Assembly (NCBI GenBank): GCA_013314735.1
Contig: JABUFD010000002.1
Location: 186,001-250,000, forward strand
Length of the DNA stretch: 64,000 nucleotides
DNA from: Anaerolineae bacterium
Lineage (GTDB): Bacteria; Chloroflexota; Anaerolineae; Anaerolineales; Anaerolineaceae
Reading direction: 5' to 3'
This document shows positions 1-64,000 of this stretch, in pieces (the first letter of the stretch is position 1; every line of letters starts with the position of its first letter). A program made the translations under genes and the position numbers. The notes under the pieces are model-generated. The model was given only the letters and a program-made list of their open reading frames with translations. It was not told the DNA's origin and made no database searches.

Positions 1-144
1 GCCGAGGAGCAGCACGGACTGGATGAAGAGGGGCTGGAACTGGTGGAAAGCGCGAAGCGGATCGAAGCGCAAAGCCAGGCGGTACTGGCGGAAGCGGTTG
101 CGCTGAAAGAGCGCCTGGCGGATTGGTTCGCGCCAATTCGGTGA
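1..144 (+). CDS. C-terminal end of an unidentified phage protein (partial)
   Basis: An open frame runs in from the left edge and stops with TGA at 142-144, giving 47 residues that end in LADWFAPIR. The residues are mostly charged or helical (EEGLELVESAKRIEAQSQ), like a C-terminal helix. It lies directly upstream of the terminase genes and on the same strand, so it is probably a phage gene. Too little is present to assign a function. Confidence 0.5.
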   Translation, partial: AEEQHGLDEEGLELVESAKRIEAQSQAVLAEAVALKERLADWFAPIR

Positions 145-160
145 AAATAGCCCAAAAAAC

Positions 161-175
161 GTACGCGGTACGATA
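161..175 (+). promoter_or_regulatory. GTAC-N3-GTAC-GATA motif, copy 1
   Basis: The sequence GTACGCGGTACGATA is an imperfect palindrome with a GATA tail. Near-copies lie at 10656, 11204 and 19262, all in non-coding phage DNA. Here it sits in the 93-nt gap before the small terminase gene. An operator or activator site is plausible, but the binding protein is unknown. Confidence 0.4.
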
Positions 176-237
176 AAAGGTAATCTTACTCCGGCAAAAC
201 GGAGAAACACGAAAAAGAAGGAAATCAAACGGTACAA

Positions 238-891
238 ATGCAGGAACAGTTACTTCCTCTCGACGAGATAGAAGGTGAAGGCCTGGATTATCACGAGGTC
301 AGGCAGATCAGCGAAGCGGCGATGCAGGCGTTGGAAAAGCGATTGAGCGACAGCGCGCAGAATGACGCCACGTTTTCGCGGATTTACTGGATTCTGCGAG
401 ACAATGGGTATTCGTGGCGGAAGTGTGCATGGGTGGCATGGGAAAGCCTGCCGCCGATGCTGCGGGAGCCGAAAACGAAGGAGCAATTTGCGATCGATGT
501 ATTGGGGCTGACCTCGGCGCGGGTGCTGTATACGTGGGAAACGAAACACCCGGAATTGAAAACGGTGATCGAGCGGATGCGGGTGAATCCGCTGCTTTCG
601 GCGCTGCCGGAAATCTGGAACGCGTTTTTGAAGGTGGCGACCACGGCGGATTACAAGAGCATCCCGGCGTACCGGATGGCGTTCGAGATGGCGGGATTGC
701 TGCGGGATGAGACGGTGATCCGGCATGTGCACGATGGTGATCTGGACCTGAAAGAGATGACGTATGAGGAAATATTGCAGCTGGAGGAACGGCTGCGTTC
801 GCAGAAGAGCCAGCTGAACAGTGTGATAGAAGCGGAGCTGCGCCCCACATCTGACGATGAAGGCGTTGGAATGGGGGGCGGGCATGGGTGA
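238..891 (+). CDS. probable phage terminase small subunit
   Basis: This 217-residue protein lies immediately upstream of, and overlaps by 8 nt, the large terminase gene. That is the usual place of the small subunit, which recognises the packaging site. The N-terminal half has helix-rich segments with an HTH-like stretch (SRIYWILRDNGYSWRKCAWVAWESL, about residues 46-70). The middle (ALPEIWNAFLKVATTADYKS) resembles DNA-binding terminase small subunits of the phBC6A51 type. The C terminus is a charged helix (EEILQLEERLRSQKSQ) followed by a Gly-rich end. The call rests mainly on position and fold-like features, since no diagnostic motif was found. Confidence 0.6.
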   Translation: MQEQLLPLDEIEGEGLDYHEVRQISEAAMQALEKRLSDSAQNDATFSRIYWILRDNGYSWRKCAWVAWESLPPMLREPKTKEQFAIDVLGLTSARVLYTWETKHPELKTVIERMRVNPLLSALPEIWNAFLKVATTADYKSIPAYRMAFEMAGLLRDETVIRHVHDGDLDLKEMTYEEILQLEERLRSQKSQLNSVIEAELRPTSDDEGVGMGGGHG

Positions 892-2443
892 TGATCTGCT
901 GACGCGGGTGCAACTGGAGCGCCAGGAGAGGGAGATACAGATCGCCAAGGCGAACAAGCGCCTGGTGGATTTCTGTGAATATGTGGATAGGCATTACCAT
1001 GCGGAGCTGCATCACCGGCTGGTTGCTGATAAGCTGGAACAGGTGGCGTTGTACCTGGGCAGTGGGGGACAGGAAGGGATCAACCGGTTGATGATCTTCA
1101 TGCCTCCGCGTGAGGGGAAGAGTGAGCTGGTGAGCCGCAAGTTCCCGGCGTGGGCGATGGGGCGGCTGCCGAATTTGAAGGTGATCCAGTGCTCGTATGG
1201 GGCAGACCTGGCGTATGAAGACAGCGCGGCGGTGCGTGATTTGATCCGTGATGGGCGGTACCAGGATATCTTTGGGGCACACAGCCCATTGATCGAGGAA
1301 GATATGCCGCCGGTGATGGTTGATGCCAATGCGGCGGCAAAGAGCGCGTGGCGGCTGGACGGAACACGCGGGCAGTATGTAGCTGCCGGTATCGGGGGGG
1401 CGATCACGGGTAAAGGCGCGAACCTGGCGATCATCGATGATCCGTACAAGAACCGGGAAGAGGCAGACAGTGAAGCCAACCGGAAACGGATCGAACGGTG
1501 GTACCGTTCGACTTTCCGCACAAGGCTTGAAGAACCGGGAGCGATCATCATTGTGCATACGCGGTGGCACCGGGAAGACCTGGCAGGATCGTTGCTGGCA
1601 GATTCGGTACGGTCCGCTTACGGTGACCGGTGGGAAGTAGTAATGCTGCCAGCGGTGGCGCTGCCGGATGGGGACTATCCAAAAAATGAGATGGAGCAGG
1701 TGAAGCTGATTTCCAGCGGGATCTATTTGCCGGTGGGCGGTGATATTCTGGGCCGCAAAGCGGGTGAAGCGCTGAACCCGAAGCGGATGGACAGCGAGAA
1801 GCTGGAGAAGACCAAGCATGATGTGCAGGATGAATGGCTGCCGCTGTATCAGCAGCTGCCAGAAGAAGCGAAAGGGGAATTCTTCAGCGAAGGGATGTTT
1901 GACATCATCCCGGAACGGATGGTGCCGGAAGGATTGGCATGGTACGGGTATATTGATCCGGCGGTGGGGAAAACGGAGCGGGCAGACTGGAACACGGTGC
2001 TTCCAACGGCGGTGGATGAGAAGGGGAATGTGTATTACCGGGACATGCTGCGGACGCACGAACTGGAAGCGTTCCTGGATGACCTGGAGATGGTGATGCA
2101 GAGTGAGAAGGAGCGGAATACGCACTGGCGGTTTGAGTCGGTGGCATTCCAGAGCTATGTATTGGGCGAATTTTTGAAACGGCCATTTTTCAGCACGCAT
2201 TTTATTGATATTGACGAGAGCAAACCGGAAAAGGATAAGGTGGCGCGGGCGAGGCCGATGCGGTTGAAGGGCCTGCAGCACCAGTTGTTCCTGGTGGAAG
2301 GGGCATGGAATAAGGATTTTATTGCTGAAGCGGTGCGCTTTCCGCGGGGAAAGCATGACGACCAGGTAGATACGGCCAGCGGCGGATTGCAGACGGCGCT
2401 GGAAAACGCGGGGGATTCGGGGAATGGAGGCATTCACGCATGA
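884..2443 (+). CDS. terL: phage terminase large subunit
   Basis: This is the ATPase and nuclease that packages phage DNA into the prohead. The ATPase half has a Walker A-like loop PPREGKSE (about residues 74-81) and a Walker B strand LAIIDDP (about 171-177). The nuclease half contains YGYIDPAVG and the late acidic motif HDDQVDTASGG near the end, where large terminases typically carry HDDxxDA. I chose the ATG at 884 because a purine-rich stretch (GGGGGGCGGG) precedes it, whereas the in-frame ATG at 857 has no ribosome site. It overlaps the small subunit by 8 nt and the portal gene by 4 nt (ATGA), so translation is probably coupled. The length of about 519 residues is normal. Confidence 0.93.
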   Translation: MGDDLLTRVQLERQEREIQIAKANKRLVDFCEYVDRHYHAELHHRLVADKLEQVALYLGSGGQEGINRLMIFMPPREGKSELVSRKFPAWAMGRLPNLKVIQCSYGADLAYEDSAAVRDLIRDGRYQDIFGAHSPLIEEDMPPVMVDANAAAKSAWRLDGTRGQYVAAGIGGAITGKGANLAIIDDPYKNREEADSEANRKRIERWYRSTFRTRLEEPGAIIIVHTRWHREDLAGSLLADSVRSAYGDRWEVVMLPAVALPDGDYPKNEMEQVKLISSGIYLPVGGDILGRKAGEALNPKRMDSEKLEKTKHDVQDEWLPLYQQLPEEAKGEFFSEGMFDIIPERMVPEGLAWYGYIDPAVGKTERADWNTVLPTAVDEKGNVYYRDMLRTHELEAFLDDLEMVMQSEKERNTHWRFESVAFQSYVLGEFLKRPFFSTHFIDIDESKPEKDKVARARPMRLKGLQHQLFLVEGAWNKDFIAEAVRFPRGKHDDQVDTASGGLQTALENAGDSGNGGIHA

Positions 2444-4482
2444 GTGTGTTTGATCGTTTTGTGAAACGGGTAACACTGGCGGTGAGCCAGATGATGGACA
2501 GCCGGGCGGTGTACCTGCCGGTGAACTATGAAAACATCGTGCAGCACGGGTACCGAAAAAATGAGCTGATCTATGCCTGCACAGAGCGGATCAGCAACAC
2601 GGCGAGCCAGGTGCGGCTGGAAGTGTTTGATGACAAGACCGGCGTGGCAGTGCCGGGGCATCCACTGGCGAAACTGATCCGGCAACCCAACCCGCATATC
2701 ACGGAGTTCGATTTCTGGCTGACGAATATCGCCACGCTGTGGTTGGCGGGGGATTCCTATTGGGAGATCGAGCGGAGCGGGAGCGGGATGCCGGTGGCAT
2801 TGTGGTACCTGTTCCCGCATTACATGGAGCTGAAACCTTCGAGCAAGGAGAAGGATGGGATTTCGCATTTTGAATATGCGATTCCGGGTGAAAAGGCGCA
2901 GCCACTGGACAAGCAGGATGTGTTGTGGTTCCGGGGGTTTGACCCGTTGAACCTGTACCGGGGTTGGCCAAGAGCGGCGGTGGCGGCCCGGGTGGGGGCG
3001 GGGGACAACGAAGCGACAGATTACCTGACGGCGTTCTGGCAACGCGGCGGGATCCCGTCCGGGATACTGAAAAGCCGGATGCGGTTGAATGACCGGCAGG
3101 TGGAGGATATCCGGCGGCGGTGGCAACTGCGGTACGGCGGCGCGCAGAAGTGGGTGAGTGGTCCGGCAGTGCTGGATAGCGATGCGGAGTACCAGCAGAT
3201 TGCGATGGATTTTAACAAGATGAATTTATCAAGGCTGGATGAACGGGCGGAAGTGCGCATCTGCATGGCGATGGATGTGCCTCCGTTGCTGGTGGGGGCG
3301 ACGATCGGGTTGCTGCACTCGAAGTATGACAATGTGAACGCGGTGCAGAAAATGTGGTGGGAAAACACGGTGATGCCGCTGTATGAACACCTGGATGACC
3401 AGATGAGTTTGAAGTTCATGCGGAACTTCGGGCAGGGCATCACGTTGAGATGGAATTACAGCCGGGTGCCTGCGCTGCAGGAAACGGTGAAAATGAACCA
3501 GGACATGGCGCGGGAACGGTTCCAAAGCGGCGGGATCACGCTGGATGAATACCGGTTGGCGTTGGGATTGCCGAGGGATGCGAGCGGAAACGGCGGGCGG
3601 TACTGGTGGCAGCTGGACCCCTCTTTGAGCCTGCCGGGACGGACAGAAACGGGAAAGTCTGCCCTTCGACTGGCTCAGGGTGTAACCCATCAACAGCCGG
3701 ATAAAGGCAAGGATGATGGTGTGGGGGTGTATGGCAGCGAGGCACACCAGGCGGTGATGGCGCAGAAGGATGCGGCGATCAGACCGTTTGAGGAAGAAGC
3801 GGGAACGGTGGCGGTGGGGGAGTTCGCACGGCAGGTGAAGGAGATCAACCGGATACTGGACAGCCAGAAGGGATTGCCCGGGGTGGACGCGGTGTTCAAC
3901 CTGGATGATGAGATTGCGGCATGGCTGGCGGCATTTGAGGATGTGGTCAGTGGGGCGGTGGAAGCCCTGGGCACGGCGGAAGCGGCCCTGGTTGGCGGAC
4001 AGTTCGCGATCGACCGTCCGGCGGTTTGGGAAGGCATCCGGGAGATATTGGAGACGGTGAGCGCACAAACCAATAATACGACGTACCAGGACCTGGCTGA
4101 TGTGATCCAGCTGGCTGAGACAGACGGGGTTGGGGTGCGGGAGCTGCAGGAGCGGATCAACGCGTATTTCCTGGAGCGGATGAAGCCGTATGAGACAGAG
4201 CGGATCGCCCGGACGACGATGACCGGCGCCAATGGCCTGGCCAGTGTGGAAGCGTGGGAGCAGGCAGGCGTGGCACAGAAGATGTGGTTAAGCGAGTTGC
4301 GGCATAACACGCGGGACGCCCACCGGGCGGCCCACGGGCAGATTGTTCAGAATAGCGGACTGTTTAATGTGGGCGGAGAACAGCTGCGGTATCCGGGTGA
4401 TCCGCGGGGAAGCGGCGCCAACATCATCAATTGTTTGTGCCGGGTGGTACCGGTGATCTCCGACGAAGCATCGGGGGAATGA
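2440..4482 (+). CDS. HK97-type portal protein fused to a Mu F / SPP1 gp7-like head morphogenesis domain
   Basis: The first ~400 residues are a portal of the HK97 family. Evidence is an N-terminal YRKNELIYACTERISNTAS segment, VLWFRGFDPLNLYRGWP, and a C-terminal crown region ITLDEYRLALGLPRD that is typical just before portal ends. After a linker (about 400-450) the chain continues with a second domain of about 230 residues. It contains ETERIARTTMTGANGLASVEAWEQAG and RDAHRAAHGQIV, hallmarks of the Mu F-like minor head protein family. Portal and minor head protein are separate genes in most phages. The linker carries a REP-like DNA palindrome (3661-3680) that is translated in frame. No frameshift is visible, so the fusion looks real. 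Confidence 0.88.
   Translation: MSVFDRFVKRVTLAVSQMMDSRAVYLPVNYENIVQHGYRKNELIYACTERISNTASQVRLEVFDDKTGVAVPGHPLAKLIRQPNPHITEFDFWLTNIATLWLAGDSYWEIERSGSGMPVALWYLFPHYMELKPSSKEKDGISHFEYAIPGEKAQPLDKQDVLWFRGFDPLNLYRGWPRAAVAARVGAGDNEATDYLTAFWQRGGIPSGILKSRMRLNDRQVEDIRRRWQLRYGGAQKWVSGPAVLDSDAEYQQIAMDFNKMNLSRLDERAEVRICMAMDVPPLLVGATIGLLHSKYDNVNAVQKMWWENTVMPLYEHLDDQMSLKFMRNFGQGITLRWNYSRVPALQETVKMNQDMARERFQSGGITLDEYRLALGLPRDASGNGGRYWWQLDPSLSLPGRTETGKSALRLAQGVTHQQPDKGKDDGVGVYGSEAHQAVMAQKDAAIRPFEEEAGTVAVGEFARQVKEINRILDSQKGLPGVDAVFNLDDEIAAWLAAFEDVVSGAVEALGTAEAALVGGQFAIDRPAVWEGIREILETVSAQTNNTTYQDLADVIQLAETDGVGVRELQERINAYFLERMKPYETERIARTTMTGANGLASVEAWEQAGVAQKMWLSELRHNTRDAHRAAHGQIVQNSGLFNVGGEQLRYPGDPRGSGANIINCLCRVVPVISDEASGE
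3661..3680. repeat. REP-like palindrome, copy 1 (inside the portal linker)
   Basis: GCCCTTCGAC-TGGCTCAGGG is a near-palindrome of the type CCTTCGACNNGCTCAGG that is dispersed in many bacterial genomes. Related copies lie at 7223, 11267 and 18712. It is translated here as part of the linker between the two fused domains. Confidence 0.6.
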
Positions 4483-4502
4483 GCCAGAAAAGGAAAGAGG
4501 AC

Positions 4503-5249
4503 ATGGACAAAGAGAAATTCATCAAATTTGGGGGGGTGGTCAAAGCGATCGACGGGCGGCGCGTGACCGGGATTGCGGCAGTGTTCGGGAACGTGGATGA
4601 TGGCGGAGACCGGATATTCCCGGGCGCGTTTGGAAAGACGATCCAGGAACAAGGGCAGCGAATCAAGCATTTGTGGATGCATAACAGCTGGGATCCGCCG
4701 ACTGCGGTGATCAAGGGCCTGCGGGAGGTGGGGCGGGATGACTTGCCCGATGAGACGCAAGAAAAGTACCCTGAAGCGATGGGCGGGCTGGAAGTGACGC
4801 GGGAGTACCTGGACACAGAACGTGGCGAGGAAATATTGAAGGGCATCCAGGCCGGGGCGATCACGGAGATGAGCTTCATGTACCAGCGCGTCAAATGGGA
4901 TTATGAAGAGCGTGAGGAGGGGAAAGAGACGATCCGTAATCTGCGGGAGCTGCGATTGTGGGAGACGAGCGATGTGGTATGGGGGATGAACGCTGCCACG
5001 AGCGCTTCCAAAGCCCTCGACGGGCTCGGGAACCGTCTCCAGGAGCGTTATGGCAAGAGCGCGTGGCTGATGGAATTGCTGCGGGCTGATGTAGCAGGAT
5101 TGCCGGATGAAGGAAAGCGATCCGGATTGATGGCGTTGTTGGACCAGTTTGGGAGCGTGCTGACAGCCGAGCCGCCTTGCAGGGATGAGAAGGCACTCAC
5201 TGATGAGCTGTTGACCGAACTGGAATTGTTTACATTAAGTTTGTCCTGA
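4503..5249 (+). CDS. HK97-family prohead maturation protease (peptidase U35/S78)
   Basis: The 248-residue protein cleaves the capsid N-terminal delta domain during head maturation. The N terminus has the typical GIAAVFGNVDDGGDRIFPGAF motif. The likely catalytic His is in LWMHN (His60), and the likely catalytic Ser is in ITEMSFMY (Ser124), matching the H...S arrangement of the family. An earlier in-frame ATG (4431) would read back through the portal end. The ATG at 4503 is preferred because AGGAAAGAGG lies just before it. It is followed after 18 nt by the major capsid gene, the standard order portal-protease-capsid. Confidence 0.9.
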   Translation: MDKEKFIKFGGVVKAIDGRRVTGIAAVFGNVDDGGDRIFPGAFGKTIQEQGQRIKHLWMHNSWDPPTAVIKGLREVGRDDLPDETQEKYPEAMGGLEVTREYLDTERGEEILKGIQAGAITEMSFMYQRVKWDYEEREEGKETIRNLRELRLWETSDVVWGMNAATSASKALDGLGNRLQERYGKSAWLMELLRADVAGLPDEGKRSGLMALLDQFGSVLTAEPPCRDEKALTDELLTELELFTLSLS

Positions 5250-5267
5250 GGCAGAAAGGAATATGCA

Positions 5268-6569
5268 ATGACTTTACAGGAACGTTTGAACGCCTTGCTG
5301 GCGAAGGCGAATGCCTTGAAAAGCGAATATGACGGCAAGACCATCCCTGCTGAAAAGCGTGAGGAGCTGCGCGGCTGGATGGATGAAGCCAAGGACCTGA
5401 AGGTCCAGATTGAAGCGGAACGGGAACTGGAAGCGCTGAATGCGTACAACAGCGCGGGAACCGGGCGCAAGAGCAGCCCCGCCCCGAGCGCTGAAAAGCG
5501 CAGCGAACCGGCAACCCCGAAAAGCCATGAGCCGATCTTTCGGAGTTTCGGCGAACAGTTGATGGCGATCAAGGCGGCGGGGATACCCGGCAACACCCCT
5601 GATCCGCGCCTGTTCGCGGTGGTGGATGAAAAAGCGAGCGGGTTGAATGAGGCGGTTGATTCGGAGGGCGGCTTCCTGATCGAACCGGACCGCTCGAAAG
5701 AAATCTTCCGCGAAGTGCATGCGACTGGTGAGATCATGAGCCGGGTGAAGGCGTGGCCGGTGAGTGGCAACGGGGTGAAAATTCCGGCAGTGGATGAAAA
5801 ATCCCGCGCCACCGGCAGCCGGATGGGCGGGGTGACCGCCTATTACGCGGTGGAGGCCGGAACTGTGACCGCCACCAAACCGGGTTTCCGCACGATCAAC
5901 CTGGAGCTGAACAAGCTGATGACACTGGGGTATGCGACCGAGGAAATGCTGGCGGATGCGCCGTTTCTGGGGGCGTTCATGCAGGATGCCTTCATTGAGG
6001 AAATTCGTTTCACCGCGGAAGATGCCTTTATCAATGGCAACGGCAACGGAAAACCGCTGGGCATCCTGAATGCCCCAGCGCTGGTGACCGTGGCCAAAGA
6101 AACCGATCAGGCCGCGGATACGCTGTTGACGGCGAACATCGAAAAGATGTGGAGCCGGATGTATGCCCCGAGCCGCAAAAGCGCGATCTGGATCTACAAC
6201 CAGGACGTGGAACCGCAGCTGATGGGGCTGGTGCGCAACAGCACGGTGGGATCAATCCCGCTGTTCATGCCGCCTGGCGGTTTGAGCGCAACCCCGTACT
6301 CGACGATCTTCGGGCGTCCGGCGATCGCGGTGGAATACTGCCAGACCCTTGGTGACAAGGGCGATATTCTGTTTGTCGATTTCAGCCGTTATTGGACGAT
6401 CAGCAAGCAGATGCAGGCGAGTTCTTCGATCCATGTGCGGTTTGTGTATGACGAGCAGACCTTCAAGGTGACCTACCGCCATGACGGGCAGCCTGCCTGG
6501 TACAGCGCACTGACGCCGAAGAACGGCAGCAACACCCTGTCTCCGTATGTGGCACTGGCCGCACGCTGA
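5268..6569 (+). CDS. HK97-type major capsid protein
   Basis: The 433-residue protein has an N-terminal coiled coil of about 65 residues (LNALLAKANALKSEYDGK ... AKDLKVQIEAERELEALNA), the scaffolding delta domain removed by the protease next door. The shell domain begins around residue 120 (SEGGFLIEPDRSKEI) and contains the family signatures LMTLGYATEEMLADAP and FINGNGNGKPLGILN. The C-terminal part has IFGRPAIAVEYCQTLGDKGDILFVDFSRY, characteristic of this fold. RBS GAAAGGA precedes the ATG. Confidence 0.94.
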   Translation: MTLQERLNALLAKANALKSEYDGKTIPAEKREELRGWMDEAKDLKVQIEAERELEALNAYNSAGTGRKSSPAPSAEKRSEPATPKSHEPIFRSFGEQLMAIKAAGIPGNTPDPRLFAVVDEKASGLNEAVDSEGGFLIEPDRSKEIFREVHATGEIMSRVKAWPVSGNGVKIPAVDEKSRATGSRMGGVTAYYAVEAGTVTATKPGFRTINLELNKLMTLGYATEEMLADAPFLGAFMQDAFIEEIRFTAEDAFINGNGNGKPLGILNAPALVTVAKETDQAADTLLTANIEKMWSRMYAPSRKSAIWIYNQDVEPQLMGLVRNSTVGSIPLFMPPGGLSATPYSTIFGRPAIAVEYCQTLGDKGDILFVDFSRYWTISKQMQASSSIHVRFVYDEQTFKVTYRHDGQPAWYSALTPKNGSNTLSPYVALAAR

Positions 6570-6593
6570 GCTGATTCGGATTGATTTGATGAT

Positions 6594-6634
6594 GGGGAGG
6601 GGCCAGCCATAGCGGCGAACGAACGCCCCTCCCC
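6594..6634 (+). other. hairpin between capsid gene and the next virion gene
   Basis: GGGGAGGGGC (6594-6603) pairs perfectly with GCCCCTCCCC (6625-6634), leaving a 21-nt loop. No T tract follows, so it is more likely an mRNA stabiliser or processing site that lets the capsid message accumulate than a terminator. Function is inferred. Confidence 0.5.
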
Positions 6635-6663
6635 GAATGGATGAACCAGGAAAGGAAAATGTG

Positions 6664-7137
6664 ATGGGTTCTTTGATCGAAGTGAACAAATTTGTTGAGG
6701 CGTTATGTCCTCAGGTGAGCGCGGCGCTGACTGGTGACTATATCAGCCTGAAGGGCGCGCACCGGGCGTGGGTGGTGGTGCATATCCAGCAGGCGAATGC
6801 AGCCACAATTGAAATTGGTGTGAACGAAGCGACTTCCGTGGCAGGCGGCAGTGCGGCTGCGATTGCCAAAGACATGAAGATCTGGGCGAATGAAGACCTG
6901 GCCGCAGGGGATACCCTGACACGCCAGACCGATGCCGACACCTTCACCACGTCTGCGGCGCTGAAGCACAAGATGGTGGTGATCGAGATCGATCCGGGAT
7001 TGCTGTCGGACGGGTTTGACTGCATTGCGGTGACCCTGGGCGCTTCGAACGCGGCGAACATTGTGCAGGCGATGTACGTGATCGAGCCGCGGTATGCCGG
7101 ATCACCGGCGAATATGCCGTCGGCGATTGTGGACTAA
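6664..7137 (+). CDS. unidentified virion protein (candidate decoration or head protein)
   Basis: A 157-residue protein lies directly after the major capsid gene, where phages often encode head decoration or stabilising proteins. It reads as beta-rich, with alternating hydrophobic strands (AWVVVHIQQANAATIEIGVNEA, KMVVIEIDPGLL, CIAVTLGASNAANIVQAMYVIEP), no signal peptide and no membrane segment. I recognise no family. The ATG at 6664 is preferred over the in-frame 6637 because AGGAAAGG lies just before it. Confidence 0.55.
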   Translation: MGSLIEVNKFVEALCPQVSAALTGDYISLKGAHRAWVVVHIQQANAATIEIGVNEATSVAGGSAAAIAKDMKIWANEDLAAGDTLTRQTDADTFTTSAALKHKMVVIEIDPGLLSDGFDCIAVTLGASNAANIVQAMYVIEPRYAGSPANMPSAIVD

Positions 7138-7153
7138 CCTGAACGGCGAATCA

Positions 7154-7185
7154 AGAAAGATGGAGCGCCGGACATGGCGCTCCAT
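7154..7185 (+). other. intergenic hairpin without T tract
   Basis: AGATGGAGCGCC is followed by a six-base loop GGACAT and GGCGCTCCATC, giving a stem of about 11 bp. It lies 17 nt after a virion gene stop. Without a U-run it is not a classical terminator and may be a processing or stability element like the hairpin at 6594. Confidence 0.5.
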
Positions 7186-7197
7186 CCTGCGAGGTAG

Positions 7198-7422
7198 ATG
7201 ATGAGAACTCCAAATGGTGAACGCTTCGACAAGCTCAGCGACCGACAGAAGATATTGTTTCCCGCTAAGGCCGAGGATAAGGCGGAGGGTGGTGAAGATG
7301 TTGTGGATACAGGACGGGCAGCGATGCTGCGGCGGCGGTATCCGAAACTGTATGAGGATGCAGAGATGGGGCGCTTTCTGACACCGGAGGAAATTGCAGA
7401 GAAAGACGAGGTGTGGCGATGA
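7198..7422 (+). CDS. small phage protein of unknown function
   Basis: A 74-residue charged protein (RRRYPKLYEDAEMGRFLTPEEIAEKDEVWR) whose stop overlaps the next start as ATGA. Its N-terminal part (GERFDKLSDRQK) is encoded by a REP-like palindrome at 7223-7240. The original start may therefore have been altered by insertion of that repeat, and the true protein may begin further in. It sits between the head and connector genes. No family recognised. Confidence 0.45.
   Translation: MMRTPNGERFDKLSDRQKILFPAKAEDKAEGGEDVVDTGRAAMLRRRYPKLYEDAEMGRFLTPEEIAEKDEVWR
7223..7240. repeat. REP-like palindrome, copy 2
   Basis: GCTTCGACAAGCTCAGCG belongs to the CTTCGACAAGCTCAG-type palindromes also seen at 3661, 11267 and 18712. 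It lies near the 5' end of the 74-residue gene and is read in frame. Confidence 0.6.
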
Positions 7423-8435
7423 ACCACCAGCGATATGCCAATGCACAGGCATTGGCGGATGACCTGCATCTGCCAGGCACGAAAGGCGTGGGGAGCTACC
7501 TGAAAAGCGCCAGTGATTTGATCCGGCAACGGCTGGGAGCGGGATTGATCCCGGTGCATGAAACGCGCAGTTTTCCGGGAAACGGGGAAGAGATGCTGGC
7601 GATAGACCCGGTGCTTTCGGTGGAGAGCGTGACAGTGGTTGACGATGAGGGCAACGAAAGCACGCTTGACACAGGGGATTGGGTGCTGCTGCCGTTGTAT
7701 ACGCTGTGGCGGAATGGTCCGAAGACGGTTCTGCGGCGCAAAGACGGCGCGTGTTTCAGCGCGTATGAATCGGTGATGATCGTTGGGGCGTGGGGGTTGT
7801 ATGCGGAGACCGCCACGATCAGCGGTGAGAGCGTGAGCCAGGCGATTGACGCGAGCGAGCTGGCGGTGGCCAACGGCACAAAGCTGAGCGAGGGGATGAT
7901 TGTGCTGGTGGAGGATGAGCAGGAACTGGTGACCGGGTACGGCAGCCCAGAGAGCGCGACCTCGGTGTTGAACGGTGCGGTAAGCGCAGGGGATACCACG
8001 ATCACGGTGGATGATGGGAGCGAGTTCCATGCGGGCGAAGTGCTGTTGATCGGCACGGAGCGGATGCGGATCGAGCTGATCAATGATGATGACCTGGCAG
8101 TGACGCGGGGCTGGGATGGGACACGCGAAAGCGACCATGACGATGATGCGGCGATCAAGGTGTACCGGAGCTATACGGTGGAACGCGGGATCAACGGGAC
8201 CAGCGCGGCAGCGCATCCGGAAGACGGGGTGGGGACCACGGCGCTTGCGGTGTACCTGGTGCCGGGGGATGTGGAATGGATATGCAGGCAGGTAGCCGGG
8301 TTGATGCTGAAGAAAGCGCAGAGCAGCTTTGCGGGCCGGGCAGGCGGGGACACGATGGGTGAGGTGTTCTACTACAACGAGATCCCGCCGCAGTTCGACA
8401 AGATTCTGGACCAGTGGCATATCCTGGCGATCTAA
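7419..8435 (+). CDS. probable head-tail connector (adaptor) protein with extra beta domain
   Basis: The first ~120 residues (LKSASDLIRQRLGAGLIPVHETRSFPGNG...) and the last ~60 (VPGDVEWICRQVAGLMLKKAQSSFAG) look like a helical gp6-type connector that binds the portal ring. Between them lies a ~150-residue beta insertion: SAGDTTITVDDGSEFHAGEVLLIGTERMRI, then RGWDGTRESDHDDDAAIKVYRSYTVERGINGT. This pattern of repeated strands is common in phage structural proteins. The start at 7419 overlaps the previous stop (ATGA), and a GTG at 7413 is also in frame. Position between head and neck genes supports the call. The insertion makes it longer (338 residues) than usual adaptors. Confidence 0.6.
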   Translation: MNHQRYANAQALADDLHLPGTKGVGSYLKSASDLIRQRLGAGLIPVHETRSFPGNGEEMLAIDPVLSVESVTVVDDEGNESTLDTGDWVLLPLYTLWRNGPKTVLRRKDGACFSAYESVMIVGAWGLYAETATISGESVSQAIDASELAVANGTKLSEGMIVLVEDEQELVTGYGSPESATSVLNGAVSAGDTTITVDDGSEFHAGEVLLIGTERMRIELINDDDLAVTRGWDGTRESDHDDDAAIKVYRSYTVERGINGTSAAAHPEDGVGTTALAVYLVPGDVEWICRQVAGLMLKKAQSSFAGRAGGDTMGEVFYYNEIPPQFDKILDQWHILAI

Positions 8436-8444
8436 AGGTGGATG

Positions 8445-8969
8445 ATGTTTGGGTTTGAGATCGAAGTACGCGGACTGAATGAGCAGGTGCAGAAGCTGGA
8501 GCGGTTCGATGCGATTGCCGGACGGCAGCTGCTGCGGGGAATGGAACGCAGCCTGGCGGTGATGGCAAGCAAGATATTGCCGAATGTGCCGATCGGCGCG
8601 ACCAAGGGGCTGTTTAACAGCATGGGATCGGAGATCACCCAGGGGAGCGCGACGAGCATTGTGGGGCGGTATGGATCGAGCCTGCGTGAGGCATACCCGC
8701 AGTACGTGGAAAGTGGCCGCCCGGCGATGACAGAACCGAGGCCGATGGCGAGTGACCTGTTCAGCTGGGTACAACGCAAGCTGGGGCAAAGCGGGCGGAA
8801 CGCGTGGCGGACTGCCGGGATTGTGGCATGGCGGGTGTACCGATTTGGCACGAAGGGGCAGCATTTTATGGCCGACGGGCTGAAAGCGGCGAGGCCAATG
8901 TTTCGGCGAATCTGGCAGGAGGTTGGCGAGTGGATTGTGAAAGACCTGGAGGTGCGGAATGGCCGTTGA
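8445..8969 (+). CDS. HK97 gp10-like neck / tail completion protein
   Basis: A basic protein of 174 residues with an N-terminal FEIEVRGLNEQVQKLERF, which matches the start of HK97 gp10-like proteins. A central ILPNVPIGATKGLFNSM follows, where this family has the P-V-xTG-LR-S motif. The C terminus is helical with many Arg and Trp. It lies in the order connector, gp10-like, terminator, tail tube, typical for siphoviruses. Two ATGs are adjacent (8442, 8445). The second has better spacing from AAAGGTG. Confidence 0.65.
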   Translation: MFGFEIEVRGLNEQVQKLERFDAIAGRQLLRGMERSLAVMASKILPNVPIGATKGLFNSMGSEITQGSATSIVGRYGSSLREAYPQYVESGRPAMTEPRPMASDLFSWVQRKLGQSGRNAWRTAGIVAWRVYRFGTKGQHFMADGLKAARPMFRRIWQEVGEWIVKDLEVRNGR

Positions 8970-9423
8970 ACAGTGGATCGATGAAATTGCGCGGTTGTGC
9001 GGTGAGATCGAGGGGCATGACGGGAAGAAGGTGAAAAGTTACAGCCTGTTTGAGAAGCGGGAAATCCCGGAAACCCTGACGGTATTCCCATGCGCGATCC
9101 ATTACGTAGAAAACGTGCAATTGAGCTACAGCGTGGGGGGGCCGAATATTGAGCTGTGGTATGGGGTGAGTGAATTCCACCTGTTTGGGGATAACAAACG
9201 GAGCAATGTACCGGACGCGCTGCGGATGTACGCGCGGATCCGGAATGCATTCGCGAGCCACCTGCGGTTGAACGGGAAAGTGGCATACTGCCTGTTACGG
9301 CCCAACCAGGAAAACATCCTGGGGCCGGTGGAGATGAAATACGGAACTGAAAACCCTCACATGGGCCTGGTGGCGCGGTGGGTGGTGAAAGAAGATACGA
9401 CTGGACATTTTGTGGTCAGCTAG
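8959..9423 (+). CDS. probable tail terminator / head-tail joining protein
   Basis: The 154-residue protein starts inside the end of the preceding gene (11-nt overlap). It is placed directly before the tail tube gene, where tail terminator proteins are encoded. It has an N-terminal helix (WIDEIARLCGEIEG) and then alternating strands (IELWYGVSEFHLFGD, PHMGLVARWVVKED), consistent with the alpha-beta terminator fold. No diagnostic motif was found, so the call is mostly positional. Confidence 0.5.
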   Translation: MAVEQWIDEIARLCGEIEGHDGKKVKSYSLFEKREIPETLTVFPCAIHYVENVQLSYSVGGPNIELWYGVSEFHLFGDNKRSNVPDALRMYARIRNAFASHLRLNGKVAYCLLRPNQENILGPVEMKYGTENPHMGLVARWVVKEDTTGHFVVS

Positions 9424-9448
9424 TTGACCCGGAAAGGATTGTGAAAGA

Positions 9449-10453
9449 ATGGGTGAGTTGGTTTTTAAGAAGGCCCAGTATGGGATTGAGAGTGTGCACG
9501 GCACACACGTGGCAGCGACGCGGCTGTACCCGGGGACGGTGACGGTTGGTCAAGACCGAAAGGTGCAGTTCATCAGTGAGCATTACGGGGCGCGGACGAA
9601 CGAGGCACGGACGGCGATCTATCAGCACCTGGCAAACCCGATGCTGCAGGAGGCGCATGGCGTGTTCCAACACCTGCCGCTGCATTTTTCGATCGGGCTG
9701 AAGGGCGGGGTGACGCCGGAAGAGCAGACGGTTGACCAGGATGATTATGAGTGGGATTTCACCCCGGACCTGGAGGACAGCAACGCCCCGGACTCGATGA
9801 CGCTGGAATATGGGGATGATACGCAGGCGTTTGAGGTGGGGTATGTGATGGCGCGGCGCTACCGGATCAGCGGGGCGGTGGGGGAGGATGCGCCGGTGCA
9901 GATCGAAACAGAATGTTTCGGGGATGAGGTGACGCCGGTAAGTTTCACCGCGGGATTGAGCCCGATTTCGACTGCGCTGCAGGCGATGGTGGCGAACATG
10001 GCGAAGATCTACATCGATGCGACGTGGGCGAACCTGGGGACGACGCAGAAAACAGGGATCCTGCGCAGCTATGACATCGAAATCCTGACGGGGGTGCACC
10101 CGAAGTTCAATGGGGAAGGCGGGAAGGTGATGACGGGCCACGGGGAGGGGGCGATCGCTTTCCTGGCGACGTTCCGGTTTGAAGGGAACGCGAGCGCGGA
10201 TGCGGAATGGGACCTGATGCGGAGCCAGGGCAACCGGGCGATCCGGCTGGTGATCGAGGGGGACCAGATTGGGACGGGGCAGAAGCACAGCCTGACGCTG
10301 GACCTGTTCGGGCGGTATGAGACATTTGTGCCGCTGGATGGGGAGAAGGACGGCGACAACCTGAGCGCGGTGACGTTCCGGAGCCTGAACGATTTGCAAG
10401 CCACGCCGCATTCGCTGGGGGTGAAGGTGGTAACGAACGTGGCGAGTTTGTAA
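9449..10453 (+). CDS. major tail tube protein
   Basis: The 334-residue protein opens with MGELVFKKAQYGIESVHGTHVAAT, like many siphovirus tube proteins (a short strand followed by a 'G...A' loop). It continues beta-rich with repeated strands (TMTLEYGDDTQAFEVGYVMARRYRIS, AIAFLATFRFEGNA). It lies between the neck genes and the tail chaperone/tape-measure block, which strongly favours tube protein. The length is larger than the ~180-250 residue minimum, suggesting an added Ig-like or tail-decoration part. Confidence 0.7.
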   Translation: MGELVFKKAQYGIESVHGTHVAATRLYPGTVTVGQDRKVQFISEHYGARTNEARTAIYQHLANPMLQEAHGVFQHLPLHFSIGLKGGVTPEEQTVDQDDYEWDFTPDLEDSNAPDSMTLEYGDDTQAFEVGYVMARRYRISGAVGEDAPVQIETECFGDEVTPVSFTAGLSPISTALQAMVANMAKIYIDATWANLGTTQKTGILRSYDIEILTGVHPKFNGEGGKVMTGHGEGAIAFLATFRFEGNASADAEWDLMRSQGNRAIRLVIEGDQIGTGQKHSLTLDLFGRYETFVPLDGEKDGDNLSAVTFRSLNDLQATPHSLGVKVVTNVASL

Positions 10454-10476
10454 TTCACTATCCAATTGGCCAGATG

Positions 10477-10485
10477 TGCTAGACT
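10477..10485 (+). promoter_or_regulatory. extended -10 promoter of small RNA element R1
   Basis: TGCTAGACT (TG at 10477-10478, -10 hexamer TAGACT) is one of six GTG(C/T)TANA(C/A)T boxes in the non-coding stretches of the phage. R1 would start near 10491. No convincing -35 is present, as expected for an extended -10. Confidence 0.5.
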
Positions 10486-10490
10486 ATAGG

Positions 10491-10594
10491 TACTTGCGAA
10501 GTGTGCCGGTCAGAACCGGCAGGAGTGAGAGAAATCTCGCTCCGCCTCCGCCCAGCGCTCAGAAGCCCCGCCGCCCATGAGCGCTGGGCCTATT
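10491..10594 (+). ncRNA. R1: three-hairpin phage RNA element
   Basis: After the conserved leader ACTTGCGAAG come three adjacent hairpins. H1 is GCCGGT-CAGA-ACCGGC (10505-10520). H2 is a 9-bp stem closed by a GAAA tetraloop (10522-10543). H3 is a 12-bp stem (10550-10561 with 10578-10589) with a 16-nt loop rich in C. R2 (19151-19255) has the same three hairpins with different stem sequences but an almost identical H3 loop (GCCCCGCCGC), so base pairing rather than sequence is conserved. It lies between the tail tube gene and a structured leader. Function unknown. Confidence 0.6.
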
Positions 10595-10655
10595 AATGGC
10601 CAACGGGGTAAAAACGGCGAATTTGGGGATTTATAGCGTACTCTATGCAATATGA

Positions 10656-10670
10656 GTACCGAGTGCGATA
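10656..10670 (+). promoter_or_regulatory. GTAC-N3-GTGC-GATA motif, copy 2
   Basis: GTACCGAGTGCGATA lies 23 nt upstream of the extended -10 of leader L1. The same motif has almost the same offset before leader L2 (19262). The equal spacing suggests a binding site for a regulator or an unusual -35 element. Confidence 0.45.
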
Positions 10671-10693
10671 CTTCAAAAAAACAAGGCAGAACG

Positions 10694-10702
10694 TGCTACA
10701 CT
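10694..10702 (+). promoter_or_regulatory. extended -10 promoter of leader L1
   Basis: TGCTACACT is a match to the phage extended -10 family. Transcription would begin close to 10708, just before arm A of the structured leader. TTCAAA at 10672 is a weak -35 with 19-nt spacing. Confidence 0.5.
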
Positions 10703-10707
10703 AGGAA

Positions 10708-10869
10708 TGTAGCAAGCAACTACAACCGACGCGCATATTCTGTTTAAGCGCCATGATCCATAGAAACTGTGGGAGAAGTCCCGCGTATTTCACAACCGTG
10801 TCGGTAGTTGCTTGCTCCACATGGCGGAAGTACGCGGGATTTTTTCATAACCGTAAAGGAGCAAGCAAA
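10708..10869 (+). promoter_or_regulatory. L1: structured, strand-exchanging leader (candidate cis-regulatory RNA)
   Basis: Arm A (10711-10723 plus 10727-10730) is complementary to arm B (10800-10816). B also pairs perfectly over 11 nt (10808-10818) with arm C, GGAGCAAGCAA at 10858-10868, which contains the Shine-Dalgarno of the following gene. Two further pairs are E (CGCCATG, 10749) with E' (CATGGCG, 10820), and D (10779-10790) with D' (10828-10839). D' ends at a run of six T, like a terminator. The pairs occur in the order A-E-D-B-E'-D'-C, so most are mutually exclusive or pseudoknotted. Leader L2 keeps every pair with different sequence. Confidence 0.65.
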
Positions 10870-11169
10870 ATGTCAGAAAAGATTGAATTTGTGGTAGCGG
10901 AAGAAGCCGAGGCTGAGGCGGATAAGATTGCCAGGGACGCGGCGGAAGGACACAAGGTGCCGTTGTGGGTATTGGAGATGCTGCAGGAGCAGTTTGAGAA
11001 CCGGTTGGAGGAGCGGTGCCCGGAGGAATTTGAGACGGTGCAATTACTGATCCTGCTGACGGAGGCGATAACGCAGCTGCGGATGGCGGGGGCGATGGAT
11101 GAGATTGTGGCGGCGTGTATTGGGCAGGAGTTGTTCAATGTGATGGCGAAGGTGCCACAGTATGAATAG
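10870..11169 (+). CDS. small helical phage protein, paralogue of 19479-19760
   Basis: A 99-residue acidic, helix-rich protein without Cys motifs beyond two single cysteines. It shares KVPLW-LE-L, LILL-EA-T-LR, a late C-GQE and -N--M with the protein at 19479, so the two are clear paralogues. Its ATG directly follows leader arm C (GGAG at 10858). A longer in-frame reading from 10753 would translate the structured leader and is unlikely. It interrupts the usual tube-to-chaperone gene order, so it looks like an inserted cassette. I recognise no family. Confidence 0.65.
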   Translation: MSEKIEFVVAEEAEAEADKIARDAAEGHKVPLWVLEMLQEQFENRLEERCPEEFETVQLLILLTEAITQLRMAGAMDEIVAACIGQELFNVMAKVPQYE

Positions 11170-11185
11170 CACCCTTGACGAAATG

Positions 11186-11194
11186 TGTTAAAAT
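11186..11194 (+). promoter_or_regulatory. extended -10 promoter of element R3
   Basis: TGTTAAAAT lies in the block TTGACGAAATGTG, which is shared with the promoter before R2 (TTGACGAGATGTG). The TTGACG is only 8 nt from the hexamer, so it cannot act as an ordinary -35. Confidence 0.45.
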
Positions 11195-11203
11195 TGATAT
11201 AGC

Positions 11204-11218
11204 GTACTGAGTACGCGA
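11204..11218 (+). promoter_or_regulatory. GTAC-N3-GTAC motif, copy 3
   Basis: GTACTGAGTACGCGA is a palindrome (GCGTAC-TGA-GTACGC) that aligns with the motifs at 161, 10656 and 19262. Here it lies after, not before, an extended -10, so a different role such as roadblock operator is possible. Confidence 0.35.
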
Positions 11219-11266
11219 AGCTGGGAGTACCCAGCAATTGGAGAAGCAAAAAAACGCTTCTCCCGT

Positions 11267-11295
11267 GGTTCGACAAGCTCACCACCCGTGAGCCG
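11267..11295. repeat. REP-like palindrome, copy 3 (intergenic)
   Basis: GGTTCGACAAGCTCACC followed by CCGTGAGCC is a REP-like unit related to copies at 3661, 7223 and 18712. It forms the third hairpin of element R3. Confidence 0.55.
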
Positions 11296-11313
11296 TAAAC
11301 TCTCCATAGACAA

Positions 11314-11349
11314 CCCCGGTTTGCAGGAAAACTGCGAGCCGGGGTTTTT
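11314..11349 (+). terminator. intrinsic terminator
   Basis: A 13-bp stem (CCCCGGTTTGCAG with CTGCGAGCCGGGG, two G-T pairs), a 5-nt loop and five T form a strong rho-independent terminator. It would end transcripts from the tail tube gene, the cassette gene and R3 before the tail chaperone genes. Those would then need a promoter or anti-termination. Confidence 0.85.
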
Positions 11350-11351
11350 GA

Positions 11352-11400
11352 ATTTGGGCGGTAGCCCAAAAAGGGGCGATGCAAAAAGGAGCATCGCCAG
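11352..11400 (+). other. two hairpins before the tail chaperone gene
   Basis: TTTGGGC-GGTA-GCCCAAA is followed by GGCGATGC-AAAAAGGA-GCATCGCC. The second hairpin holds an AAGGAG Shine-Dalgarno-like sequence in its loop, but no suitably spaced start codon follows. It may be a decoy or the remnant of a leader. Nothing else is seen in this gap. Confidence 0.4.
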
Positions 11401-11429
11401 GCAACAATGATGAAAGGAAGATGATCAAC

Positions 11430-11867
11430 ATGAGACTGGAAATCCCGAAGATAGTGGAGCCGCTGCGATTGGCGGAGTACAACGAAGCGTTTGGGGATGC
11501 GGTGGTACTGGTATGGGTGAATCCGGGGAAGGCGCTGCTGAACGCGCATGACCGGCACGTGGTTGAGCTGCAGAGCAAGGCTGAGGTATTGACCGGCCTG
11601 CTGAAGAACGCGAAGCACAATGAAGAGTTTATTCAGAAGGTGCTGGGGGAGATCAACAGTTTGAACGACGGGCAGATGATCGTGCTGGCGGCGTTGTGGA
11701 GCCAGGGGCCGGAGGAAACGCGGTGGACGGTGGAGGAGATCAGGACGTTGATCCTGGAAACCCGCGAGGACAATCCGCAGCTGTTCCCATGGCTGCACCG
11801 GCGGACGATGGAGATGATTGTGGCGTACCGGACGGCGCAAAAAAAAGGGAACGGGAAGCACTCCTGA
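11430..11867 (+). CDS. tail assembly chaperone, short form (gpG-like)
   Basis: A 145-residue soluble protein between the tube and tape-measure genes, the position of lambda G. It ends in QKKGNGKHS shortly after an A8 run (11839-11846), where a -1 shift leads into the downstream frame. ATG 11430 is chosen because GGAAG lies 9 nt upstream; the ATG at 11421 is too close to it. Sequence motifs are few (LVWVNPGKALLNAH, SLNDGQMIVLAALWSQGPEETRWTVEEI), as usual for this fast-evolving class. The call rests on position and the frameshift architecture. Confidence 0.7.
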   Translation: MRLEIPKIVEPLRLAEYNEAFGDAVVLVWVNPGKALLNAHDRHVVELQSKAEVLTGLLKNAKHNEEFIQKVLGEINSLNDGQMIVLAALWSQGPEETRWTVEEIRTLILETREDNPQLFPWLHRRTMEMIVAYRTAQKKGNGKHS

Positions 11868-12115
11868 GCCTGGCAGAGCACGGGCGTGTTTCCGAGCCGA
11901 CGAAAGTGAAGGATGTGCTGATGGCGCAGATGGTGAACCGGATGAGTGGGGGAGCGGTGATCAGCCCGTGGGAAGTGGGAGAGCTGCCGCAGGATTGGGT
12001 GGACGTGTTCCTGGGGATGACGAGTGAACTGCCGACGATGCGAGAGGGATTCCGGAAGATCGAAAGCGCACGGGAAAAGTGGCTGCGAGAAAACGGCTTT
12101 AAGGGAAGGAAGTAA
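11846..12115 (+). CDS. tail assembly chaperone extension (T-like), reached by -1 frameshift
   Basis: This frame has no ribosome site or good start. It joins the upstream frame at the slippery heptamer A-AAA-AAA (11840-11846). After a -1 slip the protein continues as KKREREALLSLAEHG... to KWLRENGFKGRK, ending 2 nt before the tape-measure ATG. The fusion of about 228 residues corresponds to lambda gpG-T, the tape-measure chaperone. An independent start further upstream in this frame (11696) would give a Gly/Asp-rich N terminus with no biological look, so the frameshift reading is preferred. Confidence 0.75.
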   Translation, partial: REREALLSLAEHGRVSEPTKVKDVLMAQMVNRMSGGAVISPWEVGELPQDWVDVFLGMTSELPTMREGFRKIESAREKWLRENGFKGRK

Positions 12116-12117
12116 GG

Positions 12118-14145
12118 ATGAGTCAAAGCATTATTGACATCATCATGCGGACGAAGAAAGAGGGGGACGCGCCGCGGGAGGAATCGGAGAACCTGAAATC
12201 GTTCGGGGAAACGGTTTCGAAGGTCGCTGCCGAGGGTACCAAGATCATGGCCGGGCTGACAGCCGCGGTGGTGACGTTTAAGAAGACGATGGACCTGGGG
12301 GAACAGGGCGCGGAAGTGGTGCAGATGGGGCAAAGCTGGGACTTCCTGATGGAAAAGATTGGGGCGAGCCCAACGCTGCTGGAGGAACTGCGGGCGGCAT
12401 CGAATGGGACGATCAGCGATATGTCGCTGATGAGCTCGACCGCGACGTTGCTGGCGGGCGCCACGGATGAGATGGCACAGGAGATGGCGAACGCGGCGCC
12501 GGAGATCATGGAGATTGCGAAAGCGGCGGCGAAGCTGAACCCGGGACTGGGGGATGCGGCGTTCCTGTATGAGAGCCTGATGACGGGTATCAAGCGCGGG
12601 TCCCCGTTGATGATCGACAATGCGGGGGTAACCTTCCTGGCTTCGGAAGCCTACGCGGAATATGCCGACAGGCTGGGGAAGAGTGCGGACGAGTTGACAT
12701 CGAACGAACAAAAGCTGGCGTTGCTGTCCAAAACGATGGAAGCCGGGGGGAAGATCATCGAGCAGGTGGGGGGCGATACAGAGAGCGCGACGGATAAGTT
12801 CCAACAGCTGGATGCTGCGTTTGAGAACCTGGGGAATTCGATCAAGGCGGACCTTTCGGAACCGCTGGCGGATGCGGCCAACGGGCTGCGGGTGTTATTG
12901 GAGTGGAGCGAGAAGGTCGGGGCTGCGAAGGCGGACCTTTCGCAGCGATTGTATGAGGCCAGCGATAGTTATGAAGATTACGTTGTACAAATGCTGCACG
13001 CGAAGGAAAGCGCGTATGGTCTGGCGAAAACCGAAGCGGAGTTGCTGAACCTGCTGGAAAAACAGGGGATGAGCCTGGCAGAAGCGCAGATGGAAATGCA
13101 GGACATGGGGGCGACGGTGCTGTTCCTGGTGGAATCGATGCAGGCGCTGACGGCGGAAGAATATGACGCGATCGAAACCCAAACGAAACTGACGGCGGCG
13201 CAGGACCAGCTGCAGGAGCAGATGGCGATGACCCAGGCCGTGATGGAAGGCACCGCGGAGGCGACCGGGGAGTTGAATGATGAAACGCGTGAGGGGATTG
13301 CCTCACAGTATTCGCACGCGGAGGCGGCAGCGGCAGCGAAGGCGGTATTGAATGAGCTGAAAGAGGCGATGTTCAATACGGCGGATGCGACTGATTACTT
13401 TGGCGGGCGGCTGGCGGCGCTGGAGTACAACCTGGTGGTGAACACGGATGGGTTGAAGTCGGTGGAAGATGGGCTGATCACGCTGGCACTGCAGAACGAT
13501 ATCACGTGGGATACCGCCAAACAGGGCGAGGTGCTGTTGTTGATGGAGGCAATGACGCAGGAAATTGCAGGCGGGATCGTGACAGAACAACAGGCAGCGA
13601 AAGAGCTGGCGGATGCGCTGGGGATTTCGTATGATGAAGCGTTGAAAAAACTGCAGGAGACGAAGGATCCGCTGGGGGATTTGATTGTATTGTTATCGGA
13701 TGCGGGGGTGCCTGCATCGGAGATATTGCGGATATTCCAGGATGTGTTCGGGGAAGTGGACTTAACCAACGAGCGGATACAGCAGATCATCGGCGGGTTG
13801 GAGGAAGTGGACGGGATGGAGGTATCGGCGATCATCAATTTGATCACGAACGGAAGCATCCCGACGCTGGGCGGGTTCAATGGGCCGCCGCAGCTGGGGA
13901 ATGGCCCGACTGAAGAACTGCCGAAGCCGATGGCGTTTGGCGGACAATTCACGATACCGAGTGGGTTCCCGAATGACAGTTACCCGCTGACGGATGGGGT
14001 GCGGGTGCAAAGCGGGGAAACCGTGACGGTGACCCCGGCGGGACGGGCGGTGCCAGGCAGCGAAACAACGGTGAATGTTTACCTGGACAGCCGATTGATC
14101 CAGCAGATATTGTATGACGGGGCTGAACGGCAGGGGGTACGGTGA
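12118..14145 (+). CDS. tail tape measure protein
   Basis: The 675-residue helix-rich protein lies right after the chaperones. It contains an N-terminal FGETVSKVAAEGTKIMAGLTAAVVTFKK, typical of tape-measure N termini, and many Ala/Glu-rich helices (ATATLLAGATDEMAQEMANAAPEIMEIAKAAAKL). The C-terminal ~120 residues include an Asn/Gly-rich part ending TVNVYLDSRLIQQILYDGAERQ, a frequent tape-measure ending. If the family rule of about 0.15 nm per residue holds, the tail would be near 100 nm. No peptidase or lysozyme motif is visible. Confidence 0.85.
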   Translation: MSQSIIDIIMRTKKEGDAPREESENLKSFGETVSKVAAEGTKIMAGLTAAVVTFKKTMDLGEQGAEVVQMGQSWDFLMEKIGASPTLLEELRAASNGTISDMSLMSSTATLLAGATDEMAQEMANAAPEIMEIAKAAAKLNPGLGDAAFLYESLMTGIKRGSPLMIDNAGVTFLASEAYAEYADRLGKSADELTSNEQKLALLSKTMEAGGKIIEQVGGDTESATDKFQQLDAAFENLGNSIKADLSEPLADAANGLRVLLEWSEKVGAAKADLSQRLYEASDSYEDYVVQMLHAKESAYGLAKTEAELLNLLEKQGMSLAEAQMEMQDMGATVLFLVESMQALTAEEYDAIETQTKLTAAQDQLQEQMAMTQAVMEGTAEATGELNDETREGIASQYSHAEAAAAAKAVLNELKEAMFNTADATDYFGGRLAALEYNLVVNTDGLKSVEDGLITLALQNDITWDTAKQGEVLLLMEAMTQEIAGGIVTEQQAAKELADALGISYDEALKKLQETKDPLGDLIVLLSDAGVPASEILRIFQDVFGEVDLTNERIQQIIGGLEEVDGMEVSAIINLITNGSIPTLGGFNGPPQLGNGPTEELPKPMAFGGQFTIPSGFPNDSYPLTDGVRVQSGETVTVTPAGRAVPGSETTVNVYLDSRLIQQILYDGAERQGVR

Positions 14146-15650
14146 TGAGCTGGACACCGACACAGATCGACCGGAAAGTGAAGATCGGGGGAGTGGATGT
14201 AACGGCGTATGTGGCAGGGGCCGGGAACGAGGCTGGACTGGCGCCGATGATGATCGCGGAGCGGATCGACCAGCAGTACGATACAGCGGATTTTTCGCTG
14301 GAAGACGCGGCGGGGGTGGCGATCGAAGAATGGGATGAGGTGGTGATCACGAATGCGGCGGAAACGGAAACGTACTTCGCCGGTTACCTGACAAGGATGC
14401 AGCCGGCGGTGCGGGGAATTGCGCTGGATGTGGTGTGCGCAGCTGAAGATTACTCGATCCGGTTTGAGAAAAGCGTGGTCAACAAGCGCTGGCAAAACGC
14501 GGAAGACACGACGATATTGGCATGGATACGGGAGAACGCGCAACCGGACTTGACCGATTTCGATTTCAGTACGCATGTAACGGGGTTGGGGGAGACCTCG
14601 ATCACGTTTTCGGACAAGACGGTGCGGGACGCGCTGAACAAACTGGCACTGCGGATGAACGCGCGCTGGTACGTGGATTGGGACAAAAAGCTACACTGGT
14701 TTGCAGGGAATGACAGCGCGGCGCCGTTTATGATCAGCGATGATCCGGATTTTGTGAACAGCTTCCCGTGCGTGGATCCGCGAATCGAACGGCGGGGCGG
14801 CGGGATGGTAAACCGGGTGAAGGTGAAGGGCGGGAGCGAACCGAGCGACCTCACCACGCATGTATACAGCGGAGATGGGCAACAAACGCTGTTCGTGGTG
14901 CCGTACGCGTACGAAGGCCCGGACGATGAGACGGGGATCGTGGTAGAGGTGAACAGCGGGAGCGATGCCAGCCCGGTGTGGACGGCGGTGGATGTGGGCG
15001 CCAAGTACCTGCATGACAGCGAGGCCGGGTATGAAGTGCTGTTCTCTCCGGCGGAACGTTTTTTTGAGTTCATTACGGCGCCTGCGGACCTGAAAAGCAG
15101 CTGGCGGGTGACGGCGGTGTACCAGGTGCCGATCATCACGCGGCTGCGGAATGACGCGTCGATAGAACAGTATGGGCTGACACTGGAAAAGGTGATCCGG
15201 GACAGCTCAATATCGACAAGCGCGGAGGCACAGGCGCGGGGACTGGTGGAGCTGGCAATGTATGCCGCGCCGCGGGTGACGTACCGGTTTGGGTGTTACC
15301 AGACGGGGCTGCATGTGGGGCAGGTGCTGCGGTTTGTGGACAGCGTGCAGGGGGTGGATGAGGAGATCGTGATCCAGGAACTGCAGCGGAGCGACCTGGG
15401 TGGGGGGTTCGAATTCACCCGTGTGACCGCGGGGGATTACGTGGCGGACCTGAACGACCTGATGTATGCCCTACTGCGAAGCCAGGAGGATGATACGGAT
15501 TTCGATGCAGAGACGATATTGGATGAAATTTTGAGCCTGGGGGAAAGGATCAAGGTGGGGGATGTGTATGGGCTGACCGAAAAAGCGGGTCCGTATGAAT
15601 GGGCGCCCGCAGATAATGAGATCGTGTGGGATGAATTTGTATGGGCATGA
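14145..15650 (+). CDS. probable tail hub / baseplate protein
   Basis: A 501-residue protein directly after the tape measure. The N terminus (QIDRKVKIGGVDVTAYVAG) and the block VRDALNKLALRMNARWYVDWDKKLHWF resemble tail hub proteins that close the tube (the gp27/Tal fold). A long C-terminal helix (AETILDEILSLGERI) follows. The start overlaps the tape-measure stop (TGATG); a GTG at 14142 is also possible. Family assignment is from position and the hub-like 'RDALNKLA...W.vd..kkL.w' pattern. Confidence 0.65.
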   Translation: MSWTPTQIDRKVKIGGVDVTAYVAGAGNEAGLAPMMIAERIDQQYDTADFSLEDAAGVAIEEWDEVVITNAAETETYFAGYLTRMQPAVRGIALDVVCAAEDYSIRFEKSVVNKRWQNAEDTTILAWIRENAQPDLTDFDFSTHVTGLGETSITFSDKTVRDALNKLALRMNARWYVDWDKKLHWFAGNDSAAPFMISDDPDFVNSFPCVDPRIERRGGGMVNRVKVKGGSEPSDLTTHVYSGDGQQTLFVVPYAYEGPDDETGIVVEVNSGSDASPVWTAVDVGAKYLHDSEAGYEVLFSPAERFFEFITAPADLKSSWRVTAVYQVPIITRLRNDASIEQYGLTLEKVIRDSSISTSAEAQARGLVELAMYAAPRVTYRFGCYQTGLHVGQVLRFVDSVQGVDEEIVIQELQRSDLGGGFEFTRVTAGDYVADLNDLMYALLRSQEDDTDFDAETILDEILSLGERIKVGDVYGLTEKAGPYEWAPADNEIVWDEFVWA

Positions 15651-16123
15651 AATGGGATGATGACGTGGTGATTGAGGGGCAGTTCCGGGTGTATGGGGTG
15701 AAGCCGTGGGGGCCATGGCAGACAGGGAAGCTGGTGGCAGAAAGCCAGAACCTGGTGGTGGATGATGGGATCGAGTTCATCCTGGACCGGATGATCGGGG
15801 ACGAAAGCGGCAGCCTGGCGTTCCTGGCGATTGGGACAGGGAACACGGCAGCGGCAAATGGCCAAAGTACGCTGGCGACCGAAACGGAGCGCAAGGCGTT
15901 TTCGAGCCAGAGCCGGAGCGGGTATGCGATCGAGTGCAGGGCGTTCTTCCCGGCGGACGATTGCAGCATTGAAATTGAGGAAGTGGGTATTTTCGGTGGG
16001 AGCAGTGCGAGCGAGAGCGCGGACAGCGGGAAACTGGTGAGCCGGGCATTGCTGAATTATGACAACAGCAGCGGGGAATATGACCTGCTGTTTGTATGGA
16101 CATTCACGATTGGGAGGGCATGA
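15641..16123 (+). CDS. tail-tip protein of unknown family
   Basis: 160 residues, overlapping the hub gene by 10 nt. Contains LVVDDGIEFILDRMIGDESGSLAFLAIGTGNTA, a pattern seen in phage tail fibre and baseplate proteins with a conserved 'igtG.ta...' strand. It also has an ending IEIEEVGIFGG...LVSRALL. Role probably in the distal tail. Confidence in the exact function is low. Confidence 0.5.
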   Translation: MGMKWDDDVVIEGQFRVYGVKPWGPWQTGKLVAESQNLVVDDGIEFILDRMIGDESGSLAFLAIGTGNTAAANGQSTLATETERKAFSSQSRSGYAIECRAFFPADDCSIEIEEVGIFGGSSASESADSGKLVSRALLNYDNSSGEYDLLFVWTFTIGRA

Positions 16124-16989
16124 TGAAATCCAGCGCAGTAGTGGCCGGGACAACCGGCTATGCCAGTGATGTGAACGCGATCCGAACTGACGCGTTGAAC
16201 CTACGGGCACTGGCCGACAGCACAAAGACGATCAGCGGCGGGGTGATCACGGTCACGGCGGATTACAGCTATTACGTGGTGGCAGCGGAAAGCGGCACCA
16301 CGGACGACCTGGACACGGTGACTGCCGGGAGCGGGATTGCGGTGGGGGATATGGTGATGCTGATGGCGGACGCGGGGGACGCGATCCAATTCACGGTGGC
16401 GGGGAACCTGGACCGCAAGGGGTACATCACGGAAGAAAATGCGGTGGTGATCCGCTACAACGGAAGCGGGTGGGATGTGGTGCAGCACAGCCGGTGCGGG
16501 TGGCGGAAACTGTCGCTTCCGGTGGCGGCGATGAGTCCTGCAGACACAAACGGATGCGGCGCAGTGCAACGTTTATCCAGTGGATGGATCGTACGGGCGT
16601 TTGATAAAGATACAGCCGAATATTGTTCGATCAACCTGACGCCTCCGGCGGGGTGGAGTGGGATTGCGAAGTGCCGCCTGCGCTGGACGGTGAATGATGC
16701 CAACAGCGGGAACGTGCGGTGGCGATGGCGCATGGCCGCGGCAGCAGACGGAGAGGTGCTGGACAGTGTGACGAATGAGCTGATCGAACTGGATGCCGCG
16801 CCAGGCACAGCACAAAAAATGACCGTGACCGGATTTTCGACGGCAATCACACGGGCGGATGGGGATACGGTGCTGATTGACCTGTACAGGGATGCGGCGA
16901 ATGCCGGTGATACCTACGGGGCAGATGCGTACGGGATCGAGATGGAGATGTATTTCCTGATGTATGGGGATGGGGTGCAGGAGATCTAA
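16120..16989 (+). CDS. distal tail protein, beta-rich
   Basis: 289 residues starting in an ATGATG at the previous stop, with GGGAGG upstream. After an N-terminal KSSAVVAGTTGYASDVNAIRTDALNLR, a motif common at the start of tail fibres ('G....a.d.N.lr.D'), it has a carbohydrate-module-like middle (TVTADYSYYVVAAESGTTDDLDTV). A C-terminal jelly-roll-like domain follows (WSGIAKCRLRWTVNDANSGNVRWRWRMAA). It may take part in surface binding. Confidence 0.5.
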   Translation: MMKSSAVVAGTTGYASDVNAIRTDALNLRALADSTKTISGGVITVTADYSYYVVAAESGTTDDLDTVTAGSGIAVGDMVMLMADAGDAIQFTVAGNLDRKGYITEENAVVIRYNGSGWDVVQHSRCGWRKLSLPVAAMSPADTNGCGAVQRLSSGWIVRAFDKDTAEYCSINLTPPAGWSGIAKCRLRWTVNDANSGNVRWRWRMAAAADGEVLDSVTNELIELDAAPGTAQKMTVTGFSTAITRADGDTVLIDLYRDAANAGDTYGADAYGIEMEMYFLMYGDGVQEI

Positions 16990-17619
16990 ATGACCATAGT
17001 GAGTGTCTCGAACTTCAGCGGCTCCACCGCGGGGAATGTGAGCCGGTCGATAGCTGTACCTTCGGATCACAGCCGGATCCTGTTGGGGATCGGGTTGGCT
17101 GGAGCCACCCTGGTGACCCTGGACTACAACAGTGTGTCTATGGGGATATTAGCGAGTAATGACGGAAGTGGGGCGGGCGGCACCAGTTTCGCCGCGTTAG
17201 GGTGGTTGAATCACCAGAACCTGCCTGCGGCGGGCAGTTACAACCTGACAGCCAACCGCAACGCGGGGGATGGGGTGATGGTGGCGGGGTGCGTGATGAA
17301 GCTGGTTCAAGGAACGCAACCACAGGCGCAAGGCGCGGATGCAGGATCGATCGTGTTTACGAATTTGCCAGCAGATGCCTTCATCATCGGCGGCATGGTC
17401 GTGCGCGGTGGCGGTCTTACCCCCCTGACAGGAGTAACCCAGGTGAATTTGCTCCAGATCGGGGGAACTGATGTGGTGGGCGCATGGGGATGGGCGCGTC
17501 CGCAACAAGCCAGTTTTACCTTTGGTTGGACGGGCACGGGAGGGGCAACTTCAGAGACGATTGTGGCAGCTGTAGTACAAGTGGATGGGGCGTTTGGCAT
17601 GCCGTTGTGGTGGTTCTAG
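16990..17619 (+). CDS. Gly/Ala-rich phage tail protein of unknown function
   Basis: A 209-residue protein that begins directly after the previous stop. It is rich in Gly, Ala, Ser and Thr with regular beta strands (RILLGIGLAGATLVTLDYNSVSMG, AFIIGGMVVRGGG), without charge clusters, signal peptide or membrane helix. Such composition fits a fibre or receptor-binding tip. No family recognised. Confidence 0.5.
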   Translation: MTIVSVSNFSGSTAGNVSRSIAVPSDHSRILLGIGLAGATLVTLDYNSVSMGILASNDGSGAGGTSFAALGWLNHQNLPAAGSYNLTANRNAGDGVMVAGCVMKLVQGTQPQAQGADAGSIVFTNLPADAFIIGGMVVRGGGLTPLTGVTQVNLLQIGGTDVVGAWGWARPQQASFTFGWTGTGGATSETIVAAVVQVDGAFGMPLWWF

Positions 17620-17633
17620 GGAAAGGGGCATTG

Positions 17634-18770
17634 ATGCAGGAAGCGAAGCAGGAAGGGCCATACCTGGATATTGAATACACCGGGGGGAAGGTGCACACGG
17701 AGGAAGACCTGGTGCGGGCGCACCGGATCAACATGGATGAATATGTGGTGGTGAACCGGAACGACAAGGCGTGGGAAGTGACGATGAAGGTGAAGGACAG
17801 TGAGGGGGAGGAGCACCCGATCATCAGCACGAACCACTACATAGCACTGACCTTGATGCCGCGGGTGATGCAGGTACCCAGGTACCGGATATCGCCGGTG
17901 CGGGTGGTGCTGCCGGATGGGCAGATTGCCACGATCAAGAGACGCCGCAAGGATTTGCAGCGTCTCTTCTTGTGGAGCGATCCGCATTTCGGGTTTGCGC
18001 AAAAGCGAGATGGGGCGCTGGAGGCGTTCCATGATGAGGGGGTACTGGCGGCGTGGGAACGGCTGATGGCGGGGGAGAAGATCGGGCAGTCGGTATGTCT
18101 GGGGGATTTGCTGGATAATGCGGAGTGGACAACGAAGTTCCTGCGCAGCCCGGAGTATTTCCGCACGACACAACACGCGCTGACGGCGGCGGCAACATGG
18201 CTGCTGCGGCTGAAGACTTCGGATGTGCTGGAAGGGATCCACGATGCGCGGATTGGCCGTTTTTTGCTGGAGAACGCAGTATGGGCGTATGAGCTGCGGC
18301 GGGAGGATGACCTGCGCGGGTACCCGCTGCTTTCGATCCCATCGTTGCTGCTGTTCCAGGAGAAGGGGATGCGATACCAGGAGGGTTACCCGAGCGCGAA
18401 AAAGGAGGTGGGGGATTTTCATTTGTTCCATGGGGATGTGGCGCGGAAGAATGCGCTGGATACGGCGCGGACGTACCTGAAGGAGTATGGGTACAACTGC
18501 GCGTTTGGGCATATTCACCGGCATGAGGTGGTGAGTGGAACGGTGAATGGGCAGGCGGTGACGGCCTTCGGGCTGGGGTGCAGCTGCCGGGTGGATGGAG
18601 TGGTGCCGGGGCATAACCCGATGAAGCAGCATTGGGACCAGGTGGGGGCGGTGCTGGAAATAACGGACGAGGGCCGGGGGATGATCGAGCCGGTGTATTA
18701 CGACCCTGCGACCCTTCGACAAGGCTCAGGGAACGGAGGCTATGCCGTGTACCGGGGGAGAAGGTATTGA
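17634..18770 (+). CDS. calcineurin-like metallophosphoesterase in the phage tail module
   Basis: 378 residues. The phosphoesterase motifs appear in order: SDPHFG (Asp116, His118), LGDLLDN (Asp158, Asp161), GIHDAR (201-206), FHGD (His266) and GHIHRHE (His293, His295). The usual GNHD motif is GIHD here, so the metal-bridging Asn is replaced by Ile. The first ~110 residues are a separate N-terminal domain. Start 17634 follows AGGGAAAGGGG. A REP-like palindrome lies near the 3' end. It may act on nucleotides or DNA ends, or be a virion-linked enzyme; the substrate is unknown. Confidence 0.8.
   Translation: MQEAKQEGPYLDIEYTGGKVHTEEDLVRAHRINMDEYVVVNRNDKAWEVTMKVKDSEGEEHPIISTNHYIALTLMPRVMQVPRYRISPVRVVLPDGQIATIKRRRKDLQRLFLWSDPHFGFAQKRDGALEAFHDEGVLAAWERLMAGEKIGQSVCLGDLLDNAEWTTKFLRSPEYFRTTQHALTAAATWLLRLKTSDVLEGIHDARIGRFLLENAVWAYELRREDDLRGYPLLSIPSLLLFQEKGMRYQEGYPSAKKEVGDFHLFHGDVARKNALDTARTYLKEYGYNCAFGHIHRHEVVSGTVNGQAVTAFGLGCSCRVDGVVPGHNPMKQHWDQVGAVLEITDEGRGMIEPVYYDPATLRQGSGNGGYAVYRGRRY
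18712..18731. repeat. REP-like palindrome, copy 4
   Basis: CCCTTCGACAAGGCTCAGGG lies in the last codons of the metallophosphoesterase gene and is read in frame as part of ATLRQGSGN. Related copies: 3661, 7223, 11267. Confidence 0.6.
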
Positions 18771-18953
18771 ATGAAAGAGGAGAAGAAGGAGAAGAAGATA
18801 CCGGATATCCTGCGGCGCTGGGCGTGGTGCCCGCATTGCTGGGTGCGGACAAAGCAGGTGTGCCTGGATCGGGACTGGCTGTGTGAGGAATGCGGGAAGG
18901 GAGTGGCGTATGAAGAAGCGGAAGAGAGCGATAGCGGGGATTGCAGGAATTGA
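18771..18953 (+). CDS. small zinc-ribbon protein
   Basis: A 60-residue protein with CPHC (residues 20-23) and CEEC (38-41), a classical zinc ribbon, with a Lys/Glu-rich N terminus (KEEKKEKKIPDILRR). The ATG follows the phosphoesterase stop directly (TGAATG), so it is probably co-translated. It may bind nucleic acid or act as an adaptor for the phosphoesterase. Function unknown. Confidence 0.6.
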   Translation: MKEEKKEKKIPDILRRWAWCPHCWVRTKQVCLDRDWLCEECGKGVAYEEAEESDSGDCRN

Positions 18954-18981
18954 CATATTTCGGAGATACAAACGGAAAGGG

Positions 18982-18990
18982 TGTTAGAAT
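18982..18990 (+). promoter_or_regulatory. extended -10 promoter of the phage tRNA
   Basis: TGTTAGAAT (TG at 18982) ends 10 nt before the tRNA 5' end and matches the phage extended -10 family. Confidence 0.5.
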
Positions 18991-19000
18991 TGGTTTTAGT

Positions 19001-19074
19001 GCCCCGGTGAGCTAATAGGAAAGCTGCATTCTTCGTAAGTATGTCATATGTCGGTTCGAATCCGGCCCGGGGCG
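19001..19074 (+). tRNA. phage-encoded tRNA-Thr (anticodon CGU)
   Basis: A full cloverleaf. Acceptor is GCCCCGG/CCGGGGC with G discriminator, D arm AGCT-AATAGGAA-AGCT, anticodon arm CATTC-TTCGTAA-GTATG, T arm GTCGG-TTCGAAT-CCGGC. The anticodon CGT (19034-19036) reads ACG. One U-U mismatch is present in the anticodon stem, and CCA is not encoded. Its anticodon arm is complementary over 15 nt to RNA element R2 just downstream. Confidence 0.88.
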
Positions 19075-19136
19075 CTGCCCTATTAATAAATGATCCTTTT
19101 AAGGGTTGAGGGGGGGTTCAAGAATTTGACGAGATG

Positions 19137-19145
19137 TGCTATACT
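19137..19145 (+). promoter_or_regulatory. extended -10 promoter of element R2
   Basis: TGCTATACT with TTCAAG 17 nt upstream of the hexamer (19117-19122). It is the best full promoter of the six-member family. R2 would start at about 19151. Confidence 0.55.
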
Positions 19146-19150
19146 ATAGG

Positions 19151-19255
19151 CACTTACGAAGAATGCCGGTTAGAACCGGTAGGGTTGAGATAAACCTCGT
19201 CCCGTCCCGCTCAGCGCTCAGACGCCCCGCCGCGAATGGGCGCTGCGCCTTTTAA
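19151..19255 (+). ncRNA. R2: three-hairpin phage RNA element, complementary to the tRNA anticodon arm
   Basis: The layout is that of R1. A CTTACGAAG box is followed by H1 CCGGT-TAGA-ACCGG, H2 GGGTTGAG with CTCGTCCC (19182-19203), and H3 CAGCGCTCA with TGGGCGCTG (19212-19245). The 16-nt H3 loop is identical to that of R1 at 13 positions. The stems differ from R1 but still pair. Positions 19152-19166 are the exact reverse complement of tRNA-Thr positions 19026-19040 (whole anticodon loop plus stem). It could act in trans on the tRNA, or pair with it in a joint transcript. Confidence 0.6.
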
Positions 19256-19261
19256 GGGGCA

Positions 19262-19276
19262 GTACCGGGTACGATA
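19262..19276 (+). promoter_or_regulatory. GTAC-N3-GTAC-GATA motif, copy 4
   Basis: GTACCGGGTACGATA lies 23 nt upstream of the extended -10 of leader L2, the same offset as the copy before L1 (10656). Confidence 0.45.
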
Positions 19277-19299
19277 ATTTTACGGGGGTGAGGGGAATG

Positions 19300-19308
19300 T
19301 GCTATACT
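19300..19308 (+). promoter_or_regulatory. extended -10 promoter of leader L2
   Basis: TGCTATACT; transcription would start near 19314, immediately before arm A of leader L2. Confidence 0.5.
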
Positions 19309-19313
19309 GTGGG

Positions 19314-19478
19314 CGTAGACACGACTCCAAATAGCAGGTTTTTTGTTTAAACCATGCTCATAACGAATATAATTGTGGGCGAAGTCCTGCATTGGTTGAA
19401 ACTGCTATGAGAGTCGTGTCTCCGGCATGGTAAAACCAGTGCAGGATTTTGTCATATCATTCAAAGGAGACACGACAA
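19314..19478 (+). promoter_or_regulatory. L2: structured, strand-exchanging leader (paralogue of L1)
   Basis: Arm A (AGACACGACTC at 19317, ATAGCAG at 19331) pairs with arm B (CTGCTAT at 19402, GAGTCGTGTCT at 19411). Arm B also pairs over 11 nt (19413-19423) with arm C, GGAGACACGAC at 19466-19476, the ribosome site of the next gene. E (ACCATGC, 19351) pairs with E' (GCATGGT, 19425). D (19385-19397) pairs with D' (19434-19446, then TTTT). The order and spacing match L1 although the arm sequences differ, which is covariation between paralogues. The likely role is control of the downstream gene by alternative folding. Confidence 0.65.
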
Positions 19479-19760
19479 ATGAACGAGACAGAAAAAGCAG
19501 AAGTTGGGAAGGCGAAGCTGGCGGCGGATGAGGCGCAGGGGCGGAAGGTGCCGCTGTGGCTGCTGGAGGCGTTGCTGACGAAGTACAAGGGCCACCTGGA
19601 GGTGACGTGCCCGGATCAGGACCGGGCGATTGAGGAGCTGATCTTGATTGTGGAGGCGGTGACGGTGCTGCGGCGGGGGGAGGCGCTGGATCAGTTCACG
19701 GCGGTGTGCCTGGGGCAGGAGATTGTGAACCTGTGCTGGAATATGGCACACATGGAGTAG
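19479..19760 (+). CDS. small helical phage protein, paralogue of 10870-11169
   Basis: 93 residues, helix-rich and charged. Shares KVPLW-LE-L, LIL--EA-T-LR, ALDQF-A-C-GQE and -N---M with the protein at 10870. Its ATG follows leader arm C. The longer in-frame reading from 19449 would include leader sequence and is unlikely. A strong terminator follows at 19774, so promoter, leader, gene and terminator form a closed unit near the right prophage end, where accessory (moron) genes are often carried. Function unknown. Confidence 0.65.
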   Translation: MNETEKAEVGKAKLAADEAQGRKVPLWLLEALLTKYKGHLEVTCPDQDRAIEELILIVEAVTVLRRGEALDQFTAVCLGQEIVNLCWNMAHME

Positions 19761-19773
19761 GGAGACTGGCGAA

Positions 19774-19808
19774 ACAGCGGGTGAAGGACGACTTCACCCG
19801 CTGTTTTT
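19774..19808. terminator. strong intrinsic terminator between cassette gene and integrase
   Basis: ACAGCGGGTGAAG (19774-19786) pairs perfectly with CTTCACCCGCTGT (19792-19804), followed by a T run. Read from the minus strand the stem is followed by TTTC, so it may also stop transcripts coming from the convergent integrase gene. Confidence 0.88.
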
Positions 19809-19892
19809 GTGTTTGAGGGCCGTATTTGTGCTACAGGAAGGCTTGTGAGCGGAGAATGTTAGAAAACGGGGGCAGATTTGGAGAAGATTGGG

Positions 19893-20828
19893 CTAGAGGC
19901 GCCAGTTATCGACGGGGGAGGCGAGGCGGTGGGCATTTTCGATGTCAACTTCGGAGAGATGGAGGTAACGGCGAACCATATCGAGGGTAGAGTGGCCGAG
20001 GAGTCGCTGGAGGGTGTAGACATTGCCGCCGTTGCGAAGAAACTCGATGGCAAAGGTGTGGCGGAAGCGGTGGGGATGGGTGTTGGGGACATCAGCGCGG
20101 GTGCCGAGGTTGTCGAGCAGGTGGCGGATGGAATCACGATCCATGGGGTTGTTTTTGATGGAGAGGAAAAGGGGTTCGGAATTGTGGGGTTTGTCGCGGG
20201 TGGAAAGGTAGCGGTGGATCTGGTAGGCAGTACGGCGGGAGATGAAGACGGTGCGGGGACGGGATTTTTTGCCAGAACGGTAGGCATGCACCTGAACGGC
20301 GCAGTTATCAAAGAGATCGACATCACCGACGGTGAGGCGGGCAGCTTCGGAGACACGGAGGCCGGTATCGAGGAGGAGTTTGACAAGGGCAATATCACGG
20401 GCGGCGGTGGCGCGTTTCATCTGGAAGGATTTACGGCCATGGGAAACGGCGGGGCGGGTGTATTCGGCGGCTTTGAGGAGGGCCTGGACATCTTCCTGGG
20501 TGAAGGGGATGACTTCGGTGGGGGGTTCGGCAGGGCATTTGATTTTGGCGTTGGGTAGTTCTTTGAGGCCGAGTTCGAGTTGCGCCCAGGAGAAGAAGGA
20601 TCGGAAGGATTTCCAATAGGCGCGGAGGGTATTCTGGGAACGGCCCCTGGCGCTGACGTCGGCCATGAAAAGGACGAGGTCCTGGTATTGGATGGCAGCG
20701 ACGGGGCGATCGCCGATGGCTTTGAGGACGCGTTTCATGCAGCCAGCGTAGTATTTGACGGTGTGGGGGGAGAAGCCGTTGGATGCCAGGTAGAGGGAAT
20801 AGGTAGGAATGGCGTTGGAAAATAACAT
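19893..20828 (-). CDS. int: phage tyrosine integrase
   Basis: 311 residues with a SAM-like N-terminal core-binding domain (SLYLASNGFSPHTVKYYAGCMKRV). The catalytic domain carries the tyrosine recombinase residues: Arg158 in LLDTGLRVSEAARL, His253 and Arg256 in HPHRFRHTFA, His279 in LLGHSTLD and Tyr288 in VRRYLHLSE. The ATG at 20828 (minus) is chosen because GAAAGGA precedes it; upstream in-frame sequence would translate the tRNA. It is encoded against the structural genes and sits next to tRNA-Pro, the typical right end of a prophage. Confidence 0.92.
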   Translation of the reverse strand: MLFSNAIPTYSLYLASNGFSPHTVKYYAGCMKRVLKAIGDRPVAAIQYQDLVLFMADVSARGRSQNTLRAYWKSFRSFFSWAQLELGLKELPNAKIKCPAEPPTEVIPFTQEDVQALLKAAEYTRPAVSHGRKSFQMKRATAARDIALVKLLLDTGLRVSEAARLTVGDVDLFDNCAVQVHAYRSGKKSRPRTVFISRRTAYQIHRYLSTRDKPHNSEPLFLSIKNNPMDRDSIRHLLDNLGTRADVPNTHPHRFRHTFAIEFLRNGGNVYTLQRLLGHSTLDMVRRYLHLSEVDIENAHRLASPVDNWRL

Positions 20829-20866
20829 GATTTTGGGGTCCTTTCTTGGGGTTTGGCTTAAACGTG

Positions 20867-20933
20867 GTAAGCGGACTGCGGTTGTTTTTGTAACCTCGAA
20901 CATGAGGGAAAAACTGAACCGCAGACCGCTTAC
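20867..20933. repeat. 17-bp inverted repeat between integrase gene and tRNA-Pro
   Basis: GTAAGCGGACTGCGGTT (20867-20883) is the reverse complement of the arm at 20917-20933 except for one central base; the arms are 33 bp apart. The position between int and tRNA suggests integrase arm sites, an operator for int, or the end signal of the tRNA transcript. No T tract fits a terminator. Confidence 0.5.
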
Positions 20934-20966
20934 CTGGTCAATTATTTGGATGTAACGGGTTTCTGG

Positions 20967-20990
20967 TCGGGGCGAGAAGATTCGAACTTC
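20967..20990. other. probable prophage attachment site (3' part of tRNA-Pro)
   Basis: Integrases of this type usually recombine within the 3' half of a tRNA and leave the tRNA intact. The int gene begins 138 bp from this tRNA end, and phage genes stop here. The matching direct repeat should lie at the left prophage end, outside the window. This is inference from layout; the core was not observed twice. Confidence 0.45.
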
Positions 20991-21042
20991 CGACCTCTTG
21001 CACCCCATGCAAGCGCGCTAAACCGGACTGCGCCACGCCCCG
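20967..21042 (-). tRNA. tRNA-Pro (anticodon GGG)
   Basis: Minus-strand cloverleaf: acceptor CGGGGCG/CGCCCCG with A discriminator, anticodon arm CTTGC-ATGGGGT-GCAAG (anticodon GGG), T arm GGAAG-TTCGAAT-CTTCT with a T-T mismatch where the arm meets the variable loop. It is complete, and its 3' end faces the integrase gene. Confidence 0.9.
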
Positions 21043-21119
21043 ACTAGGTTTTAACTTCGGCAATTATAGCCTTGTTTGGTGAATTGTGCAAGGTTGCTTT
21101 TTAAACTTGATCCGTGGGT

Positions 21120-21926
21120 TCAGGCGGCAGGTTTGAATCCAACGGCATAAAAAGTTGGCAGATAGATCAGCCGTGTTCCCTGGCGACATGCTTCCTCGTC
21201 CAGCGTGATAAGTTGCTGGACTAACTCGGATTCCACCGTGGTGAGTGTCAGAGCTTCCAGATCATCCTGCAGGATGGCGTTTTCGGTGTCATCTGCGTCC
21301 TGCGTCGCGGGAAATTGCCATTGGCCGCCCAATACCCCGGTTTCGACCCGCTCCAGGCCCATTTGTAGAAGGTGCTGCCCGAGTTCACGCCCGATGCGGG
21401 TATGGGCACCGCGTACACGCAATGAACGTTCCTGCAACTCTGCCAGCGGTGCCAGCTGGGGCGGATGGTCAATACGCCCGCCGTAATCTGGTTCAGCAAA
21501 GGCGATCAAAGTGCCACCGGGTTTTATCTGGCGGTTGATCTCCTGCAAGATTTGTTGCAGGGGATTGGCCCACAGCAGGAAATAATGGCAACACACCAGG
21601 TCAAAACTCCCGTCCGGAAACGGCAGATCGGCAGCGTTACACTGGGCGTATGAATTGAAGGGTGATTTGCGTTGCGCCAGTTGGACTGCGGCGATGTCGA
21701 TGTCAATTCCAAATGCCAGACATCCGGGAAGTTGCCGCGCAACTTCGGCCAGTATCACACCCGTGCCGCAACCCACTTCCAGCACGCGGGGATTGAGTGG
21801 GAGGGCAAGTTTCGCCAACAGGTATTGGCGGATGGAATGGGTCCATTCCGCTTGTTGCTGGTAGCGCTGATGCAGCAGATACAGGTCTGGCATATGTTGG
21901 GTACGCTGTCCTTTGGCAAGGATCAA
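21120..21926 (-). CDS. class I SAM-dependent methyltransferase
   Basis: 268 residues (or 257 from the ATG at 21893). The methyltransferase core shows motif I VLEVGCGTGVILAEVA, the acidic end of strand 2 in GIDIDIAAVQLA, motif post-I CNAADLPFPDGSFDLVCCHYFLLW, and IKPGGTLIAFAEPDYGG. A TTG at 21926 overlaps the upstream stop (TTGA), but the ATG is an alternative; neither has a clear ribosome site. It is the last gene of the radical SAM operon, so the substrate may be the modified peptide or protein, or a small molecule. That link is contextual only. Confidence 0.82.
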   Translation of the reverse strand: MILAKGQRTQHMPDLYLLHQRYQQQAEWTHSIRQYLLAKLALPLNPRVLEVGCGTGVILAEVARQLPGCLAFGIDIDIAAVQLAQRKSPFNSYAQCNAADLPFPDGSFDLVCCHYFLLWANPLQQILQEINRQIKPGGTLIAFAEPDYGGRIDHPPQLAPLAELQERSLRVRGAHTRIGRELGQHLLQMGLERVETGVLGGQWQFPATQDADDTENAILQDDLEALTLTTVESELVQQLITLDEEACRQGTRLIYLPTFYAVGFKPAA

Positions 21927-23095
21927 GATGTGGGGTGAGTGACGTTGTTCCAGATCGTTTCCCAGTCATCCTTCAGCAGATTCCCGAAAACATGGGTTGC
22001 CCCCTGGGTATCCAGCACGTCACCGTCTGGTTCCACGTACAGGGAAGCAAGGTTGTTGACATCCAATGCCTGTCCCTCTGCCTCTGCTTCCAGTGTAACC
22101 GGGTTCATGGTGGAATAAGGTACTGGCACATCCCAAACCATGGTCACGCCTTTGTAAACGGCAAATTCATTGACAGCTGCCAGGGTTTCCTGCAGGTCAG
22201 CACTTACGGCACTCAATGAAAGCGATTGTACATCCAATGCGATCAGCCGTTCCAGGATTTGCTGGTAGTGGGTGGTGTCCTTCCGGCTGATGGTGAGATG
22301 GATGGTCACATACACATCTTCGGGCATGACAAAGTGGATTGCCTGCCAGCAGCGTTCATCGGCAGGATCAAGGACGATCATGATATGGTCAAGGCCCTGC
22401 TCCAGCAGATTGCGCGCGAAGGCCGCATCCGCCAACCGGATCCCGTTGGTCAGCAGGCCTGTCACCTGGCCGTTAGCTTCGGCATGTGCGATCAAGTCGG
22501 GAAGAAAATCACACAAGGTGGGTTCTCCGCCAGTAAAAACGACATGCGGGATGCCGGCCTGCCAGGCACGGTCAAGTACCTGTATCCATTGTTCCCTGGT
22601 TAAATCCTGCTTAACGCGCTGGTTGAGGTGTTTATCACCACTGCTGTCATCGCCATAGCGGTAGGTCAGGGCCAGGTCGATTCGGTAGGGTGCAGACAGA
22701 TCGCTGCTGTGGGGCGTGTCACGTTCAAAATCCAGGAAACTCACCGGGTCGAGGTCAGGGGTTTCCATCAGAAGGGTCAGGCGGTCGAATAAATCGTCAA
22801 AATCGGTCATGATCACTTCTTTCGACATGCGGTAACGCTGACCCATGCGGCGGATAATTTCTTCCCGGGTTAAGCCCTGGATATAGTGGTACAGGTATTC
22901 GGCTGCTGTCTGGTTCAGATGCAGTACCGTGGAGGCATTCAGAATTAACAATGCGTCCTGTTCTGATTCAATGCGCAGGTGCATGGGATAGGGAAAAGTG
23001 CCGGTTGCTTCCGGGCGGTAGGAAAAAATACCGGGTTCAATCGGCTTTACAGGGGGATATAACTTGGTGAGCAGATCATTCAGGAATTTCATCAC
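21923..23095 (-). CDS. radical SAM-like protein lacking all cluster cysteines (pseudoenzyme)
   Basis: 390 residues, clearly homologous to the adjacent active enzyme. The alignments are PYRIDLALTY (vs PYRMDLALTY), QWIQVLDRAWQAGIPHVVFTGGEPTL, and a C-terminal YVEPDGDVLDTQG...VFGNLLKDDWETIWN. The CxxxCxxC loop is replaced by YRYGDDSSGDK (135-145), and the SPASM cysteines are absent because the chain ends early. The GGEP motif remains. An N-terminal PqqD-like, peptide-binding segment (LILNASTVLHLNQTAAEYL, about 50-68) is kept. It probably acts as a partner or scaffold of the active enzyme. It overlaps the upstream gene by 20 nt. Confidence 0.8.
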   Translation of the reverse strand: MMKFLNDLLTKLYPPVKPIEPGIFSYRPEATGTFPYPMHLRIESEQDALLILNASTVLHLNQTAAEYLYHYIQGLTREEIIRRMGQRYRMSKEVIMTDFDDLFDRLTLLMETPDLDPVSFLDFERDTPHSSDLSAPYRIDLALTYRYGDDSSGDKHLNQRVKQDLTREQWIQVLDRAWQAGIPHVVFTGGEPTLCDFLPDLIAHAEANGQVTGLLTNGIRLADAAFARNLLEQGLDHIMIVLDPADERCWQAIHFVMPEDVYVTIHLTISRKDTTHYQQILERLIALDVQSLSLSAVSADLQETLAAVNEFAVYKGVTMVWDVPVPYSTMNPVTLEAEAEGQALDVNNLASLYVEPDGDVLDTQGATHVFGNLLKDDWETIWNNVTHPTS

Positions 23096-24467
23096 GATTG
23101 TACTCCAATTCTTCAGGGTTCAAAACAGAAAAAGGAATCGGCGGTAAGTAGGCATGTTCTGCATAGGCGAGGGGACAGCCTCCGCCGCAATCATCGAGCA
23201 TGCTGCATTGGTGGCAGGTATCCGGTGCATAGTCGCGCCGGCGGATGCTTTCACATAATGGGTGATGCCAGATCACCTCCCATGGATCAGCGAGGAGATT
23301 GCCAACTGCCTGGTAATACGATTGGCAGGGAAGCACATCGCCGTTGGGTTCCACACACATGTTATACATCGCCGCCGAGCAGCCCTTGGCGCCCACACCG
23401 CCGATGATCGGATTGAAATGGCAATACTGGGTGGGGGTGTACCAGATCAGGCGCTGTCCATGGGCCGTGGCATATTCTTTGGCAATCTCGAGCAGATCTT
23501 CAATCTGGCGGTGATCAAGCCCGGTGCGGTTGTCAGCACCCCGTCCCGCGTGGATCAGTGCGTTCAAACCGACGGTTGGCACGCCCAACTGGGCCAGGAA
23601 AGCGAGTGTGTCCGGGATGGAATGCTGGTTGAGGGTCAGCATGGTGGTGTTGGTCATCATGTACAGACTGGAGTCGAGTACATTTTTAATGCCTTCCACA
23701 GTATCCTGCCATGCACCGGTCACGCCCTGCATCTGGTCGTGGATAGCTGCATCGGCGGACTCGAAGGTGATCTGCACATGGTCCAACCCGGCGTCCACCA
23801 GACGCTGCACCAGGCTTTTGTCTTTCAGACGCCGGCCGTTGGTATTGATACCGGTAATCTGCCCCAATTGTTGTGCGTGGGCGACCAACTCCGGCAGGTC
23901 TTCGCGCAAGGTGGGTTCACCTCCGGTGAAAACAATGTGTGGAATGCCCTGTTCCCAGCAGCGATCCAATACCTGTTTCCATTGTGTCGTTGTCAATTCA
24001 GGGAAACTACGGGAACGGGCATTGTAACAATGCCCGCAGTTGTTGTTGCAGTGATAAGTAAGCGCAAGGTCCATCCGGTAGGGTGCAATCGGTGTGTCAT
24101 GCCGGGCAGGGAGCATTTCGAGGTGCAGATCGCAGATCGGGCATTCACCATCGGGATGAATCAATGTATGCAGGATGTGCTGGAATCCGGCCAGGTCTTC
24201 TGCTGCCTGGGTTTGATCAACCGCGTAGTGGGAACACACTGCCTTGATGATTGCCCGGTCCGGCTGTTCATTCATGGTCAGCCAGGCCATTGCCATGGCG
24301 GTGGGATTCAGGAAATAGATATTGTTGGCATTGACGAGGAGAAAACCACTCCCGTCTGTTTCCACACGCAGGTGGAGACGGTTTTTGTGGTGCGTATCCT
24401 CCCGCAGAAAATGATGTACACCGGGTGGGGGGAGCATGCCAGTGGATTTTCGCTTGAAGAGTTGCAT
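23076..24467 (-). CDS. radical SAM/SPASM peptide-modifying enzyme
   Basis: 463 residues. An N-terminal PqqD-like region (LLVNANNIYFLNPTAMAMAWL) is followed by the radical SAM core with C140-x3-C144-x2-C147 (CNNNCGHC) and FTGGEPTL. A C-terminal SPASM domain carries many cysteines (CSAAMYNMCVEPNGDVLPC ... CHQCSMLDDCGGGC). SPASM enzymes of this design modify ribosomal peptides or protein side chains, often forming thioether links from Cys. It lies directly downstream of the Cys-Ala-tailed membrane protein and a hairpin, which suggests that tail as substrate. That pairing is inference. Confidence 0.85.
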   Translation of the reverse strand: MQLFKRKSTGMLPPPGVHHFLREDTHHKNRLHLRVETDGSGFLLVNANNIYFLNPTAMAMAWLTMNEQPDRAIIKAVCSHYAVDQTQAAEDLAGFQHILHTLIHPDGECPICDLHLEMLPARHDTPIAPYRMDLALTYHCNNNCGHCYNARSRSFPELTTTQWKQVLDRCWEQGIPHIVFTGGEPTLREDLPELVAHAQQLGQITGINTNGRRLKDKSLVQRLVDAGLDHVQITFESADAAIHDQMQGVTGAWQDTVEGIKNVLDSSLYMMTNTTMLTLNQHSIPDTLAFLAQLGVPTVGLNALIHAGRGADNRTGLDHRQIEDLLEIAKEYATAHGQRLIWYTPTQYCHFNPIIGGVGAKGCSAAMYNMCVEPNGDVLPCQSYYQAVGNLLADPWEVIWHHPLCESIRRRDYAPDTCHQCSMLDDCGGGCPLAYAEHAYLPPIPFSVLNPEELEYNRDEIPE

Positions 24468-24497
24468 GATTCTTATTCCACGTCCTGGATCAAGAAC

Positions 24498-24525
24498 GGC
24501 AGCAGGGAATTATTTCCCTGCTGCC
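24498..24525 (-). other. hairpin between putative substrate gene and maturase gene
   Basis: A perfect 12-bp stem (GGCAGCAGGGAA with TTCCCTGCTGCC) closes a 4-nt loop. It is not followed by a T run on the minus strand. In peptide-modification operons a leaky hairpin or processing site often lowers enzyme expression relative to the substrate; the same role is possible here. Confidence 0.6.
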
Positions 24526-24536
24526 AAAGGCATTCA

Positions 24537-26264
24537 TCACCGTCCACCGCCGGCACAGGCACAGGCACAACCGGCGCAGGCACAGGCACAGGCGCAGGAG
24601 CGTCCACCGCTGCTGCCCCCGCCGCGGAAACTGCTTCCGCTGGAAGTGGGTTTGGGAATGGGGTTGGTCTTATTGGTGATTCCTTCCGTAAAGGCTGTCA
24701 GATCACCAATCGTATTGGCAGCGAAGTTCTGGGCGCCCAGCACCACACCCGCGGCAAAATCTGCGCCTGGCAGGGCTGGCATGGAGGGCTTGCCACCGCT
24801 CATCGGGCTGAAGGTGGAGCTGCCGGAAGGTTTGATACTTTCACTGCCAACAGAAGCTGCCCGGTAGCTTGGGCTGTAGCGTCCCCACCACAGTGGAACG
24901 TATACCGGACGGGTATTGGCAAACACAGTCTGGGTGCGGCCCTGGTAGTCATCATCGAGCATGGTCCAGGCCATATATTTGTCGTAACTTTCCATTGCGA
25001 TATCTGGCGTGCCGGCTGTTTCGACTTGAGTCCAGGCCCGTTTGACGATGTCTTCGTAGTATGCCACGGTTTCCTTGAACGAAAACCCCTTCATTTTCTC
25101 GTTGACCGATTTCACCAGGTTGGTCATGGTGATCTGTAATTTGCGGCGCTGACTGGTCATTTTGGGTTCCAGCATGGCCTCGATGAATTCTTTCTCGTAT
25201 GGATACAGGCCTTCCGGTTCTGGTTCAAGGGCACGGATTTTTAGCGGATTCTGCTGAATTACCTCGGCAGCGCCTTTGCGGATCACTGAGAACAGGATCA
25301 TAGTGATAATCTGGTCCATTGGTTTCTCCAGGAGCAGTGCCGCCTGGACGGCGGTGAGGCCCCGTTTGATACCGTGTCCTTCAATCCGAACCTTGGGGGG
25401 CAGGTATTGCAGTTTGCGTTTCTTCTGCTGCTTGGATTGCAGAATGCCCAGACCGATCGGCCCGCCGATAAAGATAGCCACACAGCACATGGGAAATAAC
25501 TTCTCAATCGTGCTGGAAACAAAGAAACCAAATTTATCAGCAAAGGTCGGTTTGGGATTGACGCTTTCTGCCGGCACGAAGGTCATCGGAAGCGCACCCC
25601 CAAAACGGTATTGCGAATAAACGTTGGCCTCGGTACTGACCCAGGCATAATACACCCGATCATCATCGGTGTAGCCGATATAGTCCGGTTCAGCATTGCC
25701 TGGCCAGCGTTCTGCCGGGAAGTAGCGTGGTTCTTCTTCTGTCATACCCTGCGGCATGTAGATCACCATAGTGTAATCACTCTTGCCATTAACCAGGCTC
25801 TTGTCAAAGTAATTTGGCATGAAGACAAAGCTGGCATAATTCTCTGGTTCATCCGCTTCGTACAGCAGCCCGCTTACATTGGTAACTTTCATGACCACTG
25901 TCCCGGTACTGCCTGGAGGAATGGCCAGCGAACCCAGTTCCAGGGTCACACCCTGGCCATCAGAAACGTATTGCGGGTCAGCATTGTAGATGTTGGTAAT
26001 ACGCTGTCCATCGACACTGGCAGAAACATTGCTGAGGCTGTAACCGCTGGTGGGCAGTCCGATATCAACGTATTCAATCGGATCTGCACTGGCATCATTC
26101 TGGAAGGTGTACTCGTATGACAGGTTCACTGTACCGTCGGGATTGATATACAGCTCCACCAGTACGACCGGAACTGCAAAGTAATACGTCTGGGCGGAGA
26201 CAGTGCCGAACAGTGTGGTGAGGAGCAGGATCAACAGCACAGCAATGCCTAGATTTTTTTTCAT
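24537..26264 (-). CDS. DUF2207-like membrane protein with a Cys-Ala repeat tail (putative radical SAM substrate)
   Basis: 575 residues. Signal peptide MKKNLGIAVLLILLLTTLFG (cleavage near VSAQ). An outside beta domain of about 200 residues (LYINPDGTVNLSYEYTFQND...) is followed by one membrane span around FPMCCVAIFIGGPIGLGIL and a cytoplasmic helical domain. A Ser/Gly linker then leads to a tail with seven cysteines in SCACACACAGCACACA (Cys557, 559, 561, 563, 566, 568, 570), ending GGGR. ATG 26264 is chosen because AAGGAG lies 8 nt upstream. Related DUF2207 proteins end in Gly-rich tails; the alternating Cys-Ala pattern is the striking part. The tail, on the cytoplasmic side, is accessible to the radical SAM enzyme encoded next. 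Confidence 0.75.
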   Translation of the reverse strand: MKKNLGIAVLLILLLTTLFGTVSAQTYYFAVPVVLVELYINPDGTVNLSYEYTFQNDASADPIEYVDIGLPTSGYSLSNVSASVDGQRITNIYNADPQYVSDGQGVTLELGSLAIPPGSTGTVVMKVTNVSGLLYEADEPENYASFVFMPNYFDKSLVNGKSDYTMVIYMPQGMTEEEPRYFPAERWPGNAEPDYIGYTDDDRVYYAWVSTEANVYSQYRFGGALPMTFVPAESVNPKPTFADKFGFFVSSTIEKLFPMCCVAIFIGGPIGLGILQSKQQKKRKLQYLPPKVRIEGHGIKRGLTAVQAALLLEKPMDQIITMILFSVIRKGAAEVIQQNPLKIRALEPEPEGLYPYEKEFIEAMLEPKMTSQRRKLQITMTNLVKSVNEKMKGFSFKETVAYYEDIVKRAWTQVETAGTPDIAMESYDKYMAWTMLDDDYQGRTQTVFANTRPVYVPLWWGRYSPSYRAASVGSESIKPSGSSTFSPMSGGKPSMPALPGADFAAGVVLGAQNFAANTIGDLTAFTEGITNKTNPIPKPTSSGSSFRGGGSSGGRSCACACACAGCACACAGGGR

Positions 26265-26290
26265 TCGCATCTCTCCTTTTTTCGTGGTGG

Positions 26291-26644
26291 TTACCATTTG
26301 GGTTCTTCGGTCAACTGGTAGGTGGTTTCACAGTAAGGGCAGGTCACCACCGGAGCGCCGGCAACCATCTTGATGTCATTTTTGGTCAACGCCCCGCCGC
26401 ATGACTCGCATTTGATCGTTTCCAGGTTAACGTCACCTGGCAGGTCGATATTCAAAGTGACATTCTGGGTGCCTGTTCCGGGTTTCTTGCGCGTTGCGAG
26501 GAAAATGATTCCCAACCCGATCCCCGCCAGGGCAATGCCGACAAAGATCCAACCCACCGAACCACTGGCGCTGAATGCGCCCATGATAAACAAAACGCCA
26601 AAAAAGATTAAAATGGCTGCAACGATAAATCCAACTACTTTCAT
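26291..26644 (-). CDS. two-span membrane protein with C-terminal zinc ribbon
   Basis: 117 residues. Two hydrophobic helices (VVGFIVAAILIFFGVLFIMG and GWIFVGIALAGIGLGIIFL) and then a cytoplasmic zinc ribbon with CESC and CPYC pairs about 24 residues apart. The ATG at 26644 gives a protein that begins with the first span; the longer frame (26707) adds a poor N terminus. It ends 26 nt before the DUF2207 gene, so it probably belongs to the same operon and complex. Confidence 0.65.
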   Translation of the reverse strand: MKVVGFIVAAILIFFGVLFIMGAFSASGSVGWIFVGIALAGIGLGIIFLATRKKPGTGTQNVTLNIDLPGDVNLETIKCESCGGALTKNDIKMVAGAPVVTCPYCETTYQLTEEPKW

Positions 26645-26781
26645 GGGTGTTCCTCCGTACCACTTGGGTGTACCGGCAAGGGGAATGACTGCCACACCTG
26701 CCTTCATCCATATCTACGAAAAATCCATCGAATTGTTTCAGTTCTCCACCTTATTGTACTGTGAAACTGAAAAATTTTGGA

Positions 26782-29700
26782 TTATTCTTTCTTCAGGCGC
26801 GGATTCAACACCCGGTCCAGAGCGGACCCCAGCAGGGTGAAGGTAAAGGAAGTGAGTAGCAGCATGAAGAGCGGTTCCAGTACCCAGTACGGAGAGCCGT
26901 ACATGGCACCTTCCTGCAAGGCTTCATAGATGATACGCCCCCAGGTGGGGTACATGGAACGGATGTTAAACAGTCCAAAAGTGGCTTCCAGGAAGATAAA
27001 GCCGGGAATCAGGATCACCAGTTGGGGGATGATCACCGGTAAAACGCGTGGTATCATGTAGGTGAATATCAGGCGCAGGTTACTGGCTCCGTACACCTGG
27101 GCGGCTTCGATGTAGAGGGCATCCTTGATCTGTAAAAATGCGGAGCGGAATGTTTTGGTGGGGGTGGAAAAGACATTCATCAGGATCACACCGATAATAA
27201 TGACTGTCATATTAATCCCATAAATGACATGGATCAAAATTGCGATGGCCAGGATGGGGAGGATCATATTGGCTTCTGTGATGCGCTGGATCAGGTTGTC
27301 GACCCAGCCGCCAAACCAGACCCCAATAGCGGCTACGATCAATGCCAGGAGCGTAGTGATGACAGCTCCAAATAGTCCAAGCAAAATCACGTACGGGAGA
27401 CCCCATAACAGCGGGAACATCAAATCACGGCGCATAAAATCCGTCCCGCCCAAACCATACACCTGCCCGATTAAGATTAATTCTGCGTCCACATCATTCT
27501 CCTCTTCAAACAGGAGGATATTGATCACCACCTGATATGTTCCCTTTTGTGTGAAGGCAGTAGTGGCATTGGGATAGGCAAACAATGCCCACAGGGGTGA
27601 GGTGGGGTTATATTTGTCGGTGTCATACCATTGGTTCCACTCCGGGTTATTCTGTAGAAAACGACGCATGGAAATGTTCTCCTTCAAGTCGAAGGCGAGG
27701 GTTTCAGTCGCGCCTCCCCGGAAAATATATTCCATGCCGTTCGGTGTGACCCAGGTTACCGTTGCAAATGGTTTCTTAACTTCATAGGCGGCATCATAAT
27801 ATACCAGTATGTCCTGTGGAATATCGCCATAGGGGTAGTCAAATGTGTAGGTCAGGATGATTTCATCACTGCCTTCCGGGTTGTCGATGAATTCTTTGGC
27901 CGCATCACCGGCCGCGGAATCCAGGATAATCGTCTCCGGGAGGGTCTCCTTGCGGAAAACATTTGTCCAGGCAGGTTTGGCCAGGCGTGGTACCCGCGGT
28001 TGCCCTGTGAGGCGTGCAGTGTACCAATCTCTGCCTGATTCCTGGTAAGGATAAGCGATCACGGCGTAAATGGAGCCCAGAATAAACAAAACCAGGATGG
28101 CCAGTCCGACCACCGCTGAAGGGTATCGTACCAGGTCTTGCCAGAAGCTTTTCAGCCTTGGCCAAAGGCGCTTCCAGGTAGAACGGAAATGGATGCGAAG
28201 ATGTCTTCGTTGTTGTTGCGGGTGATTTCCGGTTGTTCGCAATGCGCGTTCCCAGCGTTGCGTTCTCATTTTGTTGAGGTGCCGCCGGATAATTTTCAAT
28301 TGCAGGTTCTCATCATTGCCGATGCGGATGCGGGGGTCGACAATGGCATACAGAATGTCAAGGAGAAAAACCAAAAAACCCAGCAAATAAGCAAAAATGA
28401 CGACAATGGCGACGGCTACCAGCAGATCGCCCGGAAACATGGATTCGCCAAAGAAGTGGGGCAGTGATTTAATATAGGTATAACCGATCCCTGGCCATTG
28501 AAAAATGACTTCCAGCGCGGTGGTAGTTTGCCAGAAACTGACAAAGGTCATGGCAAAACTGGTAATGACATACGGAATACCAGGACGCAGAATATACCTC
28601 CTGTGAAGTAAATGATCTGGAAGACCTTTGGCCACAGCCAGTTCAACGTAGTCTTCTTCTGAAAACAGCAGAAAATAGGTGCGCCAGGTGTACACCAATT
28701 GGAAAAATAGGGAAATCACAATCGATAACACCGGCAGAACCATGTGACGGGCGACGACGGCAAGATACCCCCAATTTGTTGCGGGCGGAAAGTTATCGAG
28801 CATACCATTAATGGGCAATAGTTGGAATTGCACGGCAAAAATCAGGACCAATAAAATGCCTATGACCCAGCTGGGAATGGATGATAGTGGTGATAGGAAT
28901 GAAAAAAAGCGGTCGATGAAGGTATCATTATGTCGTGAAAGGTAGAGGGCAAGTGGGATGCCTAGCAGGAAGATGACCAGGTAAGCAGCAGCCATTAACA
29001 GTAAGGTGTTGGGCAGGGCAGCCAGAATGATATCGCGGATGTTGTCCGATTCGAGGCGGGTGAGATGTTGACTGATCCTGCGGGCGAACTGGGCTTCCCC
29101 CCAATTCAGGGTTAGGAATCGGAATGTCCATAAGATATTGCGCGGCAGATCCGGCAAGTTAAGGCCAGCTTCTTCCGCACGGCGTGCCACCTCGGTTTCT
29201 TTGGCTGCCATGCGTTCCTGGGACGACATGCTGCTATAGTAACCCTGGTAGGAAAGCTGGTCTACCTGGTTTTTGATCGTTCCCAGCACACTGTTATCAA
29301 CCTGACCGGTTTGATTGATGATCAGAATGGTCAGGAACACTCCCAGGATAATGGTGATTGCAATTGCCCCGCCACGTTTAAGGGCATAAACAAGGAATCG
29401 GATCAGCCCTTTGACACTGCCGGTCCGACTGCGTTCACGGCGGGTTGCGTTCGGCGGCGTGGAACCATGTTGGACAGGAACGGTCGCAGGCCTGTCCTGC
29501 ATCTTTACTGTCCCCATGGGATTTGCTGGCTTTTCCTGAATGGTTTCCTTGCCGATCAGGCGATCCAACTGGTCCTTTGCCATCTGGTTGCCGGGGTTGG
29601 CGCGCAGGCATTGCCGCAGATAAGTGAGGCGTTGGCGCGGGTTCCGGCTGAGATAAGCCATCAGGTACCAGGCACGGTCATCGTCCGGATGCGTGTGAAG

Positions 29701-29790
29701 ATGACCCAGCAGGTAGGCGGAGGCTTCTTCTGGGCGGTGTTCTTCAATCAACCGCATGGCGGTCTGGAGTGGCGGTGGGAGGATGGTCAT
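26782..29790 (-). CDS. fused oligopeptide-type ABC permease (DppB-DppC in one chain) with TPR-like N terminus
   Basis: About 1,002 residues. Residues ~10-85 form a TPR-like helical region (MRLIEEHRPEEASAYLLGHLHTHPDDDRAWYLMAYL). A DppB-type permease with AALPNTLLLMAAAYLVIFLLG and the EAA-loop region ELAVAKGLPDHLLHRRYILRP follows. A second, DppC-type permease then has a long insert (~150 residues, RVPRLAKPAWTNVFRKETL...) and its own EAA loop EAAQVYGASNLRLIFTYMIPRVLP. Normally these are two genes plus ATPases and a binding protein; none of those partners is next to it. The ATG at 29790 is used; a TTG at 29808 is upstream. Confidence 0.8.
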   Translation of the reverse strand: MTILPPPLQTAMRLIEEHRPEEASAYLLGHLHTHPDDDRAWYLMAYLSRNPRQRLTYLRQCLRANPGNQMAKDQLDRLIGKETIQEKPANPMGTVKMQDRPATVPVQHGSTPPNATRRERSRTGSVKGLIRFLVYALKRGGAIAITIILGVFLTILIINQTGQVDNSVLGTIKNQVDQLSYQGYYSSMSSQERMAAKETEVARRAEEAGLNLPDLPRNILWTFRFLTLNWGEAQFARRISQHLTRLESDNIRDIILAALPNTLLLMAAAYLVIFLLGIPLALYLSRHNDTFIDRFFSFLSPLSSIPSWVIGILLVLIFAVQFQLLPINGMLDNFPPATNWGYLAVVARHMVLPVLSIVISLFFQLVYTWRTYFLLFSEEDYVELAVAKGLPDHLLHRRYILRPGIPYVITSFAMTFVSFWQTTTALEVIFQWPGIGYTYIKSLPHFFGESMFPGDLLVAVAIVVIFAYLLGFLVFLLDILYAIVDPRIRIGNDENLQLKIIRRHLNKMRTQRWERALRTTGNHPQQQRRHLRIHFRSTWKRLWPRLKSFWQDLVRYPSAVVGLAILVLFILGSIYAVIAYPYQESGRDWYTARLTGQPRVPRLAKPAWTNVFRKETLPETIILDSAAGDAAKEFIDNPEGSDEIILTYTFDYPYGDIPQDILVYYDAAYEVKKPFATVTWVTPNGMEYIFRGGATETLAFDLKENISMRRFLQNNPEWNQWYDTDKYNPTSPLWALFAYPNATTAFTQKGTYQVVINILLFEEENDVDAELILIGQVYGLGGTDFMRRDLMFPLLWGLPYVILLGLFGAVITTLLALIVAAIGVWFGGWVDNLIQRITEANMILPILAIAILIHVIYGINMTVIIIGVILMNVFSTPTKTFRSAFLQIKDALYIEAAQVYGASNLRLIFTYMIPRVLPVIIPQLVILIPGFIFLEATFGLFNIRSMYPTWGRIIYEALQEGAMYGSPYWVLEPLFMLLLTSFTFTLLGSALDRVLNPRLKKE

Positions 29791-30056
29791 TGTTGCTTTT
29801 TTGTTCAAGTCATTGAGAGCTGCAAGGTTGGTTCCATGATTGCCGGGTGTATGCAGTTATTAAGGATACCATGTCTCATCTGGTTTCATCATTGTATGGG
29901 AGATGAAATCTCTGGATGGGATAACTTGCTTTCATCTAACGGCATACCAATGCCAACAGGACAGCAGCAACGGTGAAAAAACAATTGCTATCCATTCATT
30001 TTTGTGTACAATCAGGGTATCAAACACCAGGTTAATACGAGTGAAATGGACCAGGT

Positions 30057-31004
30057 ATGAAAACAAGACTGAGTGGTTTCGCACTGTGTTTCGCAGTCAT
30101 GGTATTCTTCTTCGGTCTGGTTGGCTGCGCTGAATCATCGGATGCGATTGATGAATCGGTAAGTCCCGAGCCAGTCTTTATGGAAGAAAGCAATGTGTTT
30201 GCTTCTGCTGAATTTGCTCCTGCGCTCCAGGCACAACTGAGCTTCCCAAACGGTGCCCAGCAGATACAGGTGCTTGTTCAACCTGGCCAGATGGTTGAGG
30301 CGGGGGAATTGCTGGTGACCAGTGAAACAAGCCAGCTGGAAGCTCTTGTCGCCCAGGCACAGGCTGGTGTTGATCGTGCGGAGTATGCGCTGGCGGTCTT
30401 GAAGGCAATTCCGGATGAGCAGTCGCTGACAGCAGCTGAGGCTGCCCTGAAAAATGCAGAGGTCAATTATGATCGTCTTGACCGTGCCAACGCCAGGGAA
30501 ATCGAATTGGACGCAGCAGAAATGCAGGTATCTGCCGCCCAGGCTGCATTGGACGCTCTTCAGTCTGGACCTTCTGATGAACAATTAACCTCCGCCGAGA
30601 GTGATCTGGTATCCGCCCGAGCGCAGCTAGCTGCCCAGGAACTTGTGCTTGGGAATTCAAGCCTGCGTGCCCCGTTCCGCGGTACTGTGGTTGAGGTATA
30701 CCTGCGCGATTTTGAAAATGCCAATCCGAATCAACCGGTTGTCCTGCTTGCAGATGGTACCCAAATGCAGCTTGTTACCACTGACCTCAGTGAAACCGAC
30801 GTTGTCCGCCTGACTGTTGGAGACCGGGCGGTGATCAGTGTTGATGCGTTGCCCGATGTGAAACTGGAAGGTGAAGTGGTGGTGATTGCCAGGAAATCAC
30901 AGCCAGGTTCGGGGGTGTATTTTCAGGTAACGGTCGCAGCAGCAGATATTCCTGAGTCAATCGCCTGGGGAATGAGCGCTTTTATCGAATTCCTGTCGGA
31001 TTGA
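30057..31004 (+). CDS. MacA/HlyD-like periplasmic adaptor lipoprotein
   Basis: 315 residues with a lipoprotein signal ending in GLVGC (Cys24). A short biotinyl-lipoyl-like part (QPGQMVEAGELLVTSETSQLEALVAQAQAGV) leads into an alpha-helical hairpin of about 90 residues (AAEAALKNAEVNYDRLDRANA ... SDLVSARAQLAAQEL). It then returns with LRAPFRGTVVEV and a beta barrel (TDLSETDVVRLTVGDRAVIS). The gene faces the MacB-like permease tail-to-tail (7-nt gap), suggesting one export system encoded convergently. No outer membrane partner is seen. Confidence 0.8.
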   Translation: MKTRLSGFALCFAVMVFFFGLVGCAESSDAIDESVSPEPVFMEESNVFASAEFAPALQAQLSFPNGAQQIQVLVQPGQMVEAGELLVTSETSQLEALVAQAQAGVDRAEYALAVLKAIPDEQSLTAAEAALKNAEVNYDRLDRANAREIELDAAEMQVSAAQAALDALQSGPSDEQLTSAESDLVSARAQLAAQELVLGNSSLRAPFRGTVVEVYLRDFENANPNQPVVLLADGTQMQLVTTDLSETDVVRLTVGDRAVISVDALPDVKLEGEVVVIARKSQPGSGVYFQVTVAAADIPESIAWGMSAFIEFLSD

Positions 31005-31010
31005 TCGGTT

Positions 31011-33596
31011 TTACTCAAATCGAATGGATTCGAGAAGATTGGTTCTCACTGCACGCATGGCGGGCAGCAAAGCCGCCGCCTGCGCGATGACCAGCGCGAT
31101 CACCATGGTTGTGATGATGCCCTGCAGCGGTAAAATGAATTCCAATTTGTAACCGGACATGGCTGTCATCCCCAGCAGGAACAGGCGGGTCAGGATAACA
31201 CCGACCACCAGCCCCATCACGCCTCCGGCAACACCCATCACCGCCGCCTCCGACAGGATCATCTGGAGCACCTGCCGGCGGGTAAACCCGATCGCCCGCA
31301 GCATTGCAATTTCTCTCCGGCGCTCGATCACACTCATTGTCAGGGTGTTAACCACACCAAGCGATGCGACCAGGATCGAGATCACTGCGAGGACATCGAA
31401 CATGAAAAATGCCTGGTCCAACAATGAAAATGCCCGGTCGCGCAGCGATTTGTTAACCTCAATCGCCAACTGGTACCGTTTGCCATAAGTCTTTTCAATA
31501 CGGTCTGCGACATTTTTAATATCAGACCCCTGTTCCGATTGGATTAAAAAGGTATTGGCATCATTGATGTGAAAGAACTGGCGCATATCGGACCATGCCC
31601 CGGTGATAATTTGGCCGTTTTCATAGAAATCTACAACGACCGCTCCAATGGTAAATGGCTGGTAGCCCTTTCTGGTTCGCAAATGAATAATATTGCCTTC
31701 AGCCAGGTTGTATTTTTCAGCGAGCACACTGGAAATGAAGATCGTTTGGCCTGATGCAAGCCTGGCCGTGGCTGCAACCGGATCGGTGCTTTTCTGACTG
31801 AAAACAAACCCGGTAACACGGGTATACATGGCAGGTTCGACAGCCATGAATGTAATCGACTCAGTTGTCCCATCCGGCTGGACCCATTCCACCGGGAAAT
31901 AGCGGATGGCGGCTGCGGCCTGCACCCCTTCCACCCCCATCAACTGGTTTCCAACGGTAGCACGCAGCGGAACGGCAGCATTGACATAGATATCACCGCC
32001 GAGGTATGCCTGCAGCCACACCTCCAGGTCAGCGATAAATGATTCTGTCATGCCGCGTACCACAATCACCATTGAGATACCGACCAACAACGCGCCGATC
32101 GTGATCGTGGTGCGCAGCCGCGAGCGGTCAATGTTACGGCTGCCCAGGCTGCCAGGGCTGCCATACACCCACTGAAGACCTTTGCGCATCAACCGATCCC
32201 AAAATGGAATACTGGCGGGTATCGATAGGGTGAGTCCCAGAAACAGCAATAGAACGGTCATGCTACCCAATATGAAGCGGGGATCATTCCGAAATGGATT
32301 CCACAATAGGAGGATAGCAGCAGTAAACAGGATCATCAGACCCGGTTTCCAACCATGCACCATCATCCAGGAGGGTTTGCTTTGTCCACGGATGCGGACT
32401 GCTGCCATGGGCGAAATTTTTCCTGCCTGCAATGCAGGCACCAGTGCGGCAACCACAGTGACAACCACGCCGATCAGGAAACTGGTAACAACAGTACCCA
32501 ACGGGATCACCATTTGGTCAACACTCATGTTTAACAACCGGGCCATCAATTTGCTGATCCCATCAGCCATCAGAAGCCCCAATCCAATTCCTGCGGCAGA
32601 ACCTGCCACTCCCAGAATCAGGGCTTCACTCACCATTTGCCAGATGATTTGCTTGCGGCTCATCCCGATTGTTCTGAGCATGCCCAGTTCACGGGTGCGT
32701 TCAATCACAGTCATGTTAAATGCGTTGTAAATCAGGTACACTCCGACGAACAAAGCAATTCCGCTCAGGAAATTCAAACCGATCTGATAATTGCTCAGCA
32801 TCTGCACCGTTTTTTGCCCCTGACTGGCAGGATACACAACAGAATAACGGCTGCCAAGGCGGTCTTGCAGCAGTGCCCGGAAGTCTTCCAGTGCCTGCGC
32901 ACTCTCGTACTGTTCATCGACTATCAGATCAATCTGGTCCAATTCACCCCCGCGGTCAAATAATTGTTGCATGGTTTCGAGATTGGCAACGGCAAATGCG
33001 CCATTGTTGACCAGTCCTGCACCTTCTTTGGCGAATAAACCCGCGATTGTGATGGATTCGGTGCCGTTCGGAGTCATAATATCGACGGAATCTCCAACAG
33101 ACAGGTCATTCTCTTCAGCGTAGGTATCCACGAACATCCACTGGTTATCTGCGCGACCAGGTGTGACAAACTGGCCTTCGACGAGTTGATACACCCGAAC
33201 CAATTTTTCGAGATCAGGGTCAATCCCATGCACAGCCAATCCGCCGGCATCAAAGCCTGCGAAACTCAAACCTATTTCATTGGAGACCGCATCCGCTGCA
33301 AGAGCTGAAGTTTCCTTAATCACAGGCGCGGCATGGCGGACGCCGGCCATGCGGGAAACGCTGTTCAACAATTGCTCGGGAAGGACATTCCCGGTACCAC
33401 CTGAGGGAAGGATGATCAGATCGACTTTCCCCGAAGTGTTCTCAAACAGGTTGGTCAGGGCGTTCATCGCGCTGGTGTTGGCCGCATTGATCGATACCAT
33501 GGCTGCCACGCCGAAAACAATGCCCAGCAGGCTGAGAACGGTGCGTAACGGGCGTGAACGGAAAGACCGCGATAACAGCAAGATAAATAATCGCAT
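31011..33596 (-). CDS. MacB/FtsX-family ABC permease with two FtsX modules
   Basis: 861 residues with two copies of the layout 'N-terminal helix, periplasmic core, FtsX domain'. The N terminus SFRSRPLRTVLSLLGIVFGVAAMVSI and the second core after residue ~480 (SLGSRNIDRSRLRTTITIGALLVG) show the duplication. Both FtsX blocks have ...RTRELGMLRTIGMSRKQI and RRREIAMLRAIGFTRRQVLQ. It overlaps nothing but follows the ATPase by 11 nt in the same direction. Likely substrate: lipoprotein, lipid or peptide export; not determinable from sequence. Confidence 0.9.
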   Translation of the reverse strand: MRLFILLLSRSFRSRPLRTVLSLLGIVFGVAAMVSINAANTSAMNALTNLFENTSGKVDLIILPSGGTGNVLPEQLLNSVSRMAGVRHAAPVIKETSALAADAVSNEIGLSFAGFDAGGLAVHGIDPDLEKLVRVYQLVEGQFVTPGRADNQWMFVDTYAEENDLSVGDSVDIMTPNGTESITIAGLFAKEGAGLVNNGAFAVANLETMQQLFDRGGELDQIDLIVDEQYESAQALEDFRALLQDRLGSRYSVVYPASQGQKTVQMLSNYQIGLNFLSGIALFVGVYLIYNAFNMTVIERTRELGMLRTIGMSRKQIIWQMVSEALILGVAGSAAGIGLGLLMADGISKLMARLLNMSVDQMVIPLGTVVTSFLIGVVVTVVAALVPALQAGKISPMAAVRIRGQSKPSWMMVHGWKPGLMILFTAAILLLWNPFRNDPRFILGSMTVLLLFLGLTLSIPASIPFWDRLMRKGLQWVYGSPGSLGSRNIDRSRLRTTITIGALLVGISMVIVVRGMTESFIADLEVWLQAYLGGDIYVNAAVPLRATVGNQLMGVEGVQAAAAIRYFPVEWVQPDGTTESITFMAVEPAMYTRVTGFVFSQKSTDPVAATARLASGQTIFISSVLAEKYNLAEGNIIHLRTRKGYQPFTIGAVVVDFYENGQIITGAWSDMRQFFHINDANTFLIQSEQGSDIKNVADRIEKTYGKRYQLAIEVNKSLRDRAFSLLDQAFFMFDVLAVISILVASLGVVNTLTMSVIERRREIAMLRAIGFTRRQVLQMILSEAAVMGVAGGVMGLVVGVILTRLFLLGMTAMSGYKLEFILPLQGIITTMVIALVIAQAAALLPAMRAVRTNLLESIRFE

Positions 33597-33607
33597 ATGG
33601 GACCTCG

Positions 33608-34357
33608 TTACAGTTCCAATACTTCGATCATCTGGATCACGGTCCGCAACCGGTCAGTGAATTCGTTGGAACGGTCGAAGGATTTTTCGCTGTGGACCTT
33701 GCCGTCTTTGAGAAAGACCACTCGATCCGCGTATGCTGAGGCACGGCTGTCATGTGTCACCATGACTATCGTTTGCCCCAGTTCATCACAGGAACGGCGC
33801 ATCAACTCCATGATGACAGTCCCTGTTTTGGAGTCGAGGTTACCGGTGGGCTCGTCTGCGAGCAGAATGGAGGGTTTGGTAATCAGCGCTCTTGCCAGGG
33901 CAACGCGCTGCTGTTCACCGCCTGATAACTGGTCAGGCCGATGGTACCGCCTGTCGATGAGACCAACCATTGCGAGGAGTGTATCGAGCCATTCACGGTA
34001 CGGCCGTAAGTCTTTGCCATCAATCATCAACGGCAACAGGATATTTTCCTCGGCAGTCAGTGTGGGGAGCAGGTTAAAAAATTGGAAAACAAACCCGATG
34101 TTCTTACGGCGGCACAGGGTCAGTGCCTGGTCCTGCAGCTTGGCGAGGTTGTTTTGCGCAAGTGAAACGGTTCCCTGGTTCGGGGTATCCAGACCGCCCA
34201 GAATATGAAGCAGCGTTGATTTGCCGCTGCCCGAAGGTCCCATGATGGCAACAAACTCACCGCCATTAACCGAAAAATCCACTCCCTGCAGTGCGTTGAC
34301 AGTGATGTCACCCATGTCATACTTCTTTTCCAAAGCGATTGCTTCAACGATTTTCAT
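33608..34357 (-). CDS. MacB/LolD-type ABC transporter ATPase
   Basis: 249 residues with Walker A GPSGSGKST, signature LSGGEQQRVALARAL, Walker B LLADEPTGNLDS and H-loop VTHDS. It overlaps the preceding enzyme gene by 14 nt and precedes its permease, so the operon reads PlsY-like, PEP-synthase-like, ATPase, permease. Confidence 0.95.
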   Translation of the reverse strand: MKIVEAIALEKKYDMGDITVNALQGVDFSVNGGEFVAIMGPSGSGKSTLLHILGGLDTPNQGTVSLAQNNLAKLQDQALTLCRRKNIGFVFQFFNLLPTLTAEENILLPLMIDGKDLRPYREWLDTLLAMVGLIDRRYHRPDQLSGGEQQRVALARALITKPSILLADEPTGNLDSKTGTVIMELMRRSCDELGQTIVMVTHDSRASAYADRVVFLKDGKVHSEKSFDRSNEFTDRLRTVIQMIEVLEL

Positions 34358-36716
34358 TTTCTGCTACCCTATCTGAAACCACAATTGATACTCTGCCCCG
34401 ATATCCATCCACCTGGAGGGTCTGCCCATCTTCCAGTTTCATCGCACCCTCGAGTGAGACAACGGCTGGTATCCCAAACTCCCGCGCGATGATTGAACTG
34501 TGTGACAACATCCCACCAGATTGGGAGACCACTGCACCCGCGTGCGCAAACAACGGTGTCCATGCAACATCGGAGAATGGGATCACCAATACATCTCCGT
34601 CTTTGAGTTTCGAAAATTCATTAATGTTATGAATAACCCGTGCTGTGCCGGTGTACAGGCCTGGTGAGGTGGCCACTCCCTCTAACTCTTCTGCCAGCTC
34701 TGGCAGCTGTTCAGGGATGGTATCGCCGAAAATGATTGGCGGTAGATCGATACCATCATACTCCGCCATCTTCTGTCGATGTTGGAGAGCGATGTCGGCT
34801 AAAGATTCCGCCTGATCGGGTTTTTGCCGTACAGCGGAAAGAATCTCTTCCACAGGGAGAAAAAAGATATCTTCAATTTGTGAGAGAAGACCCCGTGACA
34901 CCAGTTGATCTGCAATTGTGAGGAAGATGGGACGGAATAGGCCGTAAGTGTAAGTATATAGTGAGCTGATTTGATCCCGGTAACGGGTGAAGGCGATCAC
35001 ACGTTGGTACATCCTGAAAATTCGTCGGCGGTGGAAAATGGGGAGGTCTGATAAATCCAATGCGGGTTTGCCAGACTGGCTTCCATTCGCATCTGGATAT
35101 TGAATGACCATCATTTTTACCTGTTCTGGCTGATCGCGCCAGGGTACAGCAGAAAAATCATTTCCGCTGTTGCTGAAGTGTCCAAATTGGGACAGAAAGT
35201 CGGATACCTGTGCGTACAGGTCCTTAAACACCGGATGTTCTCCCAGTTGATGATACGGGGTGGTTTCAAAGAGGAGCTGATCATCAGGGGAAAGCGCTTT
35301 ATAGTGGCGATGCAGCTGCTGGAAATACGGAGTTGGATTAAAGGAAGCGATGGAATTTTCATTGCGTACCAGATCGTGCGCTTCCGCGTCAATTCCCAAT
35401 TTTTTCAGCCGGCGCAGCAACAGGCGGGTGTATACAGCCAGGTTGAGGGGGATGATGATGTTGAAATACGCCAGGTTTTGCACCTGTTGATACACCTTTT
35501 GATAGGAGCAGACCATATCTTCGATAGTTTGGTGCTGCAGTGTTTCGGGCTGGAATTGATACACTTCATGCTGGAATGTGGGGAGTTTCCGTTCAAGGTT
35601 TCTGGGGATATTCCATTGCCGGATCATGAAGGCGATGAGGCGTGGGAGCAATCCAATCATTTGCGGCGTTGGACTGAACATTTTTTGTTTATTGTTGGAG
35701 CTCCTGATCCCCATCATGATTTCCAGGCTGTCGGGCGGGAGGCCGATTTTCCTGAAAACTTTTCCGAGCGCGGTCAGATTAAAATAAGCCTGGTAATTGA
35801 ATGCCCGGGCCAGGTCCATAGGATGGATTCCATGATCTCCGACCATCTCTGTCAGCAGGTTGACCCAGACTGTATTGACCAGGGGGATGTTGATCGACCA
35901 GATCAGCGGCTTAACCATGCCCGGTATCATCTCGCGTGCCATCTGGTTGGAATAGACATCAACCGGTTCAACCTGACGAATTTCCCTGGCCTGTACCCAA
36001 AACAATTTCCTGCCGTCGAATACCCATTCTGCATCCACAGCATGACCCAGTGCCTGTGCCAGCTTTCTGGTGTGCCTGGCAACGCTGTCAGCGAGTTTTT
36101 GCCATTGGGCACTTTCTGGTGGTCGCGTGGTAGCGTGCTTTCCGCGGTATACCCAGCGGTAGGGCGTGACACCTTTCCCCATCAATTGCAGCCCATCGCC
36201 TTCCACTGCTTCGATGATCAATTCCTCTGATCCTGTGACCGGGTTACAACTGAACGCAACGCCGGAGACAATGGGAGTGACCATTTCCTGGACGACGACT
36301 GCCATTCTGGGGAGTTCATATTCATTTTCATGTTGGGTCAGGTATGCCCTGGTGGAGGAGGTATCCGCAGAAGCCCAGACCTGGATTACAGCATCCAGGA
36401 CGGCATCACGTCCACACACATTCAACAGGGTGGCAAATTGGCCGGCATAGGATTGGTTACGGGAATCCTCAACATCGGCAGAAGAACGGACGGCATATAT
36501 CTTGTCACCGGACAGGATTGTCTCCAATTGGCGCTGGAGGGATGTCAGTATCGCAGTGTTTCCCGCCCGGTATTGATGATGAAATGTCCACGGTACAACC
36601 CATGTGACAGGTGTTCTGAATCTTAAATCCTGCAGTATGCGGATATTCGAGGCTTTTGCCCCGATGCTTTCCGGCAGAGGTTGTTGTTGGAGGTTCAGAA
36701 TCTTTTCATCGTCCAT
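34344..36716 (-). CDS. PEP-synthase/PPDK-family enzyme with N-terminal ATP-binding and C-terminal swivelling His domains
   Basis: 790 residues. N-terminal ATP-grasp region typical of pyruvate phosphate dikinase and rifampicin phosphotransferase: SIGAKASNIRILQDL, YAVRSSADVEDSRNQSYAGQF, VVVQEMVTPIVSGVAFSCNPVTG. The C-terminal domain has the catalytic His in GGMLSHSSIIAREFGIPAVVS. The middle (~350-690) is not the PEP-binding barrel but a helical insert, as in rifampicin phosphotransferase-like enzymes. It may phosphorylate a small molecule handled by the ABC exporter next to it; that substrate link is inferred. RBS GAAGGAGG precedes the ATG. Confidence 0.75.
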   Translation of the reverse strand: MDDEKILNLQQQPLPESIGAKASNIRILQDLRFRTPVTWVVPWTFHHQYRAGNTAILTSLQRQLETILSGDKIYAVRSSADVEDSRNQSYAGQFATLLNVCGRDAVLDAVIQVWASADTSSTRAYLTQHENEYELPRMAVVVQEMVTPIVSGVAFSCNPVTGSEELIIEAVEGDGLQLMGKGVTPYRWVYRGKHATTRPPESAQWQKLADSVARHTRKLAQALGHAVDAEWVFDGRKLFWVQAREIRQVEPVDVYSNQMAREMIPGMVKPLIWSINIPLVNTVWVNLLTEMVGDHGIHPMDLARAFNYQAYFNLTALGKVFRKIGLPPDSLEIMMGIRSSNNKQKMFSPTPQMIGLLPRLIAFMIRQWNIPRNLERKLPTFQHEVYQFQPETLQHQTIEDMVCSYQKVYQQVQNLAYFNIIIPLNLAVYTRLLLRRLKKLGIDAEAHDLVRNENSIASFNPTPYFQQLHRHYKALSPDDQLLFETTPYHQLGEHPVFKDLYAQVSDFLSQFGHFSNSGNDFSAVPWRDQPEQVKMMVIQYPDANGSQSGKPALDLSDLPIFHRRRIFRMYQRVIAFTRYRDQISSLYTYTYGLFRPIFLTIADQLVSRGLLSQIEDIFFLPVEEILSAVRQKPDQAESLADIALQHRQKMAEYDGIDLPPIIFGDTIPEQLPELAEELEGVATSPGLYTGTARVIHNINEFSKLKDGDVLVIPFSDVAWTPLFAHAGAVVSQSGGMLSHSSIIAREFGIPAVVSLEGAMKLEDGQTLQVDGYRGRVSIVVSDRVAENENR

Positions 36717-36770
36717 ACCGGGAGTTCCTCCTTCAGTGTGTTCTGCCAGGTCGATGGTCGTGAGGGCGTA

Positions 36771-37469
36771 TCATTCGTTCTTCCGTTTTAACCATTTTTC
36801 GGTCATACGACCCATGGGGAATTTTTTCATCAGTTCCTTCATGGAAACCTTGCCCAGTTTCCGGTCACGCAGGTGGCGCACCAATTCCGGTATCGCGGCA
36901 ATACCCAATAACAGGTTGGCAATGACCGTGAACAGGATGGACGGTGGATCACCACGCACCAGCCAAACCCAGATAATCATAATCCAGGTCCCACCCAGCA
37001 TGGCGATCACAAATTCGCGAAAGACCACATAGCCCAGGAACATGGCCAGCAGGTTACTGACCAGAACCCCCAGTGGATCGAGAACCAGAAACGCACCCAA
37101 AACTGGTGAGATACCATATCCCCCCTTGAACCGGTAATAGATTGGGAAGATATGCCCGGTAATGGCACCGCCGCCAGTCAAGAGAAAGTAGATTTCCCCC
37201 GGGAAGAGCAGGCGCACTGCCAGGGTTGGTAGGAATGCTTTAAACAAATCGAGGAGGGTAATGATCCCACCCCATTTGGGTCCCAAAACGATTGAGGCTG
37301 TGGTGGCGCCAATTGCTGCCATATGGTGGCCGCCTCCGCTGTCATAGGGGATTTCAACATTGGATAGATCCTGGTCCGGCTTTTTCAAATGAGTAATCAT
37401 CCGGGCAAACGAGATTGAGCCAACCAGGTATCCACCCATAGCACTACCAATCGCAAGCAGAACGTCCAT
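36771..37469 (-). CDS. PlsY-like glycerol-3-phosphate acyltransferase (divergent)
   Basis: 232 residues with five or six membrane spans in PlsY layout. Motif 1 region GYLVGSISFARMI is present. The usual SGN-GATN loop reads DSGGGHHMAAIGATT, and the usual FKGGKG loop reads FKGGYGISPVLGA, so both acyl-phosphate-binding loops have altered key residues. It may act on a different lipid substrate or be regulatory. First gene of the operon with the PEP-synthase-like enzyme and exporter. Confidence 0.6.
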   Translation of the reverse strand: MDVLLAIGSAMGGYLVGSISFARMITHLKKPDQDLSNVEIPYDSGGGHHMAAIGATTASIVLGPKWGGIITLLDLFKAFLPTLAVRLLFPGEIYFLLTGGGAITGHIFPIYYRFKGGYGISPVLGAFLVLDPLGVLVSNLLAMFLGYVVFREFVIAMLGGTWIMIIWVWLVRGDPPSILFTVIANLLLGIAAIPELVRHLRDRKLGKVSMKELMKKFPMGRMTEKWLKRKNE

Positions 37470-37885
37470 CCCTACCTCTTTATCAAAGCCCCAATGATCA
37501 ATCTGTCGGTCTGGTTTGTATCATTTATAGCATGCTCACCGGTGGAATACAAATTAGTGGTTATTCATGGTAGTGTAAGGAGTCCCAATCCAACCAGATG
37601 GAACTCCTGCCAAAGCATGGAAGTAGCACAGTGCCTTGTGTGCGAATTGTTTTGTATACTTTGGTGATATGATGAATAGAGAAACGATGTCCTCCGCTAC
37701 CCGCAAGTCCATTTTTCTGATACCAGGAATTTTGGCGTTTCATGATTCGCGGTTTTTTTTAATGCTTGGATTTGTGTGGCGCCAGAAATCTCATCGCCTG
37801 TTAACAAAAATATATGAACTGGAACAAAGTGCACATGGCATGCGTTCTTGATACATGCCGATGTAGTTAAGGAAGGAGCTGTGAT
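37470..37885. other. 416-nt gap with no convincing gene
   Basis: A possible small + frame from 37669 (about 60 residues, ending 37851) lacks recognisable features. The gap should hold the promoters for the A2M gene (+) and the PlsY operon (-). TATACT near 37656 is a candidate -10 for the + side. The ribosome site of the A2M gene is AAGGAAGGAG, just before 37886. Confidence 0.35.
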
Positions 37886-40800
37886 ATGCGAACCATCACC
37901 ACCCGGAAGTGGATTTACCAGCTAATGTCAATTGTGTTGATCTTCAGCATGAGCTGCACCATGCTGCAGGGATTACGGTTGTTTCGTCCCTCGGCAGAAG
38001 ACCAGCCCGGTGCTGTTACCAACCCGCAGGTGATCGAAAGTGAGGATCCGGCAATGAACCAGGCCCAGGGTATCTCAACCGAACTAGATGGTGAAGAAGA
38101 TGAGCCGGGATTCACCATCATTCTGAGCGAAGGTGCCGCGGATCCGGTGGAGGTCATCCCGATCGAACCAGTGCAGGGGGAACCGTTGACCCAGGTTGAA
38201 ATAGACGAGATCCTGGCACGGCTGCCGGACCTGATACCATTGCCTGATGAGCAGGTCGAGTTTAACCAGCCGCCGGAAGTTTTACCTCCACCGCGCCCCG
38301 GTGATACGATCGAACAAAGCTTCCCGCCAGACGAGGATTTGCTGCCTCCAGAAGAAACAGCCAGTGGACCGCTGGAAGTCCTGCGTTATGCGCCGGAGGG
38401 AGAGATCACGGTTGCACCGTTCATTTCTGTTACATTCAACCAGCCGATGATTCCGCTTGCCACATTGCAGCAATTGGCTGAGGAGGATGTGCCGGTCTCT
38501 GTGGAGCCTGACCTGCCTGGCAACTGGCGGTGGGTGGGTACCAAAACACTGGCTTTTTATTATCAATCCGACTTGATCGACCGCCTGCCGAAGGCGACCC
38601 AGTATACAGTGACCATCCCGGCCGGAACGGAATCCGTCACGGGCGGTGAACTGGCGCAGACCGTACAATGGACTTTTACCACTCCGCCCCCCCTGCTGAC
38701 CGCCTCCTACCCGTATTCCAATGAACCGCAAGACCTTGACCCCTTGATGTTTGCCGCCTTTGACCAGCGCATTGACCCCCAGGCGGTGCTGGAATGGGTC
38801 AGCGCCACAGCGGATGGGAAAACCTTTAATGTGCGATTGGCGACGGAAGATGAGGTTGCCGCAGATGAGATCCTGCAAACCACGCTTGAATATACACCCG
38901 AAGGACGCTGGCTGGCATTCAAAGCGACGGAATCGCTGCCAAAGGATTCAGATATCCAGATCACATTCCAGGCGGGGATGCCATCTGCCGAGGGAAACCT
39001 GACCGCTATTGTGGATCAATCCTTCAGCTTCCGCACCTACGCTCCTTTGAAGGTGATCAAGCATGGCTGCTCCTGGTGGAGCGATGAGGATTGTTATCCA
39101 TTGCAGCCGTTCTTTATCCAATTCAACAACCCGCTGGATGCTGATGCGTATAAAGAAACCATGATCAGCCTGGATCCAGCCATTGTTGGTGCCACCGTTA
39201 ATGTGGTCGGTGATATCATCACAATCTCCGGCGCGACCACGGCCAGTACCAAATATTATGTGACGGTTGATTCGTTGATCCAGGATGTATTCGGGCAAAC
39301 GCTCGGTCGTGACGAAAAATTAACATTCACCGTGGGGAAAGCGGAACCGATGCTGATCGGTCCCAATAGCAGCCTGGTGACGGTCGACCCCTACAGTACC
39401 CGTCCAGGGTTGTCGGTGTATTCGATTACGTATGATTCGTTGAATGTGGCGGTGTACCGGGTGGAGCCATCCGATTGGAATGCGTATAAAAAATATCTGC
39501 AGGAATACACGTATACTGATCAGGGTATTGACCCGCCCGGGCAGTTGGTGTTGGAAGACAAACTGGGCATCGAGGATACCACACGCCTGACGGAAACCAT
39601 GGTCGATCTGACGCCAGTCATGGATGGTGAATTCGGGCATTTCATTGTTGTGGTCAAACCCCCCAAGGGTTTCTTTGAAAAAGAACATTACTGGGAAACG
39701 ATCCATGCCTGGGTCCAGGTAACACAGATCGGCTTGGATGCGTTTTCAGACAGCAGCGACATGCTTGTGTGGACCACCAATTTACAAAACGGATTGCCAC
39801 TGGCCGGGGTGTCCCTTATGGGCAATCCGGGACCAATCAACACAACCACCGAAGTTAACGGGATTGCACGGTTTAAATTGCCAGACGAAGGCATCCAGTA
39901 TCTGGTTGCTTCCGTCGGGGAGGATACGGCAATTCTGCCGCGTTCACCCTATGCCTGGGATGAAGGTGCCTGGCGTCCGTATCCTGTAAATGATAACCTG
40001 ACCTGGTATGTTTTCGATGACCGGGCCATGTATAAACCTGGTGAAACCGTTCACCTGAAGGGTTGGATGCGGGTAATCCAATTCACCGAAGGCGGTGATG
40101 TGGTCCTGCCCGGAGGGCAGGTCAATACGGTTTTCTACTCAGCCGTTGATTCGATGGGGAATGAATTTGCCACCGGGGAGGCTGTTGTCGATGAATTGGG
40201 CGGGTTTGACCTGTCCTTTGATGTGCCGGAGAATGCCAACCTGGGTTATGCCAACCTGCAGCTCTCAGCCAGCGGAAACCTGATGGAGGTAACCGGTGCG
40301 AATTATTATCATGGGTTCCAGATCCAGGAATTTCGCCGCCCGGAATTTGAAGTGCAGGCGCGCAATGAGACTACCGGTCCTTATTATGTGGGTGGAAGTG
40401 CGATTACTGCCGTGGAAGCAAAGTATTATGCCGGCGGGGCACTGCCCAATGCTGAGGTTACCTGGAATGTTTCAACACAGGCGACTAATTATCAACCGCC
40501 AAACTGGCAGGATTTCTCCTTTGGCATCTGGCAGCCGTGGTGGTGGTTTGTGGATTGGTACGGTGGTGGATGGGATGGGGGGAACTATCAGAGTTTCAGC
40601 GGCCGTACCGATGCGAGCGGAAACCACTACTTGAAAATGGACTTCGCCGGGGATGGCGAGCCGCGTCCGCAGAATGTGAGTGCTGAGGCAATCGTGATGG
40701 ATGTCAATCGGCAAGCATGGACGGGGACGACCACCCTGATGGTACATCCGGCGGATGTGTACGTGGGATTGCGAACCGAGCGCTATTTTGTCGAACGCGG

Positions 40801-43800
40801 TATACCGCTGGATGTGGATGTGATTGCGGTTGATCTGGACGGCAATGTCGTCACCGCTCGTACTGTGATGGTTACAGCAGAGCGGATGGAATGGAAATAC
40901 AGCGGTGGCAGCTGGCAGGAAACGGCTGCCGAAAGTCAGACATGTGACTTTGTTTCATCGGACGAACCACAGACCTGCACCTTCGCCACCGATCTTGGTG
41001 GAAAATACCAGATCACGGCTGTGGTGACCGATGCGGAAGGACGTGAAAATATGACCCGCATCACCCGCTGGGTGAGTGGCGGAGAGATTGCCCCATCGCG
41101 CGACCTGCTGCAGGAAACCGTTACATTGATTCCGGATAAAGAAGAATATCAGCCGGGGGATACGGCGCAGCTGCTGGTGCAGTCGCCTTTTGGGCCGGCG
41201 CAAGGTCTTTTGACGGTGAGCCGGAATGGCATTCTATATAGCGAGCCGTTTACGATGGCGGAGGATAGTATTACGCTGGAGATCCCAATTGCGGATGAAC
41301 ATATCCCCAACATCCATGTACAGGTTGATCTGGCTGGCAGCGCGCAGCGGGTGGATGATGAAGGGAATCCGGTAGCGGATGTTGAACCGCGCCCAGCATT
41401 CGCGGTGGGCTCGCTCTCCTTGAGCGTTCCGCCATTGAATCGGCGGTTGACATTGGATGTGCAGCCACGGGAAACGGCACTTGAACCCGGTGCGGAGACA
41501 GTGATAGATGTGGCATTAATTGATGCCCTTGGAGAACCGGTGGAAGGGGCCAGCCTGGCGGTGGTGGTGGTGGATGAAGCGGTGCTGGCGTTAAGCAGTT
41601 ATACGCTCGCGGACCCGATCAACATCTTCTACTATACCCGATCCAGTGATGTCTCCAGCCTGTATGGGCGTTCATCCATTATCCTGGTGGATCCGCTGAG
41701 TCTTTCGGGAGAAATGCGGCAGGAAGTGATGGCCACCCAGGCGGTGGGGATGGGCGGTGGAAACGAGGTGGTTGAAGAGGAAGTGGCGATGGAAGAAGCC
41801 CCGGCCCCGATGATGGAGTCGGACATGGCAAAGGATGCCATGGGTGAAGATTCATCCGCTGAGAGTGGGGCGATTGCCCTGCGCACGAATTTCGATCCGC
41901 TGGCATTGTTCTCGCCCGATACGCGTACCGATGCAGAAGGGAGAGCACAGATCAGTGTAAAAGTTCCCGATAACCTGACCCGGTACCGGATCATGGTGGT
42001 GGCGGTGGATGAAAGTGGCAGATTATTTGGCAGTGCGGAAGCCAACCTGACAGCTCGCTTGCCGCTGATGGTGCGCCCTTCCGCGCCACGATTTCTGAAT
42101 TTCGGTGACCAGTTTGAGCTGCCTGTGGTATTGCAAAACCAGACCGATTTCGCGATGACGGTGGAGGTCGTGGTTGATACCAGCAACCTGAAGTTGACCG
42201 AGGGTCAGGGGGTGGAAGTGGAAATCCCTGCCAATGACCGGGTGGAAGTGCGTTTTCCGGCTGAAACGGTGAAAGCCGGTACAGTACAGTTGATGGTTGC
42301 CGCGGTGAGTGGCACAATGAGCGATGCCGCCAGTATTTCATTGCCAGTTTTTACTCCCGCCACCAGCGAAGCATTTGCGGTATACGGGGTTGTTGATGAA
42401 GGTTCCGTGGCACAGCCGATTTTGCGTCCGGAGGGTGTCTTCAGTGAATACGGCGGATTGGAAATCACCACGTCTTCGACCGCGCTGCAGTCCCTGACAG
42501 ATGCAGTCCTGTACCTGACCAGCTACCCGTATGAAGGCTCTGAGCAACTGGCTTCCCGCATCTTGGGAATCGCAGCTCTGCGGGACGTCCTGGACGCCTT
42601 TGACGCCGCCGGGCTGCCAGCGCCGGAGGAATTGGAAGCAGCCGTTACGCGTGATATTGACAGGCTTTCCATTCTTCAGAATTACAACGGCGGTTTCCCA
42701 TATTGGCGCCATGGTTCGGAAAGTATCCCGTTCCATTCCGTGCATGCTGCCCACGCACTACAACGGGCACAGGAAATGGGATTCGATGTACCGGATGAAA
42801 TGATGGCAAACGCATTAACCTATTTGACCTATATAGAGGATTATTACCCCTACTGGTATTCCCAGCAGGCGCGCTGGACGATCAGTGCTTACGCGATTTA
42901 TGTGCGGGAACGGATGGGCGATCCTGATCCACAGAAAGCGGCGGCCTTGTTGGAGGACGCCGGGGTGGAGGGTATTTCGCTTGACGGCCTTGCATTCCTG
43001 TGGCAGGTGTTGTCCAATGCCGGCGGGTATGAAACCGAGCTGGAAGCCATCAGACGCCATGTGAATAACCAGGTATCCGAAACCGCGGGGGCGGCCAACT
43101 TTACCGCCGCGTATAGCGATGATGAATATGTGCTGCTGCACTCCAACCGTCGTACCGATGCCCTGCTGCTGGATGCGTTGATCAATGACAATCCGCAGAG
43201 CGACCTGATTCCCAAAGTAGTGAATGGTCTGTTGGGACACCGCACCCGCGGACGCTGGGACAACACCCAGGAAAATGTGTTTGTGCTGCTTGCACTGCAC
43301 CGTTACTTCCAGGTATATGAATCAGTCACGCCGGAGTTTGTGGCGCGGGTATGGCTGGGTGAGACTTATGCCGGGGAAAATGCCTTCAGCGGTTACAGCA
43401 CGGATTACCAGCAAATTTCTATCCCGATGGAAACTTTATTGGAAACCATGGCCGCTGAAGAACAGCAAAACCTGGTCCTGCAAAAGGATGGAGAAGGACG
43501 CCTGTATTACCGCCTGGGTTTGCGTTATGCGCCTACCGATCTGCAGCTGCCGCCGCTCGATATGGGATTTGTGGTTCAAAGGGTTTATGAAGCGGTGGAT
43601 GACCCGGATGATGTTCGTCTGGAGGAAGACGGCACCTGGCATATCCGGGCCGGCGCGCGGGTACGGGTGCGGATTACCCTGGTGGCGGATAACCGCCGTT
43701 ACCACGTGGCATTGGTCGACCCGCTGCCTGCGGGGTTGGAAATCATCAATCACGCGCTGGCCGTGGCAGAATCGATTCCCGAAGATCCAAACGAGGCATC

Positions 43801-44020
43801 TTCAGGATGGTGGTGGTGGCGGTGGTACCAGCATCAGAATCTGCGGGATGAACGCGCTGAAGCTTTCACCAGCCTGCTGTGGGAAGGCACTTACGAATAC
43901 ACATACGTGACCCGAGCTACCACGCCAGGGCGGTTCGTGGTTCCACCCACCAAGGCAGAGGAGATGTATTCGCCGGAAGTCTTTGGACGTTCCGCCGGTG
44001 ATATTGTGATCGTTGAGTAA
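37886..44020 (+). CDS. alpha-2-macroglobulin-like lipoprotein lacking the thioester cysteine
   Basis: 2,044 residues. A lipoprotein signal ends at IFSMSC (Cys24), then an acidic Pro-rich linker (~40-150), Ig-like MG domains, and a carboxypeptidase-like insert. A bait-like, Met/Glu/Ala-rich segment (EEVAMEEAPAPMMESDMAKD) lies just before the conserved ALRTNFDPLALFSPDTRTDAEG. The thioester domain follows (TSYPYEGSEQLASRILGIAAL), then an alpha-alpha barrel and a C-terminal receptor-like domain. Family members with the trap chemistry have C-x-EQ; here the first position is Gly (GSEQ), so no thioester can form. Anchored outside the cytoplasmic membrane, it may still trap proteases by shape or bind PBP-like partners. 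A terminator follows. Confidence 0.9.
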   Translation: MRTITTRKWIYQLMSIVLIFSMSCTMLQGLRLFRPSAEDQPGAVTNPQVIESEDPAMNQAQGISTELDGEEDEPGFTIILSEGAADPVEVIPIEPVQGEPLTQVEIDEILARLPDLIPLPDEQVEFNQPPEVLPPPRPGDTIEQSFPPDEDLLPPEETASGPLEVLRYAPEGEITVAPFISVTFNQPMIPLATLQQLAEEDVPVSVEPDLPGNWRWVGTKTLAFYYQSDLIDRLPKATQYTVTIPAGTESVTGGELAQTVQWTFTTPPPLLTASYPYSNEPQDLDPLMFAAFDQRIDPQAVLEWVSATADGKTFNVRLATEDEVAADEILQTTLEYTPEGRWLAFKATESLPKDSDIQITFQAGMPSAEGNLTAIVDQSFSFRTYAPLKVIKHGCSWWSDEDCYPLQPFFIQFNNPLDADAYKETMISLDPAIVGATVNVVGDIITISGATTASTKYYVTVDSLIQDVFGQTLGRDEKLTFTVGKAEPMLIGPNSSLVTVDPYSTRPGLSVYSITYDSLNVAVYRVEPSDWNAYKKYLQEYTYTDQGIDPPGQLVLEDKLGIEDTTRLTETMVDLTPVMDGEFGHFIVVVKPPKGFFEKEHYWETIHAWVQVTQIGLDAFSDSSDMLVWTTNLQNGLPLAGVSLMGNPGPINTTTEVNGIARFKLPDEGIQYLVASVGEDTAILPRSPYAWDEGAWRPYPVNDNLTWYVFDDRAMYKPGETVHLKGWMRVIQFTEGGDVVLPGGQVNTVFYSAVDSMGNEFATGEAVVDELGGFDLSFDVPENANLGYANLQLSASGNLMEVTGANYYHGFQIQEFRRPEFEVQARNETTGPYYVGGSAITAVEAKYYAGGALPNAEVTWNVSTQATNYQPPNWQDFSFGIWQPWWWFVDWYGGGWDGGNYQSFSGRTDASGNHYLKMDFAGDGEPRPQNVSAEAIVMDVNRQAWTGTTTLMVHPADVYVGLRTERYFVERGIPLDVDVIAVDLDGNVVTARTVMVTAERMEWKYSGGSWQETAAESQTCDFVSSDEPQTCTFATDLGGKYQITAVVTDAEGRENMTRITRWVSGGEIAPSRDLLQETVTLIPDKEEYQPGDTAQLLVQSPFGPAQGLLTVSRNGILYSEPFTMAEDSITLEIPIADEHIPNIHVQVDLAGSAQRVDDEGNPVADVEPRPAFAVGSLSLSVPPLNRRLTLDVQPRETALEPGAETVIDVALIDALGEPVEGASLAVVVVDEAVLALSSYTLADPINIFYYTRSSDVSSLYGRSSIILVDPLSLSGEMRQEVMATQAVGMGGGNEVVEEEVAMEEAPAPMMESDMAKDAMGEDSSAESGAIALRTNFDPLALFSPDTRTDAEGRAQISVKVPDNLTRYRIMVVAVDESGRLFGSAEANLTARLPLMVRPSAPRFLNFGDQFELPVVLQNQTDFAMTVEVVVDTSNLKLTEGQGVEVEIPANDRVEVRFPAETVKAGTVQLMVAAVSGTMSDAASISLPVFTPATSEAFAVYGVVDEGSVAQPILRPEGVFSEYGGLEITTSSTALQSLTDAVLYLTSYPYEGSEQLASRILGIAALRDVLDAFDAAGLPAPEELEAAVTRDIDRLSILQNYNGGFPYWRHGSESIPFHSVHAAHALQRAQEMGFDVPDEMMANALTYLTYIEDYYPYWYSQQARWTISAYAIYVRERMGDPDPQKAAALLEDAGVEGISLDGLAFLWQVLSNAGGYETELEAIRRHVNNQVSETAGAANFTAAYSDDEYVLLHSNRRTDALLLDALINDNPQSDLIPKVVNGLLGHRTRGRWDNTQENVFVLLALHRYFQVYESVTPEFVARVWLGETYAGENAFSGYSTDYQQISIPMETLLETMAAEEQQNLVLQKDGEGRLYYRLGLRYAPTDLQLPPLDMGFVVQRVYEAVDDPDDVRLEEDGTWHIRAGARVRVRITLVADNRRYHVALVDPLPAGLEIINHALAVAESIPEDPNEASSGWWWWRWYQHQNLRDERAEAFTSLLWEGTYEYTYVTRATTPGRFVVPPTKAEEMYSPEVFGRSAGDIVIVE

Positions 44021-44033
44021 CAGGATTCTCGAG

Positions 44034-44062
44034 AGGCTGCCCTGATTGGGGCAGCCTTTTTC
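44034..44062 (+). terminator. intrinsic terminator after the A2M gene
   Basis: AGGCTGCCC pairs with GGGCAGCCT around a short loop and is followed by five T, 14 nt after the stop codon. Confidence 0.85.
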
Positions 44063-44088
44063 TATCACCCATCCGGAGGATGTTTAAC

Positions 44089-45159
44089 CTACTTGTTCTT
44101 TGCCGATTCCCCATTCTTTTCCGCCCGTGACTGAATCAGTTGCGCCGTTATGCTCACACCAATTTCTTCCGGGGTTTCTGCTTTGATCCACAGACCAATC
44201 GGGGCGTGCACCCTGTTGATATCCTCATCCTGAAAACCAGCCTTGCGCAATTCCTCAAAGATCAAAGCGCATTTCCGGCGGCTGCCAATCATGCCAATAT
44301 AGGCGGCGTCGGTTCGCAAGGCTTGCTCCAAAACCGAGCGGTCGTATAAATGACCCCGCGTGACAATCACGATATAGGTATCGGGGTTTGCAGAAATGCT
44401 CTCGAATACATTACCAAATGAGGGCAGCAGAATTATTTCATGTGCATCCGGTACATTTTCCCGGCTGGCGTATTCAGGGCGGTCATCCAGCACAACGGTA
44501 TGAAAGCCAACCACCCGGGTGAACAATGCCAGGCTTCGTCCGACATGACCTGCACCGAAAATGAGGACCGTTCTCCCCGTCCGCAGCGGTTCATTGATCC
44601 AGTCTTTGCCTCGGATTGACACAAGGGAAAAATGATTGGGCAACATGGGTATCTCCCAATCTGTCGCAGTGATACTGCTGACGGGTTGGCCATTTTCCTG
44701 GACGAAGATATGATCGGGAATGTATTCCTGTTTCCCTTGCAGCAAATCTGCGCTTTCTGAGGGCAGGAGTGTCAGAAACCAGCCTTTCTGGTGGTGGGAT
44801 GTTGCGTCTTCAATTGCAGAAACAACCGTTTGCCAGGAAGGATCGGTTGGATTGATCCACTCAATCAGAACATCAACCTCACCACCACAGATGGCATCCA
44901 TGATTGCAGCATCCTGACTGGTAAAAGTGAAATGTTCAATGCTTGGGGCATGGGTATCGAATATTGTTTTTGCTAATTGAATCACCCGGGCTTCCAGGGG
45001 GCCTCCTCCCACGGTACCAAATGATGAATCATCCATTTTAATGATCATTTTGGCCCCTTCAGACCTGGGGGCGGAACCATTCCGCCGGATCACAGTCGCG
45101 AGGATGAATGGTTCTCCTTGATGGCTGCATTCCAACAGCCTTTCCATGATTTCTTTCAT
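44089..45159 (-). CDS. xdhC: XdhC/CoxI-family protein
   Basis: 356 residues. N-terminal XdhC domain (EPFILATVIRRNGSAPRSEGAKMII, GTVGGGPLEARVIQLA) and C-terminal Rossmann domain (VLIFGAGHVGRSLALFTRVVGF, then VIVTRGHLYDRSVLEQALRTDAAYIGMIGSRRK). The family inserts the sulfurated molybdenum cofactor into xanthine dehydrogenase or CO-dehydrogenase-type enzymes. No such enzyme is in the window. It may be the last gene of the sugar operon, 55 nt after the isomerase. Confidence 0.88.
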   Translation of the reverse strand: MKEIMERLLECSHQGEPFILATVIRRNGSAPRSEGAKMIIKMDDSSFGTVGGGPLEARVIQLAKTIFDTHAPSIEHFTFTSQDAAIMDAICGGEVDVLIEWINPTDPSWQTVVSAIEDATSHHQKGWFLTLLPSESADLLQGKQEYIPDHIFVQENGQPVSSITATDWEIPMLPNHFSLVSIRGKDWINEPLRTGRTVLIFGAGHVGRSLALFTRVVGFHTVVLDDRPEYASRENVPDAHEIILLPSFGNVFESISANPDTYIVIVTRGHLYDRSVLEQALRTDAAYIGMIGSRRKCALIFEELRKAGFQDEDINRVHAPIGLWIKAETPEEIGVSITAQLIQSRAEKNGESAKNK

Positions 45160-45214
45160 TGGGATATCTCCTCACCGGCATCAAAATCGGTTCATCGCAT
45201 CCATGTTACCATAC

Positions 45215-46624
45215 TCAGCGGGCATGGTGGTAAACTTCCCATCCCAGGTAAGTGTCGAATGCCTCCTGCAGGATGGATGCGGAAGGAGATGAGCTCATAG
45301 CTACGTGATGTTCGAATCCATTTCTCACCACATGTTTCATCAATTTTTGCAGGCCAGGCACCCGAATGACAGCACGGCTGCCAAATGAATTCAAAGGATC
45401 ATCGGTGAATTCCCCATCCCCGACATACGCGCGGATCAACCCCATCTGATCATCAGTGGAAATGCGGGCAAAACTCATCGGACCGGCGGGAACACGGCCG
45501 TTGATGGCACCATAAGTTCTTTCCTGTCCCAGGGTGGTCGCCAGAATGTTGGCGTATTTCATCTGCGCATCGGGTGTGAAGCTTTTTGCCCAATTACCGC
45601 AGTGGAACAGGACACATTTTTCAGGATCATCGCCATAATTGTTGTTCCAATCCACCAGCGCGGCAGGGGCGTTGCTGGCTAATTGCAACGCGTACATGGA
45701 GGCTGCTCCGGTAATGTCTACCTCACAGGCGCTGGGCATCATGCTCTCACTCATCATGCTCATCAGGGTGCATACATTGATGCCGTAATTTTGCTGGATG
45801 GCGTTCCAACATTGAATCGCGGTTGCCTTGATGCCGAGATCGTCCATCCAGCGGCGCAACACGCAGCTAAATTTGGCCATGCGCACAATCGGTTCTGCGG
45901 GGACACCTGCCGTGGAGATGTAGCTGTGGATGCGGTCAATTTCTGTTTTCACCGCAGGCACATCACTCGTTAACCGTTCTGCTTCACCGAGGATTTCCGA
46001 TAGATCCGCGGTGAGGACGGTGATCCCGGCCTCCTGCAGTAGTTTTTCGCTGTAACGTACGGTATTGAAGGCATTCGGACGGGCACCAACCGCGCCAAGT
46101 CGGGCGGAACGCAAGCCGCGCACCACCCGGCATACTGCGGCGAATTCCTGCAAATCCTGTTTGAACGAGTCAGATTGTGGCGCCACTGTGTGCAATTTGG
46201 TGAGGGTGAAAGCAAAACCGTATTGGCGCAGATTGCTGCATACCGAGATCTTACCGCAAAAAGCGTCCCGCCGGTTTTCAACATTGAAGGCGGGGAGGTC
46301 ATCCGGGTATGCCTGCACCAGAATGGGCACATCCAGTCCGCTGAATTTAACTGTGTCAGCGACCGCTTTTTCATCCCCAAAGTTGGGCAGCACAACCAGG
46401 ATGCCGTCGATTTCGTCCCTGTGCTGTTTGAACAAGGCAGCGCACATCTGTGCATGCTGGTAGGTTTGTACCGCGCCGTGCACTGCCTGGTCTTGCGGCA
46501 GCATGATACCGGTGATATTTTGCTCCTTAAATACCCTGAGAATATCTTGGCGCGCCTGGATCACCAGGTGTGCTGGAAAGAAATCGCGGCTGGTAAAAAT
46601 CACGGCGAGGGTAGTTTTTTTCAT
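45215..46624 (-). CDS. L-fucose / L-arabinose isomerase-family protein
   Basis: 469 residues with the three-domain layout of the family. The N-terminal domain has DGILVVLPNFGDEKAVADTVKFSGLDVPILVQAYPDD, typical of the 'N-terminal fucose-isomerase' fold. The C-terminal domain has LVDWNNNYGDDPEKCVLFHCGNWAK, where these enzymes place metal-binding residues. The substrate (aldose or other polyol-derived sugar) cannot be read from the sequence. It is the third or fourth gene of the operon with split transketolase and FGGY kinase, which points to sugar breakdown feeding the pentose phosphate pathway. Confidence 0.82.
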   Translation of the reverse strand: MKKTTLAVIFTSRDFFPAHLVIQARQDILRVFKEQNITGIMLPQDQAVHGAVQTYQHAQMCAALFKQHRDEIDGILVVLPNFGDEKAVADTVKFSGLDVPILVQAYPDDLPAFNVENRRDAFCGKISVCSNLRQYGFAFTLTKLHTVAPQSDSFKQDLQEFAAVCRVVRGLRSARLGAVGARPNAFNTVRYSEKLLQEAGITVLTADLSEILGEAERLTSDVPAVKTEIDRIHSYISTAGVPAEPIVRMAKFSCVLRRWMDDLGIKATAIQCWNAIQQNYGINVCTLMSMMSESMMPSACEVDITGAASMYALQLASNAPAALVDWNNNYGDDPEKCVLFHCGNWAKSFTPDAQMKYANILATTLGQERTYGAINGRVPAGPMSFARISTDDQMGLIRAYVGDGEFTDDPLNSFGSRAVIRVPGLQKLMKHVVRNGFEHHVAMSSSPSASILQEAFDTYLGWEVYHHAR

Positions 46625-46663
46625 TTTTGGCTCCTTGTTTCCTGTGAAAAATTGATGTGATGG

Positions 46664-48154
46664 TTATGACAACACTTTTTTTACGGCTCGCTGCCATTCC
46701 TGGTTCAATTGCGCGGCGGTTTCTGCTGGCATGCAGGGATGGTAGACTGTGGCGGTGAAGGGTAATGCCTGCAAATCGTTCAGGTCTTTCACGATCCCCA
46801 TTCCCAGCATCCCGGCAAAACCAGCACCGAGCGCTGACAGTTCCGGCGTCAACGCAGCCTGCACGTCGAGGCGGGTGATGTCACTGACAAACTGCATCAG
46901 GAATGCGTTACGGGCGGCACCGCCATCAGCGTGAACGCCTGCAAAGCGGAATGGTGTTGTGCTGCGCACAGCGGATAACACATCGTTAATCAGGTAAGCG
47001 ATCGCTTCCAATCCTGCGCGTACCACATGGGCGCGGGTGGCACTTGGGGTGAGTCCGACGATGGCACCACGGGCTTCCGGTGACCAGTACGGCGCGCCCA
47101 ATCCAACAAAGGCCGGCACCAGGTACACCCCGGCATTATCCGGGACAGATGCCGCCAGGGTTTCACTTTCTGCAGCGGAACCCAGTACACCCAACTGATC
47201 GCGCAGCCATTGGATGGTGGCTCCGGTGAAGTTCAGGATACCTTCAAATGCATACGTGGGCGTGCCATCAAGCACCCAGGCCAGGGCTGTGACCAATCCC
47301 TGTTTGGAGACCAGCGGTTCTGAACCGGTATTGACCAGGATCGAAGACCCTGTGCCGAAGGTGATCTTGGCAGAGCCTGGTTGGTAACAGCGCTGGGCAA
47401 ACAGTGCCGCCTGCGAATCACCCATCACCCCGTAAATGGGGAGCGGAGAAGGAAGGACACCGTCGAAGTCGGTTTCACCGTAATAGGCATCACAGGAACG
47501 AACCTCCGGCAGCGCGTGGCGAGGAATAGCAGCCATCTTCAACAGGTCATCGCTCCAGTCCAGTTTGTGAATATCATACAGCAATGTGCGGGAGGCGTTG
47601 GTGTGGTCGCTGGCATAAACCCGCCCTCGCGTAAGGCGATGGATCAAGTAGGCGTCAATGGTGCCAAGCAAAGCCTGTTCCTGTTGTACCTTGCGTTGGA
47701 TTTCCGGGTTGTTTTCCAACAACCACTGCATTTTTGACGCGGGAAAATAGCTGTCGATGCGCAGCCCGGTCTGCTGTTGCACCAGGTTCTCATACCCGGC
47801 TTCAGCCCATTTGCGGCAAATTGGTTCACCGCGGGTGCACTGCCAGACAATGGCATGGTGGATCGGTTTCCCGGAATTGCGCTCAAAGACAACAAAGGTT
47901 TCACGCTGATTGGTGATGCTGACGAAGCGCAAATGTTCGGGTAGGACAGTGCTTTTTGCCATCAGCTGGGCGGCAGCGGCTATCACATTGCGGTAAATTT
48001 CCTCCGCATCGTGTTCCACCCAGCCTGGTTGGGGGTAGATCTGGCGGTGTGGGAGGCTGGCTTGATCTATCAGTTCGCCCTGGAAGTTGAACAGCAATGC
48101 TTTGGTGGCGGATGTGCTCTGATCGATGGCGAGGAAAAGGTTTGTTTCCTTCAT
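46664..48154 (-). CDS. FGGY carbohydrate kinase, glycerol-kinase-like
   Basis: 496 residues. Phosphate-1 motif LAIDQSTSATKALLFN, GWVEHD and ITNQRET motifs (shared with glycerol and erythritol kinases), and GTGSSILVNTG in the second ATPase half. The C terminus has HADGGAARNAFLMQFVSDI, the FGGY signature 2 region. The closest functional reading is glycerol kinase, but the neighbours (transketolase subunits, an isomerase) suggest another polyol or ketose. It overlaps the transketolase gene by 4 nt. Confidence 0.88.
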   Translation of the reverse strand: MKETNLFLAIDQSTSATKALLFNFQGELIDQASLPHRQIYPQPGWVEHDAEEIYRNVIAAAAQLMAKSTVLPEHLRFVSITNQRETFVVFERNSGKPIHHAIVWQCTRGEPICRKWAEAGYENLVQQQTGLRIDSYFPASKMQWLLENNPEIQRKVQQEQALLGTIDAYLIHRLTRGRVYASDHTNASRTLLYDIHKLDWSDDLLKMAAIPRHALPEVRSCDAYYGETDFDGVLPSPLPIYGVMGDSQAALFAQRCYQPGSAKITFGTGSSILVNTGSEPLVSKQGLVTALAWVLDGTPTYAFEGILNFTGATIQWLRDQLGVLGSAAESETLAASVPDNAGVYLVPAFVGLGAPYWSPEARGAIVGLTPSATRAHVVRAGLEAIAYLINDVLSAVRSTTPFRFAGVHADGGAARNAFLMQFVSDITRLDVQAALTPELSALGAGFAGMLGMGIVKDLNDLQALPFTATVYHPCMPAETAAQLNQEWQRAVKKVLS

Positions 48155-49134
48155 TGGACTTTCTCCCGACCTTGTTCCAATAAAGTTACCGCATGTCGGG
48201 TAATACCTTCGGCGTTGAGTCCGTATTCTTCGAAGATATCCTGCTGGCTGCCGGTGATGATGTGTTGATCCGGGATGGCAAGCATTTTCACCGGTTTCCA
48301 GATCCTTCCCTGCATCAAGGCAGCCACTGTTCGGCTGCCAAGTCCACCGTTGATGCTGTGTTCTTCCACCGTGATCACGACCCGGCTGGCGTGGGCGGCA
48401 TGCATGACCTCTGCTTCATCGAATGGGCGAATGGAATGCAGGCTTAATACACAACTGCTGTAGCCCTGGGCAGCAAGGTGGCGGCTGGCCATCGCCGCTG
48501 GCGCAACGGTTTCACCGGTTGCAACAATCGCAACATCATACTGTTCCTGCACGGGGGTCAGTTGAATCGCTTTTCCGATGTTAAATGGTGTGCCTGGCGG
48601 ATGCAGGTGGGGCATGGATTTCTTACCGATGCGCATGTAGAGTGGGCGGTTCCGTGTTACTGCAGTGCGGACCGCCTGCTCAGTCTCAAAGTTATCGGCA
48701 GGCGCAAGAATGTCGATGTTGTGGATTGCCTGCAGTACTGCGAAATCATGAATGGCGTGGTGGGTGGCCCCAAGCGCGCCGTAACTGACACCGGCGCTGA
48801 TACCGATCAGGATGACGGGATGGTTGGAATAGGCCACGTCATTCTTAATCTGTTCCAGCGCTCGCGCCGTCAGAAAACACGCTGGTGATACCGCAAAGAC
48901 GGATTTTCCCATCGCTGCCAGGCCAGCAGCAATGCCAACCAGGTTCTGTTCAGCAATTCCCACTTCAACCAACTGGCGGGGAAATTCCCGGGCGAAGGAT
49001 GTCAACTTACCGGAACCGCGCGAATCACTGGTAACGGCAATGATGTTGGGGTTTTCGTGCGCAAGGGACACAAGTGTGTCCGAAAAGATGTCCTGGTTGG
49101 GTTTTCCCATGATGGATGTTTCAGATGTTGGCAT
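48151..49134 (-). CDS. transketolase, C-terminal (pyrimidine-binding) subunit
   Basis: 327 residues equal to the second half of a full transketolase. It has the conserved VGIAEQNLVGIAAGLAAMGKSVFAVSPACF and HHAIHDFAVLQAIHNIDILAPAD. The C-terminal domain begins around residue 190 (YDVAIVATGETVAPA) and includes HSIRPFDEAEV. ATG 49134 lies inside the end of the N-terminal subunit gene with GGGAGG before it, so the two subunits are translationally coupled. Together they move two-carbon units between sugars using thiamine diphosphate. Confidence 0.92.
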   Translation of the reverse strand: MPTSETSIMGKPNQDIFSDTLVSLAHENPNIIAVTSDSRGSGKLTSFAREFPRQLVEVGIAEQNLVGIAAGLAAMGKSVFAVSPACFLTARALEQIKNDVAYSNHPVILIGISAGVSYGALGATHHAIHDFAVLQAIHNIDILAPADNFETEQAVRTAVTRNRPLYMRIGKKSMPHLHPPGTPFNIGKAIQLTPVQEQYDVAIVATGETVAPAAMASRHLAAQGYSSCVLSLHSIRPFDEAEVMHAAHASRVVITVEEHSINGGLGSRTVAALMQGRIWKPVKMLAIPDQHIITGSQQDIFEEYGLNAEGITRHAVTLLEQGREKVQ

Positions 49135-50002
49135 ACCGCGCCTCCCACTCGCTTTCCGCTGCGGCAAATTCCCGCATTGCCTGGTGGTATTCCGCTTCCG
49201 ATGGCACATGATGGTGCCATTCCGCCCGGTCTTCGATGAAACTGACGCCTTTGCCTTTGGTGGTATGCGCGATCACCAGGTTCGGTTTTCCTGGCTCAAA
49301 CGGAAGGCTGTCGAATAACGCAGCCAGGGCGGCAATGTCATGCCCATTGATCTCCCGGACGGCGAAACCAAACGCAGCCCATTTTTGAGCCAGCGGTTCC
49401 ATTGATAGTACCTGGCTGGTTGGGCCGCTGATCTGCAGGCCATTGCAGTCCACGATGGCGACCAGGCGATCCAACTGGTAATGGGCGGCACAGGCTGCTG
49501 CTTCCCAGATGGAGCCTTCCGCGAGTTCTCCATCTCCCATCAGGGTGAAGATACGGTGAGGTGACCGGTCGATGGCTGCTGCCAGCGCCATTCCGACGGC
49601 AACCGGGAGGCCGTGCCCCAACGCCCCGGTGTTGTGTTCGATGCCTGCCACAACCCGGGTCGGATGCCCGAGGAAAGCAGAATGTTTCCGCTGGCTGGTA
49701 TCCAGTGCCTCCCGGGAAAAAAATCCGAGCCCCTGTAAAACCGCATACAGGGCTTCGACGGCGTGGCCTTTGCTGTGGATGTAATGATCGCGCTCGTTCT
49801 GGGCAAAATTGCCCGGGGTGATCTCCATTGTGTGGTGGTACAAAACGGTCAGCAGGTCGATGCAGGAAAGGCTGCCGCCAATATGTCCGGCCTGTGCCTG
49901 CCATATCATTTCAAGGATCGCTTTGCGGTATTGGATTGCCTGGTGTTCCATCCATGCGATTGAAGGCTTGATGGGGTTTGGCGGGGCTGACGTTGGTGGC
50001 AT
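49121..50002 (-). CDS. transketolase, N-terminal (thiamine diphosphate-binding) subunit
   Basis: 293 residues. The ThDP motif reads GDGELAEGSIWEAAACAAHYQLDRLVAIVDCNG (G-D-G ... D-x-N). Upstream are AGHIGGSLSCIDLLTVLYHH and GALGHGLPVAVGMALA, typical of the transketolase N terminus. It is the first gene of the operon, divergent from the SorC-type regulator. The palindrome at 50038 overlaps its probable promoter. Confidence 0.92.
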   Translation of the reverse strand: MPPTSAPPNPIKPSIAWMEHQAIQYRKAILEMIWQAQAGHIGGSLSCIDLLTVLYHHTMEITPGNFAQNERDHYIHSKGHAVEALYAVLQGLGFFSREALDTSQRKHSAFLGHPTRVVAGIEHNTGALGHGLPVAVGMALAAAIDRSPHRIFTLMGDGELAEGSIWEAAACAAHYQLDRLVAIVDCNGLQISGPTSQVLSMEPLAQKWAAFGFAVREINGHDIAALAALFDSLPFEPGKPNLVIAHTTKGKGVSFIEDRAEWHHHVPSEAEYHQAMREFAAAESEWEARYANI

Positions 50003-50037
50003 GCGGAACTCTTTCGGGTTGTTGATTTTGTGTGTTA

Positions 50038-50052
50038 CCTGTATAATACAGG
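50038..50052. promoter_or_regulatory. operator-like palindrome in the divergent promoter of the sugar operon and its regulator
   Basis: CCTGTATAATACAGG is a perfect palindrome with one central base. It contains TATAAT, a -10 for the + strand, with TTGTTG 17 nt upstream. The opposite strand also carries a TATTAT -10-like sequence. A SorC-family protein bound here could repress both directions until its sugar phosphate is present. Binding itself is inferred. Confidence 0.6.
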
Positions 50053-50104
50053 ATATCTCAGAATAAAGTAATGTTATTTGAATAAATATGCACGCGAACC
50101 GGAG

Positions 50105-51091
50105 ATGGATTTGCCACGACTGGAAGAATTACGAATGATTTCCCGGGTTGCCCGGATGTATTATGAAAGCGGGATGCTGCAGGCGGAGATCGCCCGGCAG
50201 ATGGGTTTGTCGCAGGCTACCGTATCACGGTTGCTGGCGCGCTCCCGCGAAGAAGGGATTGTCCACATCTCGATCAAAATTCCACATGGCGTTTATACTG
50301 GGCTGGAGGATAGCTTGATCCTGAAATTCGGGCTGCAGGAAGCGATCGTGGTCGATTGCCTGGATGATGATGAAAAAATGATCCAGCGCGAACTGGGGGC
50401 GGCAGCTGCCTATTACCTGGAATCAATTGTGCGCCCGCATGATGTGGTTGGCCTTTCGTCATGGAGTGCCACATTGTTGGCCCTGGTGGATGCGATGCAC
50501 CCGTTGCCCCGCAAAATGGGGGTGCAGGTGGTACAGATTCTGGGGGGAGTGGGTAACCCGGCGGCGGAGACGCACGCCACCCGCCTGACTGCCCGTATGG
50601 CACAATTATTGAGTGGGGAAGCGGTGTACCTGCCGCTGCCCGGTGTGGTGTCTTCAGATGAGGCCCGTGATGTGTTGATCCGTGAGGAATATGCCCAGGA
50701 AGCACTGTGCCTGTTCCCGCAGGTAACGATTGCGCTGGTCGGGATTGGCGCAGTCACACCTTCTCCTTTGCTGGCGCAGAGCGGAAATGTCTTCACCCGG
50801 GCAGAATTGGACCTGCTTCAGGAGCAACGTGCAGCCGGGGACATCTTGCTGCGGTTTTTTGATGGGCAGGGCCGGTTGGTGAGTTCCGGGCTGGAAAACC
50901 GGGTCATATCGATGCGGTTGGAACAATTAAAACAAGTCCGGCGCGCCATCGGGATAGCTGGCGGGCGGCGGAAATTTCAGGCTATCCTGGGAGCGCTGCG
51001 AGGTGGCTGGGTGAATACCCTGATTACGGATCGTTTCACCGCGGAACGGTTGGCACTGGAGGTATCGTTTTCAACACATTCGGCTGGATGA
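50105..51091 (+). CDS. SorC/DeoR-type transcriptional regulator with sugar-binding domain
   Basis: 328 residues. N-terminal HTH (YYESGMLQAEIARQMGLSQATVSRLLARSREEGIV) and the SorC sugar-binding domain with VGLSSWSATLLALVDAM, VQILGGVGN, TRLTARMAQLL, YLPLPG, ALVGIGAVTPSPLL and GDILLRFFDGQG. These are typical for regulators that sense phosphorylated sugars. A TTG at 50078 would add nine residues; neither start has a well-spaced ribosome site, and I prefer ATG 50105. It is divergent from the transketolase operon and overlaps the SGNH gene by 56 bp at the 3' end. Confidence 0.88.
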   Translation: MDLPRLEELRMISRVARMYYESGMLQAEIARQMGLSQATVSRLLARSREEGIVHISIKIPHGVYTGLEDSLILKFGLQEAIVVDCLDDDEKMIQRELGAAAAYYLESIVRPHDVVGLSSWSATLLALVDAMHPLPRKMGVQVVQILGGVGNPAAETHATRLTARMAQLLSGEAVYLPLPGVVSSDEARDVLIREEYAQEALCLFPQVTIALVGIGAVTPSPLLAQSGNVFTRAELDLLQEQRAAGDILLRFFDGQGRLVSSGLENRVISMRLEQLKQVRRAIGIAGGRRKFQAILGALRGGWVNTLITDRFTAERLALEVSFSTHSAG

Positions 51092-51710
51092 CAGCCCGCC
51101 AGACCTGGTAGCCTTTGGAGTTGAAATGCAACCGGTCTTCTTCGAAAATATCCGGTAAAGGTTCTCCTGTGTCTGTCAGGAGAGCCGGGGTGCAGTTGAT
51201 GAAGTGGTACTGATCCGGGTGTACTTTACACCATTCCTGAACCAGCGTATTGGCGCGGTGCGCGTGCTGCCAGACATGCCAACGGGCAAGAGTGGGGGCG
51301 ATGGAGATGTAGTGCAGCGGCACGCCGGGCAGTGCCTGGTTGAGGTTTCCAAAGAAGGCAAGGAGTTCTTCGAACATCTCGTCGCCGGTCTTGCTGGTTT
51401 CATCACCGCTGATGTCGTTGGAACCGGCATAGACCAGCATGGCACGCGGGTGAAACGGCACAACGATGCGCTGGTAAAAGGATGCCCAATCGCCGACGCG
51501 GGTTCCGCCGATGCCGACATTGATGGTTTCGAGGGGCAGCAGGTCGTCGGCGGAGGTGCGCCAGAATTCCATGAATGAGCTGCCGAAAAGAAGTACTTTT
51601 CCCTGTGGGAGACTGTCCCTGTAACGGGCTTCGATGGCGCGCACATTTGGTTCAAAAGGGCTTGCCGGGGTTTCGTTCAATGCGCTTTCTTCCTTTGAAT
51701 GGTCAATCAT
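51036..51710 (-). CDS. SGNH/GDSL-family hydrolase
   Basis: 224 residues with the SGNH blocks: LLFGSSFMEFW (catalytic Ser in GSS), NVGIGGTRVGDW (Gly), VYAGSNDI (Asn) and EEDRLHFNSKGYQVW (Asp and His). No signal peptide, so an intracellular esterase or acetyl-hydrolase. The ATG at 51710 overlaps the fumarase beta stop. It is last in the malic enzyme-fumarase operon, and its 3' end runs 56 bp into the convergent regulator gene. Confidence 0.85.
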   Translation of the reverse strand: MIDHSKEESALNETPASPFEPNVRAIEARYRDSLPQGKVLLFGSSFMEFWRTSADDLLPLETINVGIGGTRVGDWASFYQRIVVPFHPRAMLVYAGSNDISGDETSKTGDEMFEELLAFFGNLNQALPGVPLHYISIAPTLARWHVWQHAHRANTLVQEWCKVHPDQYHFINCTPALLTDTGEPLPDIFEEDRLHFNSKGYQVWRAVIQPNVLKTIPPVPTVPR

Positions 51711-52335
51711 CCCGCAACAGGCTGTGCAGCCGGGCTCGCGAAGCTTCCCGCACGGTGGCATGCAGGCTGCTGCCGTGGGCATCCATGGTGACAAACAGCG
51801 GCACATCGCGAACCTGAAGCACCCACATGGCTTCGGGCATGCCAAATTCATGCTTGAGGACGTCCAGCACGCATTCGATATGTTCGGCGATGACGGCGGC
51901 GGTACCGCCTACGGCGTGGAAATACACCGCGCTGTTACCGGTTAGCGCAGTGAGGGTTTTTGTGCCCATCCCACCTTTGCCGATGACCCCACGCAGGCCA
52001 AAAAGCCGGATGATGTCGGCCTGGTACGGTTCTTCACGGATGCTGGTGGTTGGCCCGGCTGCGGTAACATGGTATCCGATGCCATCCTGCCTGACGACCG
52101 GGCCGCAGTGGTAAATGACCCCGCCTGCCAGGTAAGTGCGCAGCTGCTCATATACAACCTGATCTTCAGCGGTCGCGGCGATGGTGTTGGCGATGAAACG
52201 GTCATACAGCCAGCGGTGGGCGGTATCACGGGCGGTGACAATGATCCCGCTCAGCAGAACGGTATCCCCCACAGACAGGTTGCTGATGGCGGGTTCGGCG
52301 ATGGGGACGGTGAGGGGGATGGCGCGGTCAGGCAT
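51703..52335 (-). CDS. class I fumarase, beta subunit
   Basis: 210 residues equal to the C-terminal domain of iron-sulfur fumarases. It contains SGIIVTARDTAHRW, GPVVRQDGIGYHVTAAGPTTSIREEPYQA and GKGGMGTKTLTALTGNSAVYFHAVGGTAA, which are characteristic. It overlaps the alpha gene by 8 nt, so the subunits are co-translated. With alpha it hydrates fumarate to malate; related pairs act on tartrate, so substrate is likely but not certain. Confidence 0.92.
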   Translation of the reverse strand: MPDRAIPLTVPIAEPAISNLSVGDTVLLSGIIVTARDTAHRWLYDRFIANTIAATAEDQVVYEQLRTYLAGGVIYHCGPVVRQDGIGYHVTAAGPTTSIREEPYQADIIRLFGLRGVIGKGGMGTKTLTALTGNSAVYFHAVGGTAAVIAEHIECVLDVLKHEFGMPEAMWVLQVRDVPLFVTMDAHGSSLHATVREASRARLHSLLRDD

Positions 52336-53200
52336 AGGTGATTGCCTCGCCTCGCACGGTCATCCGGCGGCGGCGGTAAGCCCAGCACATGTAGGAAACG
52401 GTGACGAAATAGGAAGCCGGCAGGCGGTGGAGGGCGGTGATGTGGGTTTTGAGGATCGTGTTTTTCCCACCGAACCCCATCGGGCCGATGCCCAGCTGGT
52501 TGGCTTCAAGCGTGATGCGTTCTTCCAGCGCTGCCAGTGCGGGATCGGGGTTGTGCGCATCCAGCGGTTCCAGAAATAACTGCTTGGAGGCGAGGTAACC
52601 GCTGCCGCGGTCACCGCCGATGGCGATGCCGAGGAAGCCGGGAGCGCAGCCCATGCCCTGCGCCTGGAAGACCGCATCCAGGGCAGCTTTGCGGACGCCG
52701 TCCAGGTCGCGCCCGGCGAAAATGGTTTCATCCGGCAGGCTGTACTGCCGGCCGACATTTTCGCAGCCACCGCCCTTGAGGAGAAGGTCGATCACGAGGG
52801 TATCCTCCCCGGATTCTTCGAAGTGAATGGTCGGGAACCAGGGATCGCCGAGGTTGCTGCCGCTGTTGATGCCGGTAACAGGGTGGACCGCGTTGGAGCG
52901 GAGGAAGGCGCTGGCAGTTGCCTGTTCGACCGCGGTGAGGATCGCGAATCTTAATTCTTTTTGCGCATAGCCGGCCGGGTATTGCACGGTGAAGATCGGG
53001 GTGCCGGTGTCCTGGCAGATCGGCACCGACTTGCGCCGGGCGACGGCTGCGTTTTCCAGGATGAGTTCCATTGTCCTGCGGGCAGGGCTGCCGGGATGTT
53101 CGGAGTGAAGGGTATTTTGCAATGCCTGTTCTACATCCAGTGGCAGGGAAGTGGATGAGAGGCGGATCAATTCGATCAGGGGTGGGATCAGATCAACCAT
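52328..53200 (-). CDS. class I fumarase, alpha subunit
   Basis: 290 residues with the iron-sulfur catalytic subunit signatures: PICQDTGTPIFTV (cluster Cys), GCENVGRQYSL (Cys), MGCAPGFLGIAIGGDRGSGYL (Cys) and the late IGPMGFGGKNTILKTHI. Overlaps the malic enzyme gene by 8 nt. The product malate is the substrate of the enzyme encoded upstream. Confidence 0.93.
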   Translation of the reverse strand: MVDLIPPLIELIRLSSTSLPLDVEQALQNTLHSEHPGSPARRTMELILENAAVARRKSVPICQDTGTPIFTVQYPAGYAQKELRFAILTAVEQATASAFLRSNAVHPVTGINSGSNLGDPWFPTIHFEESGEDTLVIDLLLKGGGCENVGRQYSLPDETIFAGRDLDGVRKAALDAVFQAQGMGCAPGFLGIAIGGDRGSGYLASKQLFLEPLDAHNPDPALAALEERITLEANQLGIGPMGFGGKNTILKTHITALHRLPASYFVTVSYMCWAYRRRRMTVRGEAITYA

Positions 53201-54482
53201 TGGGAATCTTCAAGCGTTGTTCGAGGGAGCGGACATAGGAATCGGCATCGAAAGGCAGGCGCGCCACACCGCTCTGCACGGCGGCCTGTGCCACAGCGGG
53301 GGCTTCCCACAGGCACACGCGCCGGTCGAGGGGCTTGGGGACAACGTACGCCGGGCCGAATTCGAGGTGATCTAGGCCGTAAGCTGTCAGCACCTGCGGT
53401 GGGACGGGTTCTTTTGCCAGCTCCGCCAGGGCGTGCGAGGCAGCCAGTTTCATGGCGTCGTTGATGGCGCGTGCGCGCACATCGAGCGCGCCGCGGAAGA
53501 TGAAGGGGAACCCCAGCACATTGTTGATCTGGTTGGGGGTGTCAGAACGCCCGGTGCCGACGATGGCATCGGGACGGGTCACACGGGCGAGATCGTAGGG
53601 GATTTCCGGGTCGGGGTTCGCCATGGGGAAGATGATCGGGTTGGCACGCATGCGCTGCAGCATGGCAGGGGTGACCAGGTTCGCGGCAGAAAGGCCGATG
53701 AATAGGTCAGCGCCTTCGATCACATCGGCCAGGCTGGTGGGACGGTCACCGTTGGCGAAAGCGGCCTTTTCCGGAAACATCCCGGCGGCGCGGCCGGGGT
53801 GGACCAGGCCGTCAATATCAACCAGCCACAGGTTTTCACGTGGGAAACCCATCAGCACCAGCTGCCGGGCGCAGGAAAGCGCCGCGGCACCCGCGCCGGA
53901 AAAGACAACTTTCGTATCGGCTGGCTGGCGGTCCGTCAGTGCCAGGGCGTTACGAACAGCTGCGCCGAGGATGATGGCGGTGCCGTGCTGGTCATCATGG
54001 AAAACCGGGATGTCGAGGAGGGTCTGCAGGCGCTGCTCGATGGCGAAGCACTGCGGGGAGGCAATGTCTTCGAGGTTGATCCCGCCGAAGGTGGGGGCAA
54101 TGGCGCGCACAACTTCGATGAAGCGGTCGGGATCCTGGGCATCGACCTCGATATCAAACACGTCAATATCGGCAAAGGCTTTGAAGAGGACCGCTTTGCC
54201 TTCCATCACCGGTTTGGCAGCCAACGGACCGCGGTTCCCGAGGCCGAGAATGGCGGTGCCGTTGGAAATGACCGCCACCAGGTTACCGCGGGCGGTGTAG
54301 TCATAGACCGCATCCGGGTTGCCGGCGATCTCGAGGACGGGGTAGGCAACACCCGGGGTGTACGCCAGCCCCAGGTCGTGCTGGGTGGCGAGGGGTTTGC
54401 TGGGCTGGACCGTGATCTTCCCGGGCTGCCCGTTGCGGGTATGGTATTCAAGCGCGGCTTGTTTCGTGATGGCTGACGGCAT
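53193..54482 (-). CDS. malic enzyme (malate dehydrogenase, oxaloacetate-decarboxylating)
   Basis: 429 residues, the short bacterial form. Contains LGLAYTPGVAYPVLEIAGNPDAVYDYTARGN, ISNGTAILGLGNRGPLAAKPVMEGKAVLFK (with the catalytic Lys), FHDDQHGTAIILGAAVRNAL (metal-binding Asp) and the NAD(P) fold KVVFSGAGAAALSCARQLVLMG. It is the first gene of the four-gene operon, and together with fumarase it would turn fumarate into pyruvate. Confidence 0.95.
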   Translation of the reverse strand: MPSAITKQAALEYHTRNGQPGKITVQPSKPLATQHDLGLAYTPGVAYPVLEIAGNPDAVYDYTARGNLVAVISNGTAILGLGNRGPLAAKPVMEGKAVLFKAFADIDVFDIEVDAQDPDRFIEVVRAIAPTFGGINLEDIASPQCFAIEQRLQTLLDIPVFHDDQHGTAIILGAAVRNALALTDRQPADTKVVFSGAGAAALSCARQLVLMGFPRENLWLVDIDGLVHPGRAAGMFPEKAAFANGDRPTSLADVIEGADLFIGLSAANLVTPAMLQRMRANPIIFPMANPDPEIPYDLARVTRPDAIVGTGRSDTPNQINNVLGFPFIFRGALDVRARAINDAMKLAASHALAELAKEPVPPQVLTAYGLDHLEFGPAYVVPKPLDRRVCLWEAPAVAQAAVQSGVARLPFDADSYVRSLEQRLKIPNG

Positions 54483-54601
54483 GGTGTGTGTTCCTCCATC
54501 CAGAATTATACCTGCCTGGCGGGTTCGTTGTAGGATTTACATTCGGATTCGGTCTTGTTTTCATTTACCCGGTGTTCGTCTGCGTGTTTATGTGGGTAAA
54601 A

Positions 54602-54910
54602 TTATTTTCTATGCTTTTTTATTATCACCTGCAATGGAATGATAGCTGTAATAAATATGATGATTACCGCATGAAAATAGCTGATACGTATCTGAAGCAA
54701 ATACTCAAATACAATCCCGAATGAAATCCATACTATCCCAATTATGAATAGGGTAGAAAAGGTAATTCTTATCCCTTTGCTTAAGAATTTGTGTTTCATG
54801 GGTGTATTTTCTTCCATAGGTGTCAAGGTCAGCGATGGCGCAATTATGTACGAAACAAAAAACAGAAGTATCACGATCAGTAAAAATGTACCAAATCCTA
54901 TAAAAACCAT
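54602..54910 (-). CDS. small membrane protein in immunity position
   Basis: 102 residues with three hydrophobic spans (FIGFGTFLLIVILLFFVSYII, ITFSTLFIIGIVWISFGIVFEY, FHAVIIIFITAIIPLQVII). The DNA is AT-rich compared with the neighbourhood. It begins a few nt after the stop of a toxin-like fragment (54917-55066), the usual place of an immunity gene in polymorphic toxin loci. No family recognised. Confidence 0.6.
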   Translation of the reverse strand: MVFIGFGTFLLIVILLFFVSYIIAPSLTLTPMEENTPMKHKFLSKGIRITFSTLFIIGIVWISFGIVFEYLLQIRISYFHAVIIIFITAIIPLQVIIKKHRK

Positions 54911-54916
54911 ATACTA

Positions 54917-55066
54917 TTACCTTTTTTCTGTACTCAAAAAGCCATCATTCTTGTACGCCGCAAAGCGGCCTGTACCGCCGAGGTAATACAGCACCTCGCT
55001 TTCGAGTTCGTTTTCATCCACCCACTGCACGTAATACCCGCCGAAAGAATAGGGAGTGAAGGTTAG
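54917..55066 (-). pseudogene. C-terminal fragment of a toxin-like protein
   Basis: An open minus frame without a start codon reads TFTPYSFGGYYVQWVDENELESEVLYYLGGTGRFAAYKN and ends at a TAA just before the small membrane protein. GC content and codon use resemble the host, unlike the AT-rich gene that follows. It looks like a displaced C-terminal cassette of an RHS-type protein; identity uncertain. Confidence 0.45.
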
Positions 55067-55070
55067 TATG

Positions 55071-55781
55071 TCAATCTTTTTTTGCTTTCCGAAGTGTATT
55101 TATTATGAAAATAAAACTATATGCAAACTTTACGAAATCTATGATAGCCACTCCAATAAATACACTTATACCTATCATGAATAACATACCTAAATAGGTA
55201 CTAAAATGCTTAACAAAGAAAGCGCTGAACGCAGGGGCAAATGGAAGTAATTTCTCATATTGAGATACGTCTTTATTGGAATTGAAGGTCTCCCTAAAAG
55301 CATTGATAATTTTGTTACCATCAAAATTATTGAACTTTTTTGCATCATAAAAACTCACAACCTTAGAATCCAGGTGGTTTGCTAAAATTCTTCTATTAAA
55401 TGTCACTATAGTGAAAATTAATAGAGTCATTATGTATAGATAAAACACGAACGATAAATTTGTTTTACCTTCATACATTAATAATTGGTGAAATACATAA
55501 ATCAAGAAGGCGATCGTCGGTATAACACCTGCAGCTAGAACCCCAAAATAAACACGTGGCTCATAATGCAACAGAAAAGCGGTCACGTCTAACAGGGTAA
55601 TGAATAAGATGCTTATGACTATTGTTGTCCAGGGGATCTCTATGAACGCAATATTTTGATAATAATTTAAAGTTAACAAAGCTGCAAAACCTAAAAAGGC
55701 GAAAAAAACAAATTTCCCTAAGGTCATTAGAGTTAAAAACTTGCCCATTTGTCTATTATGTCTCAGTTTTTTTTTCGTCAT
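55071..55781 (-). CDS. AT-rich membrane protein, likely immunity protein
   Basis: 236 residues with five or six spans (VFFAFLGFAALLTL, TTIVISILFITLLDVTAFLL, VYFGVLAAGVIPTIAFLIYVF, FVFYLYIMTLLIFTIVTF, and two near the C terminus). A cytoplasmic loop in the middle has KKFNNFDGNKIINAFRETF. The start ATG is 5 nt after the stop of the RHS toxin-like tail. Its AT-rich composition against GC-rich flanks suggests recent transfer. Immunity to a membrane-active toxin is the natural reading but is not proved. Confidence 0.6.
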   Translation of the reverse strand: MTKKKLRHNRQMGKFLTLMTLGKFVFFAFLGFAALLTLNYYQNIAFIEIPWTTIVISILFITLLDVTAFLLHYEPRVYFGVLAAGVIPTIAFLIYVFHQLLMYEGKTNLSFVFYLYIMTLLIFTIVTFNRRILANHLDSKVVSFYDAKKFNNFDGNKIINAFRETFNSNKDVSQYEKLLPFAPAFSAFFVKHFSTYLGMLFMIGISVFIGVAIIDFVKFAYSFIFIINTLRKAKKD

Positions 55782-55785
55782 TGAT

Positions 55786-56260
55786 TCACACGCCAAAAAA
55801 ATTTACTGCTCTTCTGCGGATGTCAACAGCATCAGAAAATCCATTCCAAATGACTCCTGCAACAACATCGGCAAGAAGTTTTGCGGCAATAGCTCCAGGG
55901 CCTGTCTCAAAAGTATGTACCCCTGCTCCAATCCCCGCAAATTCTGAAATAAGAAAACCCGCAGTCTCAACGGTCAAATCTCCCGAAATATGAGCTGCTG
56001 CTGGTGAACCAGTCTATCCGCCTGGAAAAATGTGCGCAGACGAAGGGCGAATGACCTTCGTCTTGGAGAATTTTCTTTGCAAATTCTCTGTAAATCAAAG
56101 CTACACTTTGGTTCGGGATCATACCATCGCGCAACGTATTACATCAGCCCCAGTTCATCCATGCACGAGCGCTGGCGGCCGTACGTGTATTCGTCGGCGG
56201 AAAAACTGGCTATGGCTGCTACTTCTGGTGTTTCCGTCGGGGTAATATCCAGGTGCGGTC
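55786..56260 (-). pseudogene. decayed RHS-family protein (core remnant and toxin-like tail)
   Basis: Reading the minus strand in pieces recovers RHS landmarks: YYPDGNTRSSSHSQ, then after a frame change EYTYGRQRSCMDELGLM, a stop, then YVARWYDPE, and later ADRLVHQQQ. They correspond to the ...YYPFGETR..., TYTGQRSYMDE-GLMYY-ARWYDPE and QAD.IVP blocks at the end of RHS cores. A 63-residue Ala/Gly-rich tail (HTFETGPGAIAAKLLADVVAGV) follows and ends at 55786. Frameshifts and an in-frame stop show that it is broken. Confidence 0.65.
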
Positions 56261-56472
56261 TCATTCATTGATAATACCGGAAAATTCGCTATCAGCCAAC
56301 TGGGATTAATCACAGTTTTCGCATTCCCCTGGGGGAAAATCATCGTGCAGGGGGATGCACGGCGAACCAAAAAGTTGTATGCTTTCCTTATCAGTATCTG
56401 TTTCACTGTTCCGTTTTGCCTGCCGTATCCCTGGTTTTGTATCATGTAAAATGAATTGAGAGGTTCGTTCCG

Positions 56473-58308
56473 ATGATGCGAAGAAAATGGTTGTCCCTGC
56501 TGCTGATGGCGCTGGTATTGCCGCTCCTATGCGCCTGCCATGCGCAGCAGGGTCTGTCTGCGAAGGAGACAGCGGTACCTAAAACCGCCAGTACCACCTC
56601 TGGGGAGCAGGCTGCGACAACACTCACTCCCAACCCTGCCCTGACAGAGACCGTTCAAATACCAGGGCGGGGCACTCTGAAATTATCGGATTTGCTGAAT
56701 GGATTTCTCTTCGATGGCCCGGTGGATGAATCCTGGCTGACCCTGCCGGATGTTTCGATACCCCCACTGCACCGCTTTGAGGGCACATTGGAATTAATGG
56801 GAGAGGAAAGCGGTGGGCAGATCCAGATGGTGCGTGGTGAACTGGAACCCGAACATCGTTTCCTGCCGGAGTTCGCCTACCAGTTTGTGCAAACGGATGA
56901 CGGCTGGTTGGTGCCGGTGCAGCGTGGGTTGATCATCGCGGATCACCCGTTATGGAACCTGCACCTGGAAGCCGGACGGGTGTGGCAGGAGGTGGAGGAT
57001 GGGGATTGGACCCGGGCATCGCTGCCGTTCACGCTTTCGGTGAAAGGTGGAAACGCTGCTTTTAACGGGACACTGACCTTCCTGTTCAATGACCAGGCGG
57101 TTTCAATGGTATGGTACCAGGTGACGCAGGAAACCACCACCTATACCCGGGCGAATTTGTGGGGCCTGCTGACGGCAGAATATCACCCGGCGGCGGTGGA
57201 GAACGCTGAAGCAATCCGTACTACATTCGCTGCTGAACGCGCCAACCGTATGCCTGTGCGTCCAATTGAGGACCTGGCAGTGGTGTACCCGGGCATTGAC
57301 ATCGACGCCTTTGGAAAAGGCGTCACCCCTGAACACATGACCTGGTACGGGGTGGTGGCGGAAGGCGTCAATTATGTGGGCGGCTGCAAGACGAGGTTTG
57401 GCACGTATCCCTACTGCGAAGCGATGCGGGCGACATCTTATTCCACCGCCAAAACCGCCTTCGCCAGCGTGGCATTGATGGTGCTGGAGCAGGAATATGG
57501 CCCCGGGGTTGGCGATCTGCTGATCCAGGATTTTGTCCCCGAGGCTGCTGGAAGCGCGGGAGATTGGTCGCATGTGACTTTCAACAACGCCATCGATATG
57601 GCGACCGGGAATTACGATCAGGCGGGATTCATGACGGATGATACCAGCGAGAAAATGGGGAGTTTCTTCGGTGCGCAGCCGTACGCGGAACGCATCCAGG
57701 CTGCCTTCAACGCACCGCACCAGGTGGAACCCGGGACAAAGTGGGTCTACCGTACCAGCGACACGTTTATCCTGGTGAGTGCCATGCAGAACTTCCTGCA
57801 GGCGAAGCTGGGAGAACATGCCGACCTTTTTGCCTATGTGACCGACCGGGTCTACCGTCCACTGGTGATGGGCGAGGGATTCTTCTCGACCATGCGTACC
57901 GAGGATAACGGCTGGCAGGGGCAGGCGGAAGGCGGGTACGGATTATGGTGGGTGCCAGATGACGTTGCCAAACTGGGGGTGTTCCTGAACACCGGGAACG
58001 GCATGATCAGGGGGGAGCAAGTCCTCGATTCCGCCCGGCTGTCTGCAGCACTGCAGCGAGACCCTGATGATCGCGGGTTACCGATCCAGCAGAACCAGTA
58101 TTACAACGATGCCTTCTGGGCGAACCGTTATACCCGGGCGAATGGGTTTGAGTGTGAGGTGTGGGTCACCACGATGCAGGGAATCAGCGGGAATGTGATT
58201 GCGTTGTTCCCGAATGACGTTGTCTATTATTACTTCAGCGACAACCAGGAATTCACCTGGCTGGCGGCGCTGCGGGAGGTGGAGGCAATCGCTCCGTTGT
58301 GCCCTTAA
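56473..58308 (+). CDS. beta-lactamase-fold serine hydrolase, lipoprotein
   Basis: 611 residues. A lipoprotein-type signal ends near LLCAC. The N-terminal ~270 residues are a separate beta-rich domain. The penicillin-binding-like domain carries the SxxK motif STAK within SYSTAKTAFASVALMVLEQEYG (about residue 323), then VLIQDFVPEA... and a C-terminal half with FSTMRTEDNGWQGQAEGGYGLWWVPDDVAKLGVFLN. It may act as esterase, peptidase or amidase outside the cell. No regulatory site recognised. Confidence 0.82.
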   Translation: MMRRKWLSLLLMALVLPLLCACHAQQGLSAKETAVPKTASTTSGEQAATTLTPNPALTETVQIPGRGTLKLSDLLNGFLFDGPVDESWLTLPDVSIPPLHRFEGTLELMGEESGGQIQMVRGELEPEHRFLPEFAYQFVQTDDGWLVPVQRGLIIADHPLWNLHLEAGRVWQEVEDGDWTRASLPFTLSVKGGNAAFNGTLTFLFNDQAVSMVWYQVTQETTTYTRANLWGLLTAEYHPAAVENAEAIRTTFAAERANRMPVRPIEDLAVVYPGIDIDAFGKGVTPEHMTWYGVVAEGVNYVGGCKTRFGTYPYCEAMRATSYSTAKTAFASVALMVLEQEYGPGVGDLLIQDFVPEAAGSAGDWSHVTFNNAIDMATGNYDQAGFMTDDTSEKMGSFFGAQPYAERIQAAFNAPHQVEPGTKWVYRTSDTFILVSAMQNFLQAKLGEHADLFAYVTDRVYRPLVMGEGFFSTMRTEDNGWQGQAEGGYGLWWVPDDVAKLGVFLNTGNGMIRGEQVLDSARLSAALQRDPDDRGLPIQQNQYYNDAFWANRYTRANGFECEVWVTTMQGISGNVIALFPNDVVYYYFSDNQEFTWLAALREVEAIAPLCP

Positions 58309-58397
58309 TTCGCTGTCTCGTTGGCGCACCAGGGGAACCGAAAGACTGGTAGAATGGGAAAGGTTGCATCGATTGTTGACAGGAAAGGACCTTGACC

Positions 58398-59834
58398 ATG
58401 ATTTTCCAGCACACTTTCACCGAAGCGGATACCGCCCAGTATGTTGAGCATATCATCCCGGTATCACCTGGGACTCGCCAGATTGACCTGACCATTGATC
58501 GCTTCTCGCCGCGGATTGGAGAAGGGCAGGTGCATGAGAACCAGATCAATCTGGTGGTTTTTGATCCTGCAGGAAATTTCCGCGGATGGCGATACTCGCG
58601 GGAAGGTTTTCACATGATGATCGGTGAACAAGGCGCCACCTACGGTTTTCTGCCAGGTATGATTATTCCGGGTAATTGGCGGGTGGTGATCAACATCTAC
58701 CGTGTACTGCCTCCCTCATCTGTCGCCTATTCCTTGCGGGTGGAAACGGCTGCTGCAGAAACCGTTCCAGCGGTGCAGGATTATAAGGAAGGAAAACCTT
58801 CATACAAGGGGGCTGGTTGGTATACAGGCGACCTGCATTGTCATACTTTTCACAGTGATGGAAAATGGACGGTGCGCCACTTGAACGCCTTCGCGCGGCG
58901 ATTGGGGCTGGATTTTGTGCATCTAAGCGACCACAACACCGTCAGCGGGAACGCGGAACATCGTTCCCTGAGTGATGAGGATTTTGTTGCCATGGCGGGG
59001 ATTGAACTCAGCACACCGTTCGGGCATGCGGTGGCGGTGGGCACTGACGGCTGGGAGGATTGGGGGGTACGCAATACCACACCGTTCTTCCGCCCGGTTG
59101 CCGAAGCACAGCGCGAGAAAGGTCATTTTGTTACCATCGCGCACCCGAAAAATGTCGGTGAACCGTACTGCGGCGGTTGCCGTTGGGTGTTTGTCGATGA
59201 TGTATTTGACCAGGTGAGTGGGATCGAGGTCTGGAACGGGCCGTGGAATGATCCCGAAAACCATAACGAGCTCGGACTGGCTTTTTATTACGAACTGCTC
59301 AACCTGGGCCATCGCCTGACCGCCACCAGCGGTACCGATTCTCACGGTTTCCCCGATATTAAAGTGGATGAACAGGGACGCATACGTGTACATTGGGTGG
59401 AAAATGTGACCGATGCGCATATTGCAGCCGTGCCGGCCGGAATGCGGCTGGACGGGATCGGCCTGAACGTGGTGTGGGCGGAGGAATTCAGCGAAGCCGG
59501 GATCATTGCAGGGTTGAAGGCGGGGCATTCGTTTGTGTCTGATGGTCCGCGGGTGACTTTCACCGCCAGCGCCGCGGGTGAAATGGCGGTGATGATGGGC
59601 GATACACTGCCAGGCGGGCAGACTGTGTCTTTCACCTTGCATTGGAAAGGCTGCCGGGACGGCGACCGGGTGCGCCTGATCCGGCGCGGGGAAGCGATTG
59701 AGGAATTTACAACTGAGGCTGCCGGAACATGCAACTGGCAGCAGAACCCGGCAAGCGGTGACTGGTACACGGTGGAAATCCGCAATGCGCGAGACGGGCT
59801 GCGCACCGTGACCAACCCGATCTATCTAGATTAA
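58398..59834 (+). CDS. CehA/McbA-type PHP-domain metallohydrolase
   Basis: 478 residues. An N-terminal beta domain of about 150 residues is followed by a PHP domain with GDLHCHTFHSDG (metal-binding His), LSDHNTVSGNAEH, HFVTIAHPKN and GTDSHGF. A C-terminal beta domain ends with GDRVRLIRRGEAIEEF. The family includes carbaryl hydrolase-type and other phosphoester or carbamate hydrolases. RBS AGGAAAGGA lies 8 nt before ATG 58398; a TTG at 58392 is in frame. Confidence 0.88.
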   Translation: MIFQHTFTEADTAQYVEHIIPVSPGTRQIDLTIDRFSPRIGEGQVHENQINLVVFDPAGNFRGWRYSREGFHMMIGEQGATYGFLPGMIIPGNWRVVINIYRVLPPSSVAYSLRVETAAAETVPAVQDYKEGKPSYKGAGWYTGDLHCHTFHSDGKWTVRHLNAFARRLGLDFVHLSDHNTVSGNAEHRSLSDEDFVAMAGIELSTPFGHAVAVGTDGWEDWGVRNTTPFFRPVAEAQREKGHFVTIAHPKNVGEPYCGGCRWVFVDDVFDQVSGIEVWNGPWNDPENHNELGLAFYYELLNLGHRLTATSGTDSHGFPDIKVDEQGRIRVHWVENVTDAHIAAVPAGMRLDGIGLNVVWAEEFSEAGIIAGLKAGHSFVSDGPRVTFTASAAGEMAVMMGDTLPGGQTVSFTLHWKGCRDGDRVRLIRRGEAIEEFTTEAAGTCNWQQNPASGDWYTVEIRNARDGLRTVTNPIYLD

Positions 59835-59845
59835 AGGAGGCGCAG

Positions 59846-60709
59846 ATGGAATTGTTTGACCTGTTGATGCGCCGGCGCTCGGTGCGGAATTTCCAGGACA
59901 AAGCCGTTCCGGAGGAAGTGGTGGCACAGCTCCTGGCGGCTGCCAATAACGCGCCTTCGGGGGGAAATATCCAGCCGATATCGATCATTGTCGTCCGTGA
60001 AGCGGAGAACCGGAAACGATTGGCGGGGCTGGTGGGCGAACAACCATGGGTGAAGAATGCCCCGCTTTCGATGATCTTCTGCCTGGATTTCCAACGCGTC
60101 AAGCGCTGGGCGGCGATGAATGCGACCGAATTCAAAGGCGAACAGGCGCTGACCCACTTTTTGATCGCATATGCCGATGTGATGTGCGCTGCCCAGACGG
60201 TTGTGATCCTGGCGGAAAGCCTCGGGTTGGGATCGGTGTATGTGGGTTCGGTGAATGGGACGATCAACGACACTCGTGAGGCATTTGGGATTCCCCAATT
60301 CGTGCTGCCTGTGATGGTGCTGTCACTGGGCTACCCAAAGAGTATTCCACAGGGCATCCCCAAATTCACCCCGGACGTGATTGTGCATTATGAACGCTAC
60401 CAGGAGCGCAATGACGCAGAAGTGACGCAAGCCTTCCAGGCCAAGTACGGCGATTTCGGTAAGAGTGGGGCTTACCTTGAGAAAGCCTTCGTGGAAACCG
60501 TGGAAGCTGACCGCCAGGGCGGGGACGGCTGGATGGAATGGGCGCTGGAGGAAATGCAGAAGCTGGAAATCCGCAACAATGCCCAGTTCCTGTTCAACCT
60601 GCGCTACCCGGCGGAGCGTATGGTGCAGTTCAATCGGCATTTACTGGATTCGATGCGTAAGGCAGGATTTTCCTGGGATGTGAATCCAACCGTGGAAAAG
60701 GAAGTATAA
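59846..60709 (+). CDS. nitroreductase-family flavoprotein
   Basis: 287 residues starting with the typical FDLLMRRRSVRNFQDKAVPEEVVAQLLAAANNAPSGGNIQPISIIVV (FMN-binding Arg cluster and PSGGN). GYPKSIPQGIPK follows where these proteins have the LGYP motif. The C-terminal ~90 residues are an extra helical part not found in short nitroreductases. AAAGGAGG precedes the ATG, 11 nt after the hydrolase stop, so the two are probably one operon. Confidence 0.9.
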   Translation: MELFDLLMRRRSVRNFQDKAVPEEVVAQLLAAANNAPSGGNIQPISIIVVREAENRKRLAGLVGEQPWVKNAPLSMIFCLDFQRVKRWAAMNATEFKGEQALTHFLIAYADVMCAAQTVVILAESLGLGSVYVGSVNGTINDTREAFGIPQFVLPVMVLSLGYPKSIPQGIPKFTPDVIVHYERYQERNDAEVTQAFQAKYGDFGKSGAYLEKAFVETVEADRQGGDGWMEWALEEMQKLEIRNNAQFLFNLRYPAERMVQFNRHLLDSMRKAGFSWDVNPTVEKEV

Positions 60710-60826
60710 AGCAGAAAGGGGGCCCATTATTTTCAAGGATGTTGTTGATTTGATGATCGAGCAATGCAAAACCCTGCGCCTGGAACTAACCTGCAACAAT
60801 GAATGATCGGCAATTAAGACAGCGAA

Positions 60827-61027
60827 GTGAGGGGGATTGCGATCACCTTTATGGCGATGGTGGAATTGATTCGTGATGGCGCCACACGCGGGGCGAACAT
60901 AATCATCTCGAGCCATGATCATACCGTGGAGATAGTGCTGAAGTATCTGCCGCAGTGGTTGAAAATCTTCCTGCCGCGAATCCCCATCTTCTTCGGTGAA
61001 GCGGGAGAACCATTTTTGTACAAGTAA
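60827..61027 (+). pseudogene. fragment of an unidentified gene
   Basis: A 66-residue frame (TRGANIIISSHDHTVEIVLKYLP ...) lacks a ribosome site, and neighbouring frames contain further short open stretches (FKDVVDLMIEQCKTLRLELTC at about 60730). This suggests the remains of one broken gene across roughly 60,720-61,027. I do not recognise it. Confidence 0.3.
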
Positions 61028-61159
61028 TGCTACCACCGCTGTTGATGGGGTCGACGTTTTAAGTCCATCATTGCGATGTTGAGCGAAGGAGCATGACCAA
61101 CATACGACAAAGGGCAGGTCAGGGCCCTGGTTCTCATTTCAATCAGACAGGCAGTTTCA

Positions 61160-61315
61160 TCAGGGCTGGCGTAGGCATGGGGGGTTTTGTGCGTGACGCG
61201 TTGCCCGATTGGTTTCCTGATGGATTTTTAGCCGGTATGGCCGTTGGGTTTCCTGCTGACGTTTTGATTTCCACTGGTTAGTGATTAACGGGGTTATAAA
61301 TTGTAATTGAGACAT
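61160..61315 (-). CDS. small protein or truncated gene divergent from the MerR regulator
   Basis: 51 residues (MSQLQFITPLITNQWKSKRQ...) rich in Gln, Arg and Asn. It has a perfect ribosome site (AAGGAG, 8-nt spacing) and a MerR-type promoter upstream, so it is probably expressed. The sequence is odd after residue ~20, and it may be the start of a gene broken by a frameshift. No family recognised. Confidence 0.4.
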   Translation of the reverse strand: MSQLQFITPLITNQWKSKRQQETQRPYRLKIHQETNRATRHAQNPPCLRQP

Positions 61316-61358
61316 GTTGTTTTCTCCTTTTGAACCATTCACTTGTTGTTACGCCCTC

Positions 61359-61389
61359 ACTATACAACCTGGAGTTGACTCAAAGTCAA
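61359..61389 (-). promoter_or_regulatory. MerR-type promoter of the divergent small gene
   Basis: On the minus strand TTGACT and TATAGT are separated by 19 nt. The spacer contains ACTTTGAG-TCAA-CTCCAGGT, which resembles the operator at 61430 (same right half-site). Confidence 0.6.
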
Positions 61390-61426
61390 GGGTTGTTAAC
61401 AAAAATGAGAATATTATCACGATAGC

Positions 61427-61457
61427 TTGACCTGGAGCTAACTCCAGGTGCTATACT
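61427..61457 (+). promoter_or_regulatory. MerR-type promoter of the regulator and reductase genes
   Basis: TTGACC and TATACT are 19 nt apart, the hallmark of MerR-controlled promoters. Between them is the perfect dyad ACCTGGAG-CTAA-CTCCAGGT (61430-61449). It should drive the MerR gene and the two reductases. Confidence 0.82.
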
Positions 61458-61489
61458 CGATATATAGGTAGAGAAATGAGGTTTTTAAG

Positions 61490-61894
61490 ATGAAAATTGC
61501 AGAAGTCAGTGAACTCAGCGGTTTATCCATCGATACGCTGCGCTATTATGAACGCGTCGGATTGCTGCCCCCTGTCCACCGCAACGACAGCGGAATTCGC
61601 GATTTCGACGAATTGGATGTCCGCCGGGTTCAGTTCATCAAGTGCATGCGACAGGCTGGCATTCCGGTGGATGTCCTGACCGAATACATGCGCCTCGCGC
61701 TGATCGGGGATGAGACCTTTGAAGCCCGGAAAAATATACTCGAAGAACAACGTGATTTACTGGCTGCACAGATTGCAGAAATGCAAAGTACGCTTGATCT
61801 GCTCAATTACAAGATCAATTTCTATGAAGAACGATTGGCAGCGGTGGAGAAAAACCTCTCACCGATGGAAGAATTTGATGTGACGACCCAGTGA
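61490..61894 (+). CDS. MerR-family regulator, AdhR/NmlR-like
   Basis: 134 residues. N-terminal HTH (MKIAEVSELSGLSIDTLRYYERVGLL) and wing (RDFDELDVRRVQFIKCMRQAGIP), then a dimerisation coiled coil (ILEEQRDLLAAQIAEMQSTLDLLNYKINFYEERL). The single Cys is Cys52, the position used by AdhR/NmlR proteins to sense aldehydes, and there is no metal-binding C-terminal loop. Two aldo/keto reductases follow on the same strand, consistent with aldehyde detoxification. It probably controls the two MerR-type promoters next to it. Confidence 0.88.
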   Translation: MKIAEVSELSGLSIDTLRYYERVGLLPPVHRNDSGIRDFDELDVRRVQFIKCMRQAGIPVDVLTEYMRLALIGDETFEARKNILEEQRDLLAAQIAEMQSTLDLLNYKINFYEERLAAVEKNLSPMEEFDVTTQ

Positions 61895-61941
61895 ATCAAC
61901 GAATGTACTGATTGTTCTGACATATTTAGCAGGAGGAAACC

Positions 61942-62934
61942 ATGAACTACCGTCGCCTTGGAAAATCAGGACTCAAAGTCAGTGAGGTATCGATTGGCTT
62001 CTGGGCAATGTTCAGCGGAAAACCAGACCTGGACCACGCCTTAGCATGTTTAACTGCTGCCTATGATGCAGGCTGCAATTATTTTGACAACGCCGAAGTC
62101 TACGGAAATGGGCAATCTGTATTACTCATGGGCGCGGCACTTAAAAAGGCCGGCTGGTCACGCGATAGTTATATCATATCGAGTAAGGTGATGCATGGTT
62201 CCCACGGGAAAAATGCAAAACCAACACAGGTGGGACTGAGCCGAAAACATGTCTATGAAGCCTGTCATCAGGCCATGAAAAGGCTCCAAGTGGATTATCT
62301 GGATCTGTATTTTTGTCATCGACCTGATCCAGAAGTGCCGATTGAGGAAACCGTGCGTGCGATGACTGAATTAATTCTGCGCGGAGATGTGCTGTATTGG
62401 GGCACTTCTGAATGGCCTGCAGAATTAATTATGGAAGCCTATCGTGTGGCACGCCAAAACAACTTAATACCACCGACAATGGAACAACCGCAATATAACT
62501 TACTGCACCGAAATCGCGTGGAACAGGAATACAAGCGGCTTTATGACACTATTGGCCTGGGGACAACAATCTTTTCTCCGTTGGCTGCAGGATTGGTCAC
62601 AGGTATCTACAATGATGGCTTTCCGGCAGAAGCATTGGCAAGCCAACCCGGCTTTGAATGGCTCCGGGAACGTCTGGAAGGCCCTTTGGGTGAGGCTCGT
62701 CTAAACGCGATCCGTGAATGGTCAACAATTGCGAGTGAATTGGGGACCAGCATGCCGAGTCTTGCTCTGGCATGGTGCCTTAAAAACCCAAATGTCAGCA
62801 CTGCCATCATGGGGGGGACAACGCCTGAGCAGGTTTCCGAGAATATGGAAGCCGTTGAAATACTGCCTATGCTGACTGATGAAGTGATGGCGAAAATCAA
62901 TGCAATTAGCGTTGAGGGTATTGAAGTCGACTAA
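61942..62934 (+). CDS. aldo/keto reductase
   Basis: 330 residues, (beta/alpha)8 fold, resembling the voltage-channel beta-subunit branch. Catalytic tetrad: Asp49 and Tyr54 (NYFDNAEVYG), Lys82 (IISSKV) and His126 (LYFCHRPDP). The NADPH-binding end has ALAWCLKNPNVSTAIMGGTTPEQVSENM. An AGGAGG ribosome site precedes it. Probably an aldehyde or ketone reductase of the MerR regulon. Confidence 0.93.
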   Translation: MNYRRLGKSGLKVSEVSIGFWAMFSGKPDLDHALACLTAAYDAGCNYFDNAEVYGNGQSVLLMGAALKKAGWSRDSYIISSKVMHGSHGKNAKPTQVGLSRKHVYEACHQAMKRLQVDYLDLYFCHRPDPEVPIEETVRAMTELILRGDVLYWGTSEWPAELIMEAYRVARQNNLIPPTMEQPQYNLLHRNRVEQEYKRLYDTIGLGTTIFSPLAAGLVTGIYNDGFPAEALASQPGFEWLRERLEGPLGEARLNAIREWSTIASELGTSMPSLALAWCLKNPNVSTAIMGGTTPEQVSENMEAVEILPMLTDEVMAKINAISVEGIEVD

Positions 62935-62967
62935 ACCCTGAAGCACAGGGTACATGAAAAGGAGTAA

Positions 62968-63963
<996 letters not shown>

Positions 63964-64000
63964 TTAAGTAAATTCAATCCAATAAGTAATGCTGAAAATC

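Follow-up and report, generated by a model that had tools for sequence, protein, structure and literature searches.

Three copies of a predicted leader RNA with alternative helices at the ribosome site in one Anaerolineae prophage

The window analyzed in this study (G000:C11:186001-250000; 64,000 nucleotides) contains most of one prophage, and two paralogous small genes within it are preceded by leaders, L1 (10708-10869) and L2 (19314-19478), in which one strand (arm B) may pair either with an upstream strand (arm A) or with a downstream strand (arm C) that includes the Shine-Dalgarno (SD) sequence. A third copy, L3 (G000:C11:183090-183285), belongs to the same prophage, starts 2.9 kb beyond the left end of the window, and precedes a third member of the gene family. 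The predicted helices, their covariation, and their placement both at the ribosome site and at the predicted 5' end of the RNA are evident from the sequences of the three copies, and we consider it fairly probable that such leaders act in cis as bistable 5' regions of short prophage transcription units.

As proposed in an earlier note on this DNA, the leader is that of a phage: prophage genes surround L1 and L2 (terminase, portal, and capsid genes as well as a tRNA-Thr gene inside the window; a primase-like gene, SSB, a topoisomerase-like gene, and endolysin to the left of it), and every copy precedes a paralogous gene. L3 was recovered by DNA similarity to L1 in a search of the same genome, with structure unused (73% identity across the match). 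L1 as the query detected L3 but not L2, while L2 as the query detected neither L1 nor L3; since DNA searches failed to link it with the others, L2 was regarded as the most diverged copy. Identity was 68-79% between the leaders vs 68-72% between the genes and 47-58% in the 100 nt upstream. The transcription units appeared to be short: terminator-like sites were located behind the L1 and L2 genes and ~0.7 kb past the L3 gene (L002:2686-2713), the matches of the terminator- and promoter-like scans being just modestly above those in shuffles.

The elements had the same order in 3/3 copies: promoter-like site, A, E, hairpin F, D, B, E', D', C, and start codon. Their positions at L1 and L2, together with the genes and sites behind them, were as follows.

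10697..10702, plus strand: L1 promoter-like -10 TACACT with TG upstream (by eye, placed relative to the L2 and L3 boxes; absent from the scan list)
10711..10733, plus strand: L1 arm A (10711-10723 with B 10804-10816, 13 bp; 10728-10733 with 10797-10802)
10749..10755, plus strand: L1 arm E (7 bp with E')
10758..10772, plus strand: L1 hairpin F (10758-10763 with 10767-10772), immediately before D
10772..10791, plus strand: L1 arm D (20 bp with D', 4 of them G-U)
10797..10818, plus strand: L1 arm B, the putative switching strand (with A or C; 10808-10818 with C, 11 bp, perfect)
10820..10826, plus strand: L1 arm E', partner of E
10827..10846, plus strand: L1 arm D', taking in the T6 run
10858..10868, plus strand: L1 arm C, holding the SD GGAG; itself a near-copy of the start of arm A
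10870..11169, plus strand: P0001 (99 aa) behind L1, of a family found just as three paralogues
11312..11346, plus strand: terminator-like site behind P0001 (scan; stem of 15 pairs)
19303..19308, plus strand: L2 promoter-like -10 TATACT with TG upstream and TTTACG 18 nt before (scan, 9 of 12)
19317..19337, plus strand: L2 arm A (19317-19327 with 19411-19421, 11 bp; 19332-19337 with 19402-19407)
19351..19358, plus strand: L2 arm E (8 bp with E')
19358..19378, plus strand: L2 hairpin F (19358-19363 with 19373-19378)
19378..19397, plus strand: L2 arm D (20 bp with D')
19402..19423, plus strand: L2 arm B (with A or C)
19424..19431, plus strand: L2 arm E', partner of E
19434..19453, plus strand: L2 arm D', with a broken T-run (TTTTGTC)
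19466..19476, plus strand: L2 arm C, including the SD
19479..19760, plus strand: P0002 (93 aa) behind L2, 42% identical to P0001
19771..19807, plus strand: terminator-like site behind P0002 (scan; stem of 16 pairs)

A base-pair check located arms A, B, and C, D-D', and E-E' of L1 and L2 where the earlier note had placed them. L2 also kept the helices in the order that it had claimed: A-B with 11 bp, extended by another helix of 6-7 bp, B-C with 11 bp, D-D' with 20 bp, and E-E' with 8 bp. The position given for D-D' was correct, but its extent had been underestimated: the helix was 20 bp long in L1 and took in T6. The lengths in L1, L2, and L3 were 13, 11, and 13 bp for A-B (then a second A-B helix of 6-7 bp), 20, 20, and 16 bp for D-D', and 7, 8, and 7 bp for E-E', respectively, and B-C was 11 bp, with the SD inside, in 3/3 copies. 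Since A-B and B-C used common bases of B in every copy, they are alternative pairings that reach the SD and, as proposed, exclude each other. The -10-like boxes of L1, L2, and L3 were TACACT, TATACT, and TATAAT, respectively. The L3 site (TTGAAA, 17 nt, TATAAT) scored 11 of 12, and the scan with the L2 site found 9 such sites vs 6.0 in shuffles. The usual spacing between the -10 and the start puts the RNA start at the G of the shared GTAG (10709 in L1 and 19315 in L2), and arm A would, therefore, be the extreme 5' end; arm A was at the predicted 5' end in every copy.

Chance pairing was assessed with 1000 dinucleotide shuffles per leader. The numbers of strong stems in L1, L2, and L3 (4, 3, and 4, respectively) were never equalled and are beyond chance, and the longest stem was equalled in 0, 0, and 4 of 1000 shuffles. 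The shared-arm score (one arm with an upstream and a downstream partner), equalled in 11, 30, and 36/1000 shuffles, was weak alone.

Covariation between the paralogues, another claim of the earlier note, was borne out by matched changes in L2 and L3, both in helix counts and in a MAFFT control. Two bases of arm A differed between L3 and L1, and matching changes were present in both B and C, the latter being the ribosome site. In the helix-by-helix count, all pairs were standard in L3 (58/58, with 14/106 arm sites changed) and in L2 (56/56, with 41/102 changed), and random placement of equally many changes was as good in 0/20000 cases for each copy; in the upper A-B helix, 0/6 pairs differed from L1 in L3 and 4/6 in L2. 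Because the arm ends of L2 and L3 had been set by pairing in this count, which favours structure, it was repeated on a structure-blind, sequence-only MAFFT alignment of the three leaders. For A-B, E-E', F, and D-D', 15/51 pairs were changed on both sides (shuffle mean, 6.3; 0/500 as high), the pair types were reached in 1/500 shuffles, and 89.3% of cells were paired vs 38-50% with partners slid by 1-3 columns. The corresponding values for B-C were 4/11 pairs (9/500 shuffles as high), 56/500 shuffles, and 84.8% vs 30-58%. F (60% paired) and E-E' (80%) were below the rest, which we attribute to the misalignment of F for L2 and L3 and of E-E' for L2. With just three sequences, all from one prophage, the covariation rests on few events, possibly fewer than the cells counted. 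The sole further homologue found, L3, was examined for a loss of A-B and B-C; both helices were kept, leaving the claim of alternative pairing intact. We regard this comparative evidence as decisive for the reality of the predicted helices.

Prefix folding gave A-B a probability of 0.99-1.00 from the synthesis of B until D' was nearly complete, and D-D' one of 0.98-1.00 once D' was complete; A-B and D-D' cannot be held together in this computation because it allows nested structures only. When the full length plus the gene start was folded (nested), L2 returned to A-B (0.92), and L1 and L3 did not. The fold energies, which are rough sums with a fixed pseudoknot penalty, were as follows for L1, L2, and L3, respectively: -57.5, -56.5, and -61.1 kcal/mol for D-D' with A-B (ribosome site open); -60.0, -58.6, and -66.0 kcal/mol for D-D' with B-C (closed); -50.3, -44.2, and -52.1 kcal/mol for A-B with E-E' and without D-D'; and -56.1, -55.4, and -62.0 kcal/mol for D-D' with neither A-B nor B-C. 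The closed fold was thus computed to be the most stable. The open fold, which shares its D-D' stem, came out 2.5, 2.1, and 4.9 kcal/mol higher, a small gap of the sort needed for a switch. Once D-D' stands, A-B adds almost nothing in energy (in L3, it is worse); because of this small gain, the open state may need a bound factor or be transient. Co-transcriptional strand exchange is, at the level of computation, in agreement with prefix folding.

From these data, we infer the existence of two states and which of them is on; D-D' termination, the trigger, and the function of the genes are proposed in the same conditional sense. The unit would consist of a promoter, the leader, one or a few small genes, and a terminator, its RNA beginning with arm A. 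B would be an anti-SD strand within the loop of the long D-D' stem: with B on A, arm C would be free and the gene translatable, and with B on C, the gene would be shut. Since A and B are synthesized before D' and C, A-B would be able to form first; D-D' and B-C, the most stable set in the computation, would form later, D-D' perhaps also halting some transcripts ahead of C, and E-E' and hairpin F probably supporting the competing fold. The balance may be set by the time since synthesis or by the binding of a metabolite or a protein (from the host or the phage, perhaps the encoded one), and candidate triggers are the encoded protein (self-regulation), a small ligand, an antisense RNA, and timing alone. 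The exchange of B is probably a real on/off switch of translation.

Transcription may instead be attenuated first, with D-D' as an intrinsic terminator, a pseudoknot of A-B and E-E' as the antiterminator, and B-C being relevant solely in read-through RNA. D-D' was present in 3/3 copies and enclosed T-runs (T6, T4, and T6 in L1, L2, and L3, respectively), as in the description of this stem as terminator-like in the earlier note, and it displaced A-B upon completion of D' in prefix folding, where only nested structures are allowed; because A-B does not use D, the exclusion would have to be geometric. Of the two marks of an attenuator, a GC-rich hairpin and an unpaired T-run, the hairpin was present. 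The T6 runs of L1 and L3, however, were paired inside the stem with purines at the start of D, and the run of L2 was interrupted by a G, an A-T pair in this stretch being replaced by C-G, which broke the run and kept the stem. Furthermore, the D-D' loop was ~35 nt long, and the terminator scan, in which loops of 3-8 were allowed, did not list D-D'. The T-runs described earlier therefore exist, but a role as a terminator is doubtful, and we consider attenuation of this kind unlikely. The switch is preferably regarded as translational, with B exchanged between A and C; a D-D' terminator is possible and less certain.

The nature of the molecule bears on two further explanations. When the D-D' register was derived from Watson-Crick runs, with G-U not assumed, the 11 interruptions in the three copies consisted of 10 G-U, 0 A-C, and 1 other, with G-U sites partly common to the copies. 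G-U here pairs in plus-strand RNA only, and the interruption pattern was as expected for plus-strand RNA. Other registers above the same threshold had mixed interruptions (1-7 each), including two A-C, both in L1, and the count of 16 G-U and 0 A-C cells across stems in the stem extension is built in because the stems were extended through G-U only. A DNA-level operator, with A, B, and C as a triplicated protein-binding site, D/D' and E/E' as additional sites, and only incidental RNA pairing, agrees with A and C being direct repeats, with B as their inverse, adjoining the promoter; however, each copy would require its own site sequence, and a DNA palindrome would suffer G-U and A-C alike, so that this explanation is scarcely credible. 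Folding z values vs shuffles were -4.2, -4.6, and -6.6 for the plus strand and -2.5, -5.8, and -4.0 for the minus strand (L1, L2, and L3, respectively), the minus strand of L2 surpassing its plus strand; values better than shuffles on the minus strand are expected of long inverted repeats. The heavily structured leader, with a D-D' of sufficient length for RNase III, may also act in trans or as a stable RNA (a regulatory RNA, an RNase III target, or another signal), with the downstream gene being incidental, and scans for minus-strand promoter-like sites located one weak (9-of-12) site within L2 and one within L3, but none within L1. This is improbable, since one of the arms takes in the gene's own SD in 3/3 copies and the leader was present at all three family genes found in this genome.

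Rfam 15 at gathering thresholds detected only a tRNA in the window. With E up to 5 over L001, L002, L003, and L132, the only match within the leaders was mir-1784 in L2 (26.3 bits vs a cut-off of 98). The leaders belong to no Rfam family (riboswitches, T-box, ribozymes, or leaders), in line with the earlier statement that no known riboswitch, T-box, or ribozyme class was recognized. A leader peptide conserved in 3/3 copies was not found: the frame from the ATG in arm E ran for 40 codons in L1, where it continued into the gene, for 18 in L2, and for 4 in L3, with no SD ahead, and GTG and TTG frames open into the gene were common to L1 and L3 and missing in L2. The products (93-102 aa, charged; four helices predicted, for P0001 only) did not resemble small hydrophobic type I toxins. 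Regarding type III toxin-antitoxin systems, there was no tandem array at L1 or L2 (L3 by eye) and no PADLOC match for the three proteins.

The three paralogous products were rich in charged residues, and a fourth family member was not found in this genome. They matched no family in Pfam and PHROG at E 0.001, nothing above the cut-off in NCBIfam, and no PADLOC family at E 1; the gene family thus offered no clue to a ligand. The P0001 model, built from the three sequences, had four helices (mean pLDDT 72.8); its fold search returned nothing below E 1, and no relatives were found among solved structures (best E 0.97). Homologues were not confirmed among 145 pattern stretches in genome_contigs, among 69 in viral_contigs, in 395 other genomes of the class (a sample of a larger group), or in the one other genome of the genus (69% complete). 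Phage records yielded two matches (E 0.5), which came from the same phage and were not credible, and nine stretches of viral_contigs with a degenerate KVPLW pattern were not family-like by eye. A protein profile detected the three genes only among the open frames of the collected loci (next best, E 0.77).

Within the collections searched, the leader RNA was confined to one prophage. The covariance search proposed in the earlier note recovered its own three copies and, in the genomes and loci covered, nothing outside the prophage. Its model, R1 (hairpin F, D-D', and the inner hairpin), detected only the three copies in this genome. A sample of 399 further genomes of the order, run with strict filters and with the scoring of 10 candidates in each, yielded no copy. 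The locus search took in all 84 related viral loci (L042-L125), L127-L131, and L132, but not L009-L041, and gave no credible match outside the three copies; the further matches were one in L113 (E 5) and two on the minus strand, at L3 (E 0.26) and at L1 (E 9.5). The leader was not seen in the related phage stretches (10 contigs by capsid and 74 by terminase, each up to ~21 kb). Core patterns, which are exact and would miss diverged copies, had 0 matches in viral_contigs and 0 in genome_contigs, and blastn with L3 as the sole query detected none in phages or plasmids. The D-D' pattern matched 24 stretches of viral_contigs, none of which showed the architecture on visual inspection. The window and 131 loci (3.16 Mb, both strands counted) were also scanned with a descriptor that required at least 8 bp of B-C with an SD and at least 10 bp of A-B, which gave 20 matches, 13 of them distinct. 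Three of these were the leaders, five fell within a single repeat-rich stretch of L087, and the remaining five (L074, L017, L091 twice, and L110) had only 8-9 bp of B-C and 10-11 bp of A-B.

Several other features of the prophage were observed. An integrase gene adjoins tRNA-Pro, the likely attachment site (window 19893-21042), and a second integrase gene is present on the opposite side of the prophage (L132:5157-6044). GCGTACTnAGTAC is located directly behind promoter-like GTGTTAAAATTGATATAG at two prophage sites, window 11202-11216 and L132:17383-17395 (promoter reading by eye), and forms the full palindrome GCGTACTGAGTACGC at 11202; these sites are candidate repressor operators. A second repeated element, X, occurs upstream of L1 (window 10475-10600) and of L2 (window 19135-19260; 80% identical), with the prophage-borne tRNA-Thr (CGT; window 19001-19075) directly upstream of the second copy. 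X contains promoter-like TGTGCTAnACTATAGG and several predicted stable hairpins, had no match in Rfam, was not found at L3, and its pattern had 0 matches in viral_contigs; it is possibly a separate small RNA. X elements as antisense partners of the leaders were unsupported, since no specific pairing stood out: X1 paired slightly best with its neighbour (L1, -71.6; L2, -65.1; L3, -69.4) and X2 worst (L2, -52.5 vs -62.4 and -63.7 with the other two leaders).

The platform of a translational riboswitch has a switching strand whose partner is either the leader core or the SD. The leader of Bacillus subtilis vmlR is reported to attenuate both transcription and translation. The prophage leader resembles these systems in that B would have the same two kinds of partner and a terminator is possible, and differs in that there is no recognized aptamer, ligand, or leader peptide conserved in all three copies. 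PMC6733600 describes, for the leaders of aapA3, hok, and the MS2 maturation gene, an anti-SD strand that masks the SD and competing helices that form in the order of synthesis, translation of the MS2 leader being open before the final fold forms. SD masking and competing helices in the order of synthesis would be shared by the prophage leader; unlike in these systems, no toxin-like peptide is present here (antisense was examined by promoter scans alone), competing strand A lies at the predicted 5' end, and the switch is enclosed by a stem of 16-20 bp. Downstream-peptide RNA, a leader of small unknown ORFs, and manA and wcaG, leaders of cyanophage genes (PMC2864571), likewise precede small unknown ORFs or phage genes, whereas the prophage leader matches no Rfam family. 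No published description of this leader RNA was found, as judged by titles and abstract openings. The kind of RNA, an SD-masking leader with competing helices, is thus already known, while the RNA itself appears to be new.

A more far-reaching reading is doubtful: a new class of phage RNA switch that senses a ligand or a protein, in which three helices that cross one another (order A-E-D-B-E'-D') would form a compact pseudoknotted core, the switching strand would also govern the ribosome site, and the switch, used three times in one prophage, would time one small protein family. If a ligand or the encoded protein sets the switch, it would represent a new sensing class. Phage gene control would gain a leader RNA outside the known families, and its three natural variants in one genome make the putative switch directly testable, each copy being a ready-made compensated mutant of the others.
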